In this document: positions 1 through 30,114 of the stretch, piece after piece
Layout of the letters: each line of letters starts with the position of its first letter
How positions within the stretch are numbered: position 1 is the first letter of the stretch
IMG/VR virus record: IMGVR_UViG_3300002835_000772
Location: 1 to 30,114 of that record
Source of the DNA: a virus
Length of the DNA stretch: 30,114 bases
Direction: 5' to 3' (one strand)
Translations under genes and position numbers: made by a program
The notes under the pieces: generated by a model
The model's input: the letters and a program-made list of their open reading frames with translations, nothing else
Told to the model about the DNA's origin: nothing
Database searches by the model: none

Positions 1-1
1 C

Positions 2-250
2 GCCATCGCCAACCAGCCCCGCGACGCCAACGGCCGGGTCGCCCCTGCCCCGCGGCAACGCGAGCTGCTGCGGGCCATCTGCCGGCTGACGAGCCAGCAG
101 GGCTACCCGCCCACCATCCGCGAGCTCGTGGACGCCATGGGCTACACGACGCCGAATGCCGTCGCCCAACACCTGCGGCTGTTGCAACGCAAGGGCTGGG
201 TCATTTGGGAACCTGGGAAGTCGCGTACACTGCGGGTGGTGAACCGATGA
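2..250 (+). CDS. Stand-alone LexA-type winged-helix DNA-binding protein (5' partial)
   Basis: The visible 82 residues read as the LexA N-terminal winged helix. RELLRAICRLTSQQGYPPT followed by IRELVDAMGYTTPNAVAQH parallels the three-helix core of E. coli LexA, including the PPT turn and the (S/T)PNA recognition-helix motif. A wing-like segment ending SRTLRVV follows. The reading frame stops right after the wing, so the S24 self-cleavage domain of true LexA is absent. The start lies upstream of the window. The last codons overlap the next gene by ATGA, so the two are probably co-translated. The family binds operator DNA; here I infer a phage regulator that either mimics or competes with host LexA, or acts as a simple transcription factor. 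Fold is fairly sure; role is not. Confidence 0.75.
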   Translation, partial: AIANQPRDANGRVAPAPRQRELLRAICRLTSQQGYPPTIRELVDAMGYTTPNAVAQHLRLLQRKGWVIWEPGKSRTLRVVNR

Positions 251-735
251 ACATCTGCGGCATAGATCCTGGGGTGTGCGGTGCTATCGCTCTGGTCAAC
301 GGCGGGCGGGTCGTGTGCTACGACATGCCAACGGTCGAGATCCGAGGCAAGCGGCGGGTGTGTGCCAACATGCTCGCGGACCTGCTCCGCGAGCAGGCAA
401 TCGACCACGCCGTGCTCGAGGAGGTGCAAGGGGTGCAAGGAACAGGGGCAACCTCCGCGTTCTCTTTCGGGCGTAGCTTCGGCCTGGTGGAAGGCGTACT
501 GGCGGCGCTTGCGATCCCGACAACGCTGGTGCGGCCGCAAGCCTGGACAAAAGCCCTCGGGGTCAGCCGAGACAAAGGCCAGCACAGGCAGGCCGCCATG
601 CGGGCATGGCCCGCAGATGCAGGGCTGTTCGCACGGGTGAAGGACGACGGGCGGGCGGATGCCTGTCTGCTTGTGCAGTGGTATTTGGCACGGGGCGTGC
701 GTGGTGCGGTCGCGGTCGAGGATGGGGTGCGATGA
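247..735 (+). CDS. RuvC-like Holliday junction resolvase
   Basis: 162 residues, close to the usual size of phage and bacterial RuvC-type resolvases. The N-terminus GIDPGVCGAIAL has the first catalytic aspartate (D7) on strand one. LEEVQ (E58/E59) supplies the acidic residue of strand four. DDGRADACLL near the C-terminus gives D134 and D138, completing the RNase H-fold metal site. The family cuts four-way or branched DNA, which phages need to clear replication branches before packaging; its place just upstream of terminase fits. I chose the ATG at 247 rather than 205 because it starts exactly at the GIDPG strand and overlaps the preceding stop (ATGA). Poxvirus A22-like and phage RuvC-like subfamilies cannot be separated by eye. 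Confidence 0.85.
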   Translation: MNICGIDPGVCGAIALVNGGRVVCYDMPTVEIRGKRRVCANMLADLLREQAIDHAVLEEVQGVQGTGATSAFSFGRSFGLVEGVLAALAIPTTLVRPQAWTKALGVSRDKGQHRQAAMRAWPADAGLFARVKDDGRADACLLVQWYLARGVRGAVAVEDGVR

Positions 736-905
736 TGCGAAAACCCCTAGAAAACAGGCACGAAACGCACGCGACATGCGAAAAACACGGGAAAAACAGG
801 GGTTTGCCCCCTGCCCCTCCATCGGGGGGCAGGGTCCTCCGCCGCGCGGCACGCGGCTTGCCCCGGCTGCGAAATCCACAATTGCGAACTGACTTGCTTG
901 CTTGA
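732..905 (+). CDS. Small arginine-rich ORF, doubtful
   Basis: Reading from ATG at 732 gives a 57-residue arginine/proline-rich peptide that begins inside the stop region of the resolvase gene and ends 21 bases before terL. It occupies the place where a small terminase subunit might be expected. However, it is far shorter than that family, shows no helix-turn-helix, and runs through the A-tract repeats and a hairpin, so it looks more like a chance open frame over a DNA site. Listed only so that the gap is accounted for. Confidence 0.12.
   Translation: MMRKPLENRHETHATCEKHGKNRGLPPAPPSGGRVLRRAARGLPRLRNPQLRTDLLA
739..801. promoter_or_regulatory. Phased A-tracts and short direct repeats upstream of terL
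   Basis: Runs of three to five A lie at 740-743, 751-754, 763-765, 781-785 and 792-796. Their centres are about 11, 11, 19 and 11 bases apart, close to one or two helical turns, which predicts curved DNA. The motif GAAAA(A)CA(C/G)GG occurs at 750, 780 and 791. This stands out in a GC-rich background and lies in the only sizeable gap of the packaging region. A bent, repeated site beside terL could be a terminase recognition (cos/pac) site; that is inference. Confidence 0.4.
809..834. other. GC-rich inverted repeat upstream of terL
   Basis: Nine-base arms CCCTGCCCC (809-817) and GGGGCAGGG (826-834) form a perfect stem with an eight-base loop. A second small hairpin follows (841-846 with 852-857). 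No T-run follows, so an intrinsic terminator is unlikely. It could be part of a packaging site or a mRNA structure upstream of terL. Confidence 0.4.
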
Positions 906-925
906 GCCCAGAAGGCCCATGAAAC

Positions 926-3019
926 ATGGCGGCCGCCAAAGAGCCTAACCCGTCAAAACAGGCCGCATACGACGCCAGGAAGAAGCGGGAAGCCCGCCGG
1001 CAATCCGAGCTCTCCGAGTCCGGCCGCGACATCGGGGCGCTGCCCGCCGTCGAGGATCCGGCCCGCAAGGCCGCCGCCCGCGAATCGTTCCGGCTGTTCT
1101 GCGAGTCGTACATGCCGGCGACGTTCCCGCTGGAGTGGTCCGACGACCACCTGGAGACGATCGCCGCCGTCGAGGCGTCGGTGATCCGCGGCGAGCTGCT
1201 CGTGTTCGCCATGCCGCGCGGCAGCGGCAAGACTTCGCTCGTGGAGGCCGCCGCCCTGTGGGCCTTGCTCTACGGCCACCGGGAGTTCGTGGCGATCATC
1301 GGCAGCGACGAAGGGGCCGCGTCGATGATGCTCGAAAGCATCAAGATCGAGTGCGAGACGAACGACCTGCTCCTGGCCGACTTCCCCGAGGCCATCTTCC
1401 CGATCGTGGCCCTGGAGCGAATCCACCAGCGGGCGAAGGGGCAACTGTTCCAAGGCAAGCCGACCCACATCCTCTGGACCGCCGACGAGGTGCAGTTCCC
1501 GACGATCCCCGGCTCGCCGGCCTCGAGCGGGATCATCCGGGTGGCTGGCATCACCGGCCGCATCCGCGGCATGTCGGCGAAGCGGGCCGTGGACGGCCGG
1601 AAGGTGCGGCCTACACTCGTGCTGATCGACGACCCGCAGACGGACGAATCGGCCCGCAGCCCATCCCAGGTGGCCGCCCGCGAGGCTGTGCTGAAGGGGG
1701 CAATCCTCGGCCTGGCCGGCCCTGGCGTGAAGATCGCCGGCCTCGCGACCGTGACCGTCATTCAACCCGATGACCTCGCCGACCGGCTGCTCGATCGCGA
1801 ACGGCATCCATCGTGGAACGGCCGGCGGATGCGGATGGTCTACGCCTGGCCCACGGCGACCGGCTTGTGGGACGAATACGCCGAACTGCGGAAGCGGGGG
1901 CAGCGGGACGGGCGGGGAACGGCCGACGCCGACGAGTTCTACGCCGCCAACCGCGAGGCGATGGATGCCGGCGGGAAGGTGGGCTGGCCGGCCCGCAAGG
2001 AGCCGGGCGAGCTGTCGGCCATCCAACACGCATGGAACCTCCGCATCGACCGCGGCGAGGCGGCGTTCGCGGCCGAGTTCCAGAATGAGCCGCTCGCCGA
2101 TGCCGCCAAGGCCGACGGCATCCAGGTGGCCGAGGTGCTGGCGAAGACCATCAACGTCCCCCGCTGGACCGTCCCCTCGGGCCTCGACACGCTTACGGCG
2201 TTCGTGGACGTGCAGAAGGAGATCCTCTACTGGGCCGTGCTCGCCTGGGGCCACCAGTTCCGCGGCCATGTTGTGGCCTACGGCACATACCCGGATCAGG
2301 GCCGCCCATATTTCACCCTGCGCGATGCAAAGAAGACGCTCTCCCTCGTGCATGGTGCGAACGTGGAGGCGGCGATCCACGCGGGCCTGGAGGCTCTGGC
2401 GGGCGACCTGCTCGAGCGGGAGTTCGCCCGCGAGAACGACGATGCCGTGCTGCGGGTCAACCAGCTGTGCATCGACGCCAACTGGGCACAGAGCCAGGGC
2501 GTGATCCGCGACTTCGCCCGGCGGAGCAAGTGGGGGCCGCGGGTGCTGCCGACCCACGGCCGGTTCGTGGGCGCGAGCGGCCAGACGATCAGCGACAAGG
2601 CCCCCGACCGTGGCGAGCGGATCGGGGCCAACTGGCGGACGAGCACCATCCAACGGCAGCGGCACATCCTGTTCGACACCAACGCCTGGAAGACGTTCGT
2701 GGCTGCCCGAGTAAAGCTGCCGGTGGGCGATCCGCAGGGGTGGACGATCCACGCCGGCCAGCACGACATGTTCGCGGAGCAGCTCGCCAGCGAGGTGCCG
2801 GTGCGGGTCGAGTCGAAGCAGCGGATTGTGGACGAGTGGAGGCTGATCCCTGGCCGGGACAACCACCTCCTGGACTGCGTCGTGGGGTCCGCGGTGGCGG
2901 CCTCGTTCGCCGGGGTGTCGGCGGTTGGCGTCGAGAGCAAGGCGGTGGCCCGGGTGGTGATCACGCCGGAGCAGATGGCCGCCCGGCGGGCCGAGTTGAT
3001 GCGAAAGCTCGGCCGATAA
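926..3019 (+). CDS. terL: Terminase large subunit (GpA-like packaging ATPase/nuclease)
   Basis: 697 residues, normal for lambda/Mu-type large terminases. The ATPase domain has a Walker A P-loop PRGSGKTS at residues 97-104 and Walker B LVLIDDP at 231-237, with DD at 235-236. The C-terminal nuclease has the three acidic residues of the RNase H-like fold in the expected order: FVDVQ (D428), CIDAN (D517) and HLLDC (D650). The protein cuts concatemeric DNA and pumps it through the portal into the prohead. No clear small-terminase gene lies next to it, although lambda-type phages normally have one immediately upstream. The N-terminal 40 residues are charged and probably disordered. Head genes follow after an island of small accessory genes, which is looser than lambda's A-W-B order. 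Confidence 0.95.
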   Translation: MAAAKEPNPSKQAAYDARKKREARRQSELSESGRDIGALPAVEDPARKAAARESFRLFCESYMPATFPLEWSDDHLETIAAVEASVIRGELLVFAMPRGSGKTSLVEAAALWALLYGHREFVAIIGSDEGAASMMLESIKIECETNDLLLADFPEAIFPIVALERIHQRAKGQLFQGKPTHILWTADEVQFPTIPGSPASSGIIRVAGITGRIRGMSAKRAVDGRKVRPTLVLIDDPQTDESARSPSQVAAREAVLKGAILGLAGPGVKIAGLATVTVIQPDDLADRLLDRERHPSWNGRRMRMVYAWPTATGLWDEYAELRKRGQRDGRGTADADEFYAANREAMDAGGKVGWPARKEPGELSAIQHAWNLRIDRGEAAFAAEFQNEPLADAAKADGIQVAEVLAKTINVPRWTVPSGLDTLTAFVDVQKEILYWAVLAWGHQFRGHVVAYGTYPDQGRPYFTLRDAKKTLSLVHGANVEAAIHAGLEALAGDLLEREFARENDDAVLRVNQLCIDANWAQSQGVIRDFARRSKWGPRVLPTHGRFVGASGQTISDKAPDRGERIGANWRTSTIQRQRHILFDTNAWKTFVAARVKLPVGDPQGWTIHAGQHDMFAEQLASEVPVRVESKQRIVDEWRLIPGRDNHLLDCVVGSAVAASFAGVSAVGVESKAVARVVITPEQMAARRAELMRKLGR

Positions 3020-3020
3020 G

Positions 3021-3056
3021 CCGGTTGACGCCTGCCGGATTCGTGGGAGGCTGCTG
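3021..3056 (+). promoter_or_regulatory. Repeated TTGACG intergenic element, copy 1 (possible promoter)
   Basis: Directly after the terL stop lies CCGGTTGACG (3021-3030), then CCGGAT (3035-3040) and GAGGCTG (3047-3053). The same ordered blocks recur at 22615 after another stop codon. TTGACG resembles a -35 box; a canonical TATAAT is not present at the usual spacing. The downstream gene starts about 60 bases later. Confidence 0.4.
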
Positions 3057-3090
3057 ACTGTTTCGCTCCCTCTTTCGTGAAAGGATTCAC

Positions 3091-3387
3091 ATGAGATTTT
3101 TCTTTCTGTTCGCCGCCCTGCTCTGCTCCACGGCCGTGGCCCAGGACGTGATCGTGGTTCCGCGTGGCCGGGTGTTCGTGTCGGCCCAGGAGCACGCCTT
3201 GCTCATCGCCAGCCGGGGGTCGCTCGTGCATTCGTCCTGCGGACAGACCGAGGGCATCGGCAGCGGTTCGACGCCGGAGCAGGCCCGCCGCAACTGCTGC
3301 TTCTTCGGGAAGCGGCAGATCGTTGAGGAGGGCGTGGCGTATTCGCCGGTGGCCCGGCGGTGGTTCGCAGTGATCCGCTACCGATGA
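3091..3387 (+). CDS. Small secreted protein, unknown function
   Basis: 98 residues. The first 18 form a clear signal peptide: MR, a hydrophobic core FFFLFAALLCSTA, then AVAQ as a likely signal peptidase I site. The mature part is about 80 residues with three cysteines (C50, C69, C70) and a central segment EGIGSGSTPEQARRNCCF that looks like a compact helical or disulfide-bonded unit. AAAGGA at 3079-3084 is a good ribosome binding site. Its stop overlaps the next start (ATGA). A secreted protein between terminase and the head genes is not part of the virion assembly line, so it is probably an accessory gene acting in the host envelope. No family assigned with certainty. Confidence 0.75.
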   Translation: MRFFFLFAALLCSTAVAQDVIVVPRGRVFVSAQEHALLIASRGSLVHSSCGQTEGIGSGSTPEQARRNCCFFGKRQIVEEGVAYSPVARRWFAVIRYR

Positions 3388-4088
3388 GCGTCCCGTACAC
3401 GGACAACGAGGCTTCGGAGGCCCGGCAGTGGTCCAACCGCTACGGGCCTCCGAACGCCTGGACGGCATCGCTCGGGACGGCGGCGAGGATGATCGGCAGG
3501 CTGCTGGATGAGAGGGAGAGGCTGATGGCCGACGCCATGCTGTGTTATCGCGGCGGCGGCGATTGTCCGGTGCCGGACAATGCAGCAAATCTAGACGCCG
3601 CGCCGGCGGTGACAGCCCCTGAACCGGAGCCAGAGCCAGCCGCGCGGCGGCGACCGGCAGGCGGCACCGGCGATACACAGTCGTTCGACGCCTACCGGCG
3701 GTTCGTCGGTGAGGCGATGAACTGGATCAGCGAGGCGACAGGCTTCCTGCACGACGACGTTTTGCGGACGGACGATGCGCGTGACATCATCACTGACGCC
3801 TGCTCGCGATGCTGGGATGCGTTCGACCGCATCGCGTACCCCACAATCCATGGAGCCGCGCCGGCGGCTCGAGCCAGCGTCGGTCGGCCCCGCACTGATA
3901 ACGCGGACTTGCCCACCCGTGCTGGCACCGGCGATACACCTGTTGCAGAATCCGCAACAACTGCGATCACCGACGCGGAGCGGCAGGCGGTGGCGGTGTT
4001 TGCCGAGATCGCGTGGACGAGCCTTGAGTGGAGCGAGGTTCAGCGGCACGCCAACACTCTTCGCGGCCTGCTGGAGCGGATTGGTTGA
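3384..4088 (+). CDS. Hypothetical protein with two similar linker/helix units
   Basis: 234 residues, not recognised. Two proline/alanine-rich linkers, each ending in the same GTGDT motif (from DNA at 3663-3678 and 3924-3939), precede two helical segments of similar pattern: one contains EAMNWISEATGFL, the other VFAEIAWTSLEW. This suggests an old internal duplication with a period of about 87 codons. The first 60 residues are a separate helical region. I chose the ATG at 3384, which overlaps the stop of the secreted-protein gene; the frame is open slightly further upstream. The linkers carry stretches such as EPEPEPAARRR, so they are charged and probably flexible. No enzyme motif is visible. 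Confidence 0.65.
   Translation: MSVPYTDNEASEARQWSNRYGPPNAWTASLGTAARMIGRLLDERERLMADAMLCYRGGGDCPVPDNAANLDAAPAVTAPEPEPEPAARRRPAGGTGDTQSFDAYRRFVGEAMNWISEATGFLHDDVLRTDDARDIITDACSRCWDAFDRIAYPTIHGAAPAARASVGRPRTDNADLPTRAGTGDTPVAESATTAITDAERQAVAVFAEIAWTSLEWSEVQRHANTLRGLLERIG
3663..3939. repeat. 16-base direct repeat marking an internal gene duplication
   Basis: GGCACCGGCGATACAC occurs exactly at 3663-3678 and 3924-3939, 261 bases (87 codons) apart and in the same reading frame. GCCGCGCCGGCGG also recurs, at 3597-3609 and 3855-3867 (258 bases apart). The two pairs together support a degenerate tandem duplication inside the 3384-4088 gene. Confidence 0.7.
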
Positions 4089-4221
4089 GTAGCATCGACG
4101 AACAGGACCGACAATCGGCCGGAACCGCAAAAAACGGGACCATTATTCGCAGGAAGTTGCGATTATCGGCAGATTTCACGAAGTGAGAACGCCCGCGATC
4201 ACCAGCGGCGAGGAGGAGACG

Positions 4222-4470
4222 ATGACTGACGAGAGAAACGAAGCCGAGCCGTCTGGTGCATCCGGTGGTTCGCTGGCGTGGATTCCGGTGACGGAGCGTT
4301 TGCCAGAAGAATACGAACACGTTCTCGGCTGGACGCGCGGGTGGTGTAGGGCGGCGGAAGTGTGGAGGGATACGCGCGGCGAATGGTGCTGCCCGACGAG
4401 CATCTACTTGTCTGTTAGCAGAATCAGCCACTGGATGCCGCTACCGGCTCCGCCAACGGACGCCAAGTAG
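4222..4470 (+). CDS. DUF551-like small phage protein
   Basis: 82 residues. WIPVTERLPEE at 20-30 and the closing HWMPLPAPP at 70-78 are the hallmark ends of the DUF551 family, small proteins common in phages and prophages and without an established function. The ATG at 4222 is preceded by a strong GAGGAGGAG ribosome binding site, which decides it over the in-frame ATG at 4183. It stands alone, about 130 bases from the previous gene, in a somewhat AT-richer patch that suggests an accessory gene acquired separately. Confidence 0.75.
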   Translation: MTDERNEAEPSGASGGSLAWIPVTERLPEEYEHVLGWTRGWCRAAEVWRDTRGEWCCPTSIYLSVSRISHWMPLPAPPTDAK

Positions 4471-4567
4471 CCAGCGAACCAGTGTTTCTACAGAACTGCA
4501 TAACACGCCCCCGCCGTCGCGGAATCCACAACGTCCAGGCGGTTTCGCGGATTATCGGCTGGATAAC

Positions 4568-4828
4568 ATGACCGACTTCTCACCCGTCACCGCCGCGGTG
4601 ATCTTCGTCACCTACGTCGCCGTCGACATCCTTTACGCCCTCTACATCATCTGCGTGGAGCGGCGGCAGGCCATGCGATCGGCGGCCATCTCGGCCGTGC
4701 TCTATTCGCTCCTGGCCTTCGGGGTGATCACCTACTCGAAGAACCCGATCTACCTGATCCCGCTCGCCTCCGGGGCGTTCGTCGGCACGTTTCTGACCGT
4801 GCGTTATCACCGGGAAAACGACAGGTAG
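4568..4828 (+). CDS. Small membrane protein with three predicted TM segments
   Basis: 86 residues with three hydrophobic segments at about 8-29, 37-56 and 61-79. They are separated by a short basic loop (ERRQAMR) and by SKNP, and the tail YHRENDR is charged. Acidic residues within the first segment (VAVDIL) hint at a packed multi-helix fold. It lies between terminase and the head-joining gene and has no obvious structural role in the virion. It might be an exclusion or membrane-modifying protein; the sequence does not say. The family is not assigned. Confidence 0.7.
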   Translation: MTDFSPVTAAVIFVTYVAVDILYALYIICVERRQAMRSAAISAVLYSLLAFGVITYSKNPIYLIPLASGAFVGTFLTVRYHRENDR

Positions 4829-4841
4829 GGCGAGGCGGAAA

Positions 4842-4937
4842 ATGGCGGTGCCGCAGGAGCCCGCCATGGACGAAGAGATCGACTTCGCCGCCGAAGACGC
4901 CGAGGCCGATGCCCTGATCGGCATCGAGTTCCTGTGA
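4842..4937 (+). CDS. Tiny acidic ORF (31 residues), uncertain
   Basis: ATG at 4842 opens a 31-residue, strongly acidic peptide (core DEEIDFAAEDAEADAL). It follows the membrane-protein gene by 13 bases, with a GAGGCGG sequence upstream. An internal ATG at 4866 has its own CAGGAG upstream. Acidic composition and position between genes make it plausible, but at this length chance cannot be excluded. Confidence 0.3.
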   Translation: MAVPQEPAMDEEIDFAAEDAEADALIGIEFL

Positions 4938-4942
4938 ACAGA

Positions 4943-4968
4943 GGCACACGACTGCACACCGGTACACT
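4943..4968 (+). promoter_or_regulatory. Possible promoter upstream of the head operon
   Basis: GGCACA (4943-4948), 14 bases, then TACACT (4963-4968), 36 bases before the GTG at 5005. TACACT is a plausible -10 box in a GC-rich genome. The same GGCACA/CCGGTA arrangement with the same 14-base gap recurs before the tube genes, and with 12 bases before the exit genes. No standard TTGACA is seen 17 bases upstream. Confidence 0.4.
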
Positions 4969-5004
4969 TTCTGGTAGGCGAAACACGCCCACCGGAGTGC
5001 CACC

Positions 5005-5211
5005 GTGGCCAACGAAGACGTAGTCGACGCGATCGCTCAAAACCTCGCGCAGCCGCGTCGTGCCCGCACCGACGCCGGCGAGGTGGAGCAGCACGAGCTC
5101 GACCGCCAGGTGGCGGCCGCAAAGTTCGTGATCGACTCCCGGGCCGCGACGGCTTCGCCGTTCGCGAGCCTGCGGATGGCCCGCATCGAGTCCCCGGGGG
5201 CCGGCGGCTGA
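5005..5211 (+). CDS. gpW-like head-tail joining protein (probable)
   Basis: 68 residues, the same length as lambda gpW, and lying where gpW lies, between the terminase and portal genes. The layout also fits: an N-terminal helix (EDVVDAIAQNL), a basic beta-hairpin-like stretch around RRARTDAGEVEQHELDRQ, a second helix (VAAAKFVIDSRAA), and a disordered tail. gpW-type proteins bind under the portal ring and complete heads so that tails can join. It starts at GTG 5005 with GGAG at 4994-4997. Its stop overlaps the portal start (TGATG). The assignment rests on size, order and pattern, not on a diagnostic motif. Confidence 0.6.
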   Translation: MANEDVVDAIAQNLAQPRRARTDAGEVEQHELDRQVAAAKFVIDSRAATASPFASLRMARIESPGAGG

Positions 5212-6680
5212 TGGGCCTTCTCGGCAACCTGTTCGGCGCGGACAAGGCCCGGATGGCGGCGACCATCGAGCGGCAGCGGACCGCCATCACCAAGATGATC
5301 CGCGGCCGGTACGACGCCGCCCAGACCACGCCGCTGAACAAGCAGCACTGGGGCATGGTCGACTACCACTCGGCCGACGCCGGGTTGACGCCCGCGATCC
5401 GCCGCACGCTCCGGGCTCGCGCCCGCTACGAGGCGGCCAACAACGGCTACCTCGCCGGGATGGTCAACACGCTGGCCACAGACGCCGTCGGCACCGGCCC
5501 GACTCTGCTCCTGGACTGCGGCCCCGATGCCAGCCAGGAGGCGGTCGCCAGGGTCGAGGACAACGTCTACGAGTGGCACCAGCGGATCGACCTTGCCCGC
5601 AAGCTGCGGACGCTCCGCATCGGCAAGGCGGTCGACGGCGACACGTTCGCCATCCAGACCACGAACCGCAGACTCCGCGGCGTGCAACTCGACCTCCGGC
5701 TGGTCGAGCCCGAGATGATCGCCGACCCGGCCACCCGGTTTGAGTTGGTCGGGGCTGTCGACGGCATCCGCTACGACGCCGACGGCAATCCCGACAGCTA
5801 CTACCTGCTCGACCACCACCCCGGCGCGATGCACTGGGGCGTCACGCTCGGCGGGCGGTGGGTGGCGGCCGACAAGGTCCACCACTACTACCACGCCACG
5901 CGGGCCGGCCAGAGCCGGGGCTGCGGCGAGGTGGTGCCGGCTCTCGAGCTGTTCGCCATGCTGCGGCGGTATCAGTACGCCGTCGTCACAGCGGCCGAGA
6001 CGGCCGCCGACCTGGCGGTGATCCTCCAGACCACGATGCCGGCCTCCGGGGCCGCGGCCCAGCTGCCGCTCGCGGAGACGCTGCCGCTCGTGCGGGGCAT
6101 GGCCCTGGCCGCCCCCGAGGGGTGGACCGCCGGCCAGATGAAGGCCGAGCAGCCCACGAGCACCTTCGACGCCTTCGAGCGGCGGATGCTCATGCAGATC
6201 AGCCGGTCGCTGAACATGCCCTACATCGTGGCGGTGATGGACGCCACGGGGGCGAACTACTCGACCATGCGTGGCGACTACCTCGTCTACCGCAAGCACA
6301 TGGCCGCCGAGCGGTCGGAGATCGAGCGGGTGGTGCTCGACCCGCTGCTGGAGAAGTGGATCGAGGAAGCCACGTTCGTCGACGGTGCGATCCCCGACGG
6401 CCTGCCGCCCCGCGATCAGTGGACCTGGCGGTGGCGGTGGGATGGGTTCGAGCACATCGACCCGCTCAAGGAAGCCAACGCCGAGACGGTGGGCCTCGAA
6501 GCCAAGACCGTCAGCCGAGCCGAAGCCTGTGCCCGCCGGGGCAAGGACTGGCGGCAGGTGTTCCGGCAGATCGCCGCCGAGCAGGCATACGCGGATGAGT
6601 TGGGCATCGACCTGACGCCGGCGGATGCCGCCCCGCCGGCCGACGCCCCGACCGACCAGCCCCAGGGAGCCGACGCATGA
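5211..6680 (+). CDS. Portal protein, lambda family
   Basis: 489 residues, typical of lambda gpB-type portals. Family features include the early segment with ARARYEAANNGYLAG, the stretch around LRTLRIGKAVDGDTFA, the loop VEPEMIADP, and a C-terminal crown/stem region with RSLNMPYIVAVMDATG and YSTMRGDYLVYRKHMAAERS. The portal forms a dodecameric ring at one capsid vertex through which terminase drives DNA and to which the tail is joined. The acidic, proline-rich end (DLTPADAAPPADAP) is likely disordered. It overlaps the gene before by TGATG and the gene after by ATGA, so expression of joining protein, portal and capsid is probably coupled. Confidence 0.93.
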   Translation: MGLLGNLFGADKARMAATIERQRTAITKMIRGRYDAAQTTPLNKQHWGMVDYHSADAGLTPAIRRTLRARARYEAANNGYLAGMVNTLATDAVGTGPTLLLDCGPDASQEAVARVEDNVYEWHQRIDLARKLRTLRIGKAVDGDTFAIQTTNRRLRGVQLDLRLVEPEMIADPATRFELVGAVDGIRYDADGNPDSYYLLDHHPGAMHWGVTLGGRWVAADKVHHYYHATRAGQSRGCGEVVPALELFAMLRRYQYAVVTAAETAADLAVILQTTMPASGAAAQLPLAETLPLVRGMALAAPEGWTAGQMKAEQPTSTFDAFERRMLMQISRSLNMPYIVAVMDATGANYSTMRGDYLVYRKHMAAERSEIERVVLDPLLEKWIEEATFVDGAIPDGLPPRDQWTWRWRWDGFEHIDPLKEANAETVGLEAKTVSRAEACARRGKDWRQVFRQIAAEQAYADELGIDLTPADAAPPADAPTDQPQGADA

Positions 6681-8524
6681 GCCAGAAGCTGCGAATCACC
6701 GGAGAGGCCACGCTGATCGACGCCCCGCTCCTGGCGGACGGCACGAGCGGCGGCAACCCGAAGTTCTCGCTCGTGGGCTACACCGGCCGTGCCATCCGGC
6801 AGGCGTGGAGCCGCACGCCGCTGGTCGTGGATCTCGCGGGCATGGACACGACCAGCCAGGTCGTGGCCGTCATGCTCGGCCACCAGTACGACATGGACCA
6901 TGCCGTCGGCCAGGCCGCGGACGTGAAGAACAGCGGCACGGACCTGACGGTGGCCGGCGAGGTCATCGGCGAGGGGCCGGAAGTCACGAAGGCCATGAAT
7001 CTCGCCCGCAAGGGCTGGAAGTTCCAGGCGTCGATCGGGGCCGATGTCGGCCGGATCGAGAACGTGGCCGCTGGCGAGTCGGTCGAGGTGAACGGCCGCC
7101 AGTTCAGTGGACCGATCAGCGTCGTGAGAGCGTCCACGCTCCGCGAGGTGTCAATCGTTTTGTTCGGTGCCGATGCCGCTACATCGGCCGCGATCGCTGC
7201 GGAAGCGAATGAGGGTTTGCCCATGGCGCACGACGCCAACCAGACGCCCGCCGAGCCGATCAAGGCCAAGGCGGAAGACGCGGCGACTGTCGCCGTGGCT
7301 CCCGAGACCGTCAAGGCCACCAACGAGCCGAAGGCTCCCAGCGTGGACTACGCCGACGTGGTCAAGCAGCTGAAGGCCGAACTGAAGGCCGAGCTGCTCG
7401 CCGGCATCCGGGCCGACCGCCCGGCTGCTCCGGCGGTCCACGTCGTGGCGAAGCCGGCCGAGGACGATCAGACGCTCCTGGCGTCGATCTGCCTCGCCGG
7501 CAACCTGCCCGGCGTGGAGAAGCAGTTCGCCGAGCCGGTGCTGGAGGCCGCCCACAAGCGGCGCAACATCGGCGTCCAGGAGATGCTGCTGCGGGCCGCG
7601 AAGGCCAACGGGTACGAGGGCGATGTCTACAAGATCACCGACGGCAACCTCCGTCAGGTGCTTCGGGCCGCGTTCTCCACGCACTCGATCGCCAACGTGA
7701 CCGGCACGGCCTACGGGAAGTTCCTCCTGACCGGGTTCAACTCGGTCGAGTCGGTGTGGGATCGGATCTCCATGATCCGCCCCGTGTCCGACTTCAAGGC
7801 GGTGACCGGCGTTCGCGTGAACGGCGGGTTCGTGTTCGAGGAGGTCGGTCCTGCCGGCGAACTGAAGTCCGCCGAAGCGACCGATGAGGCTCGCTCGTTC
7901 GGTGCCAAGTCCTACGGGCGGATCTCTTCGATCACCCGTCGGGACATCATCAACGACGACCTCGGTGCTCTGACCGTGGTGCCGCAGCGGCTCGGCCGTG
8001 GTGCGGCCCTCCGGTTCAACACCAACTTCTGGGCGGAGTTCGCCGCGAACAACGCCACCTACTTCGAGCGGGCCACGGCCGGGGCTGGCAACGCCTTCAG
8101 CCTGACCAGCCTGAAGGCGGCGGTGGCGGCCTACCGGAAGCTCACCGACGCGGACGGCAATCCGCTGGGGGTCGCCCCGGGCCTGCTGCTCCTCCCGCCG
8201 GAGCTCGAGATCGCCGGTGCCGAGGCCATGGGCTCCGCCCTGGTCCACGGTGCCAGCGGTGTCACCCCCAGCACCAACGTGCTGGCTGGTCGGTACCAGG
8301 TCGTCTCGTCCGCCTACCTCACGTCGGCCACGACGTGGTGGCTGGTGGCCAACCCGGGCGACCTCAACGCGATGGAGGTGCTCTTCCTGAACGGCAACCG
8401 CAACCCGGTGGTCGAGCAGGCCGAGGCCGACTTCGACACGTTGGGCATCCAGGTCCGCGGGTACTTCGACTTCGGTGTCGCCAAGGGCGAGCCGAAGAGC
8501 TGCTACCGGATGGCCACGGCCTGA
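6677..8524 (+). CDS. Prohead protease - linker - major capsid protein fusion
   Basis: 615 residues with three parts. Residues 1-180 look like an HK97-type (U35) prohead protease: GHQYD gives H69, WKFQASIGA gives S119, and LREVSIVLFGAD gives E157, matching the His/Ser/acid pattern of that family. Residues 185-260 are a charged linker with a helical KQLKAELKAELLAG stretch, which could act as scaffold. Residues 265-615 resemble the Mu gpT/HK97-fold major capsid protein, with TGTAYGKFLLTGFNSV, SITRRDIINDDLGAL and a C-terminal NPVVEQAEADFDTLGIQVRGYFDFG. In most phages protease and shell are separate genes. An internal ATG at 7223 preceded by GAGGG (7211-7215) could yield a separate 433-residue capsid chain. 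It starts in an ATGA overlap with the portal. Confidence 0.88.
   Translation: MSQKLRITGEATLIDAPLLADGTSGGNPKFSLVGYTGRAIRQAWSRTPLVVDLAGMDTTSQVVAVMLGHQYDMDHAVGQAADVKNSGTDLTVAGEVIGEGPEVTKAMNLARKGWKFQASIGADVGRIENVAAGESVEVNGRQFSGPISVVRASTLREVSIVLFGADAATSAAIAAEANEGLPMAHDANQTPAEPIKAKAEDAATVAVAPETVKATNEPKAPSVDYADVVKQLKAELKAELLAGIRADRPAAPAVHVVAKPAEDDQTLLASICLAGNLPGVEKQFAEPVLEAAHKRRNIGVQEMLLRAAKANGYEGDVYKITDGNLRQVLRAAFSTHSIANVTGTAYGKFLLTGFNSVESVWDRISMIRPVSDFKAVTGVRVNGGFVFEEVGPAGELKSAEATDEARSFGAKSYGRISSITRRDIINDDLGALTVVPQRLGRGAALRFNTNFWAEFAANNATYFERATAGAGNAFSLTSLKAAVAAYRKLTDADGNPLGVAPGLLLLPPELEIAGAEAMGSALVHGASGVTPSTNVLAGRYQVVSSAYLTSATTWWLVANPGDLNAMEVLFLNGNRNPVVEQAEADFDTLGIQVRGYFDFGVAKGEPKSCYRMATA
7211..7225 (+). 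promoter_or_regulatory. Internal ribosome binding site and start within the capsid fusion
   Basis: GAGGG at 7211-7215 lies seven bases before an in-frame ATG at 7223-7225 (M183 of the fusion), exactly at the border between protease domain and linker. Initiation there would produce linker plus capsid without protease, as lambda Nu3 is made from within C. Presence of the site is seen; use is inferred. Confidence 0.45.
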
Positions 8525-8547
8525 TCGGCGTGACAGTGCAAATCGTG

Positions 8548-8579
8548 CCCGGGGCCGGGAGCCCAAGCCCGGCCCCGGG
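8548..8579 (+). other. 12-bp perfect GC hairpin between capsid and decoration genes
   Basis: CCCGGGGCCGGG (8548-8559) pairs perfectly with CCCGGCCCCGGG (8568-8579) across an eight-base loop, starting 24 bases after the capsid stop. No T-run follows. It could slow polymerase, act as a partial terminator, or protect the 3' end of the capsid message. Confidence 0.65.
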
Positions 8580-8625
8580 GTGACGAACAACGAATCCAAA
8601 CCAGAACCAAGAAAGCGAGACGAAG

Positions 8626-8955
8626 ATGGCGACGTTTGTGCAGAAGGGCGAGACGATCGACTACACCCCGACCGCTGCGGTGGCGGCCGGTGCTGTGGTC
8701 GTGATGGGGACGGTGGGCGTGGGAGTGGTGCCCGTGGCACTCGCGGCCAACGAGCGCGGGTCGCTCGTGGTCGACGGTGTGGTCCGCCACGCCAAGACCG
8801 CGAACCAGGCCGTGTCGGCCTACGCGAAGGTCTACTGGGACGCGACCAACAGCGTCTTCACGACCACGGTGGGCAGCAACGTGCTCGCCGGCTACGCGGT
8901 GGCTGCGGCCGGCGCGAGCGATGCGACGGTCGACGTGAAGCTGATGAAGGTCTGA
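8626..8955 (+). CDS. Capsid decoration/cement protein, DUF2190 family
   Basis: 109 residues. MATFVQKGETIDYTPTAAVA, then AGAVVVMG and VGVVPVALAANERGS, followed by a late EVYWD-like YAKVYWDATNSVFTT, are the usual features of DUF2190 proteins. These sit on the outer face of HK97-fold capsids and stabilise them. The position directly after the capsid gene agrees. The protein is almost all beta, rich in Ala, Val and Gly, and ends SDATVDVKLMKV. It is flanked on both sides by strong GC hairpins (8548-8579 and 8964-9008), which would make it a separate transcript segment. The start at 8626 follows AAGCGAGACGAAG, only a modest ribosome binding site. Confidence 0.85.
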   Translation: MATFVQKGETIDYTPTAAVAAGAVVVMGTVGVGVVPVALAANERGSLVVDGVVRHAKTANQAVSAYAKVYWDATNSVFTTTVGSNVLAGYAVAAAGASDATVDVKLMKV

Positions 8956-8963
8956 TGCTGATT

Positions 8964-9008
8964 GGGCCGGGGGGCGGGGCAGCGACAAACGCCGCCCGCC
9001 CCCGGCCC
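8964..9008 (+). other. Long GC hairpin after the decoration gene
   Basis: GGGCCGGGGG with a bulged G and CGGG (8964-8978) pairs with CCCGCCCCCGGCCC (8995-9008): about 14 pairs with one bulge and a 16-base loop. It begins nine bases after the decoration stop and ends about ten bases before the next ribosome binding site. No T-run. It mirrors the hairpin upstream of the same gene. Confidence 0.6.
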
Positions 9009-9029
9009 TGCTGGCCGTGGAGGTGATTC

Positions 9030-9410
9030 GTGCAGGACATGCTCGCGAAGGCTTCGGCGTGGTTCGAGCAGCAACGCACGCAGCACCTCGCGGCGATGGT
9101 CGCCTACTACCGGGCTGGCTCGTCGCATCCGGTGAACTGCCGGGCAACGCTGCTGGTCGGCCGGTGGGATGCGATCAACGCCACCGGCCAGATGGTGCGG
9201 ATCGAGACGCGGGACTTCGTGATTGCCGATGCGGAGCTGGGGTTCGTCCCGGCCCGTGGCGACACGATCGTGGTGGCCGAAGGCGGGACGGATAAGACCT
9301 ACAAGGTGATCCAGCCGGACGGCTCCATGCAGTGCTGGCGGTGGGTGGATCGAAACCAAAACGTCCGGCGGATTCACACGCTGGAGCTCGAGCAATACCC
9401 GAGGGCGTGA
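9030..9410 (+). CDS. Head-tail adaptor/completion protein (lambda FII-like, probable)
   Basis: 126 residues following the decoration gene, where lambda-type phages place FII or a head completion protein. The N-terminal helix (MLAKASAWFEQQRTQHLAAM) is followed by beta strands. The stretch around LGFVPARGDTIVVAEGG, then TYKVIQPDGSMQCWRW, resembles the 'PRRGD.i.v.G..Y.V' pattern of head-tail attachment proteins that cap the portal and receive the tail. The start is GTG at 9030, fixed by GGAGG at 9019-9023 at good spacing; the internal ATG at 9039 has none. The assignment is by pattern and position. Confidence 0.6.
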   Translation: MQDMLAKASAWFEQQRTQHLAAMVAYYRAGSSHPVNCRATLLVGRWDAINATGQMVRIETRDFVIADAELGFVPARGDTIVVAEGGTDKTYKVIQPDGSMQCWRWVDRNQNVRRIHTLELEQYPRA

Positions 9411-9413
9411 CCG

Positions 9414-9752
9414 ATGGCGACGTTTGAAGCACTGCCGGGCGAGTTGAACATCGCCCTCGTGCGTGGTGACGAGTTCACCTGCTCGGCCACGTTCAATGCC
9501 GATCTCACTGGCTACACCCGGCAGGCGTCGATCTACAACGACGCGACCGGCACGGAAATCGTGGCCCCGACTACGTCGCTGACAACGGCGACTGTCGGCG
9601 GCGTCACGACCAGCACGGTCACGTTCACGCTCACGGAGACGCAGACCGCAAGCCTGACGGCGGCCCGGATGCGGTGGTTCTTCCGCTGGGTGAGCGGCAG
9701 CGGCTTCACGCGGACGGTGCTGGCTGGCACTGTGAGGGCGATCAAGGCATGA
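9414..9752 (+). CDS. Small beta-rich protein of the fibre module
   Basis: 112 residues, predicted nearly all beta with an immunoglobulin-like strand pattern: INIALVRGDEFTCSATF-like start, then GYTRQASIYND, STVTFTLTETQTASL, MRWFFRWVSG and FTRTVLAGTVRAI. The pattern of a short Ig-like unit with an L-x-x-G-D turn is common in small phage baseplate or fibre-base proteins (BppU N-domain-like), often encoded just before the fibre. It overlaps the fibre start by ATGA, so the two are probably made in a fixed ratio. It might anchor the fibre to the neck or tail. Function inferred from context only. Confidence 0.55.
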   Translation: MATFEALPGELNIALVRGDEFTCSATFNADLTGYTRQASIYNDATGTEIVAPTTSLTTATVGGVTTSTVTFTLTETQTASLTAARMRWFFRWVSGSGFTRTVLAGTVRAIKA

Positions 9753-11713
9753 GCGAGATCAACGTATCCGTCGGCGTCGGCCCGGGCGTGGTGGTGTCGG
9801 TGGCCGGCGACGGCACGACGGCCACGGTCACGACCGGCGGCACGGTCGACGTGACGCTGACCGAGTCGAACCCGACCTGGAGCGGGATCGCCGGCAAGCC
9901 GTCCACGTTCCCGCCGCAGGCCCACAGCCACGCGATCGGCGAGGTCACCGGCCTGGCGGCGGCCCTGGCCCAGAAGGTCGAGCTCGACCCGTATGGCAAG
10001 GTGCCGGCATCGCAGCTTCCGAGCTACGTCGACGACGTGCTGGAGTTCGCCAACCTCGCGGCCCTGCCGGCCACGGGCGAGACGGGGAAGATCTACGTCA
10101 CGACGAACAACGGCAGCGTCTACCGCTGGAGCGGCACGACCTACATCGAGATCTCGGCGGCACCCGGTTCGACCGACTTCGTTCCCGAGGGCACGACGAA
10201 CCTCTACCACACGACGGCCCGGGCGGCGGCGGCCGCGCCGGTGCAGAGCGTGGCCGGCAAGACCGGCGCGGTGACGCTCGCGATCGCTGACGTTGGCGGT
10301 CTGCAAACCTCCCTGGACGGCAAGGCCGCCGCTTCGCACGGCCACGATGCCGCGACAACCTCCGCGGCTGGGTTCATGGCCGCGGCCGACAAGACGAAAT
10401 TAGACGGCATCGCCACCGGGGCCACGGCAAACGCCACCGATGCCCAACTCCGCGATCGTTCGACGCACACCGGCACGCAAGCGGCCAGCACGATCACGGG
10501 TCTCGGCGGTGCGGCCACGCTGAACGTCGGCACGACCGCAGGCACCGTCGCGGCGGGCAACGATTCCCGGCTCTCCGACACGCGGACGCCAACCGCCGGG
10601 AGCGTGACGGACGCCTCGATCACCAGCGCCGGACTGTCTACCTCGTCGCTCAACTGGGCCGCGATCCAGCCGTGGGCCGCTAACACGGCATACAGCAAGG
10701 GCGACCTGGTTTCGAATGCGGGCATCGCCTACCGGCGCTCCGCGGCCGGCACGAGCGGGGCGACTTTCAATACAACGAACTGGCAGCAGATCACGCCGTC
10801 GAATCCGGTGATCAGCGTGGACGGTAGCACGGGTGCGGTAACGGTATTGAAAAGCGAGTTCTACACGTTCACGCGAACGTCAAAGCCGGCAGATGCTTCG
10901 GGATCGAATGGTTCATACACATGGTCGATCCCGTCTGCCGCAAAACAAATAACGGTTCTTTCCGTTGGCGGCGGCGGCGGCGGCGGTAGCGGAAGAAGGG
11001 GCGCGGCCGCGTCAGCAAGAGGCGGCGGCGGCGGCGGCGGCTGCGGCGGCTGGACTGAGTTGACCTACAACTGTGCCAGCCTTCCATCGCTTGGCCTAAC
11101 GATTTCAGTTGCGTCCGGCGGGGCTGGCGGCGCCGCAGTTTCGGCAGACTCAACAAACGGCAACGCCGGCGCTGACGGCGGCCACTCAACAGTTTCGCTG
11201 ACCAGCGGAGGAACAATCCTGGCGCGCGCTTGGGGCGCGACAGGCGGCGCAGGTGGCACAACGTCAACGGCAGCCGGCGGCGCACCAGTGTGGTCAAGCC
11301 TATGGACGCCAAGTTCTTCCGGCGCGAGCGGTGGTACCGGAGCCGGAGGCGGCGCGAATCCGCAGCAATTTTCTCACGGTGTTGGCGGCGGCGGCGGCGG
11401 CGTCACGGCGGCTGATGCGCAGTCTGCTGGCGGCAACGGCGGCGCATTACCAATCATGCTAGGCCCAGCCAACGCGCCGACGGCAGGCGCCGCTGGCGGC
11501 GGCGCCGGATCCGCTGGTGCGACGTGGATCGAGCGCTGGGCAACCGGCGGCGCGGGAGGCGGCGGGAATGCCACCGGGGCCGGTGGAACTGGCGGCTCGG
11601 GCGGCGCCCCAGGCGGCGGTGGAGGCGGAGGCGGCGCCGGAACGAACGGCTCGCTGTCTGGTGCTGGCGGAAATGGCGGTGAGGGTCTGGTACGCATCAC
11701 GGTGCATTTCTAA
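9749..11713 (+). CDS. Tail fibre with polyglycine-rich adhesin domain
   Basis: 654 residues. The N-terminal part (1-60) is beta-rich. The middle (about 50-400) carries fibre-shaft features: AHSHAIGEVTGLAAALAQK, SVAGKTGAVTLAIADVGGL, SHGHDAATTSAAGFMAAAD, DRSTHTGTQAASTITGLG. Residues from about 406 to the end are a glycine-rich domain with runs of up to eight or nine glycines, ending GGEGLVRITVHF. Such domains form lattices of polyglycine-II helices in phage adhesins, for example S16 gp38, where loops between the glycine runs bind the receptor. Three (GGC)6-7 runs encode the longest glycine stretches. The true start is ATG 9749 in an ATGA overlap. The last third is less GC-skewed than its neighbours, pointing to exchange of the tip. 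Confidence 0.85.
   Translation: MSEINVSVGVGPGVVVSVAGDGTTATVTTGGTVDVTLTESNPTWSGIAGKPSTFPPQAHSHAIGEVTGLAAALAQKVELDPYGKVPASQLPSYVDDVLEFANLAALPATGETGKIYVTTNNGSVYRWSGTTYIEISAAPGSTDFVPEGTTNLYHTTARAAAAAPVQSVAGKTGAVTLAIADVGGLQTSLDGKAAASHGHDAATTSAAGFMAAADKTKLDGIATGATANATDAQLRDRSTHTGTQAASTITGLGGAATLNVGTTAGTVAAGNDSRLSDTRTPTAGSVTDASITSAGLSTSSLNWAAIQPWAANTAYSKGDLVSNAGIAYRRSAAGTSGATFNTTNWQQITPSNPVISVDGSTGAVTVLKSEFYTFTRTSKPADASGSNGSYTWSIPSAAKQITVLSVGGGGGGGSGRRGAAASARGGGGGGGCGGWTELTYNCASLPSLGLTISVASGGAGGAAVSADSTNGNAGADGGHSTVSLTSGGTILARAWGATGGAGGTTSTAAGGAPVWSSLWTPSSSGASGGTGAGGGANPQQFSHGVGGGGGGVTAADAQSAGGNGGALPIMLGPANAPTAGAAGGGAGSAGATWIERWATGGAGGGGNATGAGGTGGSGGAPGGGGGGGGAGTNGSLSGAGGNGGEGLVRITVHF
10967..11401 (+). 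repeat. Three (GGC)6-7 trinucleotide runs in the fibre gene
   Basis: In-frame GGC repeats lie at 10967-10984 (six, then GGT), 11021-11041 (seven) and 11384-11401 (six). They encode polyglycine. Slippage by whole units would change strand length without breaking the frame. Confidence 0.8.
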
Positions 11714-12114
11714 TGAACGCTCTAGCAATTATTCGCAACGCAGACGGCCGCGTCGTGACGTTTGTCCGTCCCGACGTTCCCGAAGGCTGGCAACCGCCGG
11801 ACGGCTGCACGGCCGTGCCGGATGACGAACTGCCGCCGGGCTGGCAGCGTGCGCCGGACACGACACCCGTGCCGGCCTCGATCTCCGCACGCCAGGCCCG
11901 GCTGTGGCTGATCCGCCACGGCATCACGCTGGCGACCGTGGACGCAACGATCGCATCCATCCCCGACGCGATCACCCGCGAGAGCGTCCGCGTCGAATGG
12001 GAGTACGGCACCGAGGTGCATCGGGCGAGCCAGTTCGTCGCACAACTCGGGGCCACGCTCGGCCTGACGAGCGAGCGGCTCGACGCTGCCTTCCGCGATG
12101 CGGCGAACATCTGA
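11713..12114 (+). CDS. Probable tail-fibre assembly chaperone
   Basis: 133 residues, overlapping the fibre stop (TAATG). The N-terminal third is a short beta/proline segment (IIRNADGRVVTFVRP...PEGWQPPDG). The C-terminal half, ISARQARLWLIRHGITLATVDATI, then RVEWEYGTEVHRASQFVAQLG and LGLTSERLDAAFRDA, matches the helical domain common in small genes directly downstream of phage fibres: a start like 'iTrrQ.rlaLl..Gl', a tryptophan-containing WE segment, and an end like 'lGlt.e..d.lF..A'. Such proteins help fibres fold or trimerise, and some stay bound to the tip. Gene order supports this role. Confidence 0.65.
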   Translation: MNALAIIRNADGRVVTFVRPDVPEGWQPPDGCTAVPDDELPPGWQRAPDTTPVPASISARQARLWLIRHGITLATVDATIASIPDAITRESVRVEWEYGTEVHRASQFVAQLGATLGLTSERLDAAFRDAANI

Positions 12115-12590
12115 TGCCCTCCGCCCCCCACATCCAGCGGCACCTCTGCCAGAAACTGGCCGCCGCCCTGTCGGCCTACTCCTGGCCCGGGGCGATCCAG
12201 ACCATCGACGCCGCCTGGCGGCGGAAGCCGGACTACGGGATCGAGGACCTCGGCACGCTCAAGGTCAGCGTCGTGCCCGGCCCGATCCAGATCAACCAGC
12301 GGGAGCGGCAGCCCCGCGGGTGCGACTTCTTCGAGATGACGGTAGGCATCGTCCTGGCCAAGAGCATTACGACCGAGCAGGAGATCCAGGACCTCGAAGA
12401 CCTGAACCAGTCGATCATCGACACCATCCGCAGCGAGCTGCTGCCGCTGCCCGACCTCGGGGCGGCGGACTGGGTGGAGATCGGCCAGCCGGTGCCGTAT
12501 GACGCCGAGAGCCTTCAGAATCAGCATGTGTTCCTGTCGCAGATCGAGGTGACCTACACGGTGCCGATCGACAAGCTGCCGGGTGTGTGA
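12114..12590 (+). CDS. Tail completion/terminator protein (probable)
   Basis: 158 residues, starting at ATG 12114 in a TGATG overlap. It has a helical N-terminus (IQRHLCQKLAAALSAY), a beta strand set (GTLKVSVVPGP, FFEMTVGIVLAKS), an acidic helix (EQEIQDLEDLNQSIIDTI) and a final beta strand (HVFLSQIEVTYTVPI). The long strand after the helix and the 'qieVtY' ending match the layout of tail terminator proteins such as lambda gpU, which cap the tube. The next gene is HK97 gp10-like and the tube genes follow, which is the expected order. The identification is by layout and order. Confidence 0.5.
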   Translation: MPSAPHIQRHLCQKLAAALSAYSWPGAIQTIDAAWRRKPDYGIEDLGTLKVSVVPGPIQINQRERQPRGCDFFEMTVGIVLAKSITTEQEIQDLEDLNQSIIDTIRSELLPLPDLGAADWVEIGQPVPYDAESLQNQHVFLSQIEVTYTVPIDKLPGV

Positions 12591-13333
12591 TGGCCCTGAT
12601 CCCAGCCGGTCGAAACCCGTATGGCGGTGCCATCTCGATGCAGATGCCGGGCATCCCGTCCGGCATCAACTACGACTACTTCTTCGACCGGGCGGCGATC
12701 AAAAACGCCCTGAAGCCGGCGGTCCACAAGGGCCTCTATCGGGCCGGCTCGGTCGTGATGCAGATCGCCCGCCGCTCGATCAAGCGGAAGGGCATGGCAC
12801 GGCCCAAGCTAAAGGTGATGCAGGAGAACCCGGACTCCACGCTCCGCGACCTGATCGGCATGAGCGAGGCCAGCGGAAACCGCCGGCAGACGAACCAGCT
12901 TCGCCGCCGGCTGCTGGAGATTCAGGCCAAGGCCCCGTCGCCCCCGGGCACGCCGCCGCACACCCACAAGGGCAACCTCCGCGACAAGCCGGGCATCGTG
13001 TTCGCCTGGGATCCGACGAGCGAGTCGGTGGTCGTGGGCCAGGGCTCGCCGTCGGCTGCCTGGCTGGCCAGCCTCCACGAGTTCGGCGGCCGGGAGCAGA
13101 TGCGGGGCTGGGCGTGGATCCCGCGGTGGCCGCGAAGCTACCGAAACGGGATCATCGGCTACTGGCGGGTGGGCCGCGAGCCGCGGCGGAAAGACCGCTG
13201 GGCACCGACCAGCTTCTACGAGGCTGTGCCGTACCCGGAGCGGCCCTACATGCGGCCAGCGTTCAAGCAGGCCATCGCCTCCGGCCGCATCGCCAAGGAG
13301 TTCGCCAACCGCTTCCGGGTCGGCGGCACCTGA
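12590..13333 (+). CDS. HK97 gp10-like neck/minor tail protein
   Basis: 247 residues. Characteristic of the HK97 gp10 family are the central SPPGTPPHTHKGNLRDK, a WLASLHEFGG segment in which the 'hEfGg' motif is diagnostic, and PYPERPYMRPAFKQAI near the end. Proteins of this family, and the related lambda gpZ, sit at the head-tail junction and complete the tail. It is longer than most members (about 110-160), with a basic insert (RRKDRW) and a 50-residue N-terminal extension. The start at ATG 12590 lies in a TGATG overlap; a GTG three bases earlier is in frame but less likely. Confidence 0.75.
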   Translation: MALIPAGRNPYGGAISMQMPGIPSGINYDYFFDRAAIKNALKPAVHKGLYRAGSVVMQIARRSIKRKGMARPKLKVMQENPDSTLRDLIGMSEASGNRRQTNQLRRRLLEIQAKAPSPPGTPPHTHKGNLRDKPGIVFAWDPTSESVVVGQGSPSAAWLASLHEFGGREQMRGWAWIPRWPRSYRNGIIGYWRVGREPRRKDRWAPTSFYEAVPYPERPYMRPAFKQAIASGRIAKEFANRFRVGGT

Positions 13334-13338
13334 CCCCG

Positions 13339-13364
13339 GGCACACCAACAGCCACCGGTAGACT
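13339..13364 (+). promoter_or_regulatory. Possible promoter upstream of the tail tube genes
   Basis: GGCACA (13339-13344), 14 bases, then TAGACT (13359-13364), in the only gap of the tail operon and 48 bases before the first tube ATG. The bases before the -10-like hexamer are CCACCGG, almost as at 4956-4962. Highly expressed tube genes would gain from their own promoter. Confidence 0.4.
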
Positions 13365-13374
13365 TATGTTCAGC

Positions 13375-13390
13375 GGCGGCAGTGGCCGCC
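13375..13390 (+). other. Hairpin in the tube-gene leader
   Basis: GGCGGC (13375-13380) and GCCGCC (13385-13390) form a perfect six-base stem with a four-base loop, between the possible promoter and the first tube ATG at 13413. It may stabilise the 5' end of this message. Confidence 0.35.
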
Positions 13391-13412
13391 AGAACACCGA
13401 CACGAGGGCCAG

Positions 13413-13790
13413 ATGGCAGCCACGATCAACCTCGGCAGGGACTACACGGTCGCGGGGCTCACCGGCGTCTCCGACCTCGAGCTCACCCGCAGCGGCGAGC
13501 GGATCGACGTTACCACGCGGTCCGGTGCGAAGCCGATCAAGAAGACGATGGCTGGCTTCACGGATTCCACGTTCACCTGCACTGTCCTCGGGGGCGCGAC
13601 CACGTCGTTCGTGATCGGCAAGGAATACAGCCTCACGCTGGCCGGCAGTGTGATCCCCCTGATCTGCATGAGTGCGAACCGCGAGGAGCCGCAGGACGGG
13701 GTCTACAACTACAAGCTCACGATGAAGCCTGGCGTTGAATCGGAGACCGCCAACCAGCTCACCGTCGGCCCTGGCGATTTCCGTTCGTAA
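13413..13790 (+). CDS. Tail tube-like protein 1
   Basis: 125 residues, mostly beta. Begins INLGRDYTVAG (LGRD at 7-10), then ERIDVTTRSG (DVTT at 32-35), MAGFTDSTFTCTVLG, and an end VESETANQLTVGPGDFRS. The pattern of a short N-terminal strand, a 'DVTt' turn and paired strands fits tail tube proteins, which stack as hexamers around the tape measure. Two related genes follow directly. Their order upstream of the chaperone and tape measure is that of the major tail protein. Which of the three is the real major tube protein cannot be told from sequence. Confidence 0.65.
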   Translation: MAATINLGRDYTVAGLTGVSDLELTRSGERIDVTTRSGAKPIKKTMAGFTDSTFTCTVLGGATTSFVIGKEYSLTLAGSVIPLICMSANREEPQDGVYNYKLTMKPGVESETANQLTVGPGDFRS

Positions 13791-13802
13791 CAAGGGAGCA
13801 CC

Positions 13803-14156
13803 ATGCCAACGACAACCTCCTACAAGCTCGGCCGCGATTGCGTTTCTGTGCTACCCGGCGTCGAAAACGACGACATCATCGACGTGACGATCAACGTCAC
13901 AGCCGACGAGCAGGACGTGACGACGTTCAAGTCCACGCCAATCACGGCCCCGGTCTACATGGCCGGCCTGATCGACGTGTCGATCGACGTGACCTGCACG
14001 CACGTCACAGGGACGGTCGACGAGGCCGGTGCTTACGACGTGGCCGGGCTGCCGACGGACCTCCATGCGGTGATCCTGGAGGTCAAGGAAAAGCCTGGCA
14101 TCAAGGGCAAGGTCGAATACACGGTCACCTACGGACTCCAGGAGCCGGCGGCCTGA
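13803..14156 (+). CDS. Tail tube-like protein 2 (paralogue)
   Basis: 117 residues with the same landmarks as its neighbours: YKLGRDCVSVL (LGRD 9-12), DEQDVTTFKS (DVTT 38-41), then VYMAGLIDVSIDVTCTHVTG and a final strand VEYTVTYGLQEPAA. The MAG-x-x-DV segment lines up with MAGFTDST of protein 1 and LAGDVTIK of protein 3. A strong AAGGGAG ribosome binding site lies at 13792-13798, the best in the trio, which argues for high expression. A second tube or tube-decorating role is likely; beta composition and position exclude an enzyme. Confidence 0.62.
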   Translation: MPTTTSYKLGRDCVSVLPGVENDDIIDVTINVTADEQDVTTFKSTPITAPVYMAGLIDVSIDVTCTHVTGTVDEAGAYDVAGLPTDLHAVILEVKEKPGIKGKVEYTVTYGLQEPAA

Positions 14157-14169
14157 TCGCCTGATTGGC

Positions 14170-14532
14170 GTGTCGACCAAGGTAAAGCTCGGCCGCGATC
14201 AGGTCATCTCGCTTGACGGCATCGTCCTGGAGGGCGTCCGTGACATCGACGTGGACCTCGACATGTCCACGCACGATGTCACTTCGTGGTGGCACGGGTG
14301 GAAAAGCACCCTGCCGCTCGCAGGCGACGTGACGATCAAGGTGCTCGTTTACTGGGCAGAGAACTACGAGGACTTCTACGCCAAGTTCAACAAGCACCCG
14401 CCGGAGCGGATGGAGTTGTCGATCAGCAACGCCGTCTCATGCGGATGCGTGCCGGTGAAGATCGCCGTCAAGCAGCCGATCGCGGGCGTGCTGGCCTGGG
14501 AAGTGACCCTGAGAATGTGGACCTACGAATGA
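14170..14532 (+). CDS. Tail tube-like protein 3 (paralogue)
   Basis: 120 residues from GTG 14170, since no ATG covers the conserved start. VKLGRDQVISL (LGRD 7-10), STHDVTSWWHG (DVTS 36-39) and LPLAGDVTIKVLVYW align with proteins 1 and 2. The rest, PPERMELSISNAVSCGCVPVKIAV and LAWEVTLRMWTYE, is beta-rich. No clear ribosome binding site is seen; it may depend on translation of the gene 13 bases upstream. It overlaps the chaperone gene by ATGA. Its tryptophan/aromatic content sets it apart from the other two, which may indicate a specialised ring at one end of the tube. Confidence 0.62.
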   Translation: MSTKVKLGRDQVISLDGIVLEGVRDIDVDLDMSTHDVTSWWHGWKSTLPLAGDVTIKVLVYWAENYEDFYAKFNKHPPERMELSISNAVSCGCVPVKIAVKQPIAGVLAWEVTLRMWTYE

Positions 14533-15002
14533 AGACGTTCAAAACCACCGACGGCACCGAATGGCAGGTCGTTGTCAACGTGGGCACGATCAAGCGGTGC
14601 ATGGATGACACCGGCCTGCGGCTCACGGACCTGTTCGCGAGCGAGGCCAAGATCGGCGAGTTCTTCGCCGATGACGTGCGATTTTGCGAAGTGCTGTTCT
14701 CCGTGATCCGGCCGCAGGCGGATGCGGCCGACAAGACGCTGGACGATTTCCTGGCCGGCATCGACGGCACGGTGATTGAGCAGGCTGTGGAGGCGCTACT
14801 GGCGGAGGTTGCCGATTTTTTCCAAGAGCCCCGCAAGGGGCTGATCAAGAAGACGCTGGCACGCTACCAGGCGGCCCACCTCAAGCTCGTGACCGAAGGC
14901 GTCCTCGCCGCGGAAAAGAGGATCGAGGAGACGGACTTCGAGACACTCCTCCGCCAGACCCTTACGAGCTCTGCTTCGAGCTCGCCGGGCAATGCGGCGT
15001 AG
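14529..15002 (+). CDS. Tail assembly chaperone, G-like
   Basis: 157 residues, starting in the ATGA overlap with tube protein 3. The N-terminus (MKTFKTTDGTEWQVVVNVGTI) is a beta sheet, and the rest is alpha helical (LRLTDLFASEA, VRFCEVLFSVI, LIKKTLARYQAAHLKLV), ending in a low-complexity SSASSSPGNAA. This is the build of the lambda gpG-type chaperones that coat the tape measure before tube growth, and it sits between tube and tape measure as expected. It contains a perfect slippery heptamer TTTTTTC at 14816-14822 in the right phase for a -1 shift; a second, weaker candidate GGAAAAG is at 14912-14918. Confidence 0.75.
   Translation: MKTFKTTDGTEWQVVVNVGTIKRCMDDTGLRLTDLFASEAKIGEFFADDVRFCEVLFSVIRPQADAADKTLDDFLAGIDGTVIEQAVEALLAEVADFFQEPRKGLIKKTLARYQAAHLKLVTEGVLAAEKRIEETDFETLLRQTLTSSASSSPGNAA
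14816..14822 (+). promoter_or_regulatory. Canonical -1 slippery heptamer in the chaperone gene
   Basis: T TTT TTC at 14816-14822 is set in the zero frame as XXXYYYZ. Slippage by one base re-pairs both codons and enters a frame that stays open to 15262 and encodes the T-like domain. The run of six T could also promote transcript slippage. Its distance of about 135 bases from the start of the conserved T segment is longer than usual. Confidence 0.45.
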
Positions 15003-15262
15003 ACCCGTGGGGCTACACGCTGCGCGAGCTTGATTGGATGGCGTGGGGACGATCGAACGAAGAGTGGACCCGGATGTCACACCTCATGACGCTGATCGCC
15101 ACCATCCACTCCGATCCCGATAGCGGCCGCGCCCCGACGATCGCCGACTATCACCCGTACCTGCCAGAGCCTGAACTGCCGACGGCGAGCCCGGACGTGC
15201 TGCGGGCGATCACGGCGGCCATGAGGCGGCAACGCCCGGAGGTGCCGAATGGCAGCGAGTAG
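14957..15262 (+). CDS. T-like extension of the tail assembly chaperone (-1 frame, no start of its own)
   Basis: In the -1 frame relative to the G-like gene, the segment DPYELCFELAGQCGVDPWGY, TLRELDWMAWGRSNEEW and a later PTIADYHPYLPEPEL looks like the T-part of phage GT chaperones, whose conserved pattern is an 'eLaG..G.dP..yTLrEL..Ma.gR...W' helix set. It begins about 80 bases before the first in-frame ATG (15038), and no ATG, GTG or TTG lies in between, so normal initiation would lose its conserved start. The simplest reading is that it is made as a GT fusion by programmed -1 frameshifting, as in lambda. It ends at 15262, 14 bases into the tape measure gene. Confidence 0.7.
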   Translation, partial: DPYELCFELAGQCGVDPWGYTLRELDWMAWGRSNEEWTRMSHLMTLIATIHSDPDSGRAPTIADYHPYLPEPELPTASPDVLRAITAAMRRQRPEVPNGSE

Positions 15263-17900
15263 CGGGGCAGTCCGTGCCGGCGGTGCATTTGTCGAGATCT
15301 TCGCCAAGGATGGGGCTTTCCAGCAGGCGATGACCCGCGTGCAGAATCGCCTGAAGGCGACGGCCGCAGCGATGCGGCAGATGGGCACAAACCTGTCGAT
15401 CGGCGGGGCGGCCCTCGGGGCTCCGTTCGTGCTCGCGGCCCGGGAGGCGACCGGCTTCACGTTGGCCATGGCCCAGGTGCGGGCCAACACAGGGGCCACG
15501 GAGGAGCAGTTCCAGCGGCTCAACAAGGCGGCCCGGGAGATGGGCGTGGCCATGGGCCGCGGCCCGACAGAGACGGCCAACGCCATGAGCGAGCTGGCCA
15601 AGGCGGGCCTCGACGCGGAGGGCACCATCGCGGCCGTGGGGCCGGTGCTGGCCCTGGCGGCGGCCGACGGCATGGAGCTGGGGCGTGCCGTCGAGGTGGT
15701 GGTCGGCACGATGAGCCAGTTTGGGATGAGCACAAAGGACTTCGGCAGCATCGCCGACCGGCTCCGGGCGGCGGCCAACGCCTCGACCACGAGCGTGGAC
15801 CTGATCGGCGAATCGCTCTCCTACGTCGGCCCGCAGGCCCAGATGGCCGGCCAGAGCTTCGACGACGTGGCGGCGGCCCTCGGCACGCTCGCACAGGGCG
15901 GCATCCGCGGAAGCATGGCCGGCACGCAGCTGGCCCGCGTGCTCGAGGCGATGGGCAGCGAGGAGGCCAAGTTCAACGCCCTCGGGATCAGCGTGCGGGA
16001 CGCCTCCGGCAACCTGCGGCCGTTCATGGACGTGCTCCGCGACCTGGGCACGGCGACGGCCGGCATGAACAACGCCGACAAGATGCAGGCGTTCATGGAC
16101 ATCTTCGACATCCGCGGAGCCAGGGCGGCGGCAACGCTTTCCCAGCTCGGCGGTGAGTTCACCCGCATCCTCGGCACCATCCAGGGCTCGGCCGGGGCCG
16201 CCTCGGCCAAGGCCGGCCAGGTGCTGCAATCGTTCGGCGGGCAGGTGCAGGTGCTCGCGGCTAAGTTCGCCGACCTGAAGATCGCCGTGATCACGTCGAT
16301 GGGCCAGACGGCTACCTCGGTCGTGCAAGGGCTGGGCCGGGCCTTGGAGATCGTGACGCAGTTCATCGAGAAGAACCCGACGCTCGTGGCCACCGTGGCG
16401 GCCGTGGTCGGCGGGATGCTGGCCCTGGGGATCGCGGCGACCACGGCCAATATCGGTCTGACTGTGATCGGTAACGGCGTCAAGATGCTTACCGGCGTCC
16501 TGTCGATCCTCCCCGCCCTGTTCACCCCCATCGGCCTCGCGGCCACGGCAGCCTTCGCGGCTGTCGCCGGCGGAATTGTGATCGCCCGCACGCTGTCGCC
16601 GGCATTCAAGGCCGAGACCGACGCCATCTGGCAGGCGATCACCAGGCTCGACTTCGCAACGGCATGGCAGATCATGAACCTGAACTTCGCCATCGCCCTC
16701 ACGCAGATGGCACAGAAGGCGAGCAGCATACTGGCCACGATCAGGGGCACGTTCGCATCCGCCGGGGCGTTCATCGGCGACAAGCTCACCGAGGGGCTCG
16801 ACCGGTTCATGGGCCTCTTCGGGGCTGACGTGATCACCCTGCAAAACGCCTGGCAGCGGCTTGGCATCTACTTCCGAGCGGCGTTCGATTGGAAGTTTGC
16901 GGCCACCGGCATGAAGGCCGCGATCAAGGAGGCGGACGCCCAGGCAAAGCGGGCGCGAGAGCGGGCACCGACGGCGGATGCCAGGGCGGCGGACAGGGCC
17001 AAGGGCAGGCAAACGGCGGCCGACAAACGGCAGGCCGCGATGGAGGCCGATTCAAAGGCGTGGGATGCCACGGTCGAGGAACTTCGAAAAGACCTTGAGC
17101 GGGCACACGACAAGCTGAAGGACGTGCCGAAGGACACGGCCGCACCGGCCCAGGCCGGTGGCACGATGCCGGTCGATCGCGGCGTGATGCCGGTTTCGCC
17201 GGCTGCGGCCACAGAAGCGGCCACAGCGGCCGGCATCGGCCAGACCGTCGGCACGTTCTCCAGCACGGGCGAGGGGCTCGGCATCGGGCCGGAACTGAAC
17301 AAGCTCGAGCAGCCGGCCATTCAGACGGCGGCCAACACGGCGGCCACGGTGGAGGCGCTGAAGGGGATGGCCCGCGGCCTCGACGGGAGGCCGATCGACC
17401 TGGGGGCTACTGGAGTCAATCAGGGCGGGGCAGGTCAGCCTGCGAGCATGACGCCAGAACAATCAGAAGCATTTGAACGGGCCAGAAGATTGGGCCAAGA
17501 AAACAATGACCAAATCAAAGAACTGAAGCGAAAAAGGGCGGCTGGCGAGTGGATTTCTCCAGGTGAAAGGGCAATGCTTTCAGCTGCCGAGACGGCAGAA
17601 TCGGCAAGCCCGTCGTCTGTCAAACAAACAAGACCCGCCGCACAGTCTCCGGTTGGTCAGCCAGTAGCATCGGGCGGCGTGGCCGCCGAGGTCGCCGCCC
17701 CGCGGGCTCCAGCCGTGGCCCAAGCCGCCCGCACCGGCACGGCCGTGGCTGATTCGTCCGGCATCGCCCAGGCCCTGCAAACCGGCTTCGCGTCCATCGT
17801 CACGGCGATCGCCGCCCACGCAAAACTGACCGAGGCCGGCAACGGCACGCTGTCCAAGATCGAAAGCAAACTCTCGACCGCGGGGGCCGTGTTCGCATGA
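15249..17900 (+). CDS. Tail tape measure protein (TP901 core type)
   Basis: 883 residues, helical throughout, in the expected place after the chaperones. Residues about 70-330 form the conserved TP901/PhageMin tape-measure core: REMGVAMGRGPTETANAMSE, LAKAGLDAEGT, and SFDDVAAALGTLAQGGI followed by RGSMAGTQLARVLEAMGS. Two hydrophobic helical segments (about 379-408 and 426-447) could cross the host membrane during DNA delivery. Residues 540-620 are a charged coiled-coil region, and the C-terminal third is Ala/Pro-rich and disordered. By the usual rule of about 1.5 angstrom per residue the tail would be about 130 nm. GGAGG at 15238-15242 fixes the start. A lower-GC patch at about 17400-17650 hints at recombination. 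Confidence 0.92.
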   Translation: MAASSGAVRAGGAFVEIFAKDGAFQQAMTRVQNRLKATAAAMRQMGTNLSIGGAALGAPFVLAAREATGFTLAMAQVRANTGATEEQFQRLNKAAREMGVAMGRGPTETANAMSELAKAGLDAEGTIAAVGPVLALAAADGMELGRAVEVVVGTMSQFGMSTKDFGSIADRLRAAANASTTSVDLIGESLSYVGPQAQMAGQSFDDVAAALGTLAQGGIRGSMAGTQLARVLEAMGSEEAKFNALGISVRDASGNLRPFMDVLRDLGTATAGMNNADKMQAFMDIFDIRGARAAATLSQLGGEFTRILGTIQGSAGAASAKAGQVLQSFGGQVQVLAAKFADLKIAVITSMGQTATSVVQGLGRALEIVTQFIEKNPTLVATVAAVVGGMLALGIAATTANIGLTVIGNGVKMLTGVLSILPALFTPIGLAATAAFAAVAGGIVIARTLSPAFKAETDAIWQAITRLDFATAWQIMNLNFAIALTQMAQKASSILATIRGTFASAGAFIGDKLTEGLDRFMGLFGADVITLQNAWQRLGIYFRAAFDWKFAATGMKAAIKEADAQAKRARERAPTADARAADRAKGRQTAADKRQAAMEADSKAWDATVEELRKDLERAHDKLKDVPKDTAAPAQAGGTMPVDRGVMPVSPAAATEAATAAGIGQTVGTFSSTGEGLGIGPELNKLEQPAIQTAANTAATVEALKGMARGLDGRPIDLGATGVNQGGAGQPASMTPEQSEAFERARRLGQENNDQIKELKRKRAAGEWISPGERAMLSAAETAESASPSSVKQTRPAAQSPVGQPVASGGVAAEVAAPRAPAVAQAARTGTAVADSSGIAQALQTGFASIVTAIAAHAKLTEAGNGTLSKIESKLSTAGAVFA

Positions 17901-18826
17901 CCATCAAGTGCTACGAGCTCATGGACAGCATGAGCGGCTCGATCACGAACGAGTCGGAGGGTGGCGAGGTCCGCGAGGTGAAGCGGCGGTACGTCGTCGG
18001 CCGCTGCACTGGCGGATTCAACGAGGCGGTCGCCGAGGTGAGCAAGTACGCTCCGCCATACGTCGAGAGCGACGGGTCCGGCCTCTACTGGGTCCGCCGC
18101 CGGCTGGAGGTGAGCGGCATCGGCAACGCCTACTTCGATTGCACGGCGACATATCAAACGCTCCAGCCGAAGCCTCCGGGAGATCCAGGGAATCCACAGC
18201 AGGAGGATTTCACTCCCGGCTCGATCGCATGGGACACCACCGGAAACACGGAGCACATCACGCAGGGGCTGGATGACGAGGACCGCTACGACGAAAACGC
18301 ACCGGATTTCTATTCGGCCCTCAACGTCAGCGGCGACAGCGTCCAGGGCCTCGACGTTGTGCGGCCGGGCCTGAAGTATTCCGAGACGTGGATCATCCCG
18401 GCACAGGTGGCAGTCAGCTGCGACTTCGTCGGTGCTGTCTACAGGCTGACCGGCACGGTCAACCTCAACACATTCCGCTGCTTTCAGCCTGGCGAGGCCC
18501 TGTTCCTCGGTGGCCGTGCCCAGTGGACTGGCGACCAGCCATACGTCTCGGTCACGTTCGACTGGGAGGCGAGGCCAAACGTTGACAACTTCTACGTCAA
18601 GGCGCTCGCGGGGTTCCCAAAGGAGGGCTGGGAGCACGTTTGGATCCAGTACGCCCCGGAGACAAACGGCGGCTCGCTAATTCGGATGCCGATCGCGGCC
18701 TACAAGAACCGCGTCTACCACAAAAAGGATTGGTCGTCGCTCGGCATGATCGCCCAAACGGTCGGCGGGCCGCGGGCCGCTGCGAACGGCCAACCGCCTG
18801 AAGCCGGCGGGAACGGGATTACCTGA
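17897..18826 (+). CDS. Distal tail protein, unrecognised family
   Basis: 309 residues, overlapping the tape measure stop (ATGA). Mostly beta with many tyrosines and tryptophans: RRYVVGRCTGGFNEAVAEV, PYVESDGSGLYWVRRRLEVS, YFDCTATYQTL, VTFDWEARPNVDNFYV. The middle (about 90-150) is acidic and proline-rich, with DDEDRYDENAPDFYS. The C-terminal PKEGWEHVWIQYAPET and KKDWSSLGMIAQTV are distinctive, and the last 20 residues are Gly/Pro/Ala-rich. The gene sits where distal tail (Dit) or tail-hub proteins are normally encoded, so a hub role is likely, but I see no family motif to confirm it. Confidence 0.6.
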   Translation: MTIKCYELMDSMSGSITNESEGGEVREVKRRYVVGRCTGGFNEAVAEVSKYAPPYVESDGSGLYWVRRRLEVSGIGNAYFDCTATYQTLQPKPPGDPGNPQQEDFTPGSIAWDTTGNTEHITQGLDDEDRYDENAPDFYSALNVSGDSVQGLDVVRPGLKYSETWIIPAQVAVSCDFVGAVYRLTGTVNLNTFRCFQPGEALFLGGRAQWTGDQPYVSVTFDWEARPNVDNFYVKALAGFPKEGWEHVWIQYAPETNGGSLIRMPIAAYKNRVYHKKDWSSLGMIAQTVGGPRAAANGQPPEAGGNGIT

Positions 18827-19581
18827 TGGCCACCGACCCGCGGCACAACGTCCGGCCCGGCGACAAGCTGCGGATCGCGGCCGAGCAGATCAACTGGATC
18901 AACCGCCAGATGCGGGCGGAAACCGGCTTCAAGGCCGGCCCGCTCGAAGGCTACGAGCCGGGGCGGAACATTATCCTGGCCCGCAACAACACCGGGGCCG
19001 ACCTGCCCCGCTGGGGCGTGATGCGGATCAGCGGCATCGAGGTCGACCCGGCGGCCGACGACAAGGGACGCCGCTCATTCGAAGAGATGCCATGCGTCAC
19101 CGGAAGCAAGCCGAACGCCGCCACCGGCGGGAAGTTCGTGATCGCGGTTGAGCCGATCAAGGATGGCAAGATCGGGCGTGTGTGTGCGGCTGGGATCGTG
19201 CAAGCGAAGGTGTCGTTTTCTGACGCCGGCCACACAAGGGCGAAGCCGAAGGACGACACCGTCGAGCACCTGGAGTCGGCGGCCGGAGGGCCGGCGGAGA
19301 TTCTGTGGTCGGCTGGCACAAGCGGCGAGCAGTGGGCGCTGGTGCGGTTTGGCGAGGGCGGGCAGCTGCGGATCGGCAAATACACCGGCTCGTCGACCTG
19401 GGCCAAGCACACGACCGCCACGATCGACATCTGGGAAAACGGCACGCCGCCCAACGAGACCTCGAGCAGCCAGACGATCGAGAACGTCGTGAACCACTGG
19501 GCCGCCGTGCCGTCGGGCAAGTGGGTCGGCGTCCAACTCGGCGCCAACGGCCACTACTACCTCGTCGTCGCGGAGTGCTGA
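18826..19581 (+). CDS. Tail-tip associated protein, unrecognised family
   Basis: 251 residues, TGATG-linked to the gene before and ending directly before the next ATG. An N-terminal helix (RIAAEQINWINRQMRAETG) is followed by a beta-barrel-like unit: GADLPRWGVMRISGIEVDP, GKFVIAVEPIKDGKIGRVCAAG, then IVQAKVSF, LWSAGTSGEQWALVRFGE. A final beta-rich unit ends GKWVGVQLGANGHYYLVVAE. The helix/barrel layout is similar to that of small hub or fibre-attachment subunits. Charged and polar surface residues dominate and no enzyme motif is visible. Role inferred from position between the hub candidate and the large repeat protein. Confidence 0.55.
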   Translation: MATDPRHNVRPGDKLRIAAEQINWINRQMRAETGFKAGPLEGYEPGRNIILARNNTGADLPRWGVMRISGIEVDPAADDKGRRSFEEMPCVTGSKPNAATGGKFVIAVEPIKDGKIGRVCAAGIVQAKVSFSDAGHTRAKPKDDTVEHLESAAGGPAEILWSAGTSGEQWALVRFGEGGQLRIGKYTGSSTWAKHTTATIDIWENGTPPNETSSSQTIENVVNHWAAVPSGKWVGVQLGANGHYYLVVAEC

Positions 19582-22290
19582 ATGGACCTCCTTGCTGCTC
19601 TCGCCGCTGATCCGACGCTGCTGCCGCTGTGGGCGGTGATGATCTTCGCGGCTGGGATGTACCCGATCGGGATGATGTTCGGGTGTTCGCCGTGCTGCAA
19701 CCCGTGCGTATGCGCCAGCGGATCAACGCTGCCCGAAACGATTACCGTCACGCTGGACGGATTCACCGACTACAGCAAAAAGCAACTTTGCACGCTGTCT
19801 TTCTCCGCGTGCTATGGCAGCGGGGGATCTGGCACGGTTGACGCGCCGGGACATTCGTCGCCAGAAAGCGACCCCGTGGACGATCGCGGGCCGATCACCG
19901 CCGTGTCGCTAACCGATGGCGGCAGCGGCTACGCGAAACTCGGCAGGACTGCGCCGACCGTCACAGTGACCGGCACAAGTCACAGCGGCGCTGGGGCGAC
20001 ATTCGATGTAACGCTCGCCCAATCGCAGGATTCCTGCGGCCTCGACCTATGGGCGGTCAGCAAGGTGACGGCAACAGGAGGCGAAGGCTACATCGATGGC
20101 GAAGAGTTGACGTTTTCTGTTGCAGAGGGCGACACGCAGGAGACTGCCGCTATTGCGACCATTCAACTCGCGCGAGTCGCCCCAACCGTGACCGTCACCG
20201 GAACGAGCGGAAGTGGATCGGGTGCGACGTTCGATGTAACGCTCGCCCAATCGCAGGGGACTGACGGCCGCGACCGATGGGCAGTCAGCAAGGTGACGAT
20301 GACCGGCGGAACCGGCTACGAAACATTCGACACGCTGACGTTCGGGATTGCGGAAGGCGATACTGAAGAGCAAGCGGCGTCCGCGCAGTTAATCATCGGC
20401 AAGGCCCAGCCGGCGCTCACGCTCCCCGGCAACGCCACGGGAACAGTGTCAACGCAACCGCTGGGCGACGGCACCTACGCGGTCTCTGCCGTCACTGTGA
20501 CAAGCGGCGGCAGCGGGTACACAGACGGCGAGTACCTTTTTTTTGACAAGGCGGCCGACGATGTGAAGGTGTTCAATGCCACCGCGATCGCTAGGGTCGC
20601 GTATACCGAACCGCAAAACGCGACCGTCTCTGTGTCTTCGTCAGGCGGCAGCGGCGCCGTATTAGAGCCGGTATGGGCATTGACAGAGGCTCCAGAGTGG
20701 TATGCCCCAAACGTCAAGGTCTATCGGCTTGCGGGCGTGACTGTGGTGAATGGCGGAACCGGGTACGCGGACTATGATCCCATCTCCATCTCATTCCCGT
20801 CCGCTGCCGATGGCGCACAGTTAGACTTTGATTTCCTTGACGCCGACATCGTCGGCCCGAACGGCGAGATTCAGCAGGTTTACATAGAGCCAACTGACGG
20901 CGGCCAGTGGCGTGGCGCTCGCACCGACGCCCTGGAAAGCGTCGAGTTAGGCCAGGGCGGTAGTTACTACAAGGATGACCCGGACGCTCGCGAGGTTTTT
21001 GTCATCGGCGGCGGTGTCTACTACCGCGAAGACCAAAACCCAAAAACAGTAAGCGTCAGCAACGGCGGCAAATACTACCGTGAAGACGCGAGCCTGCCGC
21101 CTTACGTTGCCGCCGTCACGGTAAACATCAGTCAAGGCCACAACACACCAAGCGACGGAGCTGGAGCGGTGATTACGGCCACCGTCGAAGACGATCCGCA
21201 ATCGCCCGATTTCGGCGTGATAACCGGCCTAGAGATTGAAGACGGCGGCGACGGCTATCTCGCCTGGATGTGGGAGACGAACGACTGCTGCGGGCATTAC
21301 CTTAACGGGCAGTCGATTGTGCTGGAGCGGTTTAAGGACTCCAACGCGGCGGCGTGCGAAGCGGCGACGAAGGACTTTTACGGGCAATACAACATCCCGT
21401 TTGCAGTAGACGGACAATACTATTCCGTTCCGTCCTATTGCGTTTACACAACGCAGTTTTGCGGAGGGTGGACGGTTCCGTTTTTGCTCGGGCCTGTCTG
21501 GTTTAAAGAGCCAACAAACAGCAAGTTGCAACTATACGTTGGGTATCGCGGAGAGGGCGAACGTCCGGTTGTGAAACTCGGCCCGCCATGCTACGGCGGC
21601 CTGGGCAGCGGCGCTAATTGGCTTGGATGTCATCAAGACTGGATCGCAGACGAGCCCATTGAATCGTGTTCGCAGTTTTCGTTTACGGCAACGCCATCCG
21701 GCAAGCCGTCGATCAGCGTAACTTCAGGCGGCCAGTACAAGCCCGATTGGCGTTTTTCAGGGTGCAGTGAAAACAACAACGGAGTTTGCCAATCCTGCAA
21801 CGTCTGCTGTCAAGGGGATGGCGAATCGCCTGACGAGATCGAGGTCGAAATCACGGACGAATGGACAACCAACCGACCGGCGGGCCTTCCCGACTTTTCG
21901 GGAACGTATGTGGCACCTGGCACTGGCAACTATTGGAGTTTCGCTGCTCTCCAGACGCAATCCGGGCTTGACCACATCGGTTTTGGAGTCGGCCTCTACC
22001 CATGCCACAGCGGACTCCTGCCCATATATGTAGCGCCGCTGCGTGAAAACTGCGAAACGTGCATTAAGCAATGCCGGGTGTGGTTCGGCGGAATAAATAT
22101 GTCGTGGACGCATAACAACATTTTAAATGTAAGACGCATAGCACCTGAACAACTGCCGAATGACTGCGACGACTGCGAATCCACGCCTGTGTGCTCGCCT
22201 TCTGGCAAGACGTTTGCGCTGTCGATAGCCGATCCCGCGCTAGTTTGGTACGGCAACGGCACGCATGTGGCAACGGCGACAATCCAATGA
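19582..22290 (+). CDS. Large cysteine-rich beta-repeat protein, probable receptor-binding tail-tip protein
   Basis: 902 residues. Near the N-terminus a hydrophobic stretch (LLPLWAVMIFAAGMYPIGMMF) is followed at once by a cysteine cluster CSPCCNPCVC. Many GG-x-GY units follow: LTDGGSGYAKLG, VTATGGEGYIDGEEL, VTMTGGTGYETFD, VTSGGSGYTDGEYLF, VNGGTGYADYDP. This repeat type is common in phage structural proteins. Two of the units come from a 228-base duplication. Three short repeats GG(S/V/K)YY(K/R)(D/E)D come next. The C-terminal half has several cysteine pairs (CVYTTQFCGGW, CSENNNGVCQSCNVCC, CETCIKQC, CDDC), suggesting metal or disulfide-stabilised knobs. It is AT-richer than its neighbours, as host-range genes often are. 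I infer a central tip fibre or adhesin; the hydrophobic start is unusual for one. Confidence 0.6.
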   Translation: MDLLAALAADPTLLPLWAVMIFAAGMYPIGMMFGCSPCCNPCVCASGSTLPETITVTLDGFTDYSKKQLCTLSFSACYGSGGSGTVDAPGHSSPESDPVDDRGPITAVSLTDGGSGYAKLGRTAPTVTVTGTSHSGAGATFDVTLAQSQDSCGLDLWAVSKVTATGGEGYIDGEELTFSVAEGDTQETAAIATIQLARVAPTVTVTGTSGSGSGATFDVTLAQSQGTDGRDRWAVSKVTMTGGTGYETFDTLTFGIAEGDTEEQAASAQLIIGKAQPALTLPGNATGTVSTQPLGDGTYAVSAVTVTSGGSGYTDGEYLFFDKAADDVKVFNATAIARVAYTEPQNATVSVSSSGGSGAVLEPVWALTEAPEWYAPNVKVYRLAGVTVVNGGTGYADYDPISISFPSAADGAQLDFDFLDADIVGPNGEIQQVYIEPTDGGQWRGARTDALESVELGQGGSYYKDDPDAREVFVIGGGVYYREDQNPKTVSVSNGGKYYREDASLPPYVAAVTVNISQGHNTPSDGAGAVITATVEDDPQSPDFGVITGLEIEDGGDGYLAWMWETNDCCGHYLNGQSIVLERFKDSNAAACEAATKDFYGQYNIPFAVDGQYYSVPSYCVYTTQFCGGWTVPFLLGPVWFKEPTNSKLQLYVGYRGEGERPVVKLGPPCYGGLGSGANWLGCHQDWIADEPIESCSQFSFTATPSGKPSISVTSGGQYKPDWRFSGCSENNNGVCQSCNVCCQGDGESPDEIEVEITDEWTTNRPAGLPDFSGTYVAPGTGNYWSFAALQTQSGLDHIGFGVGLYPCHSGLLPIYVAPLRENCETCIKQCRVWFGGINMSWTHNNILNVRRIAPEQLPNDCDDCESTPVCSPSGKTFALSIADPALVWYGNGTHVATATIQ
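19948..20404 (+). repeat. 228-base tandem duplication inside the tip gene
   Basis: Segments around TCGATGTAACGCTCGCCCAA (20003 and 20231) and GGTCAGCAAGGTGACG-like (20053 and 20281) recur exactly 228 bases, or 76 codons, apart. The near-identity at DNA level, including third positions, shows a recent duplication of one GG-x-GY beta unit. Confidence 0.8.
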
Positions 22291-22610
22291 CCCTCTGCAA
22301 CTTTGACAACCCGCATCAGACGTGCCACGTTTGCGGCTACCGCGCCAAGCGACTGCCGACATACCGCGAGTGCCGACCGCTGCCGGTGAAGACATGGAAG
22401 CCCATCATGGTCGGCGACCTCGTGGAAAAAGCCCTCACGACCATCGGCATCACGCAGGAGCGCGTCGAGCGGCTCACCCGCACGGAAGGCAAGTCCGGCG
22501 GGTGCGGATGCGACGGGCGTAAGAAGTGGCTCAACGAAGCCGGTGCGAAGGTCCAGTACGCCGTTCGCGATGCGGGCCAGGCGGCGGCGAAGTTCTATTT
22601 CGGCGGCTGA
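22287..22610 (+). CDS. Small zinc-ribbon-like protein of the tail-tip operon
   Basis: 107 residues, starting in an ATGA overlap with the tip gene. The N-terminal CNFDNPHQTCHVCGYRAK has cysteine spacing suited to a small metal-binding knuckle, followed by a basic-aromatic stretch. The C-terminal half contains GGCGCDGRKKWLNEAGAKVQ. The CGC(x)2RKxWLN type of motif recurs in small phage proteins next to tail or lysis genes. A helical middle (DLVEKALTTIGITQERVERL) links them. It may be a tip-associated or regulatory factor. It is the last gene of the tail operon; an intergenic element (22615) follows. Confidence 0.6.
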   Translation: MTLCNFDNPHQTCHVCGYRAKRLPTYRECRPLPVKTWKPIMVGDLVEKALTTIGITQERVERLTRTEGKSGGCGCDGRKKWLNEAGAKVQYAVRDAGQAAAKFYFGG

Positions 22611-22614
22611 AAAA

Positions 22615-22650
22615 CCGGTTGACGGATACCGGATCCATGCGAGCCTGCGG
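22615..22650 (+). promoter_or_regulatory. Repeated TTGACG intergenic element, copy 2 (possible promoter)
   Basis: Five bases after a stop codon lies CCGGTTGACG (22615-22624), then ACCGGAT (22628-22634) and GAGCCTG (22641-22647). The order and spacing match copy 1 at 3021 with only scattered differences. It precedes the 22676 gene by about 50 bases and would start the nucleotide-metabolism operon. Confidence 0.42.
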
Positions 22651-22675
22651 AGGACCACCATGCGGAGGCACACGG

Positions 22676-22951
22676 ATGGCGAAGGCAAGGACCACGCTCG
22701 CGGACGCGCTGCACGCGGCGGCAATCGAATCGCAGGCCAAGCCAAAGAGCGGCCTGCTGCCGTGGTATCGGCGGCTGCCGCCCGATCGGCTCGCCGAACT
22801 GGAGGAGATCCGCGACCGGTGGGAACGCGGCGAGTTCGGCCGGCTGACGCAGTGCGAGGCTGCAAAGGTGATCCAGGCGTGGGGGGCGGAGCACGGCCTG
22901 GACATCCCAAAGCGATTGACAATCGCGCGATGGCTCACACGAAAACCCTGA
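22676..22951 (+). CDS. Small helical protein, possible DNA-binding regulator
   Basis: 91 residues. The C-terminal half, GRLTQCEAAKVIQAWGAEHG then LDIPKRLTIARWLTRKP, has the length and helix-turn-helix-like spacing of a small DNA-binding domain ending in a basic tail. The front is a helical segment with LADALHAAAIESQAK and a WYRRLPPDRLAELEEIRDRW motif. GGAGG at 22664-22668 sets the ATG at 22676; the frame is open upstream to 22637 but without such a site. It is followed by, and overlaps, a metallophosphoesterase gene. A regulator or a recruiter of the esterase to DNA are both possible. Confidence 0.55.
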   Translation: MAKARTTLADALHAAAIESQAKPKSGLLPWYRRLPPDRLAELEEIRDRWERGEFGRLTQCEAAKVIQAWGAEHGLDIPKRLTIARWLTRKP

Positions 22952-24117
22952 CAGACCAAATGGCACAAGCCGCCGCCAAAGTCGCAGTCGACGCCGCACC
23001 GGCCGCAGACGCCGAGCAGGTGAAGGTCCGCACTGAGGGCGGCGGCATCGAGGCCCGGTCGTGCTCGCGGACGATCCGCACGGTCGAAGACCTGCTGCGG
23101 CACATCGAGGCCGACCTGACCCGCTACGAGGTGGCGGCGAGCGAGGCGACGAAGTGGGAGGGGATGTCGGCCGACAAGGAGACGGGCCGGCCGATCGTCA
23201 CCGAGCTCTTTCGGGTGTTCGTGCGGCTGCGGCCGAAGGCCGGGCCGAGCGTCCGCGAGTGCGTCGAGGCGATGATCGAGGCGGCGAAGGGGGAGATCCG
23301 GCGGCCGAAGCTGCCGAAGCACAAAAAGACCGCCGGAGAGCTGTGGAGCGTCGTTGTGATGAGCGACCTCCACATGGGAAGCCGATCGTGGCGACACACG
23401 ACAGGTGCCGACTACGACCTGAACATAGCGAGCAAGCTCGTTTCGTCTGCCGCGTCGCGGCTTATTGCGTCTGGAAACAGGCTCGGCATCTGCCGCCGCT
23501 CGATCGTGCTTGCCGGCGACACGCTGCACTTCGACACCGTGCTCGGGACTACGACCGGCGGAACATACCTGGACCGGGATTCCAGGCTGCAAAAGACCAT
23601 AGACGTAGCCTCGGCCTCGATTTTTGGAGTTATCGAGCAGTCAGCAGAAACAGTGCAGACGGATGTTCTAATCGTCCCCGGCAATCACGACTCCGCGCTT
23701 AGTTTTGCTCTGCAAAAAATACTTCTTGAGCGATACAGAAACGACGCCAGGGTTTCGGTGAACAAGGAGTTCACGACCAGAAAGTACATGACATTCGGCG
23801 GCAACCTGATCGGCGTGACTCACGGCGACAAGGCCAAGAAGAAGCTGGCCGGCATCATGGCCCTGGAGGCTTCGGAGTTGTGGTCAAAGTGCCGTCACCG
23901 CGAGTGGCACGTCGGGCACCTCCACCACCAGGCGGCCGAGATCAGCACGATCGACGGAGTGATCGTCAGGACGCACCCGACGATCGTCCCGCCAGATGCG
24001 TGGCATGTGGAGTCTGGCTTCGTTGGCGCTGAACGTGCCATGCAGGGCTTTGTTTACTCGCGTGCCGGCGGGCTGGCTGAAATGCACATGGCATATGTGG
24101 ACAGCGAACATGACTAA
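22930..24117 (+). CDS. Calcineurin-like metallophosphoesterase (phage DNA/nucleotide type)
   Basis: 395 residues from ATG 22930 (or 385 from ATG 22960; neither has a good ribosome binding site). The C-terminal 260 residues carry all metal-binding motifs of the family in order: SDLHMG (D146, H148), AGDTLH (D197), PGNHD (N252, H253), THGD (H298) and GHLHH (H330, H332). These hydrolyse phosphodiester or phosphomonoester bonds on nucleic acids or nucleotides with two metals, often Mn or Fe/Zn. Residues about 45-130 form an added helical domain with VEDLLRHIEADLTRYEVAAS, probably for DNA or partner binding. Phages often carry such enzymes beside nucleotide kinases, as here. It overlaps the preceding gene by 22 bases. 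Confidence 0.88.
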   Translation: MAHTKTLTDQMAQAAAKVAVDAAPAADAEQVKVRTEGGGIEARSCSRTIRTVEDLLRHIEADLTRYEVAASEATKWEGMSADKETGRPIVTELFRVFVRLRPKAGPSVRECVEAMIEAAKGEIRRPKLPKHKKTAGELWSVVVMSDLHMGSRSWRHTTGADYDLNIASKLVSSAASRLIASGNRLGICRRSIVLAGDTLHFDTVLGTTTGGTYLDRDSRLQKTIDVASASIFGVIEQSAETVQTDVLIVPGNHDSALSFALQKILLERYRNDARVSVNKEFTTRKYMTFGGNLIGVTHGDKAKKKLAGIMALEASELWSKCRHREWHVGHLHHQAAEISTIDGVIVRTHPTIVPPDAWHVESGFVGAERAMQGFVYSRAGGLAEMHMAYVDSEHD

Positions 24118-24196
24118 AAAGACGCACGAGCCGAGGGAGAGGCTTGGGCTTATTCAGCACAACAGCGGAGCAAGGAAATGGGCGAGGGCCATATGA
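24110..24196 (+). CDS. Tiny basic ORF linking esterase and kinase genes, uncertain
   Basis: ATG 24110 lies inside the esterase stop region, and this 28-residue basic peptide (core THEPRERLGLIQHNSGARKW) ends in an ATGA overlap with the kinase ATG at 24193. The precise overlaps at both ends match the rest of the operon and favour a real, or at least translated, leader. No family is known. Confidence 0.3.
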   Translation: MTKKTHEPRERLGLIQHNSGARKWARAI

Positions 24197-25194
24197 GCAT
24201 CGAAGAATCCAACCGCATCATCCGCGAGGCAGTGGCGGCCCGCATGGCGGCCACGCCGGCCGACGATCCGAAGCTGGACGGCTACAAGCCGCACCCGCTC
24301 GCCGGCTGCCAGCCGGCCCAGGCCGCCGCCGCGGCGGTGCTCGCGGACGTGTGGCGGGAGCCGGAGGTTGGCTGCACCGCGTGCGAGGGCAGCCCGTTCG
24401 TGGCCAAGGCCCGGACGATGGAGCAGGCCCAGCGGCTCGCCTCGGAGGCGGTGCCGGTGGAGCGGGCCACGCTCGCGGCCGAGCTACCGGCCGAGTTCCT
24501 GGAGAAGATCCGGGGCCTCGACCTGAAGCCCGCCACCGAGACGGCCCCGGCCGAGTTCAAGATCGAGCGGATCGGCGGGAGCATGAGCCCGGAGCAGCTC
24601 GAGGCCGCGTGGGCCGGCATCAAGGCCCGCCGCGAGGAGATGATGGCCCGCGTCCGCGAGCCGGTGGAGGACAGGCTGGCCCGCCGCCGGATCATCGGCA
24701 TCGCCGGCCGGGCCGGGGCCGGGAAGAACACCGTGGCCGAGATGATCCCCGGGGCGTCCGTGGTCGGGTTTGCGGACCCGCTCTATGAAGGGCTGGCCGC
24801 CATGCTGGGCGTGCCAGAAGACATGCTCCGCAGCCGGAGGAACAAGGAAGCGCCGCTGAAGTGGCTCGGCAAGAGTCCGCGGGAGCTGATGCAGACCCTC
24901 GGCACCGAGTGGGGCCGCGGCATGGTGGCACAGGACCTCTGGCTGCGGATCGCGAAACAGCGGATCGAAACCTACGGCGGCACGATCGTTTTCTCGGATG
25001 TGCGGTTCGACAATGAAGCCGAGTGGATCCGCAACCAGGGCGGCGAGGTGTGGCTGGTCATGCGTGACAACGAGACGCACCACACCCACAGCAGCGAAGC
25101 CGGGATCTCGCCCCACCTGATCGACCGCGTGATCGACAACCGCGGCCCGCTCGATCTGACGCGAATGCAGGTCGAGCGACTCCTTGCCGGCTGA
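24193..25194 (+). CDS. Deoxynucleoside monophosphate kinase with an added N-terminal domain
   Basis: 333 residues from ATG 24193 (GAGGG at 24184-24188 and ATGA overlap; ATG 24178 is an alternative). Residues 165-333 form the kinase: P-loop GIAGRAGAGKNTVAEM (169-184), a DPLYEGLAAMLG helix, LMQTLGTEWGR, FSDVRFDNEAEWI (267-279), a HTHSSEAGI lid region and a final DRVIDNRGPLDL. This matches phage dNMP kinases of the T4 gp1 type, which convert dNMPs to dNDPs for phage DNA synthesis. Phage members are usually about 180-240 residues. The extra 165 residues have a CxxC (C61, C64) and helical blocks (LEAAWAGIKARREEM), and no recognised function; a binding or zinc-knuckle module is possible. Confidence 0.85.
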   Translation: MSIEESNRIIREAVAARMAATPADDPKLDGYKPHPLAGCQPAQAAAAAVLADVWREPEVGCTACEGSPFVAKARTMEQAQRLASEAVPVERATLAAELPAEFLEKIRGLDLKPATETAPAEFKIERIGGSMSPEQLEAAWAGIKARREEMMARVREPVEDRLARRRIIGIAGRAGAGKNTVAEMIPGASVVGFADPLYEGLAAMLGVPEDMLRSRRNKEAPLKWLGKSPRELMQTLGTEWGRGMVAQDLWLRIAKQRIETYGGTIVFSDVRFDNEAEWIRNQGGEVWLVMRDNETHHTHSSEAGISPHLIDRVIDNRGPLDLTRMQVERLLAG

Positions 25195-25217
25195 CCCCAA
25201 AGGACCGACCGCCCAGT

Positions 25218-25232
25218 GGCCGCTCCGCGGCC
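25218..25232 (+). other. Short GC hairpin after the kinase gene
   Basis: GGCCGC (25218-25223) and GCGGCC (25227-25232) form a perfect stem with a three-base loop, 23 bases after the stop. No T-run follows, so it is at best a weak or partial terminator. Confidence 0.4.
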
Positions 25233-25253
25233 CGGGGCACAACTGGACGCCCG

Positions 25254-25259
25254 TACAAT
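25254..25259 (+). promoter_or_regulatory. Possible promoter (-10-like TACAAT) before the exit-gene run
   Basis: TACAAT is preceded 12 bases upstream by GGCACA (25236-25241) and CCCGGGG. The start of the next gene (GTG 25281) lies 21 bases downstream, with AAGGA at 25268-25272 in between. It looks like a short-leader promoter for the exit-gene run; the -35 element is not convincing. Confidence 0.45.
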
Positions 25260-25280
25260 GATGGCAGAAGGAACGCGGCC

Positions 25281-25550
25281 GTGAGAACCCGAGAGGATTC
25301 GCAGTTTCGGCACACGGCCCGCGGTCGCGAGGTCGTCGCGCCGGCAGGCGAGTCGGCAAACCACGTTCACGTTCCGACATCTTCACGGGTCGGCATCGGC
25401 TCGATCACCAGCCGCAAGGCCAACACGCTGACGTTTTTCGAGCGGCTGGCCCTGGAGTTGTCCGGGGCCGGCGATCCATCGCAGGCCATCGTCCCGTTTT
25501 GCACACCCGCCCAAGCCAAGCAGCTCTACGACGAAGGGAAGCTCCAATGA
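25281..25550 (+). CDS. Small protein, unknown, first of the exit-gene run
   Basis: 89 residues from GTG 25281, the only start consistent with the AAGGA ribosome binding site. A basic, polar N-terminal half (TREDSQFRHTARGREVVAP, HVHVPTSSRVGIGS) is followed by a helix (ANTLTFFERLALELSGAGD) and an end PAQAKQLYDEGKLQ that has a helical, membrane-associating look. No signal peptide or transmembrane segment is evident. It is coupled to the next gene by ATGA. Its place directly after a possible promoter suggests regulation or structure rather than enzymatic lysis. Confidence 0.55.
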   Translation: MRTREDSQFRHTARGREVVAPAGESANHVHVPTSSRVGIGSITSRKANTLTFFERLALELSGAGDPSQAIVPFCTPAQAKQLYDEGKLQ

Positions 25551-25924
25551 TCTCCGACGCCCCGCTGACCGTCGCCGCCAACGGTTCGACCTCCGCCTTC
25601 GGCAGGGCGGCTGCTTTCATCGAGACGGCCAAGGTCGCAGCCTCCGACGGGCTGACCTGGCGTGAGTTCGGCGAGCTCATGGTGGCCCTGCTGCGGCTGC
25701 TGACCGAAGCCTACGACGGCGTGGTCACGATGACCGGCGAGCAGAAGAAGGCGGCCGTGCTGGAGGCGGTCGGCCAGCTGTTCGACGCCCTGGCCGACAA
25801 GGCGGTACCGACGCTGGCGTGGCCGCTGTGGGTGATCGCTAAGCCTGCGGTGCGGTCGCTCGTGCTGGCCATCGCGGCCGGGGCTGTGGAGCAGGTGCTG
25901 CCGCTGGTTCGCGGGGTGGCGTGA
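25547..25924 (+). CDS. Small helical, partly hydrophobic protein (possible holin/antiholin)
   Basis: 125 residues starting in the ATGA overlap. Helical throughout: GRAAAFIETAKVAASDGLTW, FGELMVALLRLLTEAYDGVV, EQKKAAVLEAVGQLFDALAD, and a hydrophobic C-terminal half with VPTLAWPLWVIAKPAVRSL and VLAIAAGAVEQVLPLVRG, which could form one or two membrane-inserted helices. Phage lysis regions commonly start with such membrane proteins, but no holin family is recognised. It is tightly coupled (TGATG) to the next small gene. Confidence 0.5.
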   Translation: MISDAPLTVAANGSTSAFGRAAAFIETAKVAASDGLTWREFGELMVALLRLLTEAYDGVVTMTGEQKKAAVLEAVGQLFDALADKAVPTLAWPLWVIAKPAVRSLVLAIAAGAVEQVLPLVRGVA

Positions 25925-26184
25925 TGCTGGCGGAACTGAAGCTCCTCCGCGAGTGGGCACCGGCGATCGGCTACGCCCGGCGGTACGCCGCGGCGGCCGA
26001 CGTTCGCGAGCGGTCGCAGGTGGTGGCGGACGGCCTGGAGTGGGCCGCCTCGCGGACTGCCAGCCGGCTCGACGACCGGCTCGCCAAGCGGCTGGCCGCG
26101 GTGCTCCACACCGAAGAGGGCGTGGCCCTCGTCCGCGAGATCCTCGACATCCTCGACACGTTGCCCCAGGAGCCCGCCCCGTGA
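25924..26184 (+). CDS. Small helical protein of the exit-gene run
   Basis: 86 residues, almost wholly alpha: MLAELKLLREWAPAIGYARR, RERSQVVADGLEWAA, DDRLAKRLAAVLHTEEGV, LVREILDILDTLP. No transmembrane segment or catalytic motif is visible. It overlaps its neighbours on both sides (TGATG upstream, GTGA downstream), so it is probably translated in step with them and may form a complex. No family is recognised. Its charged amphipathic helices fit a coiled-coil adaptor or a soluble partner of the membrane proteins around it. Confidence 0.5.
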   Translation: MLAELKLLREWAPAIGYARRYAAAADVRERSQVVADGLEWAASRTASRLDDRLAKRLAAVLHTEEGVALVREILDILDTLPQEPAP

Positions 26185-26423
26185 ACGTCCTGCCCTACCT
26201 CCAGGCTGCCGCCGGTGTCGGCCTCGTGATCTACGCCGTGGTCGTGCTGGCCCAACGGGTGCGGCTGCCGCGGGCGACCCGCGAGCGGGCGCCGGTCGAC
26301 GACCTGCGGCTCGTCATCGACCTCGCGGCCCGGCTGCGGGACAAGGGCCACCACCAGGCGGTCGCGGTGTGCGAGCAGCTGACCCACGAACTGCTGAAGC
26401 CCACGGAGCCCGTCAAGCCGTGA
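26181..26423 (+). CDS. Single-pass membrane protein of the exit-gene run
   Basis: 80 residues from GTG 26181 (GTGA overlap). The N-terminal segment YLQAAAGVGLVIYAVVVLAQ is a clear transmembrane helix, followed by RVRLPRATRERAP and a cytoplasmic-like helix (DDLRLVIDLAARLRDKGHHQ, AVCEQLTHELLKPTE). The positive-inside pattern places the N-terminus outside. A single-TM protein with a soluble charged tail in a lysis region could be a spanin-like or holin-associated factor, but the sequence alone does not prove that. Confidence 0.55.
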   Translation: MNVLPYLQAAAGVGLVIYAVVVLAQRVRLPRATRERAPVDDLRLVIDLAARLRDKGHHQAVAVCEQLTHELLKPTEPVKP

Positions 26424-26797
26424 GGCCGTTCGTCCTGCTCGCCCTGGGGCTCCTGCTCCTCGCCGGCCCGCTGCCGGCGTGGCACGGGGGCGGCACCGCT
26501 GTGGTGGCGCAGACCGCCACGGCGGCCGTGTACGTCTACGAGAAGGACGCCACGGCCGTGCCGCCCGGCGTCACGGTTGGCCTCAACCGGTTGAACCGCG
26601 AGCGGCAAATCCTGGCCACGCTCGTGGAGGCCGACGCCACAGATGGCGACGGAGACGTGCCGGATCAGTACCGGGCCGCGGTGGAGGCCGCCAAGGCCAA
26701 GGGCCTCCCGGCCCTGGTCGTGCTGTCGGGCTCGACCGTGCTGTCGATCGTGAAGGCCCCGACCGATGCCGACGCCGTCGTGAGGGCCGTGCCGTGA
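26420..26797 (+). CDS. Small secreted protein, unknown function
   Basis: 125 residues from GTG 26420 (GTGA overlap). A strong signal peptide: basic MRP, then FVLLALGLLLLAGPLPAW, and a likely cleavage region near AWHG. The mature part is mixed alpha/beta with alternating strand and helix (TAAVYVYEKD, PPGVTVGLNRLNRERQILAT, DVPDQYRAAVEAAKAKG, LPALVVLSGSTVLSIVKAP), vaguely like a thioredoxin-type layout but without a CxxC. It ends six bases before an antisense HNH gene. Export suggests an action on the cell envelope at infection or exit. Confidence 0.6.
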   Translation: MRPFVLLALGLLLLAGPLPAWHGGGTAVVAQTATAAVYVYEKDATAVPPGVTVGLNRLNRERQILATLVEADATDGDGDVPDQYRAAVEAAKAKGLPALVVLSGSTVLSIVKAPTDADAVVRAVP

Positions 26798-26802
26798 TGA
26801 CA

Positions 26803-27561
26803 CTACGCTGTTCGGTTCTTCAGGCTGCGGCGCGTGTTCAGCTGCTGCTCGCTGTCAGTTGCCCACCGGCAGTTGCATGCGGTGATTCCACGTTGACGGC
26901 AGTCGCCGCACTTACCGCAGCAGTATCCGCCGTCGTTGTCGATCCGGTCGATGCTCTTCCCATTGGGCCGGTCGCCCATGTCGGAGAAGAATGCACTGAA
27001 CGAGTCACGCCATCGAGCGCACACGAATATTCCTCGCGCGCCGTACTTGTAGTACGAGCAGTGCCTCGTGTTGTGACATCGCCCAACCATCGTCTTCCAG
27101 GCGTTGTAAATCGCGGTCTTGCTCATTCCGTGGGTAGTGCTTGCTTGCGACAACAGATCATTGTGGAGACACCCACAACTGCGGGTGGCACCGGACTTCA
27201 GCGCCGCGGCCTGCACCACGCTCTCCGCTCCGCATTCGCACTGGCACAGCCAGAACGCGCCCGGCTTTCCAGCGCGAGACGTAAGCCTCAGCGCGGCCAA
27301 CTTCCCGAACGTGCGGCCGGAAAGATTCTCGGTGTATCGCTCTCGCGCCAGTTCGGCACGAAGGCATCCGCAGCTTTCTGTGGTTCCGCTGACGAGCCCA
27401 GCCGTTATGACTTCAGTGACCTTCCCACAGTCACATTGACAAAGCCAGCGTCGCTTCTTGCTGCGCACTCCGGCAAAGGACAGGACCGTCAGCCTGCCGA
27501 AGCGCATCCCGGACAGCTGGTGAATCTTCGACGGTCGTGCGTTACCATTTCCGGAAGCCAT
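26803..27561 (-). CDS. HNH homing endonuclease with two zinc-ribbon modules
   Basis: 252 residues, the only minus-strand gene. It starts at the ATG with complement at 27559-27561 (GTGGAGG ribosome binding site upstream). Two similar DNA-binding modules lie in the first 130 residues: GRLTVLSF...RRWLCQCDCGK...ESCGCL and GKLAALRL...FWLCQCECGA...RSCGCL. Then comes the HNH segment: TTHGMSKTAIYNAWKTMVGR, KYGARGIFVCARW, GDRPNGKSIDRIDNDGGYCC and NCRWATDSEQQLNTRR. The CCGKCGDCRQRG insert is a known zinc-holding variant. Such free-standing enzymes cut DNA lacking the gene and spread by repair. It sits between a small secreted-protein gene and the papain-like gene, orientation opposite to all neighbours. 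Confidence 0.9.
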   Translation of the reverse strand: MASGNGNARPSKIHQLSGMRFGRLTVLSFAGVRSKKRRWLCQCDCGKVTEVITAGLVSGTTESCGCLRAELARERYTENLSGRTFGKLAALRLTSRAGKPGAFWLCQCECGAESVVQAAALKSGATRSCGCLHNDLLSQASTTHGMSKTAIYNAWKTMVGRCHNTRHCSYYKYGARGIFVCARWRDSFSAFFSDMGDRPNGKSIDRIDNDGGYCCGKCGDCRQRGITACNCRWATDSEQQLNTRRSLKNRTA

Positions 27562-27662
27562 GATGCGAACCTCCACGAGGGTTTGCTTGTGGTCAGAGCC
27601 GGCTGGCGTTACCGCGCCTGTCCGGCTCGCCCCATTCTAGGGCAAAGAGTGGGGGTGCTGTC

Positions 27663-28538
27663 ATGATCGATCCGAGTCTGATCGACGTTTTTCCGATCGA
27701 CGAGCACGACGGCTACCCGGACCACCTCGCGGCCGAGGACACGACCGACGCGCTCCGCGATGCCTGCGGCAACGCCTCGCGGGAGTTCCCCAAGAGCCTG
27801 TGGATCGAGCCGCGCGAGTGGGCCGAGCGGGCCGCCGAGAACGACCGGCACGGCTTGTGGGCGATGAACTACCTCGACCGGTTCACGAACCAGACGCCGA
27901 CCCACGAATGCACCTGCCACAGCCTTCGGGCCAACCTGGAGGCCGCCCGCAACCGGGCACGCGGGCTGATCTACGCCGGCCCGAAGGTGGGCGAGCGGTA
28001 CGCCGAGTCGGGGGCGGCAGGCAGCGTCTGGCTGTCGCCGCTGAGCGTCTACGCCGAGGCCAACCCGGACCGCTGGGGCGGGGCGAACGTGCGGCAGGTG
28101 CTGGAGATCGCCGTCCGCCGTGGGATGCTGCCCGACAAGGTGCAGCCGCGGGACTACGCCTTCCGGCATTCGCTCACGGGCACGAGCGGCCGCGGCAACA
28201 ACAACCAGAGCGGCGGCCAGTGGGTGCCGGTCTCGCGGTTCCCCGATGGCTGGCAAGAGACTGCCAGGATGTTTCGCCCGCTCGAGGTGATCTTCCCCGA
28301 GTCCTACGAAGAGGCCGTCTGCTGCGTGCTCCACGGCCTGGCCGTGAGCGTGGGCCGCAACGGCCACGCGGTGCCATGGGCCAAGTGGATCGCCGACCAG
28401 CGGCTCATGGCCTACGCCGACAGCTACGACGTGGTCAGGTACGACTCCGAACGGACTGCCCGGTCAGCCTGGCGTGGATCGTTCGCCATCGCCAGCTGCA
28501 CACTCCCCGACGACTGGAGCCGGCCAGCGGCCGGGTGA
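27663..28538 (+). CDS. Papain-like (C1-type fold) cysteine peptidase, predicted
   Basis: 291 residues. FTNQTPTHECTCHSL puts Asn-Gln-x5-Cys (N76, Q77, C83) at the same spacing as papain's N18/Q19-C25 oxyanion-hole and nucleophile motif. Near the C-terminus GRNGHAVPWAKWIADQRLMA supplies the catalytic-type His (H235), and YADSYDVV an Asp (D253) in the place of the papain Asn/Asp. The order Q-C-H-D/N is that of clan CA peptidases. Two cysteines (C83, C85) sit close together, and C220/C221 could add a structural bond. There is no signal peptide; it could exit through the holin or act in the virion. GGGGGTG precedes the ATG. The fold is inferred by motif spacing only. It is followed two bases later by the trypsin-like gene. 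Confidence 0.55.
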   Translation: MIDPSLIDVFPIDEHDGYPDHLAAEDTTDALRDACGNASREFPKSLWIEPREWAERAAENDRHGLWAMNYLDRFTNQTPTHECTCHSLRANLEAARNRARGLIYAGPKVGERYAESGAAGSVWLSPLSVYAEANPDRWGGANVRQVLEIAVRRGMLPDKVQPRDYAFRHSLTGTSGRGNNNQSGGQWVPVSRFPDGWQETARMFRPLEVIFPESYEEAVCCVLHGLAVSVGRNGHAVPWAKWIADQRLMAYADSYDVVRYDSERTARSAWRGSFAIASCTLPDDWSRPAAG

Positions 28539-28540
28539 CC

Positions 28541-29287
28541 ATGCGAACGCTCGCCATCGTCCTGGCTCTCCTCGCCGGCATCGCCGCCGGGGCCGAGTGC
28601 CCCAACTGCCACGGCGAGCGGATCGTCGGGCCGGCCCCGGTGCGGCTCCCCTGCCCCGTCTGCGACGGTGCCGGCGAGCTACCCGACAAGGTGGCGGCCG
28701 AGCCCGCCCACCGGGCGGCGGTCGTGCGGGTGACGGCGGCCGAGGGCAACGTGCGACACAGCGGCTCGGGCGTGCTCGTGAGCGTCACCGGATCCACGGG
28801 CACCATCCTCACGAACTGGCACGTCATCCGCGACGGCAAGGATGGCGTGGTGGTCAAGTGGCCAAACGGCACGACCACGCCGGCGAAGGTGCAGGCATCC
28901 GACACGGTTTGGGATCTCGCGGCCCTGGCGGTGGCGAACCCGCCGGCCGCCCCGGTGCCGGTGGCGGTGCAGGCCCCGCGGATCGGCGACCGGCTGACGA
29001 TCGCCGGCTACGGCCCGGACGGCAAGTACCTCGAGCAGACAGGAGCGGTGACGCTCTACGCCTCCCCGGGCCGGGGCCGTGGCGGGCCGCCGCAGCTGGT
29101 TGAGATGAAGGCCGCCGCCAGGCAGGGCGACAGCGGCGGGCCGATGCTCAACGCCGACGGCCATGTGGCCGGCGTGCTGTTCGGCTCGATCAACGGCCGC
29201 ACGATCGGCAGCTGCTCCACGCGGGTGGCAGCGTTTCTCGCGGGCGATGCGATCGCCTGCTCCGATGGGAGATGCAAAACGAAATGA
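28541..29287 (+). CDS. Secreted trypsin-like serine protease with a zinc-finger-like N-domain
   Basis: 248 residues. A signal peptide (MRTLAIVLALLAGIAAGA) is followed by two CxxCxGxG-like knuckles (C20, C23 and C38, C41) like those of DnaJ. Then comes an S1/HtrA-type protease domain with a full catalytic triad in correct contexts: TNWHVIRD (H94), VWDLAALAV (D125) and QGDSGGPM (S198). The sequence IAGYGPDGKYLEQTGAVTLY fits the strands between them. Extracellular serine proteases are unusual in phage late operons. No transmembrane anchor is seen. It starts two bases after the previous stop and overlaps the next gene by ATGA, so it is part of the same expression unit. Substrate is unknown; cell-wall or surface protein is plausible. 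Confidence 0.88.
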   Translation: MRTLAIVLALLAGIAAGAECPNCHGERIVGPAPVRLPCPVCDGAGELPDKVAAEPAHRAAVVRVTAAEGNVRHSGSGVLVSVTGSTGTILTNWHVIRDGKDGVVVKWPNGTTTPAKVQASDTVWDLAALAVANPPAAPVPVAVQAPRIGDRLTIAGYGPDGKYLEQTGAVTLYASPGRGRGGPPQLVEMKAAARQGDSGGPMLNADGHVAGVLFGSINGRTIGSCSTRVAAFLAGDAIACSDGRCKTK

Positions 29288-29631
29288 CCGCCGCAGAATT
29301 GCAAGCCGTTCGCGATGCCGCCTGGCGGGGCCTCGCGAAGAACCCGGTCCGCCGGGCCATGCTCGGCCGGGAGCGGTGCGATGCCATCGTGCGTGTGGCG
29401 GTCGATCAGCTGGACGCCACGAACCGGGAGTTCCTGCCGCTCGTCCAGCGGTCCGCGGCGAGGATAGAGGTCGACACCGACACGCTCCGCAAGCGGGTCG
29501 AGGCCCGCGTCCGCGAGACCTACCACGAGCGGGCCGGCTTCGCCTTTATGGCGCTCGTGATCGCGTGGGCGATCTCGGCAATCGTTCAGGTACTGGTCCA
29601 GAGGTGGCTCGATTCACGGGGGCAGCAGTGA
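29284..29631 (+). CDS. Small membrane protein with a C-terminal TM segment
   Basis: 115 residues from ATG 29284 (ATGA overlap; ATG 29272 is an alternative four codons upstream). A soluble helical N-terminal part (TAAELQAVRDAAWRGLAKNP, RCDAIVRVAVDQLDA, TDTLRKRVEARVRETYHE) is followed by a single hydrophobic helix, AGFAFMALVIAWAISAIVQV, and a short basic tail LVQRWLDSRGQQ. It looks like a membrane-tethered coiled-coil protein. The position next to the following holin-like gene suggests a pair acting together in the inner membrane, for example as holin regulator or spanin component. Family not assigned. Confidence 0.6.
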   Translation: MTAAELQAVRDAAWRGLAKNPVRRAMLGRERCDAIVRVAVDQLDATNREFLPLVQRSAARIEVDTDTLRKRVEARVRETYHERAGFAFMALVIAWAISAIVQVLVQRWLDSRGQQ

Positions 29632-29912
29632 CACAGCAGACTCGCGACGTGGTGGACGTTGGGATCAAGCTCCTGCGGGAGTTTGGGTTTCCCTGCTTGG
29701 TGCTCTGCGTGATCGGCTGGTGGGGCCAGATGGCAGCCGTGGCCATACACGAGACGGTGCTGGTGCCGGTCGTCGACAGCCATACCACGTTCCTCAAGGC
29801 CACGAGCGACACGCTCGCCACGCTGTCCAAGGCCCAGGAGCGTCAAGCCGACACGCTCGAAGAACTGGCGGCCGGGCAAAACGAAATCAAGCGGGTGATC
29901 GAGAAACGCTGA
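29628..29912 (+). CDS. Holin-like protein (one N-terminal TM segment plus coiled coil)
   Basis: 94 residues from GTG 29628 (GTGA overlap). After a short N-terminal helix (RDVVDVGIKLLREFG) comes a membrane helix, FPCLVLCVIGWWGQMAAVAI. A long heptad-like helix follows, KATSDTLATLSKAQERQADT then LEELAAGQNEIKRVIEKR, ending basic. One N-terminal TM segment and a coiled coil with a basic end is the layout of BhlA/UviB-type holin-like proteins. The family and activity are inferred from that layout, not from a conserved motif. It is coupled to the genes on each side. Confidence 0.55.
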   Translation: MTQQTRDVVDVGIKLLREFGFPCLVLCVIGWWGQMAAVAIHETVLVPVVDSHTTFLKATSDTLATLSKAQERQADTLEELAAGQNEIKRVIEKR

Positions 29913-30114
29913 TGGACAACCTCAAAGCCCTCCAAGCCCACGTCCGCAGCGTCCTGGCCTCCCGGGTTCAGTACGCCCAAAGCTGGCGCGTGGACGAACT
30001 GACGCGGCTGGTCGTGCGGTATTGGCCGCACATCCACCTGGAGGAGATCGAGCGGCTCGGCGGGCCGAACCACAAGGACATCGACCACACCATGACGCTC
30101 GTGCGGGCGCAGGT
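29912..30114 (+). CDS. Hypothetical protein, 3' end beyond the window
   Basis: The first 67 residues from ATG 29912 (TGATG overlap) are helical and basic: LKALQAHVRSVLASRVQYAQ, SWRVDELTRLVVRYWPHIHL, EEIERLGGPNHKDIDHTMTL. No motif is recognised. It continues the exit-gene run past the end of the window. Confidence 0.5.
   Translation, partial: MDNLKALQAHVRSVLASRVQYAQSWRVDELTRLVVRYWPHIHLEEIERLGGPNHKDIDHTMTLVRAQ

Follow-up and report, generated by a model that had tools for sequence, protein, structure and literature searches.

The phage tail tube is commonly regarded as a stack of a single protein, and a locus with three adjacent tube-like genes raises the question of what one phage does with all of them. 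The window analyzed here, a stretch of 30,114 bases comprising an entire IMG/VR virus record from an uncultured phage, contains such a locus. A sequence-only reading had pointed to three consecutive related genes starting at positions 13413, 13803 and 14170, and it had suggested that they encode a mosaic tube. All three open reading frames (ORFs) are present at these positions (125, 117 and 120 amino acids), and we refer to them as P1, P2 and P3. The features of the tail region are:

12114..12590, plus strand: probable tail terminator, by position only; kept in all trio loci, without informative family match
12587..13333, plus strand: neck or tail completion protein, upstream of P1-P3; phrog_5 (tail completion or Neck1), E 1.2e-4
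13413..13790, plus strand: P1, first paralog, very probably of tail tube fold; ORF and translation, 125 aa; family A1
13803..14156, plus strand: P2, second paralog, strongly acidic; ORF and translation, 117 aa; family A2
14170..14532, plus strand: P3, third paralog, the clearest tail tube protein; 120 aa, GTG start; family A3
14529..15002, plus strand: tail assembly chaperone (gpG-like), by position and conservation; weak Phage_tail_T match, E 0.19
15249..17900, plus strand: tape measure protein, 883 aa; PhageMin_Tail E 2e-41, PHROGs tape measure E 5e-57

The trio is flanked by the neck protein on one side and by the tail chaperone and tape measure protein on the other, a placement just before the latter two that is expected of tail tube genes. 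The stop codon of P3 overlaps the chaperone start codon (ATGA) in the window and in the majority of its relatives; some others show TGATG/TAATG instead. The head and packaging module of the record is of lambda type, with a terminase containing a GpA nuclease domain, a lambda-family portal and a capsid protein; a cement protein and a head-tail joining protein are also encoded. The sheath family Phage_sheath_1 (PF04984) is not matched anywhere in the 30 kb record, which may be incomplete. As far as such a record can tell, the lack of a sheath gene argues for a tail module of the siphophage type.

Downstream of the chaperone ORF (14900-15262), the -1 frame is open into an ORF at 15038-15262, and its translation includes a segment (...YELCFELAGQCGVDPWGYTLRELDWMAWGR...) that relatives conserve. 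A programmed frameshift after the chaperone ORF, as in the lambda G-GT pair, is likely; no slippery site for it was identified.

The sequence-only reading had related the three genes by shared motifs. The first of these, LGRD near residue 8, is found at residues 7-10 of P1, 9-12 of P2 and 7-10 of P3, and is looser across relatives (LG[KRH][DN]). The second, DVT(T/S) near residue 35, is found at residues 32-35, 38-41 and 36-39, respectively. A third, AG-x-x-D, holds for P1 (A47) and P2 (A54) but not for P3, which reads AG-D. Overall, the three proteins are only about 25 % alike, and pairwise BLASTP among them is marginal (E 2e-5, 0.02 and 0.17). We therefore turn to profile-profile alignment of the P1, P2 and P3 families built from viral contigs, which gives scores of 32.1 (P1-P2), 48.2 (P2-P3) and 35.9 (P1-P3). 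None of the column-shuffled controls (150 per pair) reaches the real scores, their maxima lying at 22-24 (highest 24.4), while reversed profiles score 12-14 and eight neighboring gene families of the same phages score 8.9-17.7 against P1-P3. The column shuffles and the neighboring gene families rule out chance sharing of motifs. When the profiles are deepened with more distant homologs, the alignments become full length, with scores of 47, 71 and 50 over 98-106 columns (P1-P2, E 9e-8, 98 columns; P2-P3, E 2.4e-12, 106 columns; P1-P3, E 3.5e-8, 106 columns). Judged by their profiles, P1, P2 and P3 are paralogs along their whole length, related by common descent.

Identification of the trio as tube proteins relies on predicted structures. 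P2 and P3 were modeled jointly with AlphaFold2 from the adjacent, in-frame orthologs of contig L002, with the intervening stop codon read as serine; this join is a computational device and makes no claim on translation. The model has a pLDDT of 65, with most core blocks at about 65-80. Its P3 half superposes on known tail tubes over 107-110 residues (YDC107, Z 10.2; GTA, Z 9.9; lambda gpV, Z 9.6; SPP1, Z 9.2) and also matches monocin tubes in the group with Z of 9-10. Nearly all VIA rows for this half are tube or related tail-ring proteins (Z 8-10, about 110 residues), and the only four Foldseek hits below 1e-3 for the L002 P2-P3 model are all monocin tube chains. P3 displays the hallmarks of a tube protein in the model, namely beta-sandwich strands, a long loop (161-168) that follows the second core strand, and a helix (186-196) on the flank. 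The P2 half has the same strand order and lacks the helix; when the fused model was searched against known structures, no row matched this half on its own. P1, modeled with AlphaFold2 from a 14-row alignment at low confidence (pLDDT 57), lacks the helix as well. Foldseek returned no significant match for the P1 model (best E 0.04). Its tube-like top matches lie at E 0.04-0.2, and its first 20 rows are mostly tail proteins (of phages, GTA or monocins) or Hcp and include the lambda gpV, R4C and GTA tubes (none significant).

Pfam gave no match above cut-off for P1-P3, PHROGs gave no strong assignment, and a PDB sequence search with P1-P3 returned nothing relevant. The weak PHROGs matches of single relatives are all to 'major tail protein' (phrog_13196, E 6.7e-4 in family A2; phrog_1407, E 0.0057 in A3 and 0.029 in A1).

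The sequence-only reading had assigned all three genes to the tube from gene order and beta composition, and had proposed superposing them on lambda gpV and HK97 gp6. HK97 gp6 is a head-tail connector protein. The identity of P3 as a tail tube protein is well supported by predicted fold and position. P1 very probably has the same fold, given its low-confidence model and its profile homology to P3, and so, very probably, does P2 by homology to P3. Taken as a whole, paralogy and a tube fold for the entire trio are highly probable. A decorated surface had also been envisaged; none of P1, P2 or P3 contains an extra Ig-type decoration domain, and all members are 115-127 residues long, about one tube domain.

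Whole-record scans covered 20 related records, the window included. The P1 family is present in 18 of these and the P2 family in all 20, and P3 comes next in all trio contigs that extend that far. All close viral relatives holding the full region have the trio, and the gene order of trio contigs is constant (neck-P1-P2-P3-chaperone-tape measure) with no inserted genes. In a maximum-likelihood tree of the homologs, which the sequence-only reading had suggested as a check on conservation, P1, P2 and P3 each form one clade (99/97, 98/94 and 98/96). Values of dN/dS between close pairs are mostly 0.1-0.5 for each of the three, indicating that all are maintained under purifying selection.

In two distant contigs (L047/L087 and L048/L088), P1 is absent and the corresponding position is occupied by two genes, one like P2 and the other like P3. 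Profile comparison of these duo genes links the first to P2 (E 2.7e-11) and the second to P3 (E 2.3e-6). In the tree they join P2 (98/90) and, less surely, P3 (88/36), with long branches involved in both placements. From this topology the P2/P3 duplication appears older than the split of the trio and duo lineages, and P1 would either have been gained later or lost in the duo phages. The two-gene relatives provide a natural comparison for the trio phages. The tape measure protein has 708-883 residues in the three-tube-gene contigs and 554 in the two duo contigs (L087, L088); the latter are close relatives of each other, so this pattern is not yet a correlation between tape measure length and tube gene number.

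No relatives of P1-P3 were found among 50,697 phage genomes, and the lineage appears to be without cultured members. Scans of bacterial genomes (GTDB contigs) with the P1 and P2 profiles found no relative either, and we therefore assign no host.

The paralogs differ in ways that may reflect specialization. P2 is strongly acidic in all trio relatives (pI 4.16 +- 0.10, net charge -11.1), compared with net charges of -1.7 for P1, -3.0 for P3 and -3 to -4 for the duo genes. An estimate of strand-face charge gives -3.6 for P2, -1.8 for P3 and +0.3 for P1, which, resting on predicted strands, is a hint only. The lumen of the JBD30 tail tube is negatively charged, and its authors link this charge to DNA passage (PMC11445458); by analogy, P2 could be a main DNA-conduit subunit of the tube. 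In most members of the P1 family, the last strand is followed by a conserved VGPGDYR tail.

The ribosome binding sites upstream of the three genes differ, as had been noted from the sequence, and the P3 site is weak in the window (duplex energy -1.7 vs -6.4 and -7.6 for the other two). This weakness is not consistent across relatives. Site strength was rejected as a clue to the major subunit, the energies failing to separate P1 from P3 (p 0.82) or P2 from P3 (p 0.27), with P2 vs P1 as the sole nominal difference (p 0.03). Ribosome binding strengths do not clearly mark major and minor subunits.

We propose, with a probability of roughly 0.6, that three tail tube genes, which arose by ancient duplication and stand in an array at this locus, form a composite tube in a siphophage-type, uncultured lineage. 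P1, P2 and P3 would polymerize into the rings of a single tube that encloses the tape measure protein, with different paralogs placed in different rings or at different ends. One paralog might, for example, make up most of the shaft while the others provide the rings in contact with the tail tip or the neck, although these places are guesses. Such tip or neck rings would parallel T4 gp48/gp54 and the eCIS tube initiators of contractile tails. The conserved acidity of P2 would fit a DNA-conduit shaft subunit, and the overlap between the P3 stop and the chaperone start would fit a subunit supplied in step with the onset of tail assembly. A composite tube is the simplest reading that accounts for the long conservation of all three genes. 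That the paralogs form position-specific rings within one tube, a division of labor that we infer, is somewhat favored.

Alternatively, a single paralog may form the tube while the other two keep the tube fold and act elsewhere in the tail, as a terminator ring, collar or tip adaptor, analogous to the tail terminators and distal tail proteins of other phages. Terminators and Dit make use of tube-like folds too, and proteins of this kind occur among our structure matches; the helix seen only in the P3 model and the conserved tail of P1 would be compatible with such roles. However, trio loci have a separate candidate terminator (12114-12590) and a neck protein, another gene follows the tape measure in the usual place of Dit, and two of the three paralog classes are retained even in the distant duo phages. 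We consider this alternative unlikely.

The paralogs might also share one ring, with P2 and P3, for example, alternating to give three-fold rings like those of T5 pb6, a protein made of two fused copies of the domain (PMC5717097). Among the Foldseek matches that span the whole fused P2-P3 model, several are larger tube proteins such as T5 pb6 and the SH-Ab15497 major tail protein, and the distant relatives carry exactly two genes. Mixed rings are known for Bacteroides Hcp, where the tube-fold paralogs Hcp2 and Hcp3 of a type VI secretion system co-assemble as a heterohexamer in one ring (PDB 9vne; PMC13323088, with reference to another paper). That case concerns a secretion system, and co-assembly of P1-P3 would be hypothetical. 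The whole-length matches have an rmsd of 15-20 Å and are silent on the relative placement of the two halves, the two-gene chain is a computational fusion, and alternation of three genes is not simply compatible with a three-fold hub. Shared rings are improbable. We are just as doubtful of a non-contractile tube with hetero-oligomeric rings in which two or three separately encoded paralogs alternate (acidic P2 with P3, plus P1 at special places), a state reached in steps from an ancestor with two genes. A tandem duplication that is recent and functionally redundant, as the tandem arrangement and shared motifs might suggest, is contradicted by tree, dN/dS and conservation, with genes about 25 % alike that each form one clade over about 20 contigs under purifying selection, and can be dismissed.

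The triplicated locus has a published counterpart. The sequence-only reading had held that phages normally have one major tube gene, sometimes with a related second, a view that is out of date since the description of a family of contractile-tailed phages with three (PMC12846349). According to that 2025 paper on Pseudomonas phage Adele, all analyzed Vandenendeviridae possess a cluster of three tube genes (24-29 % identity in Adele), each forming its own clade across the family, and specialization was proposed but untested (PMC12846349). Like Vandenendeviridae, the present lineage has three adjacent, diverged tube paralogs, each monophyletic. In contrast to those myophages, no sheath gene was found in our record, the proteins are 115-127 rather than 159-174 residues long (the latter with near-identical predicted folds), no sequence relative occurs among the 50,697 phage records, and distant relatives show a two-gene state. 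The present trio is therefore an independent-looking, siphophage-type variant of the published arrangement and not a new kind of system, and it offers a clean, testable case of an arrangement only recently described.

Position-specific, ring-forming proteins at the tube base are represented by T4 gp48/gp54, which accompany gp19, and by the eCIS/Mu tube initiators. These belong to contractile systems and are encoded with baseplate genes. The trio lineage makes it possible to test whether siphophages have dedicated starter or end rings of this kind, and the long retention of three diverged genes whether tubes use functionally different rings.

A review of major tail proteins covers phages with a single tube gene, the pair that SPP1 makes by frameshifting and the duplicate that is fused in T5 (PMC8718954; PMC5717097). 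As in SPP1, where gp17.1 and gp17.1* coexist, more than one form of tube protein would occur in one siphophage tail (PMC8718954); in SPP1, however, a single gene gives the second form when a frameshift appends an FN3 domain, whereas the present locus has three genes without any such addition. T5 pb6 likewise builds a tube from a duplicated tube domain (PMC5717097), with the two domains fused in one chain that forms trimeric rings. Here, in the window as well as in its relatives, stop codons separate the domains into ORFs of their own. Three kept tube genes, compared with one in most phages, suggest a tail tube of several specialized parts.

Other genes of the record deserve mention. A long ORF at 9674-11713 has a very glycine-rich C-terminal half and is apparently fibre-like; with the head-tail joining genes on one side and the tail genes on the other, its location is unusual for a fibre. 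The region 19582-22290, past the tail genes, encodes a 902-aa cysteine-rich protein with internal repeats (TVTGTSxSGxGATFDVTLAQSQ) and a weak head-closure PHROG match. Near the record end, the product of 28541-29287 is a trypsin-like serine peptidase (Trypsin_2, E 1.8e-20); it apparently carries a signal peptide, and its N-terminus is CxxC-rich. An HNH endonuclease-like gene (26803-27576, minus strand; phrog_374, E 8e-73), possibly a homing endonuclease, lies within a run of plus-strand genes.
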